Shown here piece after piece: positions 1-64,000 of a stretch of 64,000 nt of DNA (positions are counted from its first letter, which is position 1; each line of letters opens with the position of its first letter). The DNA is taken from contig NZ_CP012831.1 of assembly GCF_001307275.1 (NCBI RefSeq), forward strand, positions 496,001 through 560,000, written 5' to 3'. The notes under the pieces are model-generated. The model was not told where the DNA came from and made no database searches. It saw only the letters and a program-made list of their open reading frames with translations. Source of the DNA: Pseudomonas fluorescens. GTDB taxonomy: Bacteria; Pseudomonadota; Gammaproteobacteria; Pseudomonadales; Pseudomonadaceae. A program made the position numbers and the translations under genes.

Positions 1-25
1 TGGGCAGCCGCGCCCACCCGTGCAC

Positions 26-733
26 TCAAGCCTTGGCCAGCGCCGGCGTCGATTTGCTGCGTGGACGCAGTTGCGCGGCCGCCATGGCCTCATCGGTGAC
101 GCCACTCTCGGCACGCATGCCGGCCGCCAGGAACGGCACCATCAGGCGCATCACCTGCTCGATCGAGGTGTTCACGCCAAAATCGGTTTCAGCGATGGCC
201 CGCAGCGCCTTGATCCCGGACATGCTGAACGCGGCGGCGCCGAGCATGAAGTGCACTCGCCAGAACAACTCGATGGGTGGGATGCGCGGTGCGGCTTCGT
301 TGACCAACAGCATATAGCGACGGAACACCTTGCCGTACATGTCTTCCAGGTATCGCCGCAGGTGGCCCTGGCTCTGGCTGAAGGCCAGGCCCAGCAGGCG
401 CATGAAAATGGACAGGTCGTTACCGCTGCGCGGTTGCACGACAAGGGCTTGCTCGACCAGGATTTCCAGCAGCTCTTCCAGGGTAGGCTTGACGTCAGGC
501 TTGGCTTGGCGCCGCTCCAGTTCACGATCGAGGCTGAGGCAGAAAGGCCCGAGGAAGCGCGAGAAGACCGCTTGGATCAAGGCCTTTTTCGAGCCGAAGT
601 GATAATTCACCGCCGCCAGGTTGACCCCGGCCTTGCTGGTGATCAGACGCAATGAGGTTTCGGCGAAACCTTTTTCCGCGAACAACTGCTCGGCAGCATC
701 GAGAATGCGTTCAACGGTTTCCGACTGGGCCAT
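26..733 (-). CDS. psrA: PsrA, TetR-family regulator of fatty acid degradation
   Basis: A 235-residue TetR repressor. The N-terminal helix-turn-helix runs from about residue 8 to 52 and contains AVNYHFGSKKAL, the typical TetR recognition-helix motif. The C-terminal half is the ligand-binding domain. In Pseudomonas, PsrA senses long-chain fatty acids, represses fadBA and its own gene, and activates rpoS. The identification rests on sequence, on its divergent position next to lexA-sulA, and on the double operator in its promoter. The ATG at 733 is chosen because GGAG lies just upstream and the protein then begins MAQSETVERIL, close to the family length of about 233. The upstream in-frame extension has no good ribosome-binding site. 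Confidence 0.9.
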   Translation of the reverse strand: MAQSETVERILDAAEQLFAEKGFAETSLRLITSKAGVNLAAVNYHFGSKKALIQAVFSRFLGPFCLSLDRELERRQAKPDVKPTLEELLEILVEQALVVQPRSGNDLSIFMRLLGLAFSQSQGHLRRYLEDMYGKVFRRYMLLVNEAAPRIPPIELFWRVHFMLGAAAFSMSGIKALRAIAETDFGVNTSIEQVMRLMVPFLAAGMRAESGVTDEAMAAAQLRPRSKSTPALAKA

Positions 734-748
734 GGTTACTCCGCCTGA

Positions 749-775
749 CAAACACTTGTTTGAAACATACGTTTC
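749..775. promoter_or_regulatory. Double PsrA-type operator
   Basis: Two palindromes sharing one base: CAAACACTTGTTTG (749-762) and GAAACATACGTTTC (762-775). Both match the published PsrA site form (G/C)AAAC-N2-4-GTTT(G/C). They lie 16-42 bp upstream of the psrA ATG, where binding would block transcription, so autorepression is inferred. Confidence 0.8.
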
Positions 776-912
776 AGCCCAGGGGTTGTCAAGCCTGCCG
801 GGGCGTTTTGCGAACGCCCGGTCACGTATTTAACCACACCTTTTCACAGGGGGTAGCCCTGCCCCATCCCACAACCCGACCGACCGTCCAGCGGCCTGTG
901 GAAAAAGGAGGA

Positions 913-940
913 TTGCCAAGTGGCGTTCACTGTATATAAT
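913..940 (+). promoter_or_regulatory. lexA promoter
   Basis: A -35 element TTGCCA (913-918) and a -10 element TATAAT (935-940) with a 16-bp spacer, 35 bp before the lexA ATG. The -10 lies inside the first SOS box, so LexA binding would occlude RNA polymerase. Confidence 0.65.
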
Positions 941-945
941 CCCAG
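930..945 (+). promoter_or_regulatory. SOS box 1 (LexA operator)
   Basis: CTGTATATAATCCCAG fits CTG-N10-CAG, the gammaproteobacterial LexA site. It overlaps the lexA -10 element. Confidence 0.75.
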
Positions 946-948
946 TCA

Positions 949-964
949 CTGTATAAAAAGACAG
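949..964 (+). promoter_or_regulatory. SOS box 2 (LexA operator)
   Basis: CTGTATAAAAAGACAG fits the LexA consensus CTGT-N8-ACAG. It begins 19 bp after the start of box 1 and ends 10 bp before the lexA ATG. Confidence 0.85.
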
Positions 965-974
965 AGCGATCAAT

Positions 975-1583
975 ATGCTAAAGCTGACGCCACGCCAAGC
1001 AGAGATTCTGGCCTTCATCAAACGCTGCCTCGAAGACAACGGCTACCCGCCGACCCGTGCGGAAATCGCACAGGAACTGGGTTTCAAGTCGCCCAACGCG
1101 GCTGAAGAACACCTCAAGGCGCTGGCGCGCAAGGGCGCGATCGAAATGACCCCGGGCGCATCCCGTGGCATTCGTATCCCCGGCTTCGAAGCCAAGGCCG
1201 ACGAAACCACCCTGCCGATCATCGGCCGAGTCGCGGCGGGCGCACCGATCCTTGCCCAGCAGCACGTCGAGGAATCCTGCAACATCAACCCTTCGTTCTT
1301 TCATCCCCGGGCCGATTACCTGCTTCGTGTACACGGCATGAGCATGAAGGACATCGGCATCTTCGACGGTGACCTCCTGGCCGTCCACACCACCCGCGAA
1401 GCCCGCAATGGCCAGATCGTGGTGGCGCGAATCGGTGACGAGGTGACCGTCAAGCGCTTCAAGCGCGACGGCAGCAAGGTCTGGCTCATTGCCGAGAACC
1501 CGGAGTTCGCCCCCATCGAAGTGAACCTGAAAGATCAGGACCTGGTCATCGAAGGCTTGAGCGTCGGCGTCATTCGCCGCTAA
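975..1583 (+). CDS. lexA: LexA, SOS response repressor and self-cleaving protease
   Basis: A 202-residue LexA, the usual length. The N-terminal winged helix-turn-helix (about residues 1-65) begins [16 protein letters not shown]. The Ala-Gly cleavage site is in GRVAAGAP near residue 85. The S24-type catalytic Ser is in HGMSMKD and the catalytic Lys in DEVTVKRFK. RecA-stimulated self-cleavage inactivates it after DNA damage. It lies 10 bp upstream of sulA and so is probably cotranscribed with it. Two LexA boxes just upstream show autoregulation. Confidence 0.97.
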
Positions 1584-1593
1584 AGGAGGCTTT

Positions 1594-2067
1594 ATGCAGT
1601 TCCCTCACACACCACAACACACACAACTTCCGCTGTTCGAGGCATTCATGGCCCAACCGCTGGTTCCAGTCCTGAAAGAGGTCATCGAGTCGCCCTGGGG
1701 CGTCGAACCCGAGGCCTTCAGCGAACTGTCGTTACGTGGTGCGGCCGGAAACTGCCTGAACCTGCTGGCGCCGATTCTGCGAGAACTCAGCCAGGACCAG
1801 GATGCTCGCTGGTTGACGCTGATCGCCCCACCGGCCAGCGTTACCCAGGCCTGGCTGCGTGACGCCGGCCTGAACCGTGAGCGCATCCTGTTGCTGCAGC
1901 CGAGGGGCACCCAAAGCGCCCAACAGTTGACTTGCGAGGCCTTGCGTCTGGGCCGTAGCCACACCGTGGTCAGCTGGCTCAACCCACTGACCACGGCCGC
2001 ACGGCAACAGTTGATCAGCGCCGCCCGCACCGGGGACGCACAAAGCCTGAATATTCGATTGGGCTAA
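1594..2067 (+). CDS. sulA: SulA, SOS-induced cell division inhibitor
   Basis: A 157-residue SulA-like protein, a RecA/ImuA-superfamily fold without a nucleotide-binding motif. Family-typical stretches are VIESPWGVEPEAFSELS near residue 30 and WLTLIAPP near residue 82. SulA binds FtsZ and blocks ring assembly while DNA is damaged. A strong ribosome-binding site AAAGGAGG precedes the ATG. The lexA-sulA pairing is known in pseudomonads and places it under the two upstream SOS boxes. Confidence 0.9.
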   Translation: MQFPHTPQHTQLPLFEAFMAQPLVPVLKEVIESPWGVEPEAFSELSLRGAAGNCLNLLAPILRELSQDQDARWLTLIAPPASVTQAWLRDAGLNRERILLLQPRGTQSAQQLTCEALRLGRSHTVVSWLNPLTTAARQQLISAARTGDAQSLNIRLG

Positions 2068-2079
2068 GACAAACGCGGG

Positions 2080-2100
2080 GCTTCTCCAAAGTAGAGAAGC
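2080..2100 (+). terminator. Hairpin after sulA
   Basis: A 7-bp perfect stem, GCTTCTC pairing with GAGAAGC around a 7-base loop, starts 13 bp after the sulA stop. No T-run follows, so intrinsic termination is uncertain. Confidence 0.35.
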
Positions 2101-2138
2101 CGACCAGCCACACTATTCAAAAAAGCCGACAGACGGGA

Positions 2139-2372
2139 TCAGTGAAGAACCCGCGGCCCCTCTTCCTTGTTGAATTCGCCTTCAACCAGGCGACCTGCCA
2201 TCTGGACGCCCACGCTCAGCATCGCCTTGGCGACTTCGACGTGTTGGCCCTGGAGGAATACCTTGGCATCTTCGGAGAAGTTCAAGGTCACCAGAGAACC
2301 CTCGTCCTCGGCCCTGCGCAGCTCGATGCGGCCATCAGGAAGTTCGACAATTTCTAGAAAGGACGTAGGCAT
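2139..2372 (-). CDS. Conserved Pseudomonas protein of unknown function (PA3009-like)
   Basis: A 77-residue cytoplasmic protein beginning MPTSFLEIVELPDGRIEL. No signal peptide or membrane segment is visible. I recognise it only by position: P. aeruginosa has a similar small gene between sulA and topA. The ATG at 2372 is preferred because GGAGAAC lies 11 bases upstream and the family-like sequence starts there; the longer frame to 2453 lacks a ribosome-binding site. It is the second gene after the DUF6586 gene in the same direction, 106 bp apart, so the two may be cotranscribed. Function unknown. Confidence 0.7.
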   Translation of the reverse strand: MPTSFLEIVELPDGRIELRRAEDEGSLVTLNFSEDAKVFLQGQHVEVAKAMLSVGVQMAGRLVEGEFNKEEGPRVLH

Positions 2373-2478
2373 AAAAGTCTGTTCTCCACGAAAGGCGAGG
2401 ATTATATAGTCATCGGCCAGGCTCCGCTCGGGATCTTGACCAAGCGTTATCAACGAACGTAACGGGCCGAGGAGAAAC

Positions 2479-3003
2479 TCAGCACTCGTTCAACCCTTCA
2501 CGAAAGCGTATCGCCAGGCTCTTGAGGTTCTGGCGCCAGCTCTCCAGTTCCTCCCGGCTCAACTCCTGCTCCGGGTCTTGCTCATCCAGATTGACCGCCA
2601 CGATCAACGGTTGGGTCACGTCCCCCTTGGGCTTGCGCGGGGCCCGGGGCGGCTCGAACAGCGCCGCATGGGCCGCCAATAGCTTCGCAAGCCAGGTTTC
2701 CGGGTTATGCGCCAGTTCGACCATTTCGGCCAACTCCGGAATCGCGATGGTTTCCAGCGCTTCGCGGGTCAACAGCAGCTCGGCTCGCGGGGCGTTCGCT
2801 TGTGGCAGGCGATAGAAACCAGCGATTTCATGGCACAACCCCAACAACGCACCGTACAGGTGGAACAGCGCGGACTCACGTCCTGCCTGGAGCAGCGCCG
2901 GGGAATTCATCGCGCGCCCGTCCTCGGCCCTGGTGAGTGCTTCGAGCGACAGGCCGGCGAAATAGATTTTCTGATTGGTGCGGGTATAGAGTTCGTGGGC
3001 CAT
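2479..3003 (-). CDS. DUF6586 family protein
   Basis: A 174-residue protein beginning MAHELYTRTNQKIYFAGL, which I recognise as the pseudomonad DUF6586 family (PA3010-like). It is mostly helical, with a charged tail EQDPEQELSREELESWRQ, and has no signal peptide. The ATG at 3003 begins the conserved sequence; the upstream extension reaches into the terminator region and is rejected. It lies downstream of topA in the same direction, separated by a strong terminator. Function unknown. Confidence 0.75.
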   Translation of the reverse strand: MAHELYTRTNQKIYFAGLSLEALTRAEDGRAMNSPALLQAGRESALFHLYGALLGLCHEIAGFYRLPQANAPRAELLLTREALETIAIPELAEMVELAHNPETWLAKLLAAHAALFEPPRAPRKPKGDVTQPLIVAVNLDEQDPEQELSREELESWRQNLKSLAIRFREGLNEC

Positions 3004-3086
3004 GGCGGCATCTCCCCAACGAAATGAAAGCTTCACGCAAGTGCGACAGTGTCGTGGATCAACCGAGGCCACTGCAAGCCAAAAAC

Positions 3087-3130
3087 AAAAAGGCCGCATG
3101 AAAACCTATGGGTTGTCATGCGGCCTTTTT
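3087..3130 (-). terminator. Terminator downstream of topA
   Basis: The inverted repeat AGGCCGCATGA...TCATGCGGCCT is flanked by A-rich and T-rich runs, so it could act in both directions. The nearest gene that would use it is topA on the minus strand, ending 110 bp away. Confidence 0.8.
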
Positions 3131-3175
3131 GTCAGGTCCATGCAGATTTAGCGATTGTAGAGGGCGGCTGCGCCG

Positions 3176-3201
3176 CCAGCGGGAGCAAGCCCCCTCGCGA
3201 C
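3176..3201. repeat. Partial REP element (GGGAGCAAGC family)
   Basis: A single degenerate arm, AGCGGGAGCAAGC followed by CCCCTCGCGAC, related to the AGCGGGAGCAAGCTCCCTCGCCAC arms at 19.2, 38.9 and 58.3 kb. No matching partner arm is seen. Confidence 0.55.
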
Positions 3202-3239
3202 AAGAGCCTCAACCCCGCCCTCCAGACAAGCCCTGGCGA

Positions 3240-5852
3240 TCAGCGCTTGTCTTCAACGGTCCATTTACCGCCATCGTAGTACGCCTTCCAGCCGGTCGGC
3301 TTGCCGTCGACTTCGGTCTGCACATACTGCTCCTTGGTCTTGCGGCTGTAGCGAATGACCGCCGGGCGTCCTTCCGGATCCTTCTGTGGTGCCTCACAGA
3401 GGAAATGGTACTTCGGATCGATTTCGTCCTTGTGCGGCACGATCTCCATCACCAATGGCGCACGGGTCTCACGGTTTTTCGGGAACTGGCTGGCCGCCAG
3501 GAACAGGCCAGAGGCACCGTCACGCAGGATATAGGTGTCGTTGACCTTCTCGCACTTGAGCTCCGGCATTTTCACCGGGTCCATCTTCGGCGGCGCCGCG
3601 TCACCGCTCTTGAGCAGTTTGCGCGTGTTTTTGCAGGTCGGGTTGGTGCAGCCGAAGAACTTGCCGAAACGGCCGGTCTTGAGCTGCATCTCGCTGCCAC
3701 ACTTGTCGCATTCCAGGCTCGGGCCTTCGTAACCCTTGATGCGATAAGTGCCCTCTTCAATCTCGTAGCCGGCACAGTCCGGATTGTTACCGCAGATGTG
3801 CAGCTTGCGCTTCTCATCCAGCAGGTAGGCATCCATCGCCGTGCTACAGATCGGGCAGCGATGCTTGCCACGCAGCACCAGGGATTCCGATTCGCCCTCG
3901 TCGTCCGCGGCGATTTCGTCGCCCGGCACCAGGTTGACCGTCGCCTTGCAGCGTTCCTTGGGCGGCAGGCTGTAGCCCGAGCAACCGAGGAAGACACCGG
4001 TCGAGGCGGTCCGGATTTGCATCGGACGGCCGCAGGTGAGACACGGGATGTCGGTCATGACCGGCTGGTTGGCCCGCATGCCGTTGTCCGGGCTCTCCGC
4101 CACTTCAAGTTTTTTCTTGAAGTCGCCGTAGAACTCGTCGAGAACGTTTTTCCAGTCCCGCTCGCCCTGGGCCACATCGTCGAGGTTCTCTTCCATGCCG
4201 GCGGTGAAGCCGTAGTCCATCAGGTTCGAGAAGCTCTCGGACAAACGCTCGGTGACGATGTCACCCATCTTTTCCGAATAGAAACGACGGTTGTGCAGCG
4301 CCACGTAACCGCGGTCCTGGATGGTGGAAATGATGGCGGCATAGGTCGAAGGACGACCGATACCGCGCTTTTCCATTTCCTTGACCAGGCTGGCTTCGGA
4401 GTAACGGGCCGGCGGCTTGGTGAAGTGCTGGGTCGGATCGAGCTTGATCAGCTTCATCACGTCGCCCTGGGCCATGTCCGGCAGGACGTCGTCATCCCCA
4501 GGCTTGGTGATTTGCGGCATGACGCGGGTGTAGCCGTCGAACTTCAGGATGCGGCCCTTGGCACGCAACTCGAAGTCACCGGCACCAACGCTGACCGTGG
4601 TCGACAGGTATTGCGCCGGCAGCATCTGGCAAGCCAGGAACTGGCGCCAGATCAGCTCGTAGAGGCGCTCGGCGTCACGTTCCATGCCCGACAGCTTGCT
4701 TGGCTCGGTGTTGGCATCGGACGGACGAATCGCTTCGTGAGCCTCCTGCGCGCCTTCCTTGCTGCTGTAGACGTTCGGCGTGTCCGGCAGGTACTTCTTG
4801 CCGAATTCGCTTTCTATATAAGTGCGCGCCATCGCCACCGCATCGACCGACAGGTTGGTCGAGTCGGTACGCATATAGGTGATGTATCCGGCTTCGTACA
4901 GACGCTGGGCCATCATCATGGTCTTCTTCACGCCAAAGCCCAGGCGGTTGCTTGCGGCCTGTTGCAGCGTGGAGGTGATGAACGGCGCCGACGGCTTGCT
5001 GCTGGTCGGCTTGTCTTCGCGCTTGACGATGCTGTAGCTGGAAGCCTTGAGCTTCTCCAGCGCCGCCATGGCCTGGGCTTCGTTGAGTGGCTTGAAGGCC
5101 TCGCCCTTCTCGCGGGCCACGTCGAAGCGCACGGTCGCGCCCTTGGCGGTGCCGAGGTCGGCGTGGACTTCCCAGTACTCTTCAGGGATGAACGCGCGGA
5201 TCTCACGCTCGCGCTCCACCACCAGCTTCACCGCAACCGACTGTACGCGACCAGCCGACAGGCCACGGGCGATCTTGGCCCACAGCAGCGGCGAGACCAT
5301 GTAGCCCACCACGCGGTCGAGGAAGCGACGCGCCTGCTGGGCGTTGACCCGATCGATATCCAACTCGCCCGGTTGGGAAAAGGCTTCCTGGATGGCCTTC
5401 TTGGTAATTTCGTTGAACACCACGCGCTTGTAGCGGCTGTCATCCCCACCGATGGCTTCGCGCAGGTGCCAGGCAATGGCTTCCCCTTCGCGGTCCAAGT
5501 CCGTCGCGAGATAGATGGTGTCGGCATCCTTGGCGAGCCGGCGCAGCTCTTCGATGACCTTTTCCTTGCCCGGGAGGATCTCGTACTTGGCTTTCCAGCC
5601 GTGTTCCGGATCGACCCCCATGCGGGAGACCAGCTGCTTGCGCGCCTTGTCCTTGGGCGACAGCGCCGGCACTTCACCGGCAGCAGCCTTGCCGCGCTTG
5701 GCGGCTGGCTCCTTGCTGGCGCTAGCCGAACCGCTGGTGGGCAGGTCTCGGATATGGCCGATACTCGACTTCACCACGTATTGGTTGCCCAGATACTTGT
5801 TGATGGTCTTGGCCTTAGCCGGGGATTCCACAATGACCAGCGATTTGCCCAT
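3240..5852 (-). CDS. topA: DNA topoisomerase I, type IA
   Basis: An 870-residue topoisomerase I that relaxes negative supercoils. The Toprim domain starts at residue 4 ([18 protein letters not shown]), with the acidic DLDREGEA motif near residue 118. The catalytic tyrosine is in [11 protein letters not shown] near residue 327. Three C-terminal zinc ribbons are visible: CLTCG...C (about 603), CPIC...C (about 665) and CDKCGSE...C (about 710), followed by a fourth ribbon-like module without cysteines. The ATG at 5852 gives the family-typical start [16 protein letters not shown] terminator lies downstream. Length fits the pseudomonad enzyme. Confidence 0.97.
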
Positions 5853-5967
5853 GGATCAGAAAATTCCTGAATTCTAAAAAGTGAAAGGCGGTTGGCGCCT
5901 GACGCGGCACCGCTATATATAGTGGCTGCAAGGTGAGGTCAAGCGCAGGGTTGCCCGCATGCCGGCC

Positions 5968-6204
5968 TCAAGGCGTGGAAAAAATGCTCTCCTCGGCCTG
6001 CACCAAAGCAAAGCGTGGCACCTGTTCGCCGTCAACCTCGACGGACTCCTGGAACATGCTCAAGGGACGCACCCAAAAGCCGTAATCGCCATACAGGGCT
6101 TGATAGAACACCACTTCTTCTTCGGTCTCGGAATGCCGCGCGATGCTGAATACGCGGTACTGCGGACCTTTGTAATGCTGGTAGAGCCCAGGTTGTATCG
6201 GCAT
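5968..6204 (-). CDS. DUF1653 domain protein
   Basis: A 78-residue protein built almost entirely of the DUF1653 fold: GLYQHYKGPQYRVFSIARHS, then VVFYQALYGDYGFWVRPL and MFQESVEVDG. It is cytoplasmic with no known activity. The ATG at 6204 is chosen because GAGG lies about 9 bases upstream; a TTG six codons earlier is less likely. It lies between fadA and topA in the same direction, after the fadBA terminator, so it probably has its own promoter. Confidence 0.8.
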   Translation of the reverse strand: MPIQPGLYQHYKGPQYRVFSIARHSETEEEVVFYQALYGDYGFWVRPLSMFQESVEVDGEQVPRFALVQAEESIFSTP

Positions 6205-6263
6205 GTCTTGGCCCTCACTCAAATCTTTTCAAAATAAAAACAAAATTTTTCTACTAAACCCGG

Positions 6264-6294
6264 AAAAAACAAAAACCGGGGCACTTGGCCCCGG
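6264..6294 (-). terminator. fadBA operon terminator
   Basis: Read on the minus strand, CCGGGG-CCAAGTG-CCCCGG is followed by T5GT6. It starts 18 bp after the fadA stop. Confidence 0.9.
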
Positions 6295-6312
6295 CTTCCA
6301 TCGACGCAACGC

Positions 6313-7503
<1,191 letters not shown>

Positions 7504-7518
7504 CTAGTCGTTGGGCGC

Positions 7519-9666
7519 TTAACCGAAGAAACGCTGGCCGTTCTTGGCCATCTCACGCAGCTTCGCGGTCGGGTGGTACAGCGCGCCCAGATCAGCGTAC
7601 TGGTCAGCCAGGGCAACGAACTCGGCCACACCGATCGAATCGATGTAACGCAGCGCACCGCCACGGAATGGAGGGAAACCGATACCGTAGACCAGACCCA
7701 TGTCGGCTTCGGCGGCGGTTTCGACAATGCCGTCTTCCAGGCAACGCACGGTTTCGAGGCACAGCGGGATCATCATCCAGTTGATGATGTCCTCGTCGGT
7801 GACTTCGCGCTGCTCGTAGACGATCGGCTTGAGCACTTCCAGCACCGACGAGTCGGCGACTTTCTTCTGCTTGCCGCGCTTGTCGGTCTCGTAGGCGTAG
7901 AAGCCCTTGCCGTTCTTCTGGCCCAGGCGCTTGGCTTCGTAGAGCACGTCGACAGCCGAACGACGGTCGTCCTTCATGCGGTCCGGGAAACCTTCAGCCA
8001 TCACGTCGCGACCATGGTGGCCGGTGTCGATGCCGACCACGTCCATCAGGTACGCCGGGCCCATCGGCCAGCCGAATTTTTCCATGATCTTGTCGATGCG
8101 CACGAAGTCCACACCGGCGCTGACCAGCTTGGCGAAACCGCCGAAGTACGGGAACAGCACACGGTTGACCAAAAAGCCCGGGCAGTCGTTGACGACGATC
8201 GGGTTCTTGCCCATTTTCTTGGCGTAGGCCACGGTGGTGGCCACCGCCAGTTCGCTGGACTTCTCGCCACGGATCACTTCCACCAGCGGCATCATGTGCA
8301 CCGGGTTGAAGAAGTGCATGCCGACGAAGTTCTCCGGACGCTTGAGGGCCTTGGCCAGCAGCGAAATGGAGATGGTCGAGGTGTTCGAGGCGAGGATGGT
8401 GTCCTCTTTGACCTTGTCTTCGACTTCAGCCAGTACCGCCTGCTTGACCTTCGGGTTCTCGACAACCGCTTCGACCACCAGGTCGACATGGCCGAAATCG
8501 CCATAGGACAGGGTCGGACGAATGCCGTTGAGCACTTCGGCCATCTTCGCGGCGGTCATGCGACCTTTGTCGACACGACCGACCAACAGCTTGGCGGCTT
8601 CGGCCAGGCCTTGCTCGATCCCGTGTTCGTTGATGTCCTTCATCAGGATCGGCGTGCCTTTGGACGCCGACTGGTAGGCGATGCCGCCCCCCATGATACC
8701 GGCGCCGAGCACGGCGGCCTGCTTCACGTCACGGGCGATTTCGTCGTAGGCCTTGGCCTTTTTCTTCAGTTCCTGATCGTTGAGGAACAGACCGATCAGG
8801 CTTTGTGCAGCCGAGGTCTTGGCCAGCTTGACGAAGCCGGCGGCCTCGACTTCCAGGGCCTTGTCGCGACCGAAGTTCGCGGCTTTCTGGATGGTCTTGA
8901 TCGCTTCGACCGGCGCCGGGTAGTTCGGGCCTGCCTGACCGGCCACGAAACCCTTGGCGGTTTCGAAGGCCATCATTTGTTCGATGGCGTTGAGCTTGAG
9001 CTTTTCCAGCTTCGGCTGACGCTTGGCCTTGTAGTCGAACTCACCGCTGATGGCACGCTTGATGGTTTCAAGGGCCGCTTCATGGAGCTTGCCAGGTTCG
9101 ACCACGGCATCCACGGCACCGACTTTCAGCGCGTCTTCGGCACGGTTTTCCTTGCCGGCGGCAATCCACTCGATAGCGTTGTCGGCACCGATCAGGCGCG
9201 GCAGGCGCACGGTGCCGCCAAAGCCCGGGTAGATGCCCAGCTTGACTTCCGGCAGGCCGATCTTGGCCGTGGTGGCCATGACGCGGTAATCCGCCGCCAG
9301 GCACATTTCCAGGCCGCCACCCAGGGCGATGCCGTTGATGGCCGCGACGGTCGGTACGTTGAGGTCTTCGAAGTCGCTGAAAATACGGTTGGCTTCGAGG
9401 TTGCCAGCGATCAGTTCGGCATCGGGCAGCTTGAAGTTGTCGACGAATTCGGTGATGTCGGCACCGACGATGAACACGTCCTTGCCGCTGCTGACGATCA
9501 CACCCTTGATCGAAGCATCTGCCTTGATAGTGTCTACGGCCTGACGCAATTCATTCAGGGTTAGACGGTTGAACTTGTTGACGGACTCACCCTTGAGGTC
9601 GAACTTCAGTTCGACGATGCCACTTTCAAGAGCCTTAACCGTGATGGCTTTACCTTCGTAAATCAT
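7519..9666 (-). CDS. fadB: FadB, multifunctional fatty acid oxidation alpha subunit
   Basis: A 715-residue protein, the length I recall for Pseudomonas FadB. The N-terminal crotonase domain (about 1-190) provides enoyl-CoA hydratase and isomerase activity, with [10 protein letters not shown] and [13 protein letters not shown] forming the oxyanion-hole region. The 3-hydroxyacyl-CoA dehydrogenase domain begins at the NAD motif [14 protein letters not shown] near residue 320, with the catalytic His in GMHFFNPVH near residue 450. The ATG at 9666 gives the conserved start [16 protein letters not shown]; the TTG one codon earlier is not needed. First gene of the fadBA operon. Confidence 0.97.
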
Positions 9667-10035
9667 CAACTGATCTCCACGATATGGAAGCTGAACAGTA
9701 CACGTTGGACGCTGGCTGCTGGTTCGGCATTGACGTTACCGTCGATGCTACGCCAATCCGCCAGGCACACCCGTCAACGCGATAGTCGGGGTCTGTAGGA
9801 GCCGTCTGAAAATACAAACGCTCAATTCATACGCCCGTTTGATTTGGGTACGTCACCTTCACGGAATTTCCGACAATTGTCAATCGCCCTAAACACAGGC
9901 GTGAACGCGACTTTACGGTCATTTCCGTACCCTACGGATCCGCAACACGGCGCCGCATGAGCAGCCATTCATAGAATCAATCATTAGAAAAATCGCCCTA
10001 ATTCCAGACAGACCGGATCCAGCCGACTAAGCTGT

Positions 10036-10149
10036 CGGGAATGTGATTGAATTTTGCGAAATGAAGGGCGGTGCGAACGCACGTCCTGACACGAGATGGA
10101 TTACCGGCCTGCCTGGCCAACCCGCCCGATGAGACTGTCGGGCTTTTTT
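10036..10149 (+). ncRNA. Candidate small RNA upstream of fadBA
   Basis: A plus-strand segment ends in a good intrinsic terminator although no plus-strand gene lies upstream for 8 kb. It contains a possible hairpin GTGCG-AA-CGCAC (10071-10082), a second GGCC-TGCCT-GGCC (10106-10118) and then the terminator stem. CTAAGCT at 10027-10033 resembles a stationary-phase -10 element, which would give an RNA of about 110 bases. No ribosome-binding site with an ORF is apparent. I cannot match it to a named family. The 5' end is a guess. Confidence 0.4.
10124..10149 (+). terminator. Orphan intrinsic terminator on the plus strand
   Basis: A 6-bp perfect stem, GCCCGA pairing with TCGGGC around an 8-base loop, is followed directly by T6. 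Both flanking protein genes run on the minus strand and cannot use it in this orientation. Confidence 0.7.
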
Positions 10150-10155
10150 ATGCCC

Positions 10156-10252
10156 GTAGGAGCTGCCGGAGGCTGCGATCTCTTGATTTTCACTTGAGAT
10201 TCAGTGAACGGTGGACAGATCGCAGCCTCGCTGCGCTCGACAGCTCCTGCAG
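10156..10252. repeat. REP-like inverted repeat (GAGCTG-N-GCAGCCTC family)
   Basis: Left arm GTAGGAGCTGCCGGAGGCTG and the matching right arm CAGCCTCGCTGCGC...ACAGCTCCTGC enclose GCGATCT...AGATCGC. This resembles a repeat common in P. fluorescens genomes and differs from the GAGCGAGCTTGCTCGCGA family elsewhere in the window. Confidence 0.65.
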
Positions 10253-10256
10253 CGCT

Positions 10257-10694
10257 TCAGGCCAGCGCCTTCAGCACCGAGGAAATCTCCTGTAAAACAC
10301 TCGCCTCACCCTTTTCGCCCCAATACAAGGCGATCATTTGCCGGTCGGCTTCAACTTTGTAGACGTTGGCCGGCAATTTTTCGAAATGATTGAGCAGGGA
10401 CTCATCCAGGCAGACTTCCCGCCACTGGTTGGCCCAGACGCCCGGCGCAGTTTGCCAGTAGCTCCAGCAGGCCGGCTGGCTGCCGCGCCGAGGCCGATAG
10501 TACTGGGCACAGGGGTTTGGCGGCTGTTGGTCGAGCCAGTGCGGCCACTCTTGTGGCGCCAGTTGCATGGCCAGGCCCAGGCGTCGCGCTTCCATGCGCA
10601 GGGCCATGCGACCGCTCTGTACACGGGACGGACGCAACCATGCCAGCGGACTTAACACCACCAACAGGATTGACAGCACTATCCAGACCGTCAT
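10257..10694 (-). CDS. Hypothetical single-pass membrane protein
   Basis: A 145-residue protein with one N-terminal membrane segment (residues 2-19, VWIVLSILLVVLSPLAWL) and a hydrophilic domain rich in Trp and Pro (WPHWLDQQPPNPCAQYY, ACWSYWQTAPGVWANQW). GGGGAG lies 7 bases before the ATG at 10694, which places the membrane segment at the start; the longer frame adds an unlikely leader. It lies divergent from uspA with 101 bp between the starts. P. aeruginosa has an unnamed gene in the equivalent place, as I recall. Function unknown. Confidence 0.7.
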   Translation of the reverse strand: MTVWIVLSILLVVLSPLAWLRPSRVQSGRMALRMEARRLGLAMQLAPQEWPHWLDQQPPNPCAQYYRPRRGSQPACWSYWQTAPGVWANQWREVCLDESLLNHFEKLPANVYKVEADRQMIALYWGEKGEASVLQEISSVLKALA

Positions 10695-10723
10695 ATTCGT
10701 ACTCCCCGATTCTGATGAGCCCA

Positions 10724-10742
10724 TTGACCCAGGTCGCGTCAA
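10724..10742 (+). promoter_or_regulatory. Possible Anr-like half site upstream of uspA
   Basis: TTGACCCAGGTCGCGTCAA shares the 13 bases ATTGACCCAGGTC with the Anr box before the second ccoN (32581), but its right half is GTCGC rather than GTCAT. It lies 54 bp before the uspA ATG. Confidence 0.3.
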
Positions 10743-10795
10743 TGCGCTTGAAACCAGCCATACTTACCGTATCGCAATTCTCTGGAGTGCCTTCC

Positions 10796-11236
10796 ATGTA
10801 CTACAACCACGTTCTGGTCGCCGTTGACCTCACTGAAGAATGCGATCCGGTCGTCAAGCGCGCCCTCGCCCTCTGCGAAGGCCGAGACACCCAGCTGTCA
10901 CTGGTGCATATCGTCGAACCGATGGCCATGGCCTTCGGCGGCGACGTGCCGATGGACCTTTCCCAGTTGCAGCAGCAGCAATTCGACCAGGCCAAGGAAC
11001 GCCTTGACCGACTGATCGTGAAATACCCGGCCCTGAAGAAGGAATTCAGCCACCTGACCTACGGCCAGCCGCGCCAGGAGATCCATCACCTGGCCAAGGA
11101 ACAGGGTTGCGACCTGATTGTCGTCGGCAGCCATGGTCGCCACGGTTTGGCGCTGCTGCTGGGCTCGACCGCCAACGATGTGCTGCATGGCGCGCCTTGC
11201 GATGTATTGGCAGTACACCTGGTCAAGCGCACATAA
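10796..11236 (+). CDS. uspA: Universal stress protein, UspA family
   Basis: A 146-residue single-domain Usp. It begins MYYNHVLVAVDLTEECDPVV, with the nucleotide-contacting Asp at residue 11. The ATP-binding type motif G-2x-G-9x-G(S/T) is present as GSHGRHGLALLLGS near residue 113, so this is probably an ATP-binding member. CTGGAG lies upstream of the ATG. The stop codon is the first part of a short TAAACC tandem repeat. Usp proteins help survival under starvation and oxygen limitation; its exact role here is unknown. Confidence 0.85.
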   Translation: MYYNHVLVAVDLTEECDPVVKRALALCEGRDTQLSLVHIVEPMAMAFGGDVPMDLSQLQQQQFDQAKERLDRLIVKYPALKKEFSHLTYGQPRQEIHHLAKEQGCDLIVVGSHGRHGLALLLGSTANDVLHGAPCDVLAVHLVKRT

Positions 11237-11252
11237 ACCTAAACCTAAACCT
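11234..11252. repeat. Short tandem hexamer TAAACC x3
   Basis: Three copies of TAAACC in a row. The first copy contains the uspA stop codon and the last abuts the REPIN at 11252. Confidence 0.9.
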
Positions 11253-11340
11253 GTGGGAGCGAGCTTGCTCGCGATCGCGGTAGATCAGCAGCATTGATGC
11301 TGACTGTCACACCGCTATCGCGAGCAAGCTCGCTCCCACA
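11252..11340. repeat. REPIN (GAGCGAGCTTGCTCGCGA family)
   Basis: Left arm TGTGGGAGCGAGCTTGCTCG and its reverse complement at the right end, about 45 bp apart. It lies between uspA and the terminator of the ABC-F gene. Confidence 0.95.
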
Positions 11341-11359
11341 AGGGGATGGCGTTTCAAGT

Positions 11360-11399
11360 AAAAAATCCCGGCGCTCATTGCTGAACGCAGGGATTTTTC
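11360..11399 (-). terminator. Terminator of the uup-like gene, possibly bidirectional
   Basis: AAAAATCCCGGCG...CGCAGGGATTTTT forms a stem flanked by A and T runs, 12 bp from the ABC-F stop codon. It could also stop uspA transcripts. Confidence 0.8.
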
Positions 11400-11410
11400 T
11401 CGACAGTGGA

Positions 11411-13327
11411 TCAGGCGTCCAGTTCAGCCCAGCGCTCGACCAATGCATCCAGTTCGGCCTGCAGTTGCTCCAGGTGCGCGATCACCTTGGCGGTTTCGGC
11501 AGCAGGTCGCTGGTAGAACCCGGTGTCGGCCATTTCGGCTTCTACCGCTGCGATCTGCTGCTCCTTCGCGTCGATATCACCCGGCAAGGCTTCCAGTTCA
11601 CGCTGCAGCTTGTAGCTGAGCTTTTTCTTCGCTGGGGCCGGGGCTGCTGCGGCAACCGGCGCGGGCTCGGCCTTGACCACAGCCGAGTTCAGGTCGGCCT
11701 TGCCGGACTTGCTCTCGGTGACCCCCAGCAGACGCGGCGAGCCGCCCTGGCGCAGCCAGTCCTGATAGCCACCGACGTATTCGCGAACCAGGCCTTCGCC
11801 TTCGAACACCAGGGTACTGGTGACCACGTTGTCGAGGAATGCCCGGTCGTGACTGACCATCAGAACGGTGCCGTTGAAGGTCAGCAACACCTCTTCCAGC
11901 AATTCCAGGGTTTCCACGTCCAGGTCGTTAGTGGGCTCGTCGAGCACCAGCAGGTTCGCCGGTTTGCTGAACAACTTGGCCAGCAACAGACGAGCACGCT
12001 CACCACCCGACAACGCCTTGACCGGCGTACGAGCACGCTGGGGGCTGAACAGGAAATCACCGAGGTAGCTCAGCACATGGCGGCTCTGGCCATCGATGTC
12101 GATGAAATCGCGGCCTTCGGCCACGTTGTCGATCACGGTCTTTTCCAGGTCCAGTTGATGACGCAACTGGTCGAAGTAGGCGACGTCGATCTTCGTGCCC
12201 TCTTCCACTTTGCCGCTGGTGGGCACCAGGCCGCCGAGCATCAGCTTGAGCAGGGTGGTCTTGCCAGTACCGTTGGCGCCCAGCAGGCCGATGCGATCGC
12301 CACGCTGCAGCACCATGGAAAAGTCCTTGATCAGGAACGGGCCGCCAGGGTGGGCGAAACTCACGTTCTCGAGAACCATCACCTGCTTGCCGGACTTGTC
12401 AGCGGTGTCCAACTGAATGTTGGCCTTGCCAGTACGCTCGCGACGCTCGCTGCGCTCCACGCGCAACGCCTTGAGCGCACGCACACGGCCTTCGTTGCGG
12501 GTGCGACGCGCCTTGATGCCCTGGCGAATCCAGACTTCTTCCTGGGCCAGTTTCTTATCGAACAGCGCGTTAGCGGTTTCTTCCGCTGCCAACGCCGCTT
12601 CCTTGTGCACCAGGAAGCTGGCGTAGTCGCCGTTCCAGTCGATCAGGCCGCCGCGGTCCAATTCAAGGATGCGCGTCGCCAGGTTCTGCAGGAAGGAACG
12701 GTCGTGGGTGATGAACAGCACCGCCCCCTGGAAGTCCTTCAGGGCTTCTTCAAGCCAGGCGATGGCGCCGATGTCCAGGTGGTTGGTCGGTTCGTCGAGC
12801 AGCAGCAGGTCTGGCTCGGAGACCAGGGCCTGGGCCAGCAGGACGCGGCGACGCCAACCGCCGGACAACTCGGCGAGGGTCTTGTCGGCCGGCAGTTGCA
12901 GGCGGCTCAGGGTGCTGTCGACCAGCTGCTGCAGACGCCAGCCGTCTCGGGCCTCAAGGTCGTGCTGCACGTGCATCAACTTGTCCAGGTCGGCATCGGT
13001 GACGATGTTCTGGCTCAGGTGGTGATACTCGGCCAACAGCGCGCCGACACCGTCCAGGCCTTCGGCGACCACATCGAACACGGTCCGCTCGTCGGCCACC
13101 GGCAGTTCCTGGGGCAATTCGCCGATTTTCAGGCCTGGCGCACGCCAGACCGAGCCGTCGTCGGGCTTCTGATCGCCCTTGACCAGCTTCATCATGCTGG
13201 ACTTGCCAGTGCCGTTTCGGCCGATGATGCACACCCGCTCACCACGGGCGATCTGCCAGGACACCTTGTCCAACAACGGCATAGCGCCGAAAGCAAGGGA
13301 CACATCGCTGAATTTGAGCAGGGTCAT
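11411..13327 (-). CDS. uup: ABC-F family ATPase, Uup-like
   Basis: A 638-residue protein with two fused ABC ATPase domains and no membrane segments. Domain 1 has Walker A GRNGTGKS (about residue 36), signature LSGGWRRR and Walker B LLLLDEPTNHLD. Domain 2 has GANGTGKT (about 348), LSGGERAR and LLVLDEPTNDLD. An Ala/Pro-rich linker (about 540-570) leads to a C-terminal coiled coil (about 575-638), the DNA-binding tail characteristic of Uup. ABC-F proteins act on ribosomes or nucleic acids rather than in transport. GGAG lies 6 bases before the ATG at 13327. Exact role in Pseudomonas is uncertain. Confidence 0.88.
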   Translation of the reverse strand: MTLLKFSDVSLAFGAMPLLDKVSWQIARGERVCIIGRNGTGKSSMMKLVKGDQKPDDGSVWRAPGLKIGELPQELPVADERTVFDVVAEGLDGVGALLAEYHHLSQNIVTDADLDKLMHVQHDLEARDGWRLQQLVDSTLSRLQLPADKTLAELSGGWRRRVLLAQALVSEPDLLLLDEPTNHLDIGAIAWLEEALKDFQGAVLFITHDRSFLQNLATRILELDRGGLIDWNGDYASFLVHKEAALAAEETANALFDKKLAQEEVWIRQGIKARRTRNEGRVRALKALRVERSERRERTGKANIQLDTADKSGKQVMVLENVSFAHPGGPFLIKDFSMVLQRGDRIGLLGANGTGKTTLLKLMLGGLVPTSGKVEEGTKIDVAYFDQLRHQLDLEKTVIDNVAEGRDFIDIDGQSRHVLSYLGDFLFSPQRARTPVKALSGGERARLLLAKLFSKPANLLVLDEPTNDLDVETLELLEEVLLTFNGTVLMVSHDRAFLDNVVTSTLVFEGEGLVREYVGGYQDWLRQGGSPRLLGVTESKSGKADLNSAVVKAEPAPVAAAAPAPAKKKLSYKLQRELEALPGDIDAKEQQIAAVEAEMADTGFYQRPAAETAKVIAHLEQLQAELDALVERWAELDA

Positions 13328-13541
13328 GAGCTTCTCCAAAAACCGGGCGCGCATTCTACCTGAGATGAGGCCTCAAGGGTCCGCCAATTTCGCCACTGAA
13401 GCACTCTGCATAACAAATGTTGCGAACTTGCACCGACGGCCCCGCAAAGCTTTCGCCGGCTGCTGGCAAAAGGCTAAGCTACAGACAGTTACCCTGGGTT
13501 AACCCTTGGGCTTGTCATGTTTTTTTCTGCCCGGATGTCTC

Positions 13542-15470
13542 ATGCGCAGTCGCCTTTTCAGTGTTTTATCGTGTCTTTTTGTATGTGCCACTGCCGTTCA
13601 ATCCGCTCAGGCGGTGGATATCTCCACTCAGCGCCAATACTACGACGAGGCCAAGCGTGCCTTGGCCAAGGGTGATTCCGGCCCTTACTTTCGCTACAGC
13701 CAGGCTCTTCGCGATTACCCGCTGGAGCCGTACCTGGCCTACGACGAACTGACCGCTCGCCTCAAGAGCGCCAGCAACGCCGAAATCGAGAAGTTCCTCG
13801 CCGAGCACGGCGACCTGCCCCAGGCCAACTGGATGAAGCTGCGCTGGCTGCGTTGGCTGACCGAGCGCGGCGACTGGGAAACCTTCGTCAAGTATTACGA
13901 CCCCAAGCTCAATTTCACCGAACTGGATTGCCTCAACGCTCAGTACCAACTCAGCCATGGCCTGAAGGCCGAGGGCTATGCCAACACCGAAAAGCTGTGG
14001 CTCACCGGCAAATCCCAGCCCCAGGCATGCGATGCGTTGTTCGGCCTGTGGGCATCCCAGGGCCAGTTGACCGAGCAGAAGCGCTGGGAGCGCGCCAAGC
14101 TGGCCGCCCAGGCACGCAACTACCCGCTGGCCAACAGCCTGGTCAGCGGCCTGACCACCCTCGCTCCCCGTGGCAACTTGCTGGTGGACGTGGCGCAAAA
14201 GCCCGAGTTGCTCAACCAGCCCTCGCGCTTCGTTCCAGCCGATGAACCGATGTCCGATATCGTCAGTCTCGGCCTGCGTCGCCTGGCCCGCCAGGACCCG
14301 GAAAAAGCCATGGCGCTGCTGGATGGCTACGCCAGCACCATGCATTTTTCCCGGGATGAAAAAGTCGCAATCGCCCGCGAGATCGGTCTGACCCTGGCCA
14401 AGCGCTTCGACAGCCGCGCCCTGGACGTGATGACGAAATACGACCCGGAGTTGCGCGATGACACCGTTTCGGAATGGCGCTTGCGCCTGCTGTTGCGCCT
14501 CGCTCGCTGGGACGATGCCTATCAGTTGACCCGTCGCCTGCCCGAGTCGCTGTCCAGCACCAACCGCTGGCGGTACTGGCAAGCCCGCACGCTGGAACTG
14601 GCGCAGCCGCAGAACCCGGAAGCCCTGACGCTCTACAAGCACCTGGCCCGTGAGCGGGACTTCTATGGCTTCCTGGCCGCCGACCGATCCCAATCGCCGT
14701 ATTCGCTCGTCAACAAGCCACTGGTGATGAGCCAGGCGTTGATCAACAAGGTACGCAACACGCCTGGCGTGCGTCGGGCGCTGGAGTTTCATGCCCGTGG
14801 CGACATCGTCGATGGACGCCGTGAGTGGTATCACGTCAGCCGTCATTTCAACCGGGACGAAATGGTCGCCCAGGCGAAACTGGCTTACGACCTGAAATGG
14901 TATTTCCCGGCCATCCGCACCATCAGCCAGGCCAAGTACTGGGACGACCTGGACATCCGTTTCCCGATGGCCCACCGCGAGACCCTGGTGCGCGAAGCCA
15001 AGATCCGCGGCTTGCATCCAAGTTGGGCGTTCGCCATTACCCGCCAGGAAAGTGCGTTCATGGATGATGCCCGCTCCAGCGTCGGCGCTGCCGGCCTGAT
15101 GCAACTGATGCCTGGCACCGCCAAGGAAACCGCGCGCAAATTCAGCATTCCCCTGGCCTCGCCCCAACAAGTATTGAACCCGGACAAGAACATCCAGTTG
15201 GGTGCGGCCTACCTGAGCCAGGTTCATAGCCAGTTCAACGGCAACCGCGTCCTGGCTTCGGCGGCCTACAACGCCGGTCCCGGTCGCGTGCGCCAATGGC
15301 TGCGCGGCGCCGATCACTTGAGCTTCGACGTCTGGGTCGAGAGCATCCCGTTCGACGAAACCCGCCAATACGTGCAGAACGTGTTGTCTTATTCGGTGAT
15401 CTACGGGCAGAAGCTCAACTCGCCGCAACCGCTGGTGGACTGGCATGAGCGGTATTTCGACGATCAGTGA
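13542..15470 (+). CDS. slt: Soluble lytic murein transglycosylase
   Basis: A 642-residue periplasmic enzyme of the Slt70 family that cleaves peptidoglycan and leaves 1,6-anhydromuramyl ends. A signal peptide covers residues 1-24 (MRSRLFSVLSCLFV...AQA). The long helical, superhelical U/L domain fills about 25-450. The catalytic domain lies at about 480-610, with the catalytic Glu in ITRQESAFMDDARS, then GAAGLMQLMPGTA and AYNAGPGRVRQW. The ATG at 13542 is the start that leaves an intact signal peptide; twelve upstream codons are excluded. Divergent from the ABC-F gene. Confidence 0.95.
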   Translation: MRSRLFSVLSCLFVCATAVQSAQAVDISTQRQYYDEAKRALAKGDSGPYFRYSQALRDYPLEPYLAYDELTARLKSASNAEIEKFLAEHGDLPQANWMKLRWLRWLTERGDWETFVKYYDPKLNFTELDCLNAQYQLSHGLKAEGYANTEKLWLTGKSQPQACDALFGLWASQGQLTEQKRWERAKLAAQARNYPLANSLVSGLTTLAPRGNLLVDVAQKPELLNQPSRFVPADEPMSDIVSLGLRRLARQDPEKAMALLDGYASTMHFSRDEKVAIAREIGLTLAKRFDSRALDVMTKYDPELRDDTVSEWRLRLLLRLARWDDAYQLTRRLPESLSSTNRWRYWQARTLELAQPQNPEALTLYKHLARERDFYGFLAADRSQSPYSLVNKPLVMSQALINKVRNTPGVRRALEFHARGDIVDGRREWYHVSRHFNRDEMVAQAKLAYDLKWYFPAIRTISQAKYWDDLDIRFPMAHRETLVREAKIRGLHPSWAFAITRQESAFMDDARSSVGAAGLMQLMPGTAKETARKFSIPLASPQQVLNPDKNIQLGAAYLSQVHSQFNGNRVLASAAYNAGPGRVRQWLRGADHLSFDVWVESIPFDETRQYVQNVLSYSVIYGQKLNSPQPLVDWHERYFDDQ

Positions 15471-15496
15471 TTAACACGCCCACAAAGCGTCTTCTT

Positions 15497-15586
15497 TGTG
15501 GGAGCGAGCTTGCTCGCGATGGCGTCGGCACCTGCAACATGAATGCAAGCTGACTCACCGCTATCGCGAGCAAGCTCGCTCCCACA
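15497..15586. repeat. REPIN (GAGCGAGCTTGCTCGCGA family)
   Basis: Complementary arms TGTGGGAGCGAGCTTGCTCG and its reverse complement, in the gap between the convergent slt and ABC transporter genes. It may help separate their transcripts. Confidence 0.95.
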
Positions 15587-15614
15587 GGCTCTGCATCAAA
15601 CACAGCACGCGGTA

Positions 15615-17387
15615 TCAGTCGGTTGCCGCCTCCGCCCCCACATTGAACTGCAACGCCGCCAATCGCGCATACAGCGCATTGCTGGCGACAAGCTCCTGGT
15701 GAGTGCCCACGGCAACCACCTTGCCCTGGTCCATCACCGCAATCCGATCGGCGTTTTTCACCGTGGCCAGGCGATGGGCGATCACCAGCGTCGTGCGGTT
15801 TTTCATCAGGCTGGGCAAGGCTTGCTGGATCAGGTGCTCGCTTTGCGCATCGAGGGCGCTGGTGGCTTCGTCCAGCAGCAGGATCGGGGCATCCACGAGC
15901 AACGCTCGGGCGATGGCCAGGCGTTGGCGCTGGCCGCCGGATAACCCGAGGCCGCCGTCGCCCAGGTGCGTCTGGTAGCCGTCGGGCATTTTTTCGATGA
16001 AGTCGTGGGCGTGGGCGATCTGCGCGGCCTCGCGTACCTGCTCCGACGTCGCCTCCGGGTTGCCATAGCGGATGTTCTCTTCGACCGTGCCGAAAAACAG
16101 CGCCGGGCTTTGTGAAACCAGGGCGAAATGCCGGCGCAGGTCCAGCGGATCGAGCCGAGTCAACGGCACATCGTCGATCAGGATCTGCCCTTGCACGGGA
16201 TCATAGAAACGCAGCAGCAAATCGTAGACCGTCGACTTGCCCGCGCCGGAAGGCCCGACCAGGGCCAGGGTCTCACCGGCCTTGATACTCAGGTCGAGGC
16301 CATCGACCGCATAACTGTCCGGCCGGGACGGATAGGAGAAACGCACGCCTTCGAGACGCAAATCGCCGCGGACCCGCGCCGGCAAGGTCACAAGGCCTGA
16401 AGCCGGCGGCTGGATGATGTTTTCCGAACGCAGCAGCTCGGCAATGCGCTCTGCCGCACCGGCCGCCCGCTGCAACTCGCCAATCACTTCGCTCAGGGTC
16501 CCGAAGGCACTGCCGACGATCAGGCTGTAGAACACGAACGCCGCCAGCTCACCACCGGAAATCCGCCCGGCGATCACATCCATGCCACCGACCCAGAGCA
16601 TCACCCCCACCGCCCCCAGCACCAGCACGATCACCAGGGTGATCAACCAGGCCCGCTGGACAATGCGCTTGCGAGCGGTGTCGAAGGCCTGCTCCACCGT
16701 CACGGAAAAACGTTGTTCGTCCTGGACCTGATGGTTGTAGGCCTGCACGGTCTTGATCTGGCCGAGGGTTTCGGAGACATAGCTGCCTACGTCGGCAACG
16801 CGGTCCTGGCTCTGGCGCGACAAGCTGCGCACTCGACGCCCGAAGAGCAGGATCGGCACCAATACCAGCGGCAGGGCAATCACCACGATGCTGGTCAGCT
16901 TGGGATTGGTGATGAACAGCAGCACGATGCCGCCCACCACCATCAAGACATTGCGCAAAAACAACGACAGCGACGAACCGATCACCGATTGCAGCAGGGT
17001 CGTATCGGTAGTCAACCGTGACTGGATTTCCGAACTGCGGTTGTTTTCGTAGAAACCCGGGTGCAAGTACACCAGATGGTTGAACACCTGCCGCCGGATA
17101 TCCGCCACCACCCGTTCGCCGATCCACGACACCAGGTAGAAACGGGCAAAGGTACCGATCGCCAACCCCACCACCAGCACCATGAACAGGCCGATGGATT
17201 GATTGAGCAGGTGCGGTGAGCGGGTCATGAAGCCCTGGTCCACCAGCAAGCGGATGCCTTGACCCATGGACAAGGTAATGCCGGCGGTGACAATCAAGGC
17301 CAGCAAAGCGCCGGCGACCTGTTTGCGATAAGGGGCGATGAAGCCGCTGGCCAGGCGTATGGCACGGCGATGTCGGGAAGAAAGCAT
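15615..17387 (-). CDS. ABC transporter, fused permease and ATPase (exporter type)
   Basis: A 590-residue half transporter that would act as a homodimer in the inner membrane. The permease domain has about six helices between residues 25 and 300 (for example VAGALLALIVTAGITLSMG and LITLVIVLVLGAVGVMLWVG). The ATPase domain has Walker A GPSGAGKS (about 378), Q-loop SQSPALFF, signature LSGGQRQRLAIARAL and Walker B ILLLDEATSALD. It resembles the MsbA/bacterial ABCB-like subgroup; msbA itself is usually followed by lpxK, which is absent here, so I give no symbol. Substrate unknown. Confidence 0.88.
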   Translation of the reverse strand: MLSSRHRRAIRLASGFIAPYRKQVAGALLALIVTAGITLSMGQGIRLLVDQGFMTRSPHLLNQSIGLFMVLVVGLAIGTFARFYLVSWIGERVVADIRRQVFNHLVYLHPGFYENNRSSEIQSRLTTDTTLLQSVIGSSLSLFLRNVLMVVGGIVLLFITNPKLTSIVVIALPLVLVPILLFGRRVRSLSRQSQDRVADVGSYVSETLGQIKTVQAYNHQVQDEQRFSVTVEQAFDTARKRIVQRAWLITLVIVLVLGAVGVMLWVGGMDVIAGRISGGELAAFVFYSLIVGSAFGTLSEVIGELQRAAGAAERIAELLRSENIIQPPASGLVTLPARVRGDLRLEGVRFSYPSRPDSYAVDGLDLSIKAGETLALVGPSGAGKSTVYDLLLRFYDPVQGQILIDDVPLTRLDPLDLRRHFALVSQSPALFFGTVEENIRYGNPEATSEQVREAAQIAHAHDFIEKMPDGYQTHLGDGGLGLSGGQRQRLAIARALLVDAPILLLDEATSALDAQSEHLIQQALPSLMKNRTTLVIAHRLATVKNADRIAVMDQGKVVAVGTHQELVASNALYARLAALQFNVGAEAATD

Positions 17388-17567
17388 CAAAGGCGTCCGA
17401 TAATGCAGCAGGAAAAAGGCCAGCTCGCGACGCCGAAACGCAGCGGAACCAAGTTGAATCGCAATGAGTCAGGTTAAATATGACCACTATGACTAGCGGC
17501 TAGATGTTATCGGTCTAAAGTCTGGCTGGAAACGCAACTGTGTTTCTGATTGAGTGGAGGTGTCGCC

Positions 17568-17618
17568 ATGAACCTACAAGGAGTGTCATGGCTCGGTCAC
17601 CTGGCGACATTAAAGTAG
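17568..17618 (+). CDS. Possible 16-residue leader peptide ORF
   Basis: ATG to TAG encodes MNLQGVSWLGHLATLK. A strong ribosome-binding site TGGAGGTG lies about 5 bases before the ATG, better than that of many genes here. The ORF ends 27 bp before the ATG of the next small gene. It could be a regulatory leader, a real microprotein or chance. Nothing in the codon content points to amino-acid attenuation. Confidence 0.45.
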   Translation: MNLQGVSWLGHLATLK

Positions 17619-17645
17619 GTACACAACCTGATGAGGAGACAGGCC

Positions 17646-17825
17646 ATGTCCTTGCAACACAGCAGCGACGACAAGATTCAAGTAATCCGCACGCAACCGG
17701 ACCAGTCTCTGGGCTGCTCGTTCATCGATGCCCAAGGGCGCGAGGTACCGATCACCGAAGACATGATCCAGAAAGCCTGCAGCGAGCTGGAAAAACGACT
17801 GGTCAAGCCTGCCGAACAAAAGTGA
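17646..17825 (+). CDS. Small conserved Pseudomonas protein, possibly PA1571 family
   Basis: A 59-residue soluble protein with the core GCSFIDAQGREVPITEDMIQKACSELEKRL. The pattern of one strand, GREVPIT and an amphipathic helix recalls the small PA1571 family of pseudomonads; this is from memory and tentative. GAGGAG lies 8 bases before the ATG, and a strong terminator begins 22 bp after the stop, so it is probably a real single-gene transcript or one with the leader ORF before it. Function unknown. Confidence 0.75.
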   Translation: MSLQHSSDDKIQVIRTQPDQSLGCSFIDAQGREVPITEDMIQKACSELEKRLVKPAEQK

Positions 17826-17846
17826 TACAGCCCGTCTTCAATTGGA

Positions 17847-17870
17847 CCCGACGTTGATGTCGGGTTTTTT
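17847..17870 (+). terminator. Intrinsic terminator
   Basis: ACCCGACG-TTGA-TGTCGGGT followed by T6, directly after the 59-residue gene. Confidence 0.85.
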
Positions 17871-17887
17871 ATGCCTGCCAGAAAGAT

Positions 17888-17972
17888 TGTGGAAGCAAGG
17901 CTTGCCCGCGATGCAGGCACCTCGGTCCCCTGACCGCGTCATCGTTCATCGCGAGCAAGCTTTGCTCCCACA
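17888..17972. repeat. REPIN (GGAGCAAGGCTTGCCCGCGA variant)
   Basis: Left arm TGTGGAAGCAAGGCTTGCCC and right arm GCGAGCAAGCTTTGCTCCCA. The right arm encodes the last eight residues and stop codon of pdxB. The interior (GCAGGCACCTCGGT...CGCGTCATCGTTCATCGCG) is nearly identical to that of the element at 21123. Confidence 0.95.
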
Positions 17973-19100
17973 ACCCAGTGCCGTCACGATCTGTTGCAAA
18001 GCCGCCGACTGCCCTTCGATACGAACCTTCAAGCTGTCGATCTCCCGCCGAGGCGGATAATGCTTGCGCAAGGCATCGAAGGTGCGGCGTTGCTCGTCGA
18101 CGGTGCCCACCAGGCTGCGGCGAAAATCCGCGTCGTCGCGACGGGGGTCGTACACGCTCCGGCACAACGCCGCCAAGGCCCAGGCCGGGTCGGTTTCGGC
18201 ATCCAGGGTGATGCCACCCAGCCACGGCCGAGGCAACAGGTCGCTGAGGCTGACTTCAACCGGTCGTTCCAGGAACGCGCACAAGGCCTGGTAGATCTGG
18301 GCCGTGCCACGCTGGCGACCATCGAGGCTGTAACCGGCAATGTGTGGAGTGGCGATCACGCACAAATCGGCCAGGTCCACATCCACGGTGGGCTCCTGCT
18401 CCCAGACATCCAGCACCGCCTGCAGGTCTTCGCGCTCCAGCAACACCTCGCGCAGCGCGGCGTTATCGATCACCGGCCCTCGAGCCGCATTGATCAGCCA
18501 GGTCCCGGGCTTGAGCTGGTTCAGGCGCGTTTCGTCGAACAGGTGCCAGGTCGGTTGCTCGCCGTCGCGGGTCAACGGGGTGTGCAGGCTGATCACATCG
18601 CACTGCTCGATGATCTGCTCCAGGCTCACATAGTCGCCGCCCTCGGCGGCCTGACGCGGTGGATCGCAGACTTTCACGGCCCAGCCCAGCCCCTTGAGCA
18701 CCTCGATCAACCGTCCGCCCACCTGGCCTGCACCGACCACGCCGAAGGTCCGCTGTTCCAGCGCCGCACCTTCGATGTCTGCCAGGGTCATCAGGCTGCC
18801 CAGCACGTAGTCCACCACGCCACGGGCATTGCAGCCGGGTGCGCTGGCCCAGCGGATCCCCGCCTCGGCAAGATAATCCAGGTCCAGGTGATCGGTGCCG
18901 ATGGTGCAAGTGCCGACGAAGCGTACCTTGCTGCCTTCCAGCAGGGCCCGATTGACCTGGCTGACCGAACGCACCAGCAATACATCGGCGTGCTCGACCA
19001 TCGTCCGGTCGATCCCCCGGCCCGGTACCCGGCGGATTTCGCCGAATCCTTGGAAGAACGCATCAAGCAGGGGGATGTTTTCGTCGGCGACGATCAGCAT
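17946..19100 (-). CDS. pdxB: Erythronate-4-phosphate dehydrogenase
   Basis: A 384-residue D-2-hydroxyacid dehydrogenase that oxidises 4-phosphoerythronate in pyridoxal phosphate synthesis. Start [20 protein letters not shown] is typical of PdxB. The NAD-binding motif is [12 protein letters not shown] near residue 121. The catalytic Arg region is [11 protein letters not shown], and the catalytic His is in [17 protein letters not shown] near residue 254. A C-terminal dimerisation domain follows. AAAGGAG precedes the ATG. The last residues CGSKACSR and the TGA come from a REPIN arm, which is unusual. Confidence 0.95.
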
Positions 19101-19177
19101 GGCAGAGCTCCTTTGGCGGGATGGGCAGTGTAGGCGTTCCTCGCCTCAATGGGCCAGCGCATTACTTCAGTGAACGA

Positions 19178-19278
19178 TGGTGTGGCGAGGGAGCTTGCTC
19201 CCGCTCGGGTGCGCAGCAGCCGCCAGTCTCCTTGGGCCTGCTGCGCAGTCCAGCGGGAGCAAGCTCCCTCGCCACGGG
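19178..19278. repeat. REPIN (GTGGCGAGGGAGCTTGCTCCC family)
   Basis: Left arm GTGGCGAGGGAGCTTGCTCC and complementary right arm ending GCTCCCTCGCCAC, enclosing about 55 bp with an inner inverted repeat CGCAGCAG...CTGCTGCG. It lies between the divergent starts of pdxB and the MATE gene. Confidence 0.95.
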
Positions 19279-19384
19279 TAAAAGCTGGAACGCTTACAAA
19301 TCCACAACACAGGTTTTTTCCTGACCACCGCGTCAAAGCGTAGAATTCGCCGCCTCGCGCTTAACCCTTTCGGACGCTTGCCCT

Positions 19385-20788
19385 GTGAATCCTGTCATCG
19401 ACACCCCCGCTCCCCTCTCCCGCCCGGCCCGGGTACGCCTGGAATTCAAGACGCTGCTGGCCCTGGCCTTGCCGATCATGGTGGCGCAACTGGCGACCAC
19501 CGCCATGGGCTTCGTCGATGCGGTGATGGCCGGTCGGGTCGGTCCACGGGACCTGGCGGCCGTGGCCCTGGGCAACTCGATCTGGGTGCCGGTGTTCCTG
19601 TTGATGACTGGCACCCTGCTGGCGACCACCCCGAAAGTTGCCCAGCGCTTCGGTGCCGGTACGTTCGACGAGATCGGGCCGCTGGTACGCCAGGCGCTGT
19701 GGCTGGCGCTGGTGGTGGGGTTGATCGCGACCCTGGCGCTGTTCAGCGCCGAGCCGATCCTGCACATCATGAAAGTCGATCCCGAATTGATCGGCCCGTG
19801 CATGGAATACCTGCGGGGCATCGGCACGGGCCTGCCGGCCGTGGCGCTGTATCACGTACTGCGCTGCTTCAGCGACGGCCTGGGTCGCACGCGACCGGCG
19901 ATGGTGCTGGGGCTGTGCGGACTGGCGCTGAACATTCCGCTCAATTACATCTTCATCTATGGGCACCTGGGCGTGCCCGCCATGGGCGGCGTCGGTTGCG
20001 GCTGGGCCACGGCCATCGTGATGTGGGTCATGGCCCTGGGCATGGCCGGTTGGGCGCGCTGGGCACCGGCCTATCAGTCGAGCCGGTTGTTCAGCCGTTT
20101 CGACTGGCCGCAATGGGCGGTCATCAAGCGCCTGCTGGGCATCGGCTTGCCGATCGGCATTGCGGTGTTCGCCGAGTCGAGTATTTTCGCGGTGATCGCC
20201 CTGCTGATCGGCAGCCTCGGCGCCACCGTGGTGGCCGGGCACCAGATCGCGCTGAACTTCAGTTCCCTGGTGTTCATGATCCCCTACTCCCTGGGCATGG
20301 CCGTCACCGTGCGGGTCGGCCAGGCCCTGGGACGGCAGCAGCCTCGCGAAGCGCGCTTCGCCGCCGGAGTGGGCATGGGCACCGCCCTGGCCTACGCTTG
20401 CCTCTCGGCGAGCCTGATGTTCGCGCTGCGCGGGCCTATCGCGGCGATCTATACCGCCGATCCGGTGGTCATCGGGGTGGCATCGATGCTGATCGTCTAT
20501 GCGGCGCTGTTTCAGTTTTCCGATGCGATCCAGGTCACGGCGGCTGGTGCATTGCGCGGCTACCAGGACACCCGGGTGACGATGATCCTGACCCTGTTCG
20601 CCTATTGGGGCATCGGCCTGCCGGTGGGTTACGCCCTGGGCCTGACCGACTGGCTCGGCGCGGCCAGCGGTCCGAGCGGGTTGTGGCAAGGCCTGATCGT
20701 GGGCTTGAGCTGCGCGGCACTGATGTTGTCGATCCGTCTGGCACGTAGCGCGCGCAAGCAGATCCGCATCAGCCGCTCGACGGGTTAA
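19385..20788 (+). CDS. norM: MATE family multidrug efflux transporter, NorM-like
   Basis: A 467-residue inner-membrane antiporter with about 12 membrane helices, the usual size for NorM/PmpM types that export cationic drugs using a sodium or proton gradient. Family-typical stretches are [27 protein letters not shown] at residues 28-54 and a matching second-half segment [20 protein letters not shown] near residue 250, showing the two-lobed internal repeat. It starts with GTG at 19385; an upstream ribosome-binding site is weak. Its stop codon overlaps that of the convergent tusA. Confidence 0.85.
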
Positions 20789-21036
20789 GCGAGTTTCTTG
20801 CGGATCCAATAGAGGTAGGTGCCTGCCTCTTCCTGCTGGGCCACCAGTTCGTGGTCCAGGAACACGCAAAACTTGGGGATATCGCGGCGGGTCGAGGGGT
20901 CGGTGGCGATGACTTTCAGCAGGCCACCGGGGGCCAGGTCGCGAATGTGCTGGTGCAGCATCATCACCGGTTCCGGGCAATTGAGGCCGGTGGCATCCAG
21001 CGTGCCGTCGACCGGCGTGTCGTTCATTTCACTCAT
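20785..21036 (-). CDS. tusA: TusA, sulfur carrier protein
   Basis: An 83-residue TusA that takes persulfide sulfur from IscS and passes it on for tRNA 2-thiouridine and other thiolations. The active Cys is in [19 protein letters not shown] (residue 20), the CPxP motif. The rest follows the two-layer fold, with [21 protein letters not shown] lies 7 bases before the ATG at 21036. The gene is convergent with norM, and the two stop codons overlap on TTAA. Confidence 0.95.
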
Positions 21037-21122
21037 GTTCTACTCCTGAAACTGGCCGGCATTGTCGCGCAATGTCGGTTCTGAGCAAAGCCTGCGGGCT
21101 AGCAAACATGCGAAAGCAACAC

Positions 21123-21207
21123 CGTGGGAGCAAGGCTTGCCCGCGATGCAGGCACCTCGGTCTCCTAACCGCGTCATCGTTCATCGCGAGCAAGCTTTGC
21201 TCCCACG
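21123..21207. repeat. REPIN (GGAGCAAGGCTTGCCCGCGA variant)
   Basis: Left arm CGTGGGAGCAAGGCTTGCCC and right arm GCGAGCAAGCTTTGCTCCCA. The right arm encodes the C-terminus and stop codon of rlmM. Confidence 0.95.
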
Positions 21208-22269
21208 GGGCTTCTTCGTGTCCAACCGCCGCAGATGGCAGGTCACTTCCTCACGGTCGTGATACAGCTGCTTGCAACCGATCTCGACCTTGATGCCCCG
21301 GGCCTTGAAACCCTCGGCGATGCGTTCGAGCAGGCGCTTCACCTCGGCATAACGCTGTTTCATCGGCAGCTTGAGGTTGACCACGGCCTCGCGGCAATGG
21401 CCCTCGCCAATCCACTCTTCCAGCATCGCCGCGTTGCGCGCAGGCTTTTCGACGATGTCGCAGACCATCCAGTCCACCGGCTGCTTGGGCTTGAACGTGA
21501 AGCCGTCCGCCATCAGGTGCTGCACCAGGCCAGTGTCCATCAGGCTTTCGGCCATCGGGCCGTTGTCGATGGCCGTCACCAGCATCCCACGGTTGACCAA
21601 TTGCCAGGTCCAGCCGCCTGGCGCGGCACCGAGGTCCACGCCGGTCATGTCACTGTGCAGGCGCTCGTCCCACTGGTCCCGAGGGATGAAATGGTGCCAG
21701 GCCTCTTCGAGTTTGAGCGTGGAGCGACTCGGCGCTTCCCGGGGGAACTTCAGGCGCGGGATACCCATTGGCCACATCGCCGAATTATCCGCGTCCGCCA
21801 GGCCCAGGAACACTTCGCGGCCACTCTTGAACGTCAGCAGCAGGCGCGGCTTGTGCGGGTCGTCCACCAGCTTGCCGGCCCCGCTCAGCGCTTTGCGCAA
21901 CGGGCCTTCGAATTTCTTGCAGAAGTTCGACAGCTCCTTGCCGTCATTGGTGTCGACCACCTCCAGCCACAGGCTGCCGCAGGTAGGGAACGCCGACATG
22001 TGAGCCAGGATCACGCTGATACGGTCGGTTTCCGGCAATTCAATGAACGTGCCCCGCGCCCACTGGCGTGGAAAAATCAGCTCGGCAAAACGCTGCCCGC
22101 GCATCAGCCGCTCGGCGCCGTCCTCTTCGGTACAGACAAATTCGGCGCAGGCACTGGCCGGTTTGGCCTTGGCGTAGCCGGCCACGTTGAGCCGGGCCGC
22201 GTGTTCGGCGATCTCGGAACAGACCTCGCCTTCGAAGCCTGGCCGGCAGTGCATAAAAAGCGTGTTCAT
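21181..22269 (-). CDS. rlmM: 23S rRNA C2498 2'-O-ribose methyltransferase RlmM
   Basis: A 362-residue SAM-dependent methyltransferase that modifies C2498 of 23S rRNA. It begins MNTLFMHCRPGFEGEVCSEI, with an N-terminal THUMP-like region. The Rossmann methyltransferase domain has the SAM motif DLGAAPGGWTWQL near residue 219 and a VDWMVCDIVEKP segment near 268. The last residues RGSKACSR and the TGA come from a REPIN arm, so the protein is probably a few residues longer than orthologues; I estimate about 355 in P. aeruginosa from memory. Confidence 0.92.
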   Translation of the reverse strand: MNTLFMHCRPGFEGEVCSEIAEHAARLNVAGYAKAKPASACAEFVCTEEDGAERLMRGQRFAELIFPRQWARGTFIELPETDRISVILAHMSAFPTCGSLWLEVVDTNDGKELSNFCKKFEGPLRKALSGAGKLVDDPHKPRLLLTFKSGREVFLGLADADNSAMWPMGIPRLKFPREAPSRSTLKLEEAWHHFIPRDQWDERLHSDMTGVDLGAAPGGWTWQLVNRGMLVTAIDNGPMAESLMDTGLVQHLMADGFTFKPKQPVDWMVCDIVEKPARNAAMLEEWIGEGHCREAVVNLKLPMKQRYAEVKRLLERIAEGFKARGIKVEIGCKQLYHDREEVTCHLRRLDTKKPRGSKACSR

Positions 22270-22442
22270 TGAAACTCCGTAGCAAAGCCTGTCACGAAAA
22301 CCGCCGCATGATAGCGGAGTTCGGAACCCCGAACCTGCCTATAGAGTCCAGTGATTAGTCATACGCTCAAAACAGGGCTAGGTTAAAGGCTCTGTCCGTC
22401 CCCCTCCGTCCGTAGCCGTGCGGACTCAAAGGAGTGATTTCA

Positions 22443-25184
22443 ATGCCGTCCCTCGATAGCCTGAAAACCCTTAAGACACTGCAAGTCGACGCCAGGACCT
22501 ACCACTACTTCAGCCTGCCGGATGCCGCCCGAAGCCTGGGTGACCTGGACAAGCTGCCCATGTCCTTGAAGGTGCTGCTGGAAAACCTGTTGCGCTGGGA
22601 AGATGAAAAAACCGTCACCGGCGCCGACCTCAAGGCCCTGGCCGGTTGGCTCAAGGAACGTCGCTCCGACCGCGAGATTCAATACCGCCCGGCACGGGTA
22701 CTGATGCAGGATTTCACCGGCGTCCCCGCCGTGGTCGATCTGGCCGCCATGCGCGCCGCCGTGGAAAAGGCCGGCGGCGATCCCCAGCGGATCAACCCGC
22801 TGTCACCGGTGGACCTGGTGATCGACCACTCGGTGATGGTGGACAAGTTCGCCAGCAGCCAGGCGTTCGAGCAGAACGTCGACATCGAAATGCAGCGCAA
22901 CGGCGAACGCTACGCCTTCCTGCGCTGGGGCCAGAGCGCCTTTGACAACTTCAGCGTGGTACCGCCGGGCACCGGCATCTGCCACCAGGTCAACCTCGAA
23001 TACCTGGGCCGCACCGTGTGGACCAAAGAAGAAGACGGCCGCACCTACGCCTTCCCCGATACCCTGGTGGGCACCGACTCCCACACCACCATGATCAACG
23101 GCCTCGGCGTACTGGGCTGGGGCGTCGGCGGGATCGAGGCGGAAGCGGCCATGCTCGGCCAACCGGTGTCGATGCTGATTCCCGAGGTCATCGGTTTCAA
23201 ACTCATCGGCAAGCTGCGCGAAGGCATCACCGCCACCGACCTGGTGCTGACCGTCACGCAGATGCTGCGCAAGAAAGGTGTGGTGGGCAAATTCGTCGAG
23301 TTCTATGGCGACGGCCTGGCCGACCTGCCCTTGGCCGACCGCGCCACCATCGCCAACATGGCCCCGGAATACGGCGCCACCTGCGGTTTCTTCCCGGTGG
23401 ACGAGGTGACCCTGGACTACCTGCGCCTGTCCGGGCGTCCGGCAGAAACCGTGAAGCTGGTGGAAGCCTATTGCAAGGCCCAGGGCCTGTGGCGCCTGCC
23501 CGGCCAGGAGCCGGTCTTCACCGACACCCTGGAGCTGGACATGGGCAGCGTCGAGGCCAGTCTCGCCGGGCCAAAACGCCCTCAGGACCGGGTTTCGCTG
23601 CCGAATGTCGGCCAGGCTTTCAGCGACTTCCTGGGGTTGCAGGTCAAACCCACCAGCAAAGAAGAAGGCCGCCTGGAAAGTGAAGGCGGCGGTGGCGTCG
23701 CGGTGGGCAATGCCGACCAGGTGGGCGAAGCCGAGTACGAATTCGAAGGCCACACCCATCGCCTGAAAAACGGTGCGGTGGTGATTGCCGCCATCACCTC
23801 GTGCACCAACACCTCCAACCCCAGCGTGATGATGGCCGCCGGGCTGCTGGCAAAAAAAGCCGTGGAAAAAGGCCTGGTCCGCAAGCCTTGGGTCAAGAGC
23901 TCCCTGGCGCCGGGCTCCAAGGTGGTCACCGATTACTACAACGCGGCCGGCCTGACCGAGTACCTGGATAAACTCGGTTTCGACTTGGTGGGCTATGGTT
24001 GCACGACCTGTATCGGCAACTCCGGGCCGTTGCCAGACCCCATCGAGAAAGCCATTCAGAAAGCCGACCTGACCGTGGCCTCGGTCTTGTCGGGCAACCG
24101 CAACTTCGAAGGCCGGGTGCATCCCCTGGTGAAGACCAACTGGTTGGCCTCACCGCCGCTGGTGGTCGCCTATGCCCTGGCCGGCACGGTGCGCATCGAC
24201 ATCAGCAGCGAGCCGCTGGGCAACGACCGGGACGGCAAGCCGGTGTACCTGCGGGACATCTGGCCCAGCAGCCAGGAAGTGGCCGCCGCCGTGGCCCAGG
24301 TCAACACCAGCATGTTCCACAAGGAATACGCCGCCGTGTTTGCCGGTGACGAGCAATGGCAGGCCATCGAAGTGCCGCAAGCGGCGACTTACGTCTGGCA
24401 GGATGACTCGACCTACATCCAGCATCCACCGTTCTTCGACGACATCGGCGGGCCGCCACCGGCCGTCAGGAACGTCGAGGGCGCCCGGGTCCTGGCCCTG
24501 CTGGGCGACTCGGTGACCACCGACCACATCTCCCCGGCCGGTAACATCAAGGCCGACAGCCCGGCCGGTCGCTACCTGCGCGAACAAGGCGTGGAGCCAC
24601 GGGACTTCAACTCCTACGGTTCCAGACGCGGCAACCATCAAGTCATGATGCGCGGCACCTTCGCCAATATCCGCATCCGCAACGAAATGCTCGACGGTGA
24701 AGAAGGCGGCAACACGATCTACATCCCCAGTGGCGAACGAATGCCGATCTACGATGCCGCCATGCTCTACCAGGCCACGGACACGCCCCTGGTGGTGATC
24801 GCCGGCCAGGAATATGGCACGGGCTCGAGCCGGGACTGGGCGGCCAAGGGCACCAACCTGCTGGGGGTCAAGGCGGTGATCGCCGAAAGCTTCGAGCGCA
24901 TCCATCGCTCCAACCTGGTGGGCATGGGCGTGCTGCCGCTGCAGTTCAAGCTCGACCAGAATCGCAAGAGCCTGAACCTCACGGGCAGGGAAACCCTGGA
25001 CATCCTCGGGCTCAATGACGTCGAACTGACGCCGCGCATGAACCTGCCCCTGGTCATCACCCGGGAGGATGGCCGCCAGGAGCGAATCGAAGTGTTGTGT
25101 CGGATCGATACCTTGAATGAAGTGGAATACTTCAAGGCGGGCGGGATTCTTCACTATGTGTTGCGGCAATTGATTGCAGGTTGA
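22443..25184 (+). CDS. acnA: Aconitate hydratase A
   Basis: A 913-residue iron-sulfur aconitase that interconverts citrate and isocitrate in the TCA cycle. Cluster ligands are visible as [12 protein letters not shown] near residue 450 and [13 protein letters not shown] near residue 519. The C-terminal swivel domain carries [13 protein letters not shown] (about 688) and [16 protein letters not shown] (about 790). AAAGGAG lies 8 bases before the ATG at 22443; a GTG three codons earlier overlaps the ribosome-binding site and is rejected. A REPIN pair follows. Confidence 0.97.
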
Positions 25185-25194
25185 AGCACGCCCC

Positions 25195-25285
25195 CGTGGG
25201 AGCCGAGCTTGCTCGCGATAGCGGTGGATCAGCCGGCATCTGTGCTGAATGTTCCGCCGTCATCGCGAGCAAGCTCGCTCCCACA
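25195..25285. repeat. REPIN, tandem copy 1
   Basis: Left arm CGTGGGAGCCGAGCTTGCTC carries an extra C relative to the family; the right arm does not compensate for it. It begins 10 bp after the acnA stop. Confidence 0.92.
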
Positions 25286-25330
25286 ATAGATTCTGGCTGC
25301 TCACAGACGCAGCGTTCGACCCCGCTCCCC

Positions 25331-25420
25331 TGTGGGAGCGAGCTTGCTCGCGATAGCGATGGATCAGCCAGCATCAGTGTTGGCTGACCTGCCCCGATCG
25401 CGAACAAGCTCGCTCCCACG
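25331..25420. repeat. REPIN, tandem copy 2
   Basis: Left arm TGTGGGAGCGAGCTTGCTCG; right arm with one change (GCGAACAAGCTCGCTCCCA). Same orientation as copy 1 and 45 bp from it. The rest of the gap to 25615 shows only a possible TATAAT at about 25455 and no gene. Confidence 0.92.
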
Positions 25421-25615
25421 GTTACTTAACAGACGCTGTTTTTGTATGAGCCCGCCTATAATCCCTCCGGCACTCACGCAACCGCGTCAGCCAACTGCTT
25501 GCCCCTCCTGCGCATGAATCTGAATGGACACAAATGTGCTCTTTACGCGACATGGCGGCGTCGTAGACGCGGCGGCTACGTTCGCCCAAAGCTTCACAGC
25601 CTAAAAGGATGTTGT

Positions 25616-26404
25616 ATGCCCGCTCTGCCCTGGCCTTACCTGGCCCTTCTTTCCATTGGCTATGGCCTGGCCCTGGCTTACGGCCAACTGGCCTGGACGG
25701 CCGGTATTTCCGTCGCGCTGCTGCTATTTGCCGGTTACGCGGTGCGCCAGCGGGAAATGCCGGTGGGCCGGTTTCTCGGGCACGTCCTGTTTCTGGTGAT
25801 GGCCCTGGCCCTGGCGATGCACTGGATGCCAGGTTTCTTCAACGGCCGGGCCATCCCGGCGCAACGCCTCACCGATGATGCGGCACGCTTCGCCATGTAC
25901 CTGAACCAGGACAAGCCGCTGATCGGCTTCTGGCTGTTGCTGGCCTGCCCCTGGATCGTCGGCCGGCGCTCGTTGCGCCTGTCGGTCCAGGCCACGGCGC
26001 TGGGCCTGGCGCTGAGCGCGGTGCTGGCCATTGGTGGCGCGATGCTGCTGGGGATGATCCACTGGGCGCCGAAATGGCCGGACCATGCCTGGATGTGGGT
26101 ACTTAATAATCTTTTATTGGTCACGCTCGTGGAGGAAGCGCTGTTTCGCGGCTACATTCAGGGGGGCCTGAGTCGGCGCTTCAAACATATGGCCCAAGGC
26201 GACAACCTGGCGTTGCTCCTGGCTTCGCTGCTGTTCGGCCTTGTGCATGCGGGCGCGGGTTGGCAATGGGTGCTGCTGTCGGGCCTGGCGGGGCTCGGTT
26301 ACGGCCTGGCGTATCGTTTTGGCGGCCTGGGCGCGGCGATTGTCACGCATTTTCTGCTCAACCTGCTTCACTTCGCCCTATTTACCTACCCGATGCTGGC
26401 GTGA
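25616..26404 (+). CDS. CPBP family intramembrane glutamic endopeptidase
   Basis: A 262-residue inner-membrane protein with about seven hydrophobic helices. The CPBP (Abi) signature motifs are present: EEALFRGYIQGGL near residue 174, a His in LVHAGAGWQW near residue 211, and HFLLNLLHF near residue 246. These are the expected catalytic residues of the family. AAAAGGAT lies 6 bases before the ATG at 25616; the longer frame begins in repeat-adjacent DNA and is rejected. It lies between acnA and aer, as I recall an unnamed gene does in P. aeruginosa. Substrate unknown. Confidence 0.82.
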   Translation: MPALPWPYLALLSIGYGLALAYGQLAWTAGISVALLLFAGYAVRQREMPVGRFLGHVLFLVMALALAMHWMPGFFNGRAIPAQRLTDDAARFAMYLNQDKPLIGFWLLLACPWIVGRRSLRLSVQATALGLALSAVLAIGGAMLLGMIHWAPKWPDHAWMWVLNNLLLVTLVEEALFRGYIQGGLSRRFKHMAQGDNLALLLASLLFGLVHAGAGWQWVLLSGLAGLGYGLAYRFGGLGAAIVTHFLLNLLHFALFTYPMLA

Positions 26405-26481
26405 TAGCGACAGGCAAAAATAACTTCAACTAAAACCTGACGGCGCCGACAACCTTTCAAAGCCTTGCGGATCTACACACC

Positions 26482-28047
26482 ATGCGTAACAACCAACCCG
26501 TCACACAACGCGAAAGGACCTTCCCGGCCCAGCAACGATTGATTTCGACCACCGACGCCAAGGGTGTCATTACCTACTGCAACGACGCGTTCGTTGAAAT
26601 CAGTGGGTTTTCCAAGGAAGAACTGATCCGTTCGCCGCACAACCTCGTCCGTCACCCCGATGTTCCGTCAGCCGTGTTCGCCCATATGTGGGGCACGCTG
26701 AAACAAGGCTTGCCATGGATGGGCATCGTCAAGAACCGTAGCAAGAACGGCGACCACTACTGGGTCAACGCCTACGTCACGCCCATCTTCGAAGGTAACC
26801 AGGTGGTCGGCTACGAGTCGGTACGGGTCAAGCCCACCGCCGAGCAGATCGGCCGGGCCGAAGCACTTTACCAGCGCATCAACCAGGGCAAGTCCGCAGT
26901 GCCCGGCAGCGACAAATGGCTGCCGATGCTGCAGGACTGGCTGCCGTTCATCCTGGTCAGCCAATTGAGCTTCGTCGTGGGCGCCTTCTTGAACTCCCAC
27001 TGGGGTTTTGCCCTGGCCGCCGTGCTCTCGGTGCCGCTGGGGTTGATCGGCCTGCAATGGCAGCAACGCGGGATCAAACGCCTGCTGCGCCTGGCCGAGC
27101 AAACCACTTCCGACCCGTTGATCGCCCGGATGTACACCGATAGCCGTGGCGCCCAGGCACGCCTGGAGATGTCGATCCTCAGCCAGGAAGCACGACTGAA
27201 AACCTGCCTGACGCGCCTGCAGGACACCGCCGAGCACCTTAACGACCAGGCTCGCCAGTCCAACACCTTAGCCCATGACAGCTCCAGCGGCCTTGAGCGC
27301 CAGCGGGTGGAAACCGAACAGGTCGCCACAGCCGTCAACCAGATGGCGGCAACGACCCAGGAAGTCGCCAGTCACGTGCAGCGCACCGCCGATGCCACCC
27401 AGGAAGCCAATCGCCTGACCAGCCGCGGCCGCGACATCGCCGGGGAAACCCGCGAAGCCATCGAGCGGCTGTCGGTGGTGGTCGGCGAGACCGGTAACAC
27501 CGTGACTCAGCTGGCCAAGGACAGCGACGAGATCGGTGGCGTGGTCGACGTGATCAAAGGCATCGCCGACCAGACCAACCTGCTGGCCCTCAACGCCGCC
27601 ATCGAAGCGGCCCGTGCCGGTGAGATGGGCCGCGGCTTTGCCGTGGTGGCCGACGAAGTACGCCAACTGGCGCAACGCACCAGCGAATCCACCGGGCAGA
27701 TCCATGCCCTGATCGCCAAGCTCCAGCAAACCGCCACCAATGCCGTGCAAACCATGGAGGCCGGCCACCGCCAGGCCGAAGAAGGCGTGGCGCGGGTCAT
27801 GGAAGCGGACCAGGCATTGGTGGGCATCAGCGAAGCGGTGGCCCACATCACCGACATGACCACCCAGATCGCCGCCGCCACCGAGGAGCAAAGCTCGGTG
27901 GCCGAGGAGATCAGCCGCAACATCAGCAACATCTCGGACCTGGCCGACCAGACCTCCGGCCAGGCCCACAGCTCGGCGCTGCTGAGCGAAGAGCTGACCC
28001 ACACGGCGAATTCGCAGTATTCGTTGGTGGAGCGGTTCAACCGCTGA
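26482..28047 (+). CDS. aer: Aer-type PAS chemoreceptor for aerotaxis
   Basis: A 521-residue methyl-accepting chemotaxis protein. The N-terminal PAS domain (about 15-120) has [23 protein letters not shown] and [13 protein letters not shown], the FAD-binding layout of Aer. Two hydrophobic segments (about 152-190) anchor it, with no periplasmic domain. A HAMP-like region leads to the signalling hairpin, whose tip is [20 protein letters not shown] near residue 360. It senses redox or energy state rather than a ligand. The order acnA, CPBP gene, aer, cco matches P. aeruginosa as I recall it. A terminator follows. Confidence 0.9.
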
Positions 28048-28060
28048 CTTCAATTGGCAA

Positions 28061-28099
28061 CAAAAAACCCGGACAGCGAACGCTTCCGGGTTTTTTGTT
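28061..28099 (+). terminator. Terminator of aer
   Basis: CAAAAAACCCGGA...TCCGGGTTTTTTG has a strong stem with T6, 14 bp after the aer stop. Confidence 0.9.
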
Positions 28100-28111
28100 G
28101 CCTGGGCAGCC

Positions 28112-28190
28112 GCCATCGCGAGCAAGCTCGCTCCCACAAGGGGGTTGTGAACGCCACACATCCAGTGTGGGAGCGGGCTTGCTCGCGAAG
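28112..28190. repeat. REP pair in inverted (tail-to-tail) arrangement
   Basis: Here the order of arms is reversed: ATCGCGAGCAAGCTCGCTCC first, then TGTGGGAGCGGGCTTGCTCG. It lies between the convergent aer and hydrolase genes. Confidence 0.85.
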
Positions 28191-28207
28191 AGGCCGGACA
28201 GGCACTA

Positions 28208-28900
28208 TCAATCCTGAAAAAGAAACGCCGCCACCTTGCCCGCAGCCGCCTCCAGATGCTGCTCATGACTGAACCCCGACGCCTTCAGCGGCTTGAGGTC
28301 ATGATCCCCCGCCACCAGCCACATCACCTCGATGCTCGGTGACAATTCATACCCCTGCACCGCCTCCCGGTTACCCAAGGCATCGCGCTCGCCCTGGACG
28401 ATCAAGGTCCGGGTCTTTAACCCTGCCAAGTGCTCGACCCGCGGTTTCTCCGGCTTGCCCACCGCATAGAAGGGATAGCCCAGGCACACCAGCGCATCGA
28501 CGCCCAACTCATCGGCCAGCAGGCTCGCCATGCGCCCCCCCATGGACTTGCCGCCAATGGCCAGCCGCCCAGCGACATAAGGCCGCACCGTGGCATACAC
28601 CTCACGCCAGCATTCCAGCAACTTGGGTGCCGGGTTGGGGGGACGCTTGCCCCCATCCTGGCGCCGCTGGGCCATGTAGGGGAACTCGAAGCGCAACACG
28701 TTGACGCCCCGTACGGCAAGGCGCGCGGCCATTTCCTCCATGAAGCCGCTGTCCATCGGTGCACCGGCACCGTGGGCCAGGATCAGGGTTGGCGGCTCCG
28801 CGCCCGCGCCCGGTTGCGCGGCCGTCCACCGCCAACCGTGTTGCTCCACGCACCGCGCCCATTGATCCCCGTCAATACTGGCCTTGTGCTGTTTGTCCAT
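28208..28900 (-). CDS. Alpha/beta-fold hydrolase (dienelactone hydrolase-like)
   Basis: A 230-residue cytoplasmic alpha/beta hydrolase. An oxyanion-type [13 protein letters not shown] lies near residue 43. The nucleophile elbow is [13 protein letters not shown] near residue 117, with Ser in GxSxG form. The acid is in GERDALGNR (about 172) and the His in [10 protein letters not shown] (about 200), completing a triad. This pattern fits the KANL3/Tex30-like group. Substrate unknown. It is divergent from the first cco operon with 96 bp between the starts, so both promoters share that gap. Confidence 0.8.
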
Positions 28901-28996
28901 GCTTGCCTCGCTTTTAGTCTGCCTATAACTCCAGGCGAAGAACGCCGCACTGCCTTGCGCAGGCGCTCACTTCGGCTGAACCGTGGATGGGGAACC

Positions 28997-30421
28997 ATGA
29001 ACACTTCTATCAGTACCGCCTACAACTACAAGGTGGTCCGCCAATTCGCCATTATGACGGTGGTGTGGGGCATCGTCGGCATGGGGCTCGGGGTTTTTCT
29101 CGCCGCCCAATTGGTCTGGCCGCAGCTCAACTTCGATTTGCCCTGGACCAGCTTCGGCCGCCTGCGCCCGCTGCACACCAACGCGGTGATCTTCGCTTTT
29201 GGGGGCTGTGCCCTGTTTGCCAGCTCGTTCTATTCGGTGCAACGCACCTGCCAGACACAGCTGTTCGCGCCGAAAATCGCCGCGTTCTGCTTCTGGGGCT
29301 GGCAATTGGTGATCCTGCTGGCGGCCATCAGCCTGCCCCTGGGCTACACCAGTTCCAAGGAATACGCCGAGCTGGAATGGCCGATAGACATCCTGATCAC
29401 CATCGTCTGGGTCGCCTACGCCATCGTGTTCTTCGGCACCGTGGCCAAGCGCAACACCAAGCACATCTACGTCGGTAACTGGTTCTTCGGCGGGTTCATC
29501 CTGACCGTGGCGATCCTGCACATCGTCAACAACCTGGAACTGCCGGTGAGCCTCACCAAATCCTACTCGGTGTATGCCGGGGCCACGGACGCGATGGTGC
29601 AGTGGTGGTACGGCCACAACGCCGTAGGCTTTTTCCTCACTGCTGGCTTCCTGGGGATGATGTACTACTTCGTGCCCAAGCAGGCCGAGCGCCCGGTGTA
29701 CTCCTATCGCCTGTCCATCGTCCACTTCTGGGCGTTGATCACCCTGTACATCTGGGCCGGCCCGCACCACCTGCACTACACCGCGCTGCCGGACTGGGCG
29801 CAGTCACTGGGCATGGTGATGTCGCTGATCCTGCTGGCACCCAGCTGGGGCGGCATGATCAACGGCATGATGACCCTCTCGGGGGCCTGGCATAAGTTGC
29901 GCAGCGACCCGATCCTGCGCTTCTTGGTGGTGTCCCTGGCGTTCTACGGCATGTCGACCTTCGAAGGTCCGATGATGGCGATCAAGACCGTCAACGCCCT
30001 CTCCCACTACACCGACTGGACCATCGGCCACGTACACGCCGGTGCGCTCGGCTGGGTGGCGATGATTTCCATCGGTGCGCTGTACCACATGATCCCGAAA
30101 GTCTTCGGTCGGCCACAGATGCACAGCATCGGCCTGATCAACGCGCACTTCTGGCTCGCGACCATCGGCACGGTGCTGTACATCGCCTCGATGTGGGTCA
30201 ACGGCATCGCCCAGGGCCTGATGTGGCGCGCGGTGAACGAGGACGGCACGCTCACCTACTCCTTCGTCGAAACCCTGGTGGCCAGCCACCCAGGCTTCGT
30301 CGTGCGGCTGGCGGGCGGGTCGATCTTCCTTCTCGGCATGCTGCTGATGGCCTACAACACCTGGCGCACCGTGCGGGCCTACCAGCCTGCCGAAGCCGCC
30401 GCTGCCGCGCAGATGGCCTGA
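28997..30421 (+). CDS. ccoN: cbb3-type cytochrome c oxidase subunit I, copy A
   Basis: The 474-residue catalytic subunit with about 12 membrane helices. Metal ligands are visible: His in [14 protein letters not shown] (heme b), the Cu-B His with the cross-link Tyr in [11 protein letters not shown], the Cu-B pair in [15 protein letters not shown], and the two heme-ligand His in [13 protein letters not shown]. It reduces oxygen to water with high affinity and pumps protons. GGGGA precedes the ATG at 28997. First gene of operon A. By synteny this copy corresponds to ccoN2 of P. aeruginosa. No Anr box is seen in its short upstream gap. Confidence 0.96.
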
Positions 30422-30431
30422 GGAGTCCACC

Positions 30432-31040
30432 ATGAAACACGAAACAATCGAAAAAAACGTCGGCCTGCTGATGCTGCTGATGGTCCTGGCCGTGAGCATT
30501 GGTGGCCTGACCCAGATCGTGCCGCTGTTCTTCCAGGACGTGACCAACAAGCCGGTGGACGGCATGAAGCCCTACACCGCCCTGCAACTGGAAGGCCGCG
30601 ACATCTACATCCGTGAAGGCTGCGTCGGCTGCCACTCGCAGATGATCCGTCCGTTCCGTGCCGAGACCGAGCGCTACGGCCACTACTCCGTCGCCGGCGA
30701 AAGCGTCTGGGACCACCCGTTCCTGTGGGGCTCCAAGCGGACCGGGCCGGACCTGGCACGGGTCGGCGCGCGCTACTCCGATGACTGGCACCGCGCCCAC
30801 TTGTACAACCCGCGCAACGTCGTGCCCGAGTCGAAAATGCCGGCCTACCCATGGCTGGTAGCCCAGGCGGTGGACAGCAGCCACACCGAAGGCAAGCTGC
30901 GCGCCATGCGCACCCTCGGTGTGCCGTACACCGACGACGACATCGCCGGCAGCGTGGCCTCGCTCAAGGGCAAGACCGAAATGGACGCGCTGGTGGCCTA
31001 CCTGCAAGTGCTCGGCACTGCCATCAAGAGCAAGAGGTGA
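30432..31040 (+). CDS. ccoO: cbb3 oxidase subunit II (mono-heme cytochrome c), copy A
   Basis: A 202-residue subunit anchored by one N-terminal helix (about 10-30) with a periplasmic cytochrome c domain. The heme motif is CVGCHSQM near residue 65, and the axial Met is probably in ESKMPAYPW near residue 134. It passes electrons from CcoP to CcoN. It follows ccoN by 10 bp with an AGGAG ribosome-binding site. Confidence 0.96.
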
Positions 31041-31045
31041 GCCTG

Positions 31046-31246
31046 ATGTTCTTTGAAATGAGCACTGGAATGATCCGTGGCCTGGGCACCGTCGTGGTGT
31101 TCATCGCCTTCATCGGCCTGACCCTGTGGGTATTCAGCAGCAAGCGCGGCCCGGAATTCGCCCAGGCGCGCCTGCTGCCGTTCGCCGACGAACCGCCCGC
31201 CGACATCACCCCCCAAGACCCTGCGACAAGGAGTACCCGGCCATGA
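31046..31246 (+). CDS. ccoQ: cbb3 oxidase small subunit CcoQ, copy A
   Basis: A 66-residue single-helix protein: [20 protein letters not shown] with [10 protein letters not shown] following. CcoQ stabilises the assembled oxidase. The ATG at 31046 follows AGGTGA at the end of ccoO. Its stop overlaps the ccoP start as ATGA, indicating translational coupling. Confidence 0.9.
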
Positions 31247-32196
31247 CCACCTTCTGGAGTACGTGGATCTGCGTACTGACCATCGGCAGCCTGATCGGCC
31301 TGACCTGGCTGCTGATCGGCACCCGCAAGGGCGAGACCAAGGGCAGCGTCGACCAGACCATGGGCCACAGCTTCGACGGCATCGAGGAGTACGACAACCC
31401 GCTGCCACAGTGGTGGTTCCTGTTGTTCGCCGGCACCCTCGTGTTTTCCGTCGGCTACCTGGTCCTGTATCCGGGCCTGGGCAACTGGAAAGGCATCCTG
31501 CCCGGCTACGAGAACGGCTGGACCGGCGCCCATGAATGGGAAAAGGAAATGGCCAAGGCCGATGCCAAATTCGGACCGATCTTCGCCAAATTCGCCGCCA
31601 TGCCGGTGGAAGAAGTCGCCAAGGACCCGCAGGCACTGAAAATGGGCGGTCGCCTGTTCGCCTCCAACTGCTCGGTCTGCCATGGCTCGGACGCCAAGGG
31701 TGCCTTCGGCTTTCCGAACCTGGCCGACAGCAACTGGCGTTGGGGCGGTGCTGCCGACACCATCAAGGCGACCATCATGGGCGGCCGCATGGCGGCGATG
31801 CCGGCCTGGGGCGAAGTGCTGGGGGACGCGGGGGTCAAGAACGTGGCCGCGTATGTACGCCACGACCTGGCCGGCCTGCCGCTGCCGGCAGACAGCGGTG
31901 CCGATCTGCAAGCCGGCCAGCAGGTCTTCAACACCACCTGCGTGGCCTGTCATGGCGCCAACGGCCAAGGGACCGAAGCCATGGGCGCGCCGAACCTGAC
32001 GCAACCGGCCGGTTTCATCTACGGCACCAGCCTGGCCCAGTTGCAGCAGACCATTCGCCATGGTCGCCAGGGCCACATGCCGGCGCAGAATGAGTTGCTG
32101 GGCAATGACAAAGTGCAACTGCTCGCCGCTTACGTCTACAGCCTGTCCCAGGGTGCCCGCACCGAGCGCCTGCAAGCGGAACACAAAAGCGAATAA
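31243..32196 (+). CDS. ccoP: cbb3 oxidase subunit III (di-heme cytochrome c), copy A
   Basis: A 317-residue subunit with two N-terminal membrane helices (about 5-25 and 55-80) and two cytochrome c domains: CSVCHGSD near residue 145 and CVACHGAN near residue 232. It accepts electrons from soluble c-type cytochromes. It overlaps ccoQ by four bases. It is ten residues shorter than copy B because the loop after GNWKG lacks the insert [12 protein letters not shown]. Confidence 0.95.
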
Positions 32197-32212
32197 ATCC
32201 TGACCACACAAA

Positions 32213-32238
32213 CAGCCGCATTCATCTGGATGCGGCTG
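32213..32238 (+). terminator. Hairpin after cco operon A
   Basis: CAGCCGCAT and ATGCGGCTG form a perfect 9-bp stem, 17 bp after the ccoP stop. Only a weak T-content follows, so intrinsic termination is likely but not certain. Confidence 0.5.
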
Positions 32239-32678
32239 CTTCGTGCCCCTGCGCGACGCATTGTCGCACCCCTCCCATCGTCTTCCTTTCGGTTCCCCGG
32301 AATCAGGTCTAAGCTTGCCTCTGCGTGCGCTGGCGACTGCCGGTTTCAGGTCGACCCGACCCGATGCGTTCGACAATCGTTCGATAAAAAGGCCGCAAAG
32401 GCAGGTGAATACCGGCTGTTGCGACAGTTGCCTGGCATCACCCGAACGCCGTGTTCGAACACACCCCGTTACAACCGACCTGACCCCCTCGCCTCTTTCC
32501 TTCGTTGCGACATTTTGCCGAGGGCCAATTTTGTCCCTACTCAGCACATGGAAAGGCCGCAGAATCAGCTTTGGAAAGCATTGACCCAGGTCATGGCGCG
32601 TTGCAATGACCCCCCGCTTTCTCCATACTTGCGACCGATTTTTATCCTAATAAAACACCCAAACCGTGGAACCTTAGA
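32239..32678. other. 440-bp gap between the two cco operons
   Basis: No gene is supported. The right end holds the Anr box at 32581 and the start of operon B. A palindrome GTGTTCGAACAC lies near 32450. The remainder shows nothing I can interpret. Confidence 0.6.
32581..32594 (+). promoter_or_regulatory. Anr box upstream of cco operon B
   Basis: TTGAC-CCAG-GTCAT matches the Anr/FNR form TTGA(T/C)-N4-(A/G)TCA(A/T) with one end base changed. It lies 85 bp before the ccoN ATG. CATACT at 32624 is a possible -10, although its spacing is longer than for a classical class II site. Low-oxygen induction is inferred. Confidence 0.7.
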
Positions 32679-34121
32679 ATGAGCACAGCAATCAGTCCGA
32701 CTGCTTATAACTATAAGGTAGTCCGCCAGTTCGCCATCATGACGGTGGTCTGGGGGATCCTTGGCATGGGGCTCGGTGTCTTCATCGCCTCGCAACTGGT
32801 CTGGCCGGAGTTGAACTTCGATCTGCCATGGACGACATTTGGACGCCTGCGCCCGCTGCACACCAACCTGGTGATCTTCGCCTTCGGTGGTTGTGCGTTG
32901 TTTGCCACTTCTTACTACGTCGTGCAGCGAACCTGCCAAACGCGACTGATCTCCGACAGCCTCGCCGCCTTCACCTTCTGGGGCTGGCAAGCGGTCATCG
33001 TCGGTGCGATCGTGACCTTGCCAATGGGTTTCACCACCACCAAGGAATACGCGGAGCTGGAATGGCCCCTGGCTATTCTGCTGGCCATCGTCTGGGTGAC
33101 CTACGGTTTGGTGTTCTTTGGCACCATCGTCAAGCGCAAGACCAAGCACATCTACGTCGGTAACTGGTTCTACGGTGCCTTCATCGTCGTGACCGCCATG
33201 CTGCACATCGTCAACCACGCCTCCCTGCCGGTCAGCTTCTTCAAGTCGTACTCGGCCTACTCGGGCGCGACCGACGCGATGATCCAGTGGTGGTACGGCC
33301 ACAACGCCGTGGGTTTCTTCCTGACCACCGGCTTTTTGGGGATGATGTACTACTTCGTGCCGAAACAGGCCGAGCGTCCGATCTATTCCTATCGCCTGTC
33401 CATCGTCCACTTCTGGGCGCTGATCACCCTGTACATCTGGGCCGGTCCGCACCACCTGCACTACACCGCACTGCCGGATTGGGCGCAGTCCCTGGGCATG
33501 GCGATGTCGATCATCCTGCTGGCGCCAAGCTGGGGCGGCATGATCAACGGCATGATGACCCTCTCGGGTGCCTGGCATAAGCTGCGCACCGACCCGATCC
33601 TGCGCTTTCTGGTCGTGTCCCTGGCGTTCTACGGCATGTCGACCTTCGAAGGCCCGATGATGGCCATCAAGACCGTCAACTCCCTGAGCCACTACACCGA
33701 CTGGACCATCGGCCACGTACACGCCGGTGCGCTCGGCTGGGTGGCGATGATCTCCATCGGCGCCATCTACCACATGATCCCGAAACTGTTCGGTCGTGCG
33801 CAGATGCACAGTACCGGCCTGATCAACGCGCACTTCTGGCTCGCGACCATCGGCACCGTGCTCTACATCGCCTCGATGTGGGTCAACGGCATTACCCAAG
33901 GCCTGATGTGGCGTGCGATCAACGACGACGGCACCCTGACCTACTCGTTCGTCGAAGCGCTGCAAGCCAGCCATCCTGGTTTCATCGTACGTGCCCTGGG
34001 CGGCGCGTTCTTCGCCAGCGGCATGCTGTTGATGGCCTACAACGTGTACCGCACCGTTCGTGCCTCTGACCCGGCTGAAGCTGAAGCCGCCGCCAAGATC
34101 GCCGTAGTTGGAGCTCACTGA
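32679..34121 (+). CDS. ccoN: cbb3-type cytochrome c oxidase subunit I, copy B
   Basis: A 480-residue paralogue of copy A with the same metal ligands ([54 protein letters not shown]). The two proteins are nearly identical through the central helices and differ mostly near residues 75-110 and at the C-terminus. By synteny with P. aeruginosa this copy corresponds to ccoN1, beside ccoG. Its last codons overlap the next ATG. The ribosome-binding site GTGGA is weak. Anr control is suggested by the box at 32581. Confidence 0.96.
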
Positions 34122-34729
34122 TGAAGCACGAAGCAGTAGAGAAGAATATCGGCCTGCTGGCCTTCTTCATGGTCATCGCCGTGAGCATCGGCGGCCTGAC
34201 CCAGATCGTTCCGCTGTTCTTCCAGGACGTGACCAACAAGCCGGTCGAAGGCATGAAGCCGCGTACCGCCCTTGAACTGGAAGGCCGCGACATCTACATC
34301 GCCAACGGCTGTGTCGGCTGCCACTCGCAGATGATCCGTCCGTTCCGTGCCGAGACCGAACGCTACGGCCACTATTCGGTTGCCGGTGAAAGCGTCTGGG
34401 ACCACCCGTTCCTGTGGGGTTCCAAGCGGACCGGCCCGGACCTGGCCCGCGTTGGCGGCCGCTACTCCGACGACTGGCAGCGTGCGCACTTGTACAACCC
34501 GCGCAACGTTGTGCCTGAGTCGAAGATGCCGGCCTACCCGTTCCTCGTAGAAAACAAGCTCGACGGCAAAGACACCGCCAAGAAAATGGAAGTCCTGCGC
34601 GCCTTGGGCGTGCCTTACACCGACGAAGACATCGCCGGTGCCAAGGATGCCGTCAAGGGCAAGACTGAAATGGACGCGCTGGTGGCCTATCTGCAAGGCC
34701 TGGGCACCATCATCAAAAGCAAACGGTGA
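34121..34729 (+). CDS. ccoO: cbb3 oxidase subunit II, copy B
   Basis: A 202-residue mono-heme subunit with the same layout as copy A: N-terminal anchor, CVGCHSQM and ESKMPAYPF. The ATG shares its A with the ccoN stop (TGATG), so translation is coupled. It differs from copy A mainly near residues 140-180 ([20 protein letters not shown]). Confidence 0.96.
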
Positions 34730-34734
34730 TCTGG

Positions 34735-34920
34735 ATGGATATCGGGATGATTCGTGGCCTGGGCACCGTCGTCGTGATGGTGGCCTTTATCGGCCTGGCC
34801 TTGTGGGTGTTCAGCCCCAAGCGCAAGTCGGAGTTTGACGACGCGACCTTGCTGCCGTTCGCGGATGATCCCGAGGCCATCAAGCACGTCGAGCAAGCTT
34901 CTAGGAGTAACAAAGAATGA
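34735..34920 (+). CDS. ccoQ: cbb3 oxidase small subunit CcoQ, copy B
   Basis: A 61-residue single-helix protein beginning [20 protein letters not shown]. The ATG at 34735 is preferred over a GTG three codons earlier because it matches the start of copy A. The stop overlaps the ccoP start as ATGA. Confidence 0.9.
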
Positions 34921-35900
34921 CTACGTTCTGGAGTCTGTACGTCACAGTCCTCAGTCTGGGTACGATCTTCGCCCTGACCTGGCTGCTGCTGTCGACCCGC
35001 AAGGGCCAGCGCAGCGAAGCCACCGAAGAGACGGTTGGCCACTCCTTCGACGGGATCGAGGAGTACGACAACCCGCTGCCGAAATGGTGGTTCATGTTGT
35101 TCGTGGGCACCATCGTGTTCGCCCTCGGTTACCTGGTGCTCTACCCTGGCCTGGGCAACTGGAAAGGCCTGCTGCCAGGCTATAACTACCTGGACAACGA
35201 AAAGCAGACCGCCTTCGCCAACGGCCAGACCGGCTGGACAGGCGTTCACGAGTGGGAAAAGGAAATGGCTCGCTCGGACGCCAAGTTCGGTCCGATCTTC
35301 GCCAAGTTCGCTTCCATGCCTATCGAAGAGGTCGCCAAGGACCCGCAGGCCCTGAAGATGGGTGGCCGCCTGTTCGCCTCCAACTGCTCGGTCTGCCACG
35401 GTTCCGACGCCAAGGGTGCCTATGGCTTCCCCAACCTGACCGACGCCGACTGGCGCTGGGGCGGCGAGCCGGAAACCATCAAGACCACCATCATGGGCGG
35501 ACGTCACGCCGTGATGCCGGGCTGGGCTGCCGTGGTCGGCGAACAAGGCGTGGCCGACGTGGCTTCCTACCTGGTGACCAGCCTGCACGGTCGCAAGCTG
35601 CCGGAAGGCGCCAAGGCCGACCCGGCCAACGGCCAGAAACTGTTCGCGGCCAACTGCGTGGCCTGCCACGGTCCTGCCGGCAAGGGCACGCCCGCCATGG
35701 GCGCACCTGACCTGACGCATCCGGCCGGTTTCATCTACGGTTCGAGCTTCGCTCAACTGCAGCAGACCATCCGCTACGGTCGCCAGGGCCAGATGCCGGC
35801 CCAGGCCGACCTGCAAGGCAACGACAAGGTCCACTTGCTGGCCGCCTATGTCTACAGCCTGTCTCACGGCGAGAAAGCACCTGCGGCTGACGCCCAGTAA
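34917..35900 (+). CDS. ccoP: cbb3 oxidase subunit III, copy B
   Basis: A 327-residue di-heme subunit with two N-terminal helices and heme motifs CSVCHGSD and CVACHGPA. Compared with copy A it carries an extra stretch [15 protein letters not shown] just after the second helix (about residues 83-97). AGGAG lies upstream. Last gene of operon B; a strong terminator follows 20 bp later, separating it from the toxin-antitoxin genes and ccoG. Confidence 0.95.
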
Positions 35901-35920
35901 AGCCAACGCCTGATGTACCA

Positions 35921-35955
35921 AAGGCCCCGTCAACCAACGTTGACGGGGCCTTTTT
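35921..35955 (+). terminator. Terminator of cco operon B
   Basis: AAGGCCCCGTCAA-CCAACG-TTGACGGGGCC followed by T5. Confidence 0.92.
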
Positions 35956-36049
35956 GTTTGCCGGTGCGACAGGACGAAATTGTTTTATCTTGCCCGCAAT
36001 CAGTAGCAGTAGTAACGTGCCTACATTCAGTTTTATTGAGGACGCCGCC

Positions 36050-36304
36050 ATGTCCATCACCACTATTTCCAGCCGCGAATTCAACCACGACACAAGTGGT
36101 GCCAAAAAAGCCACCCGCCAGGGGCCGGTCATCATCACCGACCGTGGCAAGCCGGCCCATGTGCTGCTAAGCATTGAGGAGTACCAGAAACTGACCGGCA
36201 TCGGCACCAGCATTGTCGAGTTGCTGGTCATGCCCGACACGCCGGATATTGATTTCGATACCGAACGTGCCGTCATCTCTCCTCGACCGGTGGACCTGTC
36301 CTGA
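36050..36304 (+). CDS. Phd/YefM family antitoxin
   Basis: An 84-residue antitoxin. The N-terminal DNA-binding fold is SITTISSREFNHDTSGAKKA followed by GPVIITDRGKPAHVLLSIEEYQKL, the classic Phd/YefM pattern. The C-terminal tail (residues 56-84, acidic, SIVELLVMPDTPDIDFD) would wrap the toxin. GAGG lies about 9 bases before the ATG at 36050. It overlaps the toxin gene by one base (TGATG), as in most such pairs. It would repress its own promoter with the toxin. Confidence 0.88.
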   Translation: MSITTISSREFNHDTSGAKKATRQGPVIITDRGKPAHVLLSIEEYQKLTGIGTSIVELLVMPDTPDIDFDTERAVISPRPVDLS

Positions 36305-36726
36305 TGTACCTGCTCGACACTAACGTCATCTCGGAACTGCGCAAGCCTCAAGCCGATAAGAACGTACAGGCCTGGGCCCGTGGCGTGCCCGCCCCCAGCC
36401 TTTACCTTTCGGCGATTACCGTATTGGAACTGGAAACCGGCGTGTTGCGCTTCGAACGCAAGGACCCGGTGCAAGGCAGCCACCTGCGCGCATGGCTGGA
36501 CAACCATGTCATGCCCGCATTCGCCGGAAGAATCCTGGCGGTCGACCGCGCCGTCGCGCTGCGCTGCGCTCGCCTGCACGTTCCGGATCGCAGCAATGAA
36601 TGCGATGCACTGATTGCCGCCACTGCGTTGGTCCACGGACTGACCGTCGTCACCCGCAACGTGAATGATTTCCAGAGCAGCGGCGTGGCGGTGCTCAACC
36701 CATGGTCATCCAGTCCACCCGCTTGA
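36304..36726 (+). CDS. VapC-like PIN domain toxin
   Basis: A 140-residue PIN-domain ribonuclease. Acidic active-site residues are visible: Asp5 in MYLLDTNVISEL, Glu in TVLELETGVLRFE near residue 42, Asp in NECDALIAATA near residue 101, and Asp in TRNVNDFQ near residue 120. All four positions are intact, so it should be an active RNA-cutting toxin. It pairs with the overlapping Phd-type antitoxin. The module lies between the cco terminator and ccoG, where the reference gene order has none, suggesting acquisition. Confidence 0.88.
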   Translation: MYLLDTNVISELRKPQADKNVQAWARGVPAPSLYLSAITVLELETGVLRFERKDPVQGSHLRAWLDNHVMPAFAGRILAVDRAVALRCARLHVPDRSNECDALIAATALVHGLTVVTRNVNDFQSSGVAVLNPWSSSPPA

Positions 36727-36750
36727 GACGGCAGCTCCTACAATAGTCAA

Positions 36751-36764
36751 TTGATCTGGGTCAT
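36751..36764 (+). promoter_or_regulatory. Anr box upstream of ccoG
   Basis: TTGAT-CTGG-GTCAT matches the Anr/FNR consensus except the last base. CATTCT at 36786 lies about one base from the -10 position expected for a class II site. The ccoG ATG is 168 bp downstream. Confidence 0.7.
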
Positions 36765-36931
36765 GACTTGTTACATCCGCTACACCATTCTGTGCAGGCA
36801 CCCAACGCGACCAAAGGTCGCACCCTTGAGCCAGAGCGACAGGCGTATCATTGCGCCACTGCAATACCCTTTCTGACCGTGGTCGGCACGTACTGGCCCC
36901 GGCACTTTTCCACTGCCGTGGGATGCAATTG

Positions 36932-38347
36932 ATGAGCAACCAGATTCCGGTACATGACGTTACCCCGCCTGCCAAGGACGCGAACAAAAGCGTCGACCTG
37001 TACGCCTCTCGGGAAAAAATCTACACCCGCGCCTTCACCGGCCTGTTCCGCAACCTGCGGATGCTGGGCGGAGCGTTCTTGTTCCTACTGTATTTCGGTA
37101 CGGTCTGGTTGAACTGGGGCGGCCACCAGGCCGTCTGGTGGAACCTGCCGGAACGCAAGTTCTTCATTTTCGGTGCGACGTTCTGGCCCCAGGATTTCAT
37201 CCTGCTGTCGGGGATGCTGATCATTGCGGCATTTGGCCTGTTCTTCATCACGGTCTATGCCGGACGGGTGTGGTGCGGCTACACCTGCCCACAAAGCGTG
37301 TGGACCTGGATCTTCATGTGGTGCGAAAAAGTCACCGAAGGCGATCGCAACCAGCGCATCAAGCTCGACAAGGCCCCCATGGGCGCCAACAAATTCCTGC
37401 GCAAGTTCGCCAAGCACAGCCTGTGGCTGCTGATCGGCTTCGTCACCGGCGTGACCTTTGTCGGTTACTTCACGCCGATCCGCGAACTGGTGTTCGAGTT
37501 CTTTACCGGCCAGGCCGATGGCTGGTCGTATTTCTGGATCGGCTTCTTCACCCTCGCCACCTATGGCAACGCCGGCTGGCTGCGCGAGCAGGTGTGCATC
37601 TACATGTGCCCTTACGCGCGCTTTCAAAGCGTGATGTTCGACAAGGACACCTTGATCGTGTCCTACGACCCGCGTCGTGGCGAAAGCCGTGGTCCGCGCA
37701 AGAAAGGTGTGGACTACAAGGCCCTGGGCCTTGGGGACTGCATCGACTGCACCATGTGCGTCCAGGTCTGCCCGACCGGCATCGACATCCGCGACGGCTT
37801 GCAGATCGAGTGCATTGGCTGCGCGGCCTGCATCGATGCCTGCGACAACATCATGGACAAGATGGATTATCCCCGCGGCCTGATCAGCTACACCACCGAA
37901 CACAACCTCTCGGGGCAGAAAACCCATAAACTGCGCCCGCGCCTGATCGGCTATGCCCTGGTGCTGCTGGCCATGATCAGCCTGTTGGTGACGGCGTTCT
38001 TCATGCGCTCGCTGGTGGGTTTCGATGTCAGCAAGGACCGCGTGCTGTATCGCGAAAACGCCGAGGGCCGGATCGAGAACGTCTACAGCCTGAAGATCAT
38101 GAACAAGGACCAACGCGACCATACGTACGTCCTGGAAGCCTCAGGCCTGCCCGACCTCAAGCTGCAAGGCCGTCGGGAAATCAAGGTCGCGGCCGGCGAG
38201 ATCTACAGCCAGCCGGTTGAACTGTCCAGCGCACCGGAGCAACTGCCATCGAGCACCAACGAGGTGACCTTCATCCTCAAGGACGCCGATGACGAAAGCG
38301 TACATGTCGAAGCCAAGAGCCGGTTCATCGGCCCACAAACTCGTTGA
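36932..38347 (+). CDS. ccoG: CcoG, cbb3 oxidase maturation iron-sulfur protein (RdxA/FixG)
   Basis: A 471-residue inner-membrane protein with about five helices and two [4Fe-4S] motifs: CIDCTMCVQVCP near residue 270 and CIGCAACIDACD near residue 294. Further Cys-rich loops are WCGYTCPQSVW and CIYMCPYARF. The C-terminus has an Ig-like periplasmic domain. CcoG is thought to reduce Cu(II) for oxidase assembly. The ATG at 36932 gives MSNQIPVHDV. First gene of the maturation cluster ccoGHIS, with an Anr box upstream. Confidence 0.95.
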   Translation: MSNQIPVHDVTPPAKDANKSVDLYASREKIYTRAFTGLFRNLRMLGGAFLFLLYFGTVWLNWGGHQAVWWNLPERKFFIFGATFWPQDFILLSGMLIIAAFGLFFITVYAGRVWCGYTCPQSVWTWIFMWCEKVTEGDRNQRIKLDKAPMGANKFLRKFAKHSLWLLIGFVTGVTFVGYFTPIRELVFEFFTGQADGWSYFWIGFFTLATYGNAGWLREQVCIYMCPYARFQSVMFDKDTLIVSYDPRRGESRGPRKKGVDYKALGLGDCIDCTMCVQVCPTGIDIRDGLQIECIGCAACIDACDNIMDKMDYPRGLISYTTEHNLSGQKTHKLRPRLIGYALVLLAMISLLVTAFFMRSLVGFDVSKDRVLYRENAEGRIENVYSLKIMNKDQRDHTYVLEASGLPDLKLQGRREIKVAAGEIYSQPVELSSAPEQLPSSTNEVTFILKDADDESVHVEAKSRFIGPQTR

Positions 38348-38358
38348 GAGAACTGAAC

Positions 38359-38898
38359 ATGCCTGCAGCAACCGCCACCAGCCCTTGGTACAAGCACCTC
38401 TGGCCGTGGATCATCATCGCGATCCTGAGTTGTTCGGTGACCCTGAGCCTGACGATGGTGACCATTGCGGTGAAGAACCCGGACAACCTGGTCAACGACA
38501 ACTATTACGAAGCCGGCAAGGGCATCAACCGCTCGCTGGAGCGCGAACTGCTGGCCCAGACCCTGCAACTGCATGCCAACGTGCAACTGGATGACGTGAC
38601 CGGCGAAGTGAACCTGCGCCTGAACGGCGACAGCCGCCCCCAGACCCTGGAACTGAGTCTGATCTCACCGACCCAACCGGAGAAGGACCGCAAGATCGTC
38701 CTGACCCGCAACGACAGCGAACCGGGGCGCTACGTCGGCCAGTTGACGGACAAGATCGAAGGCCGGCGCTTTGTCGAATTGCTGGGGGTGGAGAACGACA
38801 AGACCTGGCGCCTGTTCGAAGAAGAACAGATCAACCACGACCAGGACATCCTGCTCGGCGATGAACCGCTGCAAGGCGCTGAAGACCTGAAGAAATAA
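38359..38898 (+). CDS. ccoH: CcoH, cbb3 oxidase assembly protein (FixH family)
   Basis: A 179-residue protein with one N-terminal membrane helix (about 15-38, HLWPWIIIAILSCSVTLSLT) and a periplasmic domain. The family signature NPDNLVNDNYYEAGKGINRS follows the helix. It is needed for stable assembly of the oxidase. The ATG at 38359 lies 12 bp after the ccoG stop; an upstream TTG is rejected. A 178-bp gap with a REPIN separates it from ccoI. Confidence 0.93.
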   Translation: MPAATATSPWYKHLWPWIIIAILSCSVTLSLTMVTIAVKNPDNLVNDNYYEAGKGINRSLERELLAQTLQLHANVQLDDVTGEVNLRLNGDSRPQTLELSLISPTQPEKDRKIVLTRNDSEPGRYVGQLTDKIEGRRFVELLGVENDKTWRLFEEEQINHDQDILLGDEPLQGAEDLKK

Positions 38899-38908
38899 AT
38901 CGCTTCTC

Positions 38909-39022
38909 TGTGGCGAGGGAGCTTGCTCCCGCTGGGGCGCGAAGCGGCCCCGTTCTTCGTGTGACCGGCTCACCCGATTACGACTGCTACGCAGCCGAGC
39001 GGGAGCAAGCTCCCTCGCCACA
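38909..39022. repeat. REPIN (GTGGCGAGGGAGCTTGCTCCC family) inside the ccoGHIS cluster
   Basis: Left arm TGTGGCGAGGGAGCTTGCTC and matching right arm AGCGGGAGCAAGCTCCCTCG, about 65 bp apart. It lies between ccoH and ccoI in what is otherwise one operon and may lower or modulate downstream expression. Confidence 0.95.
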
Positions 39023-39076
39023 ACAGCGCCCATAAACCAGCAAACGCCCAGCCAGAAAGGCCTTCATGCGACAACC

Positions 39077-41527
39077 ATGACCACTCCACAGCCCTGCTAC
39101 CACTGCGCCCTGCCCGTCCCCCCTGGCAGTCGCTTCACCGCCGTTGTCCTCGGTGAAACCCGCGAGCTGTGCTGCCCGGGCTGCCAGGCGGTGGCCGAGG
39201 CCATTGTCGCCGGTGGCCTGGAAAGTTATTACCTGCATCGCAGTGAGGCGTCGGCCAATCCCGAGACCCTGCCCGTCCAGTTGATCGATGAACTGGCGCT
39301 GTACGATCGCCCTGACGTGCAGCAATCGTTCGTGCGCCATGAGGGCGAACTGGCCGAAACCACCCTGTTGATGGAAGGCATCAGTTGCGCCGCCTGCGGC
39401 TGGTTGATCGAAAAACAGCTGCGCAGCCTGCCGGCCGTGGCCGAGGCGCGGTTGAACCTGTCCAATCATCGCCTGCATGTGCGCTGGGCCGATGCGCAGT
39501 TGCCGCTGAGCACGCTGCTCGCCGAGTTGCGCCAGATCGGCTACGTCGCCCACCCGTACCAGGCCGACCAGGCGTGCGAGCAACTCGCCGCACAAAACCG
39601 CCTGGCCCTGCGCCAGTTGGGCGTGGCCGGCCTGTTGTGGTTCCAGGCGATGATGGCGACGATGGCCACTTGGCCGGAATTCAACATCGACCTGAGCCCG
39701 GAGATGCACACCATCCTGCGCTGGGTCGCCTTGTTTCTCACCACGCCCATCGTGTTCTACAGCTGCGCGCCATTCTTCAAAGGCGCCATGCGCGACCTGC
39801 GCACCCGCCACCTGACCATGGACGTTTCCGTGTCCCTGGCCATTGGCAGCGCCTACATTGCCGGGATCTGGACGTCGATCACTGGCGTTGGCGAGTTGTA
39901 CTTCGATGCCGTGGGCATGTTCGCCCTTTTCCTGCTGGCCGGCCGTTACCTGGAGCGCCGGGCCCGGGAGCGCACGGCCGCCGCCACCGCCCAACTGGTC
40001 AATCTGTTACCGGCCTCGTGCCTGCGCCTGGCGGACGATGGCCAGAGCGAACGCATCCTGCTCAGCGAGTTGCGCACCGGCGACCGAGTGTTGGTGCATC
40101 CCGGGGCGGTCCTGCCGGCTGACGGCAGAATCCTCGAGGGGCAGTCCAGCATCGACGAATCCCTGCTGACCGGTGAATACCTGCCACAACCTCGGCAGGA
40201 GGGCGATGCGGTCACCGCGGGCACGCTGAACGTCGAAGGCGCCTTGACCGTCGAGGTGCTGGCCCTCGGGCAAGATACCCGGTTGTCGGCCATCGTTCGC
40301 CTGCTGGAACGGGCCCAGGCCGAGAAACCACGATTGGCGGAGATCGCCGATCGCGCCGCCCAATGGTTCCTGCTGTTCTCCCTGGTCGCGGCGGCGGCCA
40401 TCGGCCTGTTGTGGTGGCAACTGGATGCCTCGCGGGCCTTCTGGATCGTCCTGGCGATGCTGGTCGCCACTTGCCCCTGTGCATTGTCCCTCGCCACGCC
40501 GACCGCCCTCACCGCAGCCACCGGCACCTTGCACAAACTTGGCCTGCTGCTGACGCGCGGCCATGTACTGGAGGGCCTGAACCAGATCGACACGGTCATT
40601 TTCGACAAGACCGGCACCCTCACCGAAGGCCGCCTGGCGTTGCGCGCCATTCGACCACTGGCGGCCCTCGACAGCGATCACTGCCTGGGCTTGGCCGCAG
40701 CCCTGGAAAACCGCTCGGAACACCCCATCGCCCGTGCTTTTGGCCGCGCGCCAATGGCCGCCGAGCAGGTGCAAAGCACCCCGGGGCTGGGACTGGAAGG
40801 CCTCGTGGCCGAACAACGCTTGCGCATCGGCCAGCCCGGTTTTGTCTGCGAACTGAGTGGCGCGGCCATACCGCAGATGCCGGACGAAGCTGGGCAATGG
40901 CTGTTGCTGGGCGATGAGCTCGGGCCGCTGGCCTGGTTCGTCCTCGATGACCGCTTGCGCGCCGACGCCCCGGCCCTGCTGGCGGCCTGCAAGGCACGGG
41001 GCTGGCGTACGCTGCTGCTGTCAGGCGACAGTTCGCCGATGGTTGCCAGCGTCGCCGCCGAACTGGGCATCGACGAGGCCCGGGGCGGCCTGCGCCCGGA
41101 CGACAAACTGGCGGTGTTGCAGCAATTGCACCAACAGGGCCGCAAGGTGCTGATGCTCGGCGATGGCGTGAACGACGTGCCCGTGCTGGCGGCGGCGGAC
41201 ATCAGTGTCGCCATGGGCTCGGCCACCGACCTGGCCAAGACCAGCGCCGACGCCGTGCTGCTGTCCAACCGCCTCGACGCCCTGATCCACGCCTTCGACC
41301 TGGCTCGACGCACTCGCCGGGTGATCGTCGAGAACCTGGTGTGGGCAGGGCTGTACAATGGCCTCATGTTGCCGTTCGCCGCCCTCGGCTGGATTACACC
41401 GGTGTGGGCCGCGGTCGGCATGTCCATCAGTTCGTTGACCGTGGTGTTGAATGCCCTGAGGCTGACGCGTCAGCCCAAGGCGCAGGTTTTCACCGCCACG
41501 CCCGATACCCGCCCGCTGCCGGCCTGA
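39077..41527 (+). CDS. ccoI: CcoI, copper-transporting P1B-type ATPase for cbb3 assembly (FixI)
   Basis: An 816-residue copper exporter that delivers copper to the periplasm for oxidase assembly. The N-terminus carries CYHC and a CCPGC cluster, then a heavy-metal-associated domain with GISCAACGW near residue 104. About eight membrane helices follow. The ion-binding motif is TCPCALSLATPTAL near residue 466, the phosphorylation site DKTGTLTEG near 510, and the hinge GDGVND near 695. Fits FixI rather than CopA because of the N-terminal Cys pattern and the neighbours. Confidence 0.95.
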   Translation: MTTPQPCYHCALPVPPGSRFTAVVLGETRELCCPGCQAVAEAIVAGGLESYYLHRSEASANPETLPVQLIDELALYDRPDVQQSFVRHEGELAETTLLMEGISCAACGWLIEKQLRSLPAVAEARLNLSNHRLHVRWADAQLPLSTLLAELRQIGYVAHPYQADQACEQLAAQNRLALRQLGVAGLLWFQAMMATMATWPEFNIDLSPEMHTILRWVALFLTTPIVFYSCAPFFKGAMRDLRTRHLTMDVSVSLAIGSAYIAGIWTSITGVGELYFDAVGMFALFLLAGRYLERRARERTAAATAQLVNLLPASCLRLADDGQSERILLSELRTGDRVLVHPGAVLPADGRILEGQSSIDESLLTGEYLPQPRQEGDAVTAGTLNVEGALTVEVLALGQDTRLSAIVRLLERAQAEKPRLAEIADRAAQWFLLFSLVAAAAIGLLWWQLDASRAFWIVLAMLVATCPCALSLATPTALTAATGTLHKLGLLLTRGHVLEGLNQIDTVIFDKTGTLTEGRLALRAIRPLAALDSDHCLGLAAALENRSEHPIARAFGRAPMAAEQVQSTPGLGLEGLVAEQRLRIGQPGFVCELSGAAIPQMPDEAGQWLLLGDELGPLAWFVLDDRLRADAPALLAACKARGWRTLLLSGDSSPMVASVAAELGIDEARGGLRPDDKLAVLQQLHQQGRKVLMLGDGVNDVPVLAAADISVAMGSATDLAKTSADAVLLSNRLDALIHAFDLARRTRRVIVENLVWAGLYNGLMLPFAALGWITPVWAAVGMSISSLTVVLNALRLTRQPKAQVFTATPDTRPLPA

Positions 41528-41551
41528 GCCGCGCGGGCATGGAGTTCCGAC

Positions 41552-41770
41552 ATGCCAGCTCTTTACGTGATGATCCCGGCCGCGCTGCTGATCGTGGCCA
41601 TCGCCGTGTACATTTTCTTCTGGGCCGTGGACAGCGGACAGTACGACGACCTCGACGGTCCGGCCCATAGCATCCTGTTCGACGATCAGGACCCGAACCA
41701 CAAGGCGGCGGTGGACGAAGCCAGTGGCGAAGTCCGCAAGGCGGACGACAAGGCCCCACCCCATGCTTGA
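41552..41770 (+). CDS. ccoS: CcoS, cbb3 oxidase assembly protein
   Basis: A 72-residue protein with one N-terminal helix (ALYVMIPAALLIVAIAVYIF), then FWAVDSGQYDDLDGPAHSIL, the CcoS family signature. It is needed for cofactor insertion into the oxidase. It starts 24 bp after ccoI and overlaps the next gene by 8 bp. Confidence 0.93.
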   Translation: MPALYVMIPAALLIVAIAVYIFFWAVDSGQYDDLDGPAHSILFDDQDPNHKAAVDEASGEVRKADDKAPPHA

Positions 41771-42446
41771 CCTGGCGCCACTGCTGGTTTCGGCCGTTAT
41801 CCTTGGCCTGCTGGGCGGCGGTCATTGCCTGGGCATGTGCGGCGGCCTGATGGGCGCCCTGACCCTGGCGATTCCCAAGGACCAGCGCAGCCGCCGCTTT
41901 CGGTTGCTGCTGGCGTACAACCTGGGGCGAATCCTGAGCTATGCCACCGCCGGGCTGCTGATCGGCCTGGCCGGTTGGGCCGTGTCCAACAGTCCAGCAG
42001 CGATGATCATGCGGGTGCTGGCCGGCTTGCTGTTGATTGCCATGGGCCTGTACCTGGCGGGTTGGTGGAGCGGCCTGACCCGCATCGAAAGCGTGGGGCG
42101 TGGCTTGTGGCGGCACATCCAACCCGTCGCCAACCGCTTGCTGCCGGTGTCGAGCCTGCCCCGGGCCTTGCTGCTCGGTGCCCTATGGGGCTGGCTGCCG
42201 TGCGGGCTGGTCTACAGCACCCTGCTATGGTCCGCCAGCCAGGGCAATGCCCTGGACAGCGCCCTGCTGATGCTCGCCTTCGGCCTGGGTACCTGGCCGG
42301 TGCTGCTCGCCACTGGCCTGGCCGCCGAGCGCATCACCGCCCTGCTGCGCAAACGCAGCGTGCGCATGGCCGGCGGGCTGTTGGTGATTGTTTTCGGGAT
42401 CTGGACACTGCCGGGGCCGCATCAGCATTGGCTCATGGGCCACTGA
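41763..42446 (+). CDS. TauE/DsbD-like membrane protein of the cco cluster
   Basis: A 227-residue membrane protein with about six helices. The family-typical motif GGGHCLGMCGGLMG lies near residue 19, with two Cys in a membrane helix, as in the DsbD_2 or cytochrome biogenesis group often labelled sulfite exporter TauE/SafE. A second repeat is LLGALWGWLPCGLVYSTLLW near residue 138. It overlaps ccoS by 8 bp. Similar genes follow ccoS in other proteobacteria, so a role in copper or thiol handling for cbb3 assembly is likely but unproven. Confidence 0.82.
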   Translation: MLDLAPLLVSAVILGLLGGGHCLGMCGGLMGALTLAIPKDQRSRRFRLLLAYNLGRILSYATAGLLIGLAGWAVSNSPAAMIMRVLAGLLLIAMGLYLAGWWSGLTRIESVGRGLWRHIQPVANRLLPVSSLPRALLLGALWGWLPCGLVYSTLLWSASQGNALDSALLMLAFGLGTWPVLLATGLAAERITALLRKRSVRMAGGLLVIVFGIWTLPGPHQHWLMGH

Positions 42447-42448
42447 AT

Positions 42449-42539
42449 GTGGGAGCCGAGCTTGCTCGCGATGGCGGTGGTTCAGCTGACATCCGTGCTG
42501 GATGTGCCGCCGTTATCGCGAGCAAGCTCGGCTCCCACA
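42449..42539. repeat. REPIN with compensating extra base in both arms
   Basis: Left arm TGTGGGAGCCGAGCTTGCTC and right arm GCAAGCTCGGCTCCCACA. Both arms carry the same extra base relative to the family, so pairing is kept. Confidence 0.95.
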
Positions 42540-42592
42540 GGTCATGTATCGTCTTCAAAGGCCTTGCACACCCTTTCTGCGCAGCGAGCTCG

Positions 42593-42606
42593 TTGACACA
42601 AATCAA
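42593..42606 (+). promoter_or_regulatory. Anr box upstream of hemN
   Basis: TTGAC-ACAA-ATCAA is a very good Anr/FNR site. TAGACT at 42629-42634 lies exactly where a -10 element should be if the box is centred at -41.5, the class II activator layout. The hemN ATG is 62 bp downstream. Confidence 0.88.
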
Positions 42607-42667
42607 GACCACCCCGCGCCTCCCCCCCTAGACTCGCCCCATGCCAGCCTACCCGGGGAACACCCGC

Positions 42668-44050
42668 ATGCTCGACGCCATCCGTTGGGACTCAGACCTG
42701 ATCCGCCACTACGACCTGGCGGGACCACGCTACACCTCGTACCCGACTGCGGCGCAGTTCGGCGGCCAGGTGGGCACCTTCGACCTGCTCCATGCCCTGC
42801 GTGACAGCCGCAAGGCCCGGCGGCCACTGTCGGTGTATGTGCACGTGCCGTTCTGCGCGAACATCTGCTACTACTGCGCCTGCAACAAGGTCATCACCAA
42901 GGACCGTGGCCGCGCCCACGCCTATCTGCAACGCCTGGAACAGGAGATCCAGTTGATCGGCTGCCACCTGGACCCTACCCAGCCCGTGGAACAGCTGCAC
43001 TTTGGCGGCGGCACCCCGACGTTCCTCAGCCACGACGAGCTGCGCCAACTGATGGCCACGCTGCGCAAGCACCTCAACCTGCTGGACGACGATTCCGGCG
43101 ACTACGGCATCGAGATCGATCCCCGGGAGGCCGACTGGTCGACCATGGGGCTGTTGCGTGAACTGGGGTTCAATCGGGTCAGCATCGGCCTGCAAGACCT
43201 TGACCCGGCGGTGCAGCGTGCCGTCAATCGCCCGCAAAGCCTGGAAGAAACCCGCGCGGTGGTCGAGGCTGCCCGAACCTTGCAGTTCCGCTCGATCAAC
43301 ATTGACCTGATCTACGGCCTGCCCAAGCAGACCCCGGACAACTTCGCCCGCACTGTCGAGGAAGTCATCCACCTGCAACCGGACCGGCTCTCGGTGTTCA
43401 ATTACGCCCACCTGCCGGAACGCTTCATGCCCCAGCGGCGCATCAACAGCCAGGACTTGCCGAACCCGGAACAGAAACTGGCGATGCTGCAGGGCACCAT
43501 CGAACAACTGACCGCCGCCGGCTACCGCTACGTCGGCATGGACCACTTCGCCCTGCCCGACGACGAGCTGGCCATCGCCCAGGAAGAGGCCACGTTGCAG
43601 CGCAACTTCCAGGGCTACACCACCCATGGCCATTGCGACCTGATCGGCCTCGGCGTGTCGGCCATCAGCCAGATCGGCGACCTGTACTGCCAGAACAGCA
43701 GCGACCTGAACCATTACCAGAACACCCTCGCCGACGGGCAACTGGCAACCAGTCGCGGCTGGGTATGCAACGCCGACGACCGGCTGCGGCGTGCGGTGAT
43801 CCAGCAATTGATTTGTCATTTCAACCTGGTCTTCGCCGAGATCGAGCAAACCTTCAATATCGATTTTGGCGGATATTTTGCGCCGCTATGGCCGCAATTG
43901 CAGGCCATGGCCAAGGACGGCCTGATCGAACTCGACGACACGCACATCAAAGTCCTGCCCGCCGGGCGCCTGCTGGTGCGATCCGTGTGCATGGTCTTCG
44001 ATGCCTATCTGGAGCAGCACAACCGGCAGCGCTTCTCCCGAGTTATCTGA
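42668..44050 (+). CDS. hemN: Oxygen-independent coproporphyrinogen III oxidase
   Basis: A 460-residue radical SAM enzyme that makes protoporphyrinogen IX from coproporphyrinogen III without oxygen. The [4Fe-4S] motif [12 protein letters not shown] (CX3CX2CXC) lies near residue 63. Family-typical stretches are [10 protein letters not shown] at residue 21 and [13 protein letters not shown] near residue 112. The ATG at 42668 has CGGGGA upstream; the ATG nine codons earlier is less likely. It supplies heme for cbb3 oxidases under low oxygen. An Anr box lies upstream. Confidence 0.95.
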
Positions 44051-44144
44051 GCGCGACAATTTGACGACGAAACCGCACTGGCCGGAGTGCCTACGCTGGG
44101 GTACCCTTACGGCCTATGTGTGTTTTCCCACAAGGATTGAAGAA

Positions 44145-44879
44145 ATGTCCGAGCCAGTCAAACTGCGCGCCCACAACCAGGCCCACTGCAAGGATTGCAG
44201 CCTGGCCCCGCTGTGCCTGCCACTTTCATTGAATCTGGAGGACATGGAGGCGTTGGACGAAATCGTTAAACGGGGCCGCCCGTTGAAAAAAGGTGAATTC
44301 CTGTTTCGCCAGGGTGACACCTTCGATTCCGTCTACGCGGTGCGCTCGGGCGCCTTGAAAACCTTTAACTTGAGCGATGGCGGCGAAGAGCAGCTCACCG
44401 GTTTCCACCTGCCCAGCGAACTGGTGGGCCTGTCCGGCATGGACACCGAGACCCATCCGGTCTCGGCCCAGGCGCTGGAAACCACCTCAGTGTGCGAAAT
44501 TCCCTTCGACCGCCTGGACGAGCTGGCCCTACAGTTGCCGCAACTGCGTCGCCAGTTGATGCGGGTCATGAGCCGGGAAATCCGTGACGATCAGCAGATG
44601 ATGCTACTGCTCTCGAAAAAAACCGCCGACGAGCGCATCGCCACCTTCCTGGTCAACCTCTCGGCACGCTTCCGCGCCCGCGGGTTCTCGGCCAACCAGT
44701 TCCGCCTGAGCATGTCGCGCAACGAAATCGGCAATTACCTGGGCCTGGCGGTGGAAACCGTGTCCCGGGTGTTCACCCGTTTCCAGCAGAACGAATTGAT
44801 TGCCGCCGAAGGCAAGGAAATTCACATCCTCGACCCGATCCAGCTCTGCGCCCTGGCCGGCGGCTCGATCGACGGCTGA
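44145..44879 (+). CDS. anr: Anr, oxygen-sensing FNR-type transcription activator
   Basis: A 244-residue CRP/FNR regulator. N-terminal cluster cysteines are in [15 protein letters not shown] (residues 20, 23, 29), with a fourth in [10 protein letters not shown] near residue 113; these bind an oxygen-labile [4Fe-4S] cluster. The cNMP-like sensor domain spans about 40-160. The C-terminal helix-turn-helix has [17 protein letters not shown], with the Glu, Ser and Arg that read FNR-type boxes. It lies directly downstream of hemN and should control the boxes before cco operon B, ccoG and hemN. Confidence 0.96.
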
Positions 44880-44915
44880 TGGACGAGCGCGGCTGAGGGA
44901 TTTGCCCCGCCGCGC

Positions 44916-44921
44916 TATACT
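44916..44921 (+). promoter_or_regulatory. Possible -10 element before apt
   Basis: TATACT within CTATACT, 35 bp before the apt ATG. No clear -35 is seen, and CTATACT resembles the stationary-phase sigma form. Confidence 0.4.
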
Positions 44922-44955
44922 GCCGCGTTTGCAGCCCTGCCAGGACACCTCCACG

Positions 44956-45504
44956 ATGGTCTTTGACTCCTTCGACATCAAATCCCTGATCCGCCCCGTG
45001 ATCGATTTCCCCAAGCCCGGCGTGATCTTTCGCGACATTACCCCACTGTTCCAATCCCCGACCGCCCTGCGCCTGGTCATGGACAGTTTCGCCCACCGCT
45101 ATGTCGAGGCCGAGTTCACTCACATTGGCGCGATGGATGCACGCGGTTTCCTGATCGGTTCGATCCTGGCCTATCAGCTGAACAAACCGCTGGTCTTGTT
45201 CCGCAAGCAAGGCAAGCTGCCGGCCGACGTACTGGCCGAGGGGTACCAGACCGAATACGGCGAAGCCTTCCTTGAAGTGCATGCCGACAGCCTGTGCGAG
45301 GGGGATTCGGTGGTGATGTTCGATGACCTGATCGCCACTGGTGGCACGCTGATCGCCGCCGCCAACCTGATCCGCCGCATGGGCGCCAAGGTCCACGAGG
45401 CCGCAGCGATCATTGACTTGCCGGAACTGCTCGGCTCCCAGCGCCTGGAAGACATGGGGATCCCGACGTTCTGCCTGACGCAGTTCTCCCTCAGCGAAAA
45501 ATAG
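44956..45504 (+). CDS. apt: Adenine phosphoribosyltransferase
   Basis: A 182-residue purine salvage enzyme that joins adenine and PRPP to give AMP. The PRPP-binding motif is [14 protein letters not shown] near residue 120. Early motifs are [16 protein letters not shown] (about 15) and [13 protein letters not shown] (about 55). The ATG at 44956 has an AGGA upstream and gives the family length. Confidence 0.96.
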
Positions 45505-45525
45505 TTGCCAGGCAACCATCGAACC

Positions 45526-45614
45526 TGTGGGAGCGAGCTTGCTCGCGATGGCGGTTTATCAGTCGCATGGATGTTGACTGATCCACCGCTATCGCGAGCA
45601 AGCTCGCTCCCACA
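45526..45614. repeat. REPIN (GAGCGAGCTTGCTCGCGA family)
   Basis: Perfectly complementary arms between the convergent apt and recR genes. Confidence 0.95.
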
Positions 45615-45630
45615 GGGTATGGGGTAGCGG

Positions 45631-46233
45631 TTACAACGCGATCGGCTTACGGCCCGCAAACGAATGCGCCAGCGTTCCACCATCCACCAACTCAAGCTCC
45701 CCTCCCAGTGGCACGCCGTGGGCGATGCGGGAGGCGACCAGGCCTTTGTTGTTCAGCAGTTGGGCGATGTAATGGGCGGTGGCTTCGCCTTCGACCGTCG
45801 GGTTGGTGGCGAGGATGACTTCCGTGAACGTGCCCGCCTCTTCGATCCGCGCGATCAACTGTGGAATGCCGATGGCTTCCGGCCCCAAGCCGTCGAGCGG
45901 GGACAAATGGCCCTTGAGCACGAAATAACGGCCACGAAAACCGGTCTGCTCCACCGCATACACATCCATCGGCCCCTCCACGACGCAAAGCAAGGTGTCG
46001 TCCCGACGCGGGTCGGCGCATTGCGGGCAGAGGTCGTCTTCGGTGAGGGTGCGGCATAAACGGCAATGCCCTACACCTTCCATGGCCTGGCTCAGGGCCT
46101 GGGCCAGGCGTGAACCGCCGCTGCGATCACGCTCGAGCAATTGCAACGCCATGCGCTGGGCAGTTTTCTGACCCACACCCGGCAACGTTCGCAGGGCATC
46201 GATCAGTTGGCGAATCAAAGGGCTGAAGCTCAT
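45631..46233 (-). CDS. recR: RecR, recombination mediator protein
   Basis: A 200-residue RecR that acts with RecF and RecO to load RecA at gaps. A helix-hairpin-helix region ([17 protein letters not shown]) lies near residue 17, the zinc finger CRLC...CPQC near 58-73, and the Toprim domain ([15 protein letters not shown]) near 83. ATG at 46233 gives [10 protein letters not shown], the usual start; an ATG six codons earlier is possible. It is usually beside ybaB and dnaX; here an oxidoreductase gene lies between. Confidence 0.93.
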
Positions 46234-46299
46234 GGAGGAAATGTCCGACATAACAACGAGACGCGGTTTATACCCGCGCCTCCGGTTAGCGTCAAATAC

Positions 46300-47334
46300 T
46301 CAATCCTGCGCGACCCGCACCACCAACTTGCCGAAGTTGCGCCCTTCCAGCAGGCCGATAAACGCCTGTGGCGCATTTTCCAAGCCATCGACCACGTCCT
46401 CACGGAACTTGACCTTGCCATCGCGCACCCAAGGGGCCATGGCACTGATGAACTCCGGCTGACGGTCACCGTAGTCGTCGAACACAATAAACCCCTGGAT
46501 TCGCACGCGTTTGGTCAGCAAGGTGCGCTGCAGTTGCGGCAAGCGATCCGGGCCGCTCGGTGCTTGATGATCGTTGTAGGAGGCGATCAGGCCGCAGAGC
46601 GGGATCCTCGCCTTGGCGTTGAGCAACGGCACGACGGCATCGAAGACCTTGCCGCCGACGTTTTCGTAATAGATATCGATGCCCTTGTCACAGGCCCGCG
46701 CCAGTTCCTCGGCAAAATTGGCGCTCCTGTGATCGACACAGGCATCAAAGCCCAGCTCATCGACCACGTACTTGCATTTCTCGCTGCCGCCCGCGACCCC
46801 GACGACACGCAGGCCCTTGATCTTCGCCACCTGGCCGACCACCGAGCCCACGGCACCCGAGGCGGCCGCGACCACCAAGGTTTCCCCGGCCTTGGGCTGG
46901 CCAATGTCCATCAGCCCCATGTAAGCGGTCATGCCCGGCATGCCCAGTACCCCCAAGGCCATCGACGGGCTGGGCAGCCCGGAGGGGATGGGCATCACGT
47001 TGCGCCCATCGCTGATGCTGTGGCTCTGCCAACCCGTGGCGCCCACCACCAGATCACCCTCCTGGAATTTCGGGTGCATCGATCGCTCCACGCGGCTGAC
47101 AGCGCCGCCGGTCATCACCTCGTCGATTTCCACCGGCGCGGCGTAGGAAGGTGCATCGCTCATGCGCCCACGCATGTAGGGGTCCAGGGACAGAAACAGC
47201 GTCTTGAGCAGGATCTGCCCCTGTGCCAGGTCCGACAGGGTCACCTGCTCCAGGCGGAAATTCTCCGGGGTCGGGGCGCCGTGGGGGCGAGAGGCCAGGA
47301 CGATGCGCTGGCTGGTGGTCGATGCTTGTGACAT
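46300..47334 (-). CDS. NADP-dependent MDR-family oxidoreductase (CurA/PTGR-like)
   Basis: A 344-residue medium-chain reductase without the zinc-binding residues of alcohol dehydrogenases. The family signature LSLDPYMRGRMSD lies near residue 47, and the NADP motif AASGAVGSVVGQVAKIKG near residue 156 with SEKCKY for the phosphate. A TIYYENVGG-like stretch (DIYYENVGGKVFDA) lies near 220. Such enzymes reduce double bonds of enones such as curcumin or prostaglandin derivatives; the substrate here is unknown. AAGGAGA precedes the ATG at 47334. It may be cotranscribed with recR, 66 bp downstream. Confidence 0.88.
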   Translation of the reverse strand: MSQASTTSQRIVLASRPHGAPTPENFRLEQVTLSDLAQGQILLKTLFLSLDPYMRGRMSDAPSYAAPVEIDEVMTGGAVSRVERSMHPKFQEGDLVVGATGWQSHSISDGRNVMPIPSGLPSPSMALGVLGMPGMTAYMGLMDIGQPKAGETLVVAAASGAVGSVVGQVAKIKGLRVVGVAGGSEKCKYVVDELGFDACVDHRSANFAEELARACDKGIDIYYENVGGKVFDAVVPLLNAKARIPLCGLIASYNDHQAPSGPDRLPQLQRTLLTKRVRIQGFIVFDDYGDRQPEFISAMAPWVRDGKVKFREDVVDGLENAPQAFIGLLEGRNFGKLVVRVAQD

Positions 47335-47422
47335 GGAAGCGTCTCCTTGATCGTTGAGTGGCACGTATAGGGAGCAGACCCTTGCCGAGGGGGCAGCGTT
47401 CGATGTTTGTTCAGCGGGCACT

Positions 47423-47511
47423 TGTGGGAGCAAGGCTTGCCCGCGATACAGACACCTCGGTGTGTCGGAGCGGCGCGCCATCGTTCATCGCGGGCAAGCC
47501 TTGCTCCCACA
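47423..47511. repeat. REPIN (GGAGCAAGGCTTGCCCGCGA variant)
   Basis: Arms TGTGGGAGCAAGGCTTGCCC and its reverse complement. The interior retains ACACCTCGGT and CATCGTTCATCGCG, as in the copies at 17888 and 21123. Confidence 0.95.
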
Positions 47512-47548
47512 GGTATGATTTCTACCACCGCTCGCGCCTATGGCAGAA

Positions 47549-47579
47549 ACAAAAATGCCAGGCGCGATGCCTGGCATTG
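47549..47579 (-). terminator. Terminator of dnaX-ybaB
   Basis: On the minus strand AATGCCAGGC-ATCGC-GCCTGGCATTTTTG has a 10-bp stem with a T-run. It lies 31 bp after the ybaB stop. Confidence 0.88.
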
Positions 47580-47609
47580 TGTGTAGCCCATCCCGACCGG
47601 GATGGCGAA

Positions 47610-47948
47610 TCAGAACGGCAATTTCATGCCCGGTGGCAGTTGCATGCCAGCGGTCATGCCGGACATCTTGTCCTGGCTGTTGGCTTCGATCTTGCGCACC
47701 GCGTCATTGACGGCGGCGGCGAACAGGGCTTCGAGCATTTCCTTGTCATCTTCGCTCAGGCCTTCGACCACGCTTGGGTCGATGCTGACACGCTTGATGT
47801 CGTGACGACCGGTCATGACCACGGTCACCATGTCGCCACCGGATTTGCCGGTGACTTCGGCGTTGGCCAGTTCTTCCTGCATCTTGGCCATTTTTTCCTG
47901 CATCTGCTGCGCCTGCTTCATCAGGCCGGCCATGCCACCTTTCATCAT
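47610..47948 (-). CDS. ybaB: YbaB/EbfC nucleoid-associated protein
   Basis: A 112-residue DNA-binding protein with the family opening [20 protein letters not shown] and the core [20 protein letters not shown]. The C-terminus is rich in Gly, Met and Pro ([18 protein letters not shown]). It forms dimers on DNA. GAGGTGA lies 7 bases before the ATG at 47948. It follows dnaX by 64 bp in the same direction. Confidence 0.95.
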
Positions 47949-48012
47949 GGGAATCACCTCGAAAGTACTTGGATAAACAACACGCCCGGCCCGTTCGGCC
48001 TGGCGCCTTCAG

Positions 48013-50088
48013 TTATGAGCCCTGGGTGACCGGGGCCTCGACAGGTTCGATAGTATCGTGACGGACCACGGCGCCGAACTGTTGCATCATCTGCTGGATG
48101 AATGGATCACCGTGGATCGACTCCTCGGCTTCGCGCTGACGGTCGGCACGGCGGCGGGACGCGGCCTGGGCCGGGGTCTCCTGCTCGGGCTTGATCAGCT
48201 CGATGGTCAGCGTCAGGGTGCGCTCGTGGTACTGGTTCAGTGCATCGTTGAGGCGACGTTGCTGGGTCGCGTTGAACAGTGCGCTGTGGGCCGGGTCCAG
48301 GTGCAGCAGCCAGTGGTCGCCCTCCACGGCCATCAGCGTGCAGTTGGCGGCGATGCTGCCGGTCATGCCGCTGATCGGCAGTTTAGGGAACAGTTCCAGC
48401 CACTGCAGGGCCAGCCCGGTGGCCGGCATCGCCGCCGGTTCCGGCTCGGGCTCCGGGGCTGGCTCGGCGGCGTGCTCGCTGGCCAGGTCGTCCAGGTAGC
48501 TGTACGCCGAATCCATGTCCGGCTCGATGTAATCCTCATCCAGCGGCGGCTCGTCGTCCAGGTCGATGCCCGGCGTGGCGATATCGACGTCGGCCACCGT
48601 CGGCTCGGGCACGGGCGCTGCGACCCATTCCGGCGCATCGGGTACCACGCTGTCGGGCGTCGGCAGGGGCATCGGCGGCAACTCGGGCTGCTCGGCGACG
48701 GTTTCCAACACGGGCTCGACGACCGGCTGCTGGACCACTGGCGGCTCGACCGGGTCGTTCCAAGGCAGGTCGACGACTTCTTCGGCGACGGGCTCGGGCA
48801 GTGCCTCGACGACCGGCTCGGGTTCCGGCTCGGCCGTCGCGACCACAGGCGCCGGCACCGGCTGGGCTACAGGTGCCACCGCTGCCGGAGCCGAAGTCAC
48901 TGCCGGCGCAACGACGGGCGCGGCAGCCACTGGCTTGGCGGAATCAGCTGTGGCCTGGCTGATCCCCACTGGCTTTAGCGTTTGCCTCGGGGCATCCGCC
49001 GTATCGGCTGGCCGGAACGCCAGCATTCGCAACAGGACCATTTCGAAGCCGCCTCGCGGATCCGGTGCCAGGGGCAGGTCGCGACGGCCGATCAGGCCCA
49101 TCTGGTAATAGAACTGCACGTCTTCGGCCGGCAGCGCCTGGGCCAGGGCCAGTACGCGATCACGGTCGCCATGGCCGTTGTCGACGCCTTCAGGCAGGGC
49201 CTGGGCAATGGCGACACGGTGCAGCACGTTGAGGATTTCCGAGAGTACGCCATTCCAGTCCGGGCCCTGCTCGGCCAGGTGACGCACCGCCTCGAGCAGC
49301 GCCTTGGCATCGCCTTCGATCAGCGCATGCAAGACGTCATAGACCTGGCCGTGATCGAGGGTGCCGAGCATGGCTCGGACATCGGCGGCCATGACCTTGC
49401 CTTCACCGAAAGCGATGGCCTGGTCGGTCAGGCTCATGGCGTCGCGCATCGAACCATCGGCGGCCCGGCCCAACAGCCACAGCGCATCGTCTTCGAATGG
49501 CACGTTTTCGACGCCCAGTACGTGGGTCAGGTGCTCGACCACCCGCTCCGGCGTCATGTTCTTCAGGGAGAACTGCAGGCACCGCGACAGAATCGTTGCA
49601 GGAAGTTTCTGCGGGTCGGTGGTCGCCAGGATGAACTTGACGTAGGGCGGCGGTTCTTCGAGGGTCTTGAGCAGCGCATTGAAGGAATGGCTGGAGAGCA
49701 TGTGCACTTCGTCGATCAGGTAGACCTTGAAGCGCCCACGGCTCGGGGCGTACTGCACGTTGTCGAGCAGTTCGCGGGTGTCTTCGACCTTGGTGCGGCT
49801 GGCGGCGTCGATCTCGATCAGGTCGACGAAGCGGCCCTCGTCGATTTCCCGGCAGACCGAACACTCGCCACAAGGTGTCGAAGTGATACCGGTTTCACAA
49901 TTCAGGCACTTGGCAATGATCCGCGCGATGGTGGTCTTGCCCACGCCACGGGTACCGGTGAACAGATAGGCGTGGTGCAGCCGCTGGCTGTCCAAGGCAT
50001 TGATCAGAGCCTTGAGCACATGGGTCTGGCCGACCATTTCGCGGAACGAGCGCGGACGCCATTTACGTGCAAGAACCTGATAACTCAT
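48013..50088 (-). CDS. dnaX: DNA polymerase III subunits tau/gamma
   Basis: A 691-residue clamp-loader ATPase. The AAA domain has Walker A FTGTRGVGKTT near residue 45, a zinc-binding CLNCETG...CGECSVC near 64-79, and LIDEVHMLS near 126. Domains II and III run to about residue 365. A long low-complexity linker rich in Pro, Val, Ala and Glu (about 385-555) leads to the C-terminal tau domain that binds DnaB and alpha. Whether a shorter gamma form is made cannot be told. The ATG at 50088 gives MSYQVLARKWRP. Confidence 0.96.
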   Translation of the reverse strand: MSYQVLARKWRPRSFREMVGQTHVLKALINALDSQRLHHAYLFTGTRGVGKTTIARIIAKCLNCETGITSTPCGECSVCREIDEGRFVDLIEIDAASRTKVEDTRELLDNVQYAPSRGRFKVYLIDEVHMLSSHSFNALLKTLEEPPPYVKFILATTDPQKLPATILSRCLQFSLKNMTPERVVEHLTHVLGVENVPFEDDALWLLGRAADGSMRDAMSLTDQAIAFGEGKVMAADVRAMLGTLDHGQVYDVLHALIEGDAKALLEAVRHLAEQGPDWNGVLSEILNVLHRVAIAQALPEGVDNGHGDRDRVLALAQALPAEDVQFYYQMGLIGRRDLPLAPDPRGGFEMVLLRMLAFRPADTADAPRQTLKPVGISQATADSAKPVAAAPVVAPAVTSAPAAVAPVAQPVPAPVVATAEPEPEPVVEALPEPVAEEVVDLPWNDPVEPPVVQQPVVEPVLETVAEQPELPPMPLPTPDSVVPDAPEWVAAPVPEPTVADVDIATPGIDLDDEPPLDEDYIEPDMDSAYSYLDDLASEHAAEPAPEPEPEPAAMPATGLALQWLELFPKLPISGMTGSIAANCTLMAVEGDHWLLHLDPAHSALFNATQQRRLNDALNQYHERTLTLTIELIKPEQETPAQAASRRRADRQREAEESIHGDPFIQQMMQQFGAVVRHDTIEPVEAPVTQGS

Positions 50089-50230
50089 CGAAAACCGTCG
50101 CAACGAAGGAACATAAGCGGCTAATGCTAGCGGAGCAGGGGCGAAATTGCATCCGGTGTGCTCGTCTAATGTGACTAAGCTAGGCTACGGGACTCGTTGT
50201 CGACACGGTTTTACACAGTCAGGAGAGTTT

Positions 50231-51001
50231 ATGCGCTCAGCCATGGGGGCTTTGCTGTTGTTGAGTACCGGCTGTCTTGCCGAGGAAGCCCCCTTGCGTT
50301 TCGCCGTTACCGATGGCTGGGCAATGCCCATGGTGCAGATTGAACGAGGCCGCCCGACCCAGGGCATCATTCCCGACATCATGATCAGCCTGGCGACCCA
50401 GATAGGAAAGCCGGCGCAATTCCACGTCCTCTCCCGCGCCCGGCTCGACGGTGCCATGAAACACGGCGAGGTCGACATGCGTTGCTATGTCAGCCCTGAC
50501 TGGGTGAAGGACAACGATGATTATCTGTGGAGCATCCCGTTGTTTTTCCAACGTGACCTGCTCGTCGCCACCACAAGCGTACCCGCGACGATAACGCCAA
50601 CAACGCTGTCGCCCCAACCCATCGGCACGGTGCTCGGCTACAGCTACCCGACCTTGCAACCCTTGTTCGACGCCGGTCAACTGCACCGCGACGATGCCCG
50701 CAGCCAGGAACAAGTGCTGGCGAAATTGTTGGCCGGGCGTTATCGCTATGGGATCAGTAATCAATGGGCGCTGGACTGGTTCAATCAACGTCATACCGCT
50801 GATCGCCAACTCCATGAGGTGGCTGTCCTGCAGGAACAGCGGTTGAGCTGTTATGTGCGCAACGATCCGAGCATTCCCGCACAGCGCATTCTGAGGACAT
50901 TACTGAACATGAAGACGTCCGGGGAAATCGACGCGATCATCCAGCTCTACACCGGCCGCAGTGAAGCATCACGGGCCGAGAGCGAGGCGCCCTCGCCCTG
51001 A
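50231..51001 (+). CDS. Periplasmic amino-acid-binding-like protein
   Basis: A 256-residue protein with a signal peptide (MRSAMGALLLLSTGCLAEE; a Cys after STG could also make it a lipoprotein). The mature part resembles the type II periplasmic binding fold of transporter substrate-binding domains: LRFAVTDGWAMPM, GIIPDIMISLATQIGK and GEVDMRCYVSPDWV. No transport genes are nearby, so it may be a sensor-like orphan. AGGAGAG lies just before the ATG at 50231. Its last 55 bp overlap the convergent GGDEF-EAL gene. Ligand unknown. Confidence 0.75.
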   Translation: MRSAMGALLLLSTGCLAEEAPLRFAVTDGWAMPMVQIERGRPTQGIIPDIMISLATQIGKPAQFHVLSRARLDGAMKHGEVDMRCYVSPDWVKDNDDYLWSIPLFFQRDLLVATTSVPATITPTTLSPQPIGTVLGYSYPTLQPLFDAGQLHRDDARSQEQVLAKLLAGRYRYGISNQWALDWFNQRHTADRQLHEVAVLQEQRLSCYVRNDPSIPAQRILRTLLNMKTSGEIDAIIQLYTGRSEASRAESEAPSP

Positions 51002-52707
51002 TCGCCTGGCCGCTGCTGCCATTGCGACGGCGGAACGAACCCCTGCACCCAGCCGGGTATCTGTTCGGGCGGCATGGGCCGGGCGATGAAATAACCTTGT
51101 GCCACCTCGCAGCCCAGGCGCAGCAACAGTTGGCCATGCTCCAGGCTGTCCAGCCCTTCGGCGACCACCTCGCGGCCAAACGCCCGAGCCAGGCCGATCA
51201 CCGCTTCGGTCAGCGCCAGGTCGTCGCGGTCATCGAGAATGTCGCGCACGAAGGTCTTGTCGATCTTGATGGTTTGCGTGCGCAGGTGCTTGAGGTCGTT
51301 GAGCGAGCAGTAGCCGGTGCCGAAACCACCCAGGGAAAACCCCACGCCCAGTGCCTGGCACGCCTGGAGGCAGGCGCTGACGTGGGCCAGGTTCTCCACG
51401 GCGACGGACTCGACAATCTGCAGGTCCAACAGCCGTGGCGGCACCGCCGAATGCCGCTCCAACACCTGTCGCAGTCGCTCGACAAAATCCGCCCGCTGGA
51501 AATGCCGTGCCGAGATATTGATGCTCACCGGCCAGCCCTGCCCCGCCTGCTGCCATTGTTGCAACTGGGTCAAGACCTGTTCCATGACCCACTCGCCGAT
51601 CTCGACGATCAGGTCAGTCTCCTCCACCAGGGGCAAGAACTCCCGAGGCGGCACCAGGCCACGTTGCGGATGCTTCCAGCGCAGCAGCGCCTCCAGGCCG
51701 ACCACGGTGCCATGACGCATATTGACCTTGGGCTGGAAATGCAGCCGCAGTTCGTTATCGGCCAGTGCCTGGCGGACCCGCTCGACTGTCTGGTAAGTGG
51801 CCCGCACCTCCTTGTCCCGGGACACATCGAACAAGTGGAAACGATTGCGACCGCTTTGCTTGGCCACGTACATCGCCTGGTCGGCATGACGCAACAGGGT
51901 CTCGGCGTCTTCGTTGTCCCACGGGAACAACGTGACGCCAATACTGGCGAAGACCTTGATGTCCTTGCCGTCAATGGCATACGGCATGGAGACGGCGATC
52001 AACACCCGGTTCAACGCGGCATGCAGCTCTTCCATCCCGCGCACATGGCGCAACACCAGCACGAACTCATCCCCGCCCAGCCGCGCTACCACGTCCTCGC
52101 CACGCACAATGCTGCGCAGGCGCCTGGCGACCTCCACCAACAGTCGATCACCGCTGGCGTGACCATAGCCGTCATTGACCGCCTTGAAGCCATCGAGGTC
52201 GAGCATGCACACCGCCAAGGGCAGGTTTTCCTCCCGGGAAAACTCCAGGGCCTGGTCCAGCAGATCCGATAGATAAGTACGATTGGGCAGGCCGGTCAGC
52301 ACATCGTGACCGACCCGCCATTGCAACGAATGCAGCAGGCGACGCTTTTCGCTGACGTCGAAGCGAATCGCCAGGTAGCGCTCGATTTGGCCGGTCTCGT
52401 CGTCGATCACCGGCACCAGGGTGGTGTCGACCCAGTGCAGCGTACCGTCCTTGGCCCGATTGCAGATTTCCCCTTTCCAGACCTGGCCCAGGGCAATGGT
52501 GCTCCACATGGCGCTGAAGAACTCGCCAGGGTGCTGGCCGGAATTGAGCAGGCGATGGTTCGCGCCCAGCAGCTCATCGCGCCGGTAACCGAAAAGACTG
52601 CAAAATTGATCGTTGACGTAGGTGATGCGCCCGCTCAGATCGGTCTCGGAAAAAATCGCGGCGGCGTCAACGGCCCTGCGGTACTTCTTATCCATCGAAG
52701 CAGTCAT
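50947..52707 (-). CDS. PAS-GGDEF-EAL protein with a degenerate EAL domain
   Basis: A 586-residue cyclic-di-GMP protein without membrane segments. The PAS/PAC region covers about 10-125 (ITYVNDQFCSLFGYRRDELLG). The GGDEF domain (about 135-295) has the intact motif RLGGDEFVLVLR and should make cyclic-di-GMP. The EAL domain (about 315-560) keeps GLEALLRW, the Asn in VSINISARHF, the Glu in IVES, Lys in IKIDK and Glu in VVAEG, but the metal-binding DDFGTG is GGFGTG here. Phosphodiesterase activity is therefore probably lost. The start at 52707 is uncertain; no good ribosome-binding site is seen. Confidence 0.85.
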   Translation of the reverse strand: MTASMDKKYRRAVDAAAIFSETDLSGRITYVNDQFCSLFGYRRDELLGANHRLLNSGQHPGEFFSAMWSTIALGQVWKGEICNRAKDGTLHWVDTTLVPVIDDETGQIERYLAIRFDVSEKRRLLHSLQWRVGHDVLTGLPNRTYLSDLLDQALEFSREENLPLAVCMLDLDGFKAVNDGYGHASGDRLLVEVARRLRSIVRGEDVVARLGGDEFVLVLRHVRGMEELHAALNRVLIAVSMPYAIDGKDIKVFASIGVTLFPWDNEDAETLLRHADQAMYVAKQSGRNRFHLFDVSRDKEVRATYQTVERVRQALADNELRLHFQPKVNMRHGTVVGLEALLRWKHPQRGLVPPREFLPLVEETDLIVEIGEWVMEQVLTQLQQWQQAGQGWPVSINISARHFQRADFVERLRQVLERHSAVPPRLLDLQIVESVAVENLAHVSACLQACQALGVGFSLGGFGTGYCSLNDLKHLRTQTIKIDKTFVRDILDDRDDLALTEAVIGLARAFGREVVAEGLDSLEHGQLLLRLGCEVAQGYFIARPMPPEQIPGWVQGFVPPSQWQQRPGDQGEGASLSARDASLRPV

Positions 52708-53033
52708 CCATGAGTCAGGCTCATTTGTCGCGCGCGGTTGCACCGCCTTCAAGACAGGCGAAAATCAACTAGGCTCAAACACTCTGAGAGAAGCTGGAGC
52801 GCGGGCCCTGGCGATGCCAAGGGAGAGCTTCAGCCCTTGCCTTGTATCGTGGCAAGAACACAAGGCCCGGCCCCCGCACACACCTCGGCTTCGAAAAGCA
52901 GGTCACCAAATACCCGTGCCAAAGGCCGATTCTACGAAACACATCACATTTTGCAAAGCAAGGTGATGGATCACGCGGTTGCCTAATGCGAAAATCTATC
53001 GTTAAGTTCTTGATTCTAAATGGGAATTAAGCG
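52708..53033. other. 326-bp gap with no recognised gene
   Basis: It lies between the divergent starts of the GGDEF-EAL gene and the XRE gene. The last 50 bp are unusually AT-rich for this window and probably contain the XRE promoter. I see no RNA gene or repeat in it. Confidence 0.6.
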
Positions 53034-53348
53034 ATGCAAATTTCAAGTTTGGGTCCGGCCATCAGACGCTACCGCAAAGTAGCGGGGCTTACTCAGGCTG
53101 AACTTGGCGAAAAAACCGGTTTTGACCCTAAAACCATCAGCCGCTTCGAAACCGGCACCTACACCCCCAGCGTCGAAGCCTTGTTCCTGCTTGCCAATGT
53201 GCTGGATGTGCAACTGAAGGCCTTTTTTGCCGACATGGCCGATGAGGACGAACAGCGGGCGTACCTGTTCGGTGTCATACACAAAGCCACCCCGAAGGAC
53301 CTGGGAAAGCTGATCGCAGCGGTCGACCAGGCCTTGTCCAAGCCTTGA
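53034..53348 (+). CDS. XRE family helix-turn-helix regulator
   Basis: A 104-residue regulator. The helix-turn-helix lies at about residues 10-65: IRRYRKVAGLTQAELGEKTG followed by FDPKTISRFETGTYTPSVEAL. The C-terminal half has no ligand domain. No toxin-like partner is adjacent, so it is not an evident antitoxin. The upstream 50 bp are AT-rich. The gene sits in a short segment that is not part of the dnaX-ligA core order. Target unknown. Confidence 0.82.
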   Translation: MQISSLGPAIRRYRKVAGLTQAELGEKTGFDPKTISRFETGTYTPSVEALFLLANVLDVQLKAFFADMADEDEQRAYLFGVIHKATPKDLGKLIAAVDQALSKP

Positions 53349-53547
53349 CGCAGTGAAAGAGCAGCCTGGCCTGTCGAGGCGAGACAAGCCAGGCTTCTCT
53401 TTGCTCGCCTGCCCAATTCCGAGGATGACGCACGACATAATGTCACGTTGACATCTCTTGCCACGAACCCGGACTATCAACGCACTGATTCCTGCGTCCC
53501 GATGACGCCCACCGACTCGTCGACACAACAAAATCCCAGGGGACTCC

Positions 53548-54054
53548 GTGCGTAAACTTTCGATCATTCTTGTCTCGATACTCGCCACCGGCTGCACCGC
53601 CAAATACGCGCAACAAGACGTATTCCCCAACCCGGGAAAACTTGATCGGCAAATGCCCGTCACCATCGCCATACCGGTCGACGGCCGCTACGAAACGACG
53701 CCCTACCCTGCCTCCGGTGATATGACAGCTGCCGCCGTCAAGACGGCCTTCTCTTATTACACCAACCGTGTGACGGTAGTGGGCGCGTGCCGTGAATTGA
53801 GCTGCCTGAGACAGAACAGCCCTTCGGGCTACTACGTCATCCCGGAAATCCTGCACTGGGAAGAACGCGCCACGGAATGGTCGGGCCTCCCCGACAAGAT
53901 TGAAGTGAAGCTCGCCATTTATGGCCCGACTGGCGCACAGCCGCTGGGGTCTGCGATCTTGTCCGGTAAAAGCAAATGGGCGACTTTCGGTGGAGATCAT
54001 CCACAGGATCTTTTGCAAGAGCCGATTACTGAGTATGTGAAGGCTCAGTACTGA
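53548..54054 (+). CDS. Lipoprotein, DUF4823-like
   Basis: A 168-residue lipoprotein. Signal peptide with lipobox: RKLSIILVSILATG then Cys16. The mature part has TIAIPVDGRYETTPYPASGD, then a helix MTAAAVKTAFSYYTNRV and a strand-rich half (EILHWEERATEWSGLPDKIE). This pattern recalls DUF4823, from memory and moderate in certainty. Two Cys (ACRELSCLR) could form a disulfide. It starts with GTG at 53548 after AGGGGA. Probably anchored in the outer membrane. Function unknown. Confidence 0.72.
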   Translation: MRKLSIILVSILATGCTAKYAQQDVFPNPGKLDRQMPVTIAIPVDGRYETTPYPASGDMTAAAVKTAFSYYTNRVTVVGACRELSCLRQNSPSGYYVIPEILHWEERATEWSGLPDKIEVKLAIYGPTGAQPLGSAILSGKSKWATFGGDHPQDLLQEPITEYVKAQY

Positions 54055-54230
54055 CCCCAGGGCCCGGTCCTGTCGATGCACAGGACCGGCCTGCTTGTTG
54101 ACGTTGACGCTCGATTGTCTTGTCCGGCCAAAGCCTGGACAGCAGAAAGCACCGATCGGTATCGATCAGCAAAACAGCAAGAAATTTTGAAGTTGGCAAA
54201 CCTTGCGAACGAAGGCTTGGGCGTTATGGA

Positions 54231-54340
54231 GGCAACCCCACCAGCCACACCCCGGCACACAATGTTCCCGCTGTGGCTGCTTCCTTCCGGATCTGACCAG
54301 GTTCACGGGTAATCGTTGCGGGGGGACCGATGGGGTCACC
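54231..54340 (-). ncRNA. ffs: 4.5S RNA of the signal recognition particle
   Basis: On the minus strand the conserved domain IV core is visible: CAGATCCGGAAGGAAGCAGC (asymmetric loop and GGAA tetraloop) with GAACCTGGTC before it and GCGGGAACATTG after it. The ends pair along 14 bp: GGTGACCCCATCGG with CTGGTGGGGTTGCC. The RNA of about 110 nt binds Ffh for membrane targeting of nascent proteins. Ends are set from the pairing and could be off by a few bases. Confidence 0.95.
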
Positions 54341-54372
54341 ATAACGACGCCCGCCTGACGGCGAGCCGCGCC

Positions 54373-54400
54373 ATTGTACCTATCTGGCAAGAAGTTACAA
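54373..54400 (-). promoter_or_regulatory. Promoter of ffs
   Basis: On the minus strand a -35 TTGTAA and a -10 TACAAT are separated by 16 bp. The predicted start leaves a 5' leader of about 25 bases before mature 4.5S RNA, as in E. coli, where RNase P removes it. Confidence 0.7.
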
Positions 54401-54510
54401 CCGTTCGCGGCGGATTAAAAAACTGAAGATGTTCAAGTACTTGCTATGGGAACAAAGCGTGTCTGCGATGAAGTCGGCACATCCGGCATGATCGCAGGCT
54501 GACCTGTCGC

Positions 54511-54580
54511 TATCGCGAGCAAGCTCGCTCCCACAGGGGGGATCTGCGCTTCGCGTGTGTGGGAGCGAGCTTGCTCGCGA
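54511..54580. repeat. REP pair in inverted (tail-to-tail) arrangement
   Basis: TATCGCGAGCAAGCTCGCTC first, then TGTGGGAGCGAGCTTGCTCG, 25 bp apart. It lies between ffs and the metallopeptidase gene. Confidence 0.9.
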
Positions 54581-54626
54581 AGGCGTCGGTACATTCAACA
54601 GGGTTGCAAGCTGCCTCCACAGAAAA

Positions 54627-55787
54627 CTACAACAACACCTCATCCGCCCGACCACCCTCTTCCTGGATCACCAGATGGATGAAATGCAGTTTGGTGATCA
54701 CCGCTGCCGGCACGACGAACGGGTAGAAGTCCGGCTGGCCCATGCTGCGGGACAATTCGTTGAGCATGCCGGCCAGTTCGATCCAGGCGTTGACGAACGA
54801 GAGGAAAGCCGCGCCGCCAGTGTGTTCGGGGTCGTACAAGGTCTCGGGCGGGAACGGTTGGTAGTCGAAATCCATCTCCCGGGCACTCATGCCGAAGCCC
54901 AGGGCGGTGTCTACCGCGTCCATCATGTGCAGGTAATGGGCCCAGGTTTCCGCCCAGTCTTCCCAAGGGTGCATGGTGGCGTAGGCACTGACATAGCGGG
55001 TTTGCCAATCCAGCGGCGCACCTTGCTGGTAGTGGCGCTCCAGGGCTTCGGCATAGCTGGCGCGCTCATCGCCGAACAACTCGCGAAACGCCTCGAGCCA
55101 GTGGCTGTTGGCAATCAGTCGATCCCAGTAGTAATGCCCCACCTCATGACGAAAATGCCCGAGCAAGGTGCGATACGGCTCGCGCATCTGCTGGCGCACG
55201 TACTCACGATGGGCATCGTCCGCCTCTTTGATGTCGAGGGTGATCAGCCCGCTGGCATGGCCGGTCATCGGCGATTTGCCGTCGGGGTCGACGCCGATGA
55301 AGTCGAAAGCCAGGCCGATGTTTTCGTCGACGGTTTTCGGGATGACCGGCAAGCCAAAGGTAATCAGTTGCGCGACCAGACGACGCTTGGCGGTCTCGAC
55401 CTTGCGCCAGCGCTCAGGGTTTTCCGGAATCGACAGGTCGGGGATAGTGCGGTTCAGGCTGCAGGCGATGCACAGGGTATCGCGCCCATTGTCCGGCAGC
55501 AGCCAATTGCAGGCCGCCGGGGTGTCGAGGTTGGCGCAACGGCGGAACAGCCCGGCTTGCGGATCGGCATCCAGCGTCCAGGTGTCGGGCTGCTCAGCGG
55601 GCTGCAGGGAGGACAAGCGACTCTGCTCGGGCTGATACCCCAGGGCCGCCAGGCAGGCCAGGCATTGGCTGTTGCGAAAAAACAGGGACTGGCCGCAACG
55701 ACACGGCCAGACCTTGCTGTTGCGCGACCGGTCGCCCATGAACGGTGCGGCGATGCGTGAACTCAGTTGTTCGAAGAAGCGGTACAT
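54627..55787 (-). CDS. Putative zinc-binding metallopeptidase
   Basis: A 386-residue soluble protein. The N-terminal part has Cys-rich zinc ribbons: CRCGQSLFFRNSQCLAC (about 29-45) and further Cys at LFRRCANL and CIACSLN. The C-terminal peptidase domain has the zinc motif HEVGHYYWD near residue 214, with a probable third ligand Glu in PWEDWAETWAHYLH near residue 277. It fits the family of putative zinc-binding metallopeptidases (DUF2248 type) found across pseudomonads. No signal peptide is seen. GGGAGAG precedes the ATG. Substrate unknown. Confidence 0.85.
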   Translation of the reverse strand: MYRFFEQLSSRIAAPFMGDRSRNSKVWPCRCGQSLFFRNSQCLACLAALGYQPEQSRLSSLQPAEQPDTWTLDADPQAGLFRRCANLDTPAACNWLLPDNGRDTLCIACSLNRTIPDLSIPENPERWRKVETAKRRLVAQLITFGLPVIPKTVDENIGLAFDFIGVDPDGKSPMTGHASGLITLDIKEADDAHREYVRQQMREPYRTLLGHFRHEVGHYYWDRLIANSHWLEAFRELFGDERASYAEALERHYQQGAPLDWQTRYVSAYATMHPWEDWAETWAHYLHMMDAVDTALGFGMSAREMDFDYQPFPPETLYDPEHTGGAAFLSFVNAWIELAGMLNELSRSMGQPDFYPFVVPAAVITKLHFIHLVIQEEGGRADEVLL

Positions 55788-55871
55788 GGCGATCTCTCCC
55801 TGGAGCCTGCAAGACTAGATCATGCTCCGTGTCGGATCGTTCCCCCGCACTGCATCACAGCACCGAATAAA

Positions 55872-55903
55872 CCGTGGCGAGGGAGCTTGCTCCCTCGCCA
55901 CGG
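55872..55903. repeat. Collapsed REPIN: 32-bp near-perfect palindrome
   Basis: CCGTGGCGAGGGAGC is followed by TT and then its exact reverse complement. The arms match the family at 19178 and 38909 but the spacer is gone. It lies 9 bp after the ligA stop. On the minus strand it is followed by TTTATT, so it may end ligA transcripts. Confidence 0.92.
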
Positions 55904-55912
55904 AGGGTGCCC

Positions 55913-58306
<2,394 letters not shown>

Positions 58307-58349
58307 CTAGGCTGCTCGATTTTCTTGATACATGGGGGCGCTTCGCACC

Positions 58350-58376
58350 CCAGCGGGAGCAAGCTCCCTCGCCACA
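58350..58376. repeat. Single REP arm (GGGAGCAAGCTCCCTCGCCAC)
   Basis: One arm, AGCGGGAGCAAGCTCCCTCG then CCACAC, in the gap between zipA and ligA. A weak complement is GCGCTTCGC just before it. Confidence 0.8.
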
Positions 58377-58409
58377 CAAAGCTCTCTGGGCAGGAGAGCC
58401 ATCTATCGC

Positions 58410-59255
58410 TCAGCGCTTCTGGGTCAGCGCCCGGCGCTCGAATTCGACGATGCGCTGGCGGTAGTGCTCGATGGTCTGGGCGGTCAGCACGCTGCGCTGG
58501 TCATCCTTCAGTTCACCATTGAGTTCCTGGGACAGCTTGCGCGCCGCGGCCACCATCACGTCGAAGGCTTGCTTGGGATGACGCGGGCCCGGCAGGCCGA
58601 GGAAGAAACTCACCGCTGGCGTGCTGAAATGATCGATGTCGTCGAGGTCGAACACACCGGGCTTGACCGCGTTGGCCATGGAGAACAGCACCTCGCCGTT
58701 ACCGGCCATGCTTTCGTGGCGGTGGAAAATGTCCATCTCGCCGAAACGCAGGCCGCTTTCGAGGATGTTCTGCAGCAACGCCGGGCCCTTGAAGCCGGCC
58801 GGGTCGCGGCAGATCACGCTGATCACCAGCACTTCTTCAGCCTGGGCCTGGTCCTTGTCGGCGCTCGGGGTCCTGGTCTCGTCCGGGAAGTCGCCGTCGC
58901 GACTGCTGAAGCTCGGCCCACCATCCAGGTCGAGGTTCAGGTTCAAATCACCCTGGGACGGCTCGCTGTTGCGCTTGCCGCGCTTGGAACCCGACTCCCG
59001 TGGCTCGCGGACAGGTGCGCTCATCGACGGCAAGTCGTGCTCGTCCAGCTGCGGCTCCTTGTGGGTGTCCAGCACCCGCGGCGGGCCCAGCAGTTCGGCG
59101 CTGTCATCCTCATCAGGCAGGTTCGACAGGCTGCGATCCAGGCGAAACTTCAGTTTCCCCTTGCCGCCGCGCATGCGACGCCAGCCGTCGAAAAGAATAC
59201 CGGCAATGACAATGATGCCGATGACGATCAGCCACTCGCGCAGACCGATTTCCAT
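58410..59255 (-). CDS. zipA: ZipA, FtsZ-anchoring cell division protein
   Basis: A 281-residue protein. One N-terminal membrane helix ([20 protein letters not shown], about 5-24), then a charged, disordered linker (about 30-135, rich in Asp, Pro, Ser, Lys) and the FtsZ-binding domain (about 140-275) with [20 protein letters not shown] and [17 protein letters not shown]. It tethers FtsZ to the membrane. It starts 258 bp after the smc stop in the same direction. Confidence 0.94.
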
Positions 59256-59513
59256 GTAATCCCGTGCCTCTATAAAAATGCTGAAAAATAAGGGGCTTAG
59301 CTATTTGCAAACCGCTTTAAAACGTGGCGCCAACTCTATGTTCTGAATGGCGTTTTGCCCACGCATACGAAAAATTGACATTAAACTAGCACGACCAAAG
59401 ATAACTTTACACCGTCTGTCGCATAGGCTTGTGCCCAATCTGTGAATTGAACATCAACCCCCCGGGTAAAAAATACCTACAGCGTTCGAAGTAGAAGCCC
59501 TACAACCGGTTGT

Positions 59514-62500
59514 TCAGGCATCCACCATGGCCATGGCCTCCTCCACATCCACCGCCACCAGTCGCGAACAGCCAGGCTCATGCATGGTCACCCCCATCAA
59601 CTGATCGGCCATTTCCATGGCGATCTTGTTGTGGGTGATGTAGATGAACTGCACCGTTTCAGACATCTCCTTCACCAGCCGTGCGTAACGGCCTACGTTG
59701 GCGTCGTCCAATGGCGCGTCGACTTCGTCGAGCATGCAGAACGGCGCCGGGTTCAATTTGAAGATGGCAAAGACCAGGGCCAGCGCGGTCAGCGCCTTTT
59801 CGCCACCGGAGAGCAAATGGATGGTGCTGTTCTTCTTGCCAGGAGGACGCGCCATGATTGTCACCCCTGTATCGAGTAAATCTTCGCCCGTCAGTTCCAA
59901 ATAGGCGCTGCCGCCACCGAAAACTTTTGGGAAAAGGGCCTGCAAACCGCCGTTGATCTGATCAAAGGTATCCTTGAAGCGGTTGCGGGTTTCCTTGTCG
60001 ATCTTGCGGATGACGTTTTCCAGGGTCTCCAGCGCTTCCACCAGGTCATCGTTCTGGGCGTCCAGGTAGCGCTTGCGCTCGGACTGCTGCTGGTACTCGT
60101 CGATGGCCGCCAGGTTGATTGCCCCCAGGCGCTGGATACGCTGGGCAATGCGCTCCAGTTCTTCCTCGGCGTCCTTTTCATTCGCCCCGGCCACCAAGGT
60201 GGCGAGCACGCCATCGAGGTCGTAGCCGTCTTCCAGCAATTGGTCCTGCAAGGCTTTGCGCCGCACCGTCAGGGCTTGCCACTCCATGCGCTGCTGTTCC
60301 ATCTGGCCGCGGATCAGTTGGGATTGCTGCTCGGCCTGGCTGCGGCGCTTCTCAGCGTCGCGCAGTTCGCGGTCGGCGTCCTCCAGGGCGATCTGCGCCG
60401 TCTTGAGTTCTTCGTCGACGCTCATGCGCTTGTCGAGCAACTCTTCGAGTTTGAGGCGCAGCTCTTCCAAAGGTGCCTCGCCCTCCTCCAGATTGAGGCT
60501 CAGTTGCTCGCGTTTTTCGGTCAGGCGTTCGGACTGCATTTCCAGTCGTTCCAAGGCCTGGCGCGTGGAATCGTATTGAGCCTTGAGCGAGCCCAGGCGC
60601 ACCGCCAACTGATGGGCGTGGTCCTTGTGCTGGCGTGCTTCCTGGCGCACCCGATCCAGGCGCTCACGCAAGCTGTCACGCTGGGCCAGCAGCAGTTCAC
60701 GCTGCTCGGTGTCCAGTGCCATGGCATCGAGGGCCTCTTGCAGTTGCAAGCGCGCCTCACCGATCTGTTCGTGCTCCAGCGCCCGCTGCTCGCCCAGCTC
60801 GGTGATTTCTTCTTCCAGGCGGGTGCGACGCAGCGCCAGTTGCTCGACCTTGGCCTTGCCGGCCGACAACTGCGCCTTGAGCTCGCCTTGCTGGCGCGCT
60901 TCATCCTGCAACAGCCGCCGCAGGTGTTCGCGGCCGTTTTCCTGTTGACGCTGTTGCGCCCGCAGGTTTTGCAATTCGGTTTCCAGGGCTTCGACTCTGG
61001 CTTCGCGCTCTTCGCGTTCGGCGCCCAGGCGCTGGATTTCCTGGCCACGGGCGAGCATGCCGCTCTCGGCTTCGCTGGCCCGGCGCACCCGCAGGAAATG
61101 CCGGCCGACCCAATACCCGTCACGACTGATCAGGCTTTCGCCGGCCGCCAATTGCCCGCGCAGGGCCAACGCCTGCTCAAGGCTGTCCACCGGCTTGACC
61201 TGTCCCAGCCACGGCGACAAGTCCACCTGGGCCTCGACCTTGTCCAGCAAGCTGCCGGGAATTCGTACTCCGTCGCCGGCCGGGCTGAGCAGGCGCAGAT
61301 CGCCCTGGGTAAAGCCCGACAGGTCGAAGCCGCCGAAGTCATCCACCAGCACCGCTTGCAGGTCGGCCCCCAGCACGGTTTCCACCGCCAGCTCCCAACC
61401 GGCATCGACCTTCAGCCCCTCGGCCAGCCGCGGGCGTTCGGCCAGGTGCTGGTCGCGCAGCCATTCGGCGGTGCCGGTGCCCGGGTCCAGCGCCGCTTGC
61501 TGCAAGGCCTCCAGCGAAGCCAGGCGCCCATTGAGCCGCTGCAACTCACCCTGGCCCTGCTGCTGGTTCTGCAAGGCCAATTGCAAGGCCTGGCGCAGTT
61601 GCTCAAGGCGTTCGACCTGGGCGTCTTCGCTGGCCTGCAAGTCTTCGAGGGTGGCTTCGCTGGTCGCCAGTTGTTCGCTCAGTTCCAGGATCGCTGCGTC
61701 TTCCGGGTCCGCCGCGAGCAAGGCGCGTTCTTCGGACAGGCGGCGCTGGCGTTCGGCCAGGCGCTCCATACTGGTTTCCAACTGCTGGATGCGCGACTGC
61801 TGGACTTCAGCCTGGCGCCGCGGCTCGGCCGAGGCCAGGTTGAAGCTGTCCCACTGCTCTTGCCAGCCATGCATGGTCAGTTCGGCTTCTTCCAGGGCCG
61901 CGGCGGCCTCTTCGGCGGCGGCACTGGTGATTTCCTGCTCCGGCGTGAGCCTGTCCAGCTCTTCGCCAAGGGTCAACAGCAGTGTGCGGTCGTGGCCCAG
62001 GTGCGATTCGGTTTCCAGGCGCGCCCGCTCGGCTTCCTTCAAGTCATCCTGCAACTGCCGCAGCCGTTGCTGCCCATGCTGGATGCTCTGCTCGACCCGG
62101 GCAATGTCGCCGCCCACCGAATAGAAGCGTCCTTGCACCAGATTGAAGCGCTCGGACAGGTCATGATGACCGTCGCGCAGGCGCTCGATGGCGGCGTCCG
62201 CATTACGCTGTTCGGCCACCAGGGCTTCGAAGCTGACTTCCTGGTTGCCAATGATCGCTTCACGCTGGCCGACCTGCTCGTTCAACGCCTGCCAGCGCAG
62301 GGCCGAAAGCTGGGCCTTGAGCTGGCGCTCCTCGCCCTTGTATTCCTGGTACTTCTTCGCGGCCTCGGCCTGGCGGTGCAGACGTTCGAGCTGACGTTCG
62401 AGCTCTTCGCGCAGGTCGGTCAGGCGCGCCAGGTTTTCGTGGGTGCGACGAATGCGGTTTTCGGTCTCGCGCCGCCGCTCCTTGTATTTGGAGATCCCCG

Positions 62501-63002
62501 CAGCCTCTTCGATGAAGTTGCGCAGGTCCTCGGGCTTGGCTTCGATCAGCTTGGAGATCATGCCCTGTTCGATGATCGAGTAGCTGCGCGGGCCCAGGCC
62601 GGTGCCGAGGAAAATATCGGTGATGTCGCGACGCCGGCACTTGGCGCCATTGAGGAAATAGCTGTTCTGGCTGTCGCGGGTCACTTTGCGACGAATGGAG
62701 ATTTCCGCATAGGCTGCGTACTCGCCCACCAGGGTGCCGTCGGAGTTGTCGAACACCAGCTCGATGCTCGCCTGGCTTACCGGTTTGCGACTGGTGGAGC
62801 CGTTGAAGATGACATCGGTCATCGACTCGCCGCGCAGGTTCTTGGCTGAGCTCTCGCCCATCACCCAGCGCACGGCGTCGATGATGTTCGACTTGCCGCA
62901 ACCGTTGGGTCCGACCACCGCCGCCATGTTACTGGGGAAGTTCACCGTGGTCGGGTCGACGAAGGACTTGAACCCCGCCAACTTGATGCACTTGAGCCGC
63001 AC
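59514..63002 (-). CDS. smc: SMC, chromosome segregation ATPase
   Basis: A 1162-residue condensin subunit. The N-terminal head has Walker A VVGPNGCGKSN near residue 30. Two long coiled coils (about 170-480 and 680-1000) flank the hinge (about 500-640, with EWLRDQHLAERPRLAEGLKV and VLGADLQAVLVDDFGG). The C-terminal head has signature HLLSGGEKALTALALVFAI and Walker B CMLDEVDAPLDDAN. It starts with GTG at 63002, one base after the stop of the GntR gene (TGA-C-GTG), so translation is likely coupled. Confidence 0.95.
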   Translation of the reverse strand: MRLKCIKLAGFKSFVDPTTVNFPSNMAAVVGPNGCGKSNIIDAVRWVMGESSAKNLRGESMTDVIFNGSTSRKPVSQASIELVFDNSDGTLVGEYAAYAEISIRRKVTRDSQNSYFLNGAKCRRRDITDIFLGTGLGPRSYSIIEQGMISKLIEAKPEDLRNFIEEAAGISKYKERRRETENRIRRTHENLARLTDLREELERQLERLHRQAEAAKKYQEYKGEERQLKAQLSALRWQALNEQVGQREAIIGNQEVSFEALVAEQRNADAAIERLRDGHHDLSERFNLVQGRFYSVGGDIARVEQSIQHGQQRLRQLQDDLKEAERARLETESHLGHDRTLLLTLGEELDRLTPEQEITSAAAEEAAAALEEAELTMHGWQEQWDSFNLASAEPRRQAEVQQSRIQQLETSMERLAERQRRLSEERALLAADPEDAAILELSEQLATSEATLEDLQASEDAQVERLEQLRQALQLALQNQQQGQGELQRLNGRLASLEALQQAALDPGTGTAEWLRDQHLAERPRLAEGLKVDAGWELAVETVLGADLQAVLVDDFGGFDLSGFTQGDLRLLSPAGDGVRIPGSLLDKVEAQVDLSPWLGQVKPVDSLEQALALRGQLAAGESLISRDGYWVGRHFLRVRRASEAESGMLARGQEIQRLGAEREEREARVEALETELQNLRAQQRQQENGREHLRRLLQDEARQQGELKAQLSAGKAKVEQLALRRTRLEEEITELGEQRALEHEQIGEARLQLQEALDAMALDTEQRELLLAQRDSLRERLDRVRQEARQHKDHAHQLAVRLGSLKAQYDSTRQALERLEMQSERLTEKREQLSLNLEEGEAPLEELRLKLEELLDKRMSVDEELKTAQIALEDADRELRDAEKRRSQAEQQSQLIRGQMEQQRMEWQALTVRRKALQDQLLEDGYDLDGVLATLVAGANEKDAEEELERIAQRIQRLGAINLAAIDEYQQQSERKRYLDAQNDDLVEALETLENVIRKIDKETRNRFKDTFDQINGGLQALFPKVFGGGSAYLELTGEDLLDTGVTIMARPPGKKNSTIHLLSGGEKALTALALVFAIFKLNPAPFCMLDEVDAPLDDANVGRYARLVKEMSETVQFIYITHNKIAMEMADQLMGVTMHEPGCSRLVAVDVEEAMAMVDA

Positions 63003-63003
63003 G

Positions 63004-63663
63004 TCAGGCCGCCGTCAGGGCAGCAACCACCAGATCGCAACTGCGCTGGGCGTAGGCCGTCAGCACGATGCGGATCTGCGGCAGATCACGGGCCAGCACG
63101 GCGGCGAGCAGGCGCTGGAACAGGTCGAGAAATTCGCTCATTTCCGCCTTGCGCTGCTCCAGGGCCAGGAAGTAGGCACGGCTCATGGCCGGTTGCAGGT
63201 TCTCGACGGTTTCCTGCAAGTACGGGTTGTTGGCGAAGAGATAGGCCGCGCGCATCACGCTGAAGCTTTCATCGACGAAGGTGCGGATGTCCTGGCGCGC
63301 GTAGGCGTCCTGGAGACGCTGCTGGATGGCCACGAACGGCGCCATGTCGGCCTGTTCTTTCCAGCCATGGGCCACGGCGTTGCCCAGCAGGATGTACAGC
63401 TCGCTCATCAGCGCGCAGAGGCTGCGCACCTTGTGTTCGGTAAGTTCGGTGACGTGGGCGCCACGGCGCGGCAGGATCGCGATCAAATGGCGTCGTTCCA
63501 GGATCAGCAAGGCTTCGCGGACCGAGCCGCGGCTGACATTGAGCGCCAGCGTGACCTTCTGTTCCTGGATGCGCTCTCCCGGCTTCATTTCGCCGCGAAT
63601 GATGCGTTCGGCGAGATGGTGGGCGATTTGCTCGGCGAGGCTGTCCGGGGCCTTGAACGTCAT
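63004..63663 (-). CDS. GntR family regulator with FCD domain
   Basis: A 219-residue FadR-subfamily regulator. The winged helix (about 8-75) has RIIRGEMKPGERIQEQKVTL and LNVSRGSVREALLILERRHL. The C-terminal FCD domain (about 85-210) is helical and likely binds a metal and a carboxylate ligand. It lies directly upstream of smc, one base apart, as in P. aeruginosa. Target genes are not known; divergent genes beyond the window edge are candidates. Two TGAC-N6-GTCA palindromes at 63940-63976 could be its operators. Confidence 0.88.
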   Translation of the reverse strand: MTFKAPDSLAEQIAHHLAERIIRGEMKPGERIQEQKVTLALNVSRGSVREALLILERRHLIAILPRRGAHVTELTEHKVRSLCALMSELYILLGNAVAHGWKEQADMAPFVAIQQRLQDAYARQDIRTFVDESFSVMRAAYLFANNPYLQETVENLQPAMSRAYFLALEQRKAEMSEFLDLFQRLLAAVLARDLPQIRIVLTAYAQRSCDLVVAALTAA

Positions 63664-63798
63664 GGTTGTCCTTCAAACTCTTCGATTTGCACAAGCGGCG
63701 CAGTGTAGCGCACTCGATACGTCATGGCGCAGGGCCTGCAGCGGGTTTTTGGCACGATATAAGCAAAAAAGTTTGAGCTTTTCATCCTGAACCAAACC

Positions 63799-63888
63799 TG
63801 TGGGAGCGAGCTTGCTCGCGATGGCGGTGCACCAGCCGATGAACGCATCGACAGACCCGACGCTATAGCGAGCAAGCTCGCTCCCACA
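63799..63888. repeat. REPIN (GAGCGAGCTTGCTCGCGA family)
   Basis: Arms TGTGGGAGCGAGCTTGCTCG and AGCGAGCAAGCTCGCTCCCA (one mismatch, TATAGCGAG for TATCGCGAG). It lies in the divergent promoter region upstream of the GntR gene. Confidence 0.93.
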
Positions 63889-63939
63889 ATGGGTCCATAC
63901 TGACCAAACACGGCAGTTCATCGACCAAACGAATTTTCC

Positions 63940-63976
63940 TGACCTTTAAGTCAGAAAATCATTGACCGAAAAGTCA
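63940..63976. promoter_or_regulatory. Two tandem TGAC-N6-GTCA palindromes
   Basis: TGACCTTTAAGTCA (63940-63953) and TGACCGAAAAGTCA (63963-63976) start 23 bp apart, about two helical turns. They end 20 bp before an ATG at 63997 on the plus strand. They look like binding sites for a dimeric regulator; which one is unknown. Confidence 0.55.
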
Positions 63977-64000
63977 GACCTGATAAATTCAGGCCCATGT

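Follow-up and report, generated by a model that had tools for sequence, protein, structure and literature searches.

The final eight codons and the stop of pdxB in Pseudomonas fluorescens lie in a REPIN that was probably copied from rlmM

The region considered here, which we will call the window, is a stretch of 64,000 nt from the Pseudomonas fluorescens contig NZ_CP012831.1 (positions 496,001 to 560,000), and coordinates refer to it unless a genome position is indicated. On its minus strand, at 17946-19100, lies pdxB, encoding a vitamin B6 enzyme, a 4-phosphoerythronate dehydrogenase of 384 aa; the product matches the curated PdxB model NF001309 at 625.8 bits (cut-off 434), and codon usage gives the gene a coding score of 128.7. 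The 3' end of pdxB runs into a REPIN of 85 nt (17888-17972, minus strand), that is, two GTGGGAGC-type REP arms in inverted orientation with a short loop between them. As the original prediction had it, the last eight residues, CGSKACSR, and the TGA lie within the right arm: pdxB translates the whole 27-nt arm (17946-17972, minus strand) and reaches its stop codon at the arm's inner edge. The second arm (17888-17914, plus strand) falls outside the reading. Beyond it, sequence reading places a terminator-like hairpin with a T run at 17845-17870 (plus strand), 3' of a small convergent ORF (17631-17825, plus strand), and this 3' neighbour with its hairpin is retained in most close relatives, which have a AAAAAACCCGAC stretch in common.

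The element has two inverted arms, a short loop, a total length in the range of about 80-90 nt and many dispersed copies in the genome, as one would expect of a REPIN. Allowing up to three mismatches, a 26-nt arm pattern found six matches in the window, against 0.00 expected from shuffled sequence. A repeat search restricted to the small region around the pdxB end returned none, a result that probably reflects the several bases at which the two arms are not alike. Genome-wide, the exact three-base form of the arm has 129 TGA-bearing copies and the GAGC form 299, and the sampled stretches together with the window contain 185 full REPINs. A Y1_Tnp gene at genome position 4402107 has REP arms of the related two-base form on both sides, the arrangement of a RAYT-type gene, and for this reason the REPIN-RAYT machinery appears to be present; such REPs are absent from the loci of two more Y1_Tnp matches in the genome. 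The REP-flanked RAYT-like ORF (L310, near 4402107) itself seems to take its end from a flanking REP, which is read in the repeat's opposite sense (...SIASKLAPTGLMLDT).

A second gene in the window ends in the same way. The gene rlmM (21181-22269, minus strand) encodes 362 aa that match the curated RlmM model NF008734 at 520.8 bits (cut-off 176), and it ends in KKPRGSKACSR-TGA, whereas native relatives read KKPKSR-stop at 357 aa. Its REPIN (21124-21206, minus strand) lies 3.2 kb from pdxB on the same strand. The claim that the tail of rlmM is that of pdxB, and read in its frame, is thus borne out. When the pdxB REPIN was compared with its own genome, itself excluded, the rlmM copy was the nearest at 96% over 83 nt, and the next best reached 87%.

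Comparison with relatives allows one to ask how pdxB ends where the repeat is missing. Of 445 confirmed named loci we took the best 80, and to these we added 30 from a 199-genome sample of the genus, again the best matches, which gives 110 pdxB loci; some genomes are present in both sets. The CGSKACSR tail was found at three of them: P. kilonensis DSM 13647 (L001), the window's own genome (L081) and L082. Because their rlmM coordinates are identical, L082 (G039) is apparently the same genome as L001 (G199), leaving two distinct tailed genomes. All three tailed loci have a GTGGGAGC-type REP arm that ends at the pdxB stop; no such arm (up to three substitutions) overlaps the stop in any of the 107 untailed loci, whose proteins have 377 to 382 aa. 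The comparison of strains that the original prediction called for therefore shows native ends at 107 of 110 loci, and the observation that would have spoken against it, the tail in an orthologue with no repeat nearby, was made at none of the 110. Among the matches listed, only those of the window's genome and G039 reach residue 384. In the 13 nearest named relatives (L002-L014) the last residue is always 380, the protein ending in ALGATxx in 11 and in ALGA plus another residue in two. Here, then, is a true gene with its stop in a REP and with orthologues that end differently where the REP is absent.

The two REPIN-bearing pdxB genomes have the junction, the loop and an identical tail peptide in common, and their 3' flanks are similar. 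Four native codons, the stop and 16 nt separate the last glycine codon in common from the conserved terminator in P. frederiksbergensis SI8 (L007); at the corresponding place the window has the REPIN and then 12 nt. The four native codons and stop were sought behind the pdxB REPIN in the window and left no trace there. Since they were not found, the native end was replaced, with four residues lost and eight gained, which agrees with the view that the insertion replaced or captured the original 3' end. Throughout the P. corrugata group (L002-L014 and L083-L090) no GTGGGAGC-type REP occurs within 250 nt behind the native pdxB stop, and the 3' flanks examined there hold another REP family or none.

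The rlmM end is a more variable affair. The 26 rlmM loci and the window reduce to 22 distinct genomes once five that are present twice are dropped, and 12 of these have the native end, KKPKSR or KKSKSR (357 aa). The other ten have a REPIN-made end, compared with two distinct genomes among the 110 loci for pdxB; at both genes the presence or absence of the REPIN differs between relatives. All ten junctions follow the same conserved KP, and five of the ten tails are exactly RGSKACSR (the window, G125, Q11, K18 and P. citri). The tails of P. corrugata, ICMP22404 and G010 have additional residues and GGSKACSR or GGSKAFSR. In P. kilonensis (L118) a 14-nt duplication of the REP tip has moved the tail out of the GSKACSR frame, and P. 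uvaldensis has a different 10-residue reading with TAA as its stop. Because length, sequence and frame all vary, a selected tail peptide in rlmM is unlikely. The REPs found behind native rlmM stops in relatives are of other sub-types or families. On a 20-taxon tree of both genes the tail state requires at least six changes, a fit equalled by 34% of 1000 shuffles, which suggests that gain, loss and recombination are mixed.

How often does a REP end a gene in this genome? The fetched stretches include all 129 copies of the three-base form; the count in them is 130, probably because one copy near the edge of an overlapping stretch was counted a second time. Only two of the 130 have a gene ending at their TGA, namely pdxB and rlmM, so the gene count proposed in the original prediction comes to exactly two in this census of the exact three-base form. 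The first 117 stretches hold 339 REP arms, and in them the reading frames of four genes stop within the arm or loop of a REPIN. Besides pdxB and rlmM these are the genes of an aldo/keto reductase (L212) and an amino-acid racemase (L141), which both use the VGARLARDE frame. A further 18 stretches added the candidates L255 (third frame) and L258 (VGAKLARE frame) on coding score. Across these six genes and candidates the CGSKACSR frame is used twice, the VGA[RK]LAR frame three times (L141, L212, L258) and the third frame once (L255). The frame shared by pdxB and rlmM is real, and it carries little weight: all three frames occur, so that a same-frame bias is rejected and the sharing is no evidence of design, and the rlmM relatives themselves use more than one.

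Three of the seven cases flagged in this search (L166, L175 and L253) were dropped, as their ORFs continue more than 1000 nt past the REP; the calls at L166 and L253 resemble over-extended gene starts. At L175:876-3200 an NRPS-like adenylation ORF stays open across an in-frame REPIN (PVGARLARDE...), apparently an internal insertion that keeps the frame. A scan for open frames by length was uninformative, with 28 other REP copies ending frames of at least 60 codons that have negative coding scores.

For the aldo/keto reductase, with one truncated locus set aside, 14 of 17 genomes (the window's own included in the comparison) keep a native end, VPRTS in ten of these, and the REP-fused genes of the window's genome, P. 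kilonensis and G125 have three differing ends: VGARLARDER, VGAGLARDER and VGSKA with TAG. REP-made tails occur in two of six close homologues of the racemase (G125 and P. citri) and are absent from the other four. Another REP family (GTGGCGAGGGAGC) often lies just behind the same genes in relatives without a REPIN tail (pdxB in L002, L003, L005 and L011; rlmM in L115, L120, L126 and L127; the aldo/keto reductase in L274-L276). It is as if the 3' ends of pdxB, rlmM and the aldo/keto reductase were hot spots with turnover of repeat families.

The original prediction held that the same event had happened independently at rlmM, and this part must be qualified in view of the comparison of copies: by pairwise similarity, the pdxB REPIN is probably a local copy of the more widespread rlmM REPIN. 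A single base separates the pdxB REPIN of P. kilonensis from the rlmM REPIN of Pseudomonas sp. Q11. A tree of the REPINs has near-zero branches and low support and cannot firmly place the elements, and for this reason the assignment of a donor relies on pairwise similarity; rlmM is the simplest reading, being both the more widespread and the closest in sequence. The pdxB tree groups the window with P. thivervalensis (support 0.957) and P. kilonensis with P. zanjanensis (support 0.915), and the rlmM tree branches differently again. As the REPIN-bearing genomes are not sisters, a single insertion in pdxB needs recombination or lineage sorting, and two separate insertions, both at one and the same base, are conceivable.

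REPINs in this genome may more generally have related copies close by. Merging copies separated by less than 1 kb left 134 REPIN clusters in the sampled own-genome stretches (L137-L271) and the window. For nine of these, the cluster most similar in loop sequence is no more than 5 kb away, compared with a permutation mean of 0.66, and none of 3000 within-type permutations reached nine; of the nine, two are the pdxB-rlmM pair, several others are weakly similar, and some may be segmental duplications. We regard this excess as a lead toward local spreading.

One should also consider what the insertion does to the mRNA and to the protein. The end of the pdxB mRNA (17880-17985) has a predicted fold of -59.7 kcal/mol (z -6.7, none of 200 shuffles as good), in which the REPIN forms one long hairpin; the stop codon falls within the 5' arm, at the inner end. 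The rlmM end is similar, with a predicted hairpin of -61.4 kcal/mol (z -7.4, again 0 of 200), and at the matching place two relatives without the pdxB REPIN gave z scores of -0.7 and -2.1. In Escherichia coli, REPs less than 16 nt from a stop codon can lower translation, according to the accessible text of PMC12306157, which cites earlier work. A hairpin around the pdxB stop may slow termination, change mRNA stability or mildly affect expression. The predicted PdxB model reaches a mean pLDDT of 70, which is middling. Its final helix spans 366-375 and is followed by a two-residue bridge (378-379), and pLDDT falls below 50 at residues 381-384. The PdxB structure 2o4c aligns as far as residue 377, which puts the tail beyond the conserved part. 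The RlmM model is poor (pLDDT 55) and was unusable.

Taken together, these observations make it very probable that a GTGGGAGC REPIN, likely copied from rlmM, replaced the end of pdxB and left a tail that is a tolerated passenger. A mobile element of this family would have joined the end of pdxB in a common ancestor of the window lineage and P. kilonensis, or the fused end would have been exchanged between them. It displaced four native codons with their stop, and probably part of the 3' UTR as well. The frame happened to meet a TGA where the first REP arm ends on its inner side, which left pdxB intact with a short new tail. The nearby rlmM REPIN is the most likely source copy; a RAYT transposase presumably mobilised it, and the direction of copying, from rlmM to pdxB, is suggested by the similarity of the copies and the wider spread of the rlmM one. 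That the pdxB tail is tolerated, and presumably neutral, is argued largely from rlmM: the tail comes after the last predicted helix, and its counterpart in rlmM varies in length, sequence and frame.

The replacement could have taken two steps, with the REPIN inserted behind an intact stop and a small deletion later fusing the gene to the REP arm. We think this a real contender, if somewhat short of an even chance. In P. citri the aldo/keto reductase keeps its native end; a REP arm lies 19 nt past the stop, and the 3' flank is similar. In the window's genome, P. kilonensis and G125 the gene is fused to the REP, and this arrangement suggests the two-step route for that gene. REP arms near stops are also common: in the sampled own-genome stretches 182 arms lie behind a gene of the same strand, and 93 of them begin within 50 nt of its stop. 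For pdxB and rlmM themselves, however, the intermediate is not seen, as the P. corrugata group has no GTGGGAGC-type REP within reach of the native pdxB stop and the REPs behind native rlmM stops belong to other sub-types or families. By form, the distances behind same-strand stops (L137-L253) are mostly 11-50 nt for the three-base arms and 21-30 and 61-90 nt for the two-base arms.

Two unrelated REPINs might instead have reached pdxB and rlmM separately, sharing a frame by chance or need. The target sites are unrelated, with no evident similarity in their flanking sequence, as this would require, but the closeness of the two elements, which extends to the loop, and the use of all three frames by REPIN-ended genes make it improbable. 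It is very improbable that the REP-encoded tail or the in-gene hairpin was selected, for instance to reduce PdxB or RlmM output by slowing ribosomes: the great stability of both predicted hairpins and the E. coli effect on translation (PMC12306157) would fit, but the rlmM tail peptide is not conserved, the pdxB tail is confined to two distinct genomes, and so few TGA-bearing arms (2 of 130) end a gene. REPs are repetitive and invite mis-assembly, yet an artefact of sequencing, assembly or gene calling is hardly credible when the same junction stands in the separate record of P. kilonensis DSM 13647 and codon usage supports pdxB as a gene.

Several published systems are related, and the following comparisons concern the accessible text of each paper. 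GTAG-tagged REPs provide stop codons to flanking ORFs (PMC3733652), and there too a REP element ends the gene; that stop, however, is a TAG at the outer REP terminus, a geometry that neither pdxB nor rlmM has, as pdxB reads the whole arm to an inner TGA and its native end is replaced. The REPINs and RAYTs of P. fluorescens SBW25 (PMC3116915) share the inverted doublet, similar size, many copies and a REP-flanked Y1_Tnp gene; that work treats structure and excision, whereas the present case concerns a protein end. Enterobacterial MITE-like RU elements within genes (PMC2759123) are likewise small mobile repeats that add coding sequence, but they form other, longer families. The stop-proximal REPs of E. 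coli (PMC12306157) also set a strong hairpin at the translation stop, but sit behind it, whereas the pdxB arm starts inside the ORF. Among the results listed by searches of an open-access library, which included papers on REPs and MITEs, none dealt with REPIN-made C-termini in Pseudomonas; subscription journals lay outside their scope. Stop-supplying REPs are already published; what is freshest here is that a likely donor can be named and that several genes of one clade show such ends.

The pdxB locus offers a clean comparison in which a non-autonomous mobile repeat rewrites the end of a conserved enzyme without breaking its frame, and naming the likely donor copy is useful for understanding how REPINs spread. 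Annotators should keep in mind that a short tail on a Pseudomonas protein, for example GSKACSR or VGARLARDER, can be derived from a repeat and carry no functional signal by itself. In several other genes of these bacteria, repeat-made ends look tolerated rather than useful. It is possible, and we suggest it tentatively, that REPINs copy preferentially nearby and that their arrivals at 3' ends repeatedly overwrite gene ends, with rlmM as donor and pdxB as recipient. If true, this would give a traceable donor-target pair and a recurrent origin of new C-termini in the Pseudomonas corrugata group.
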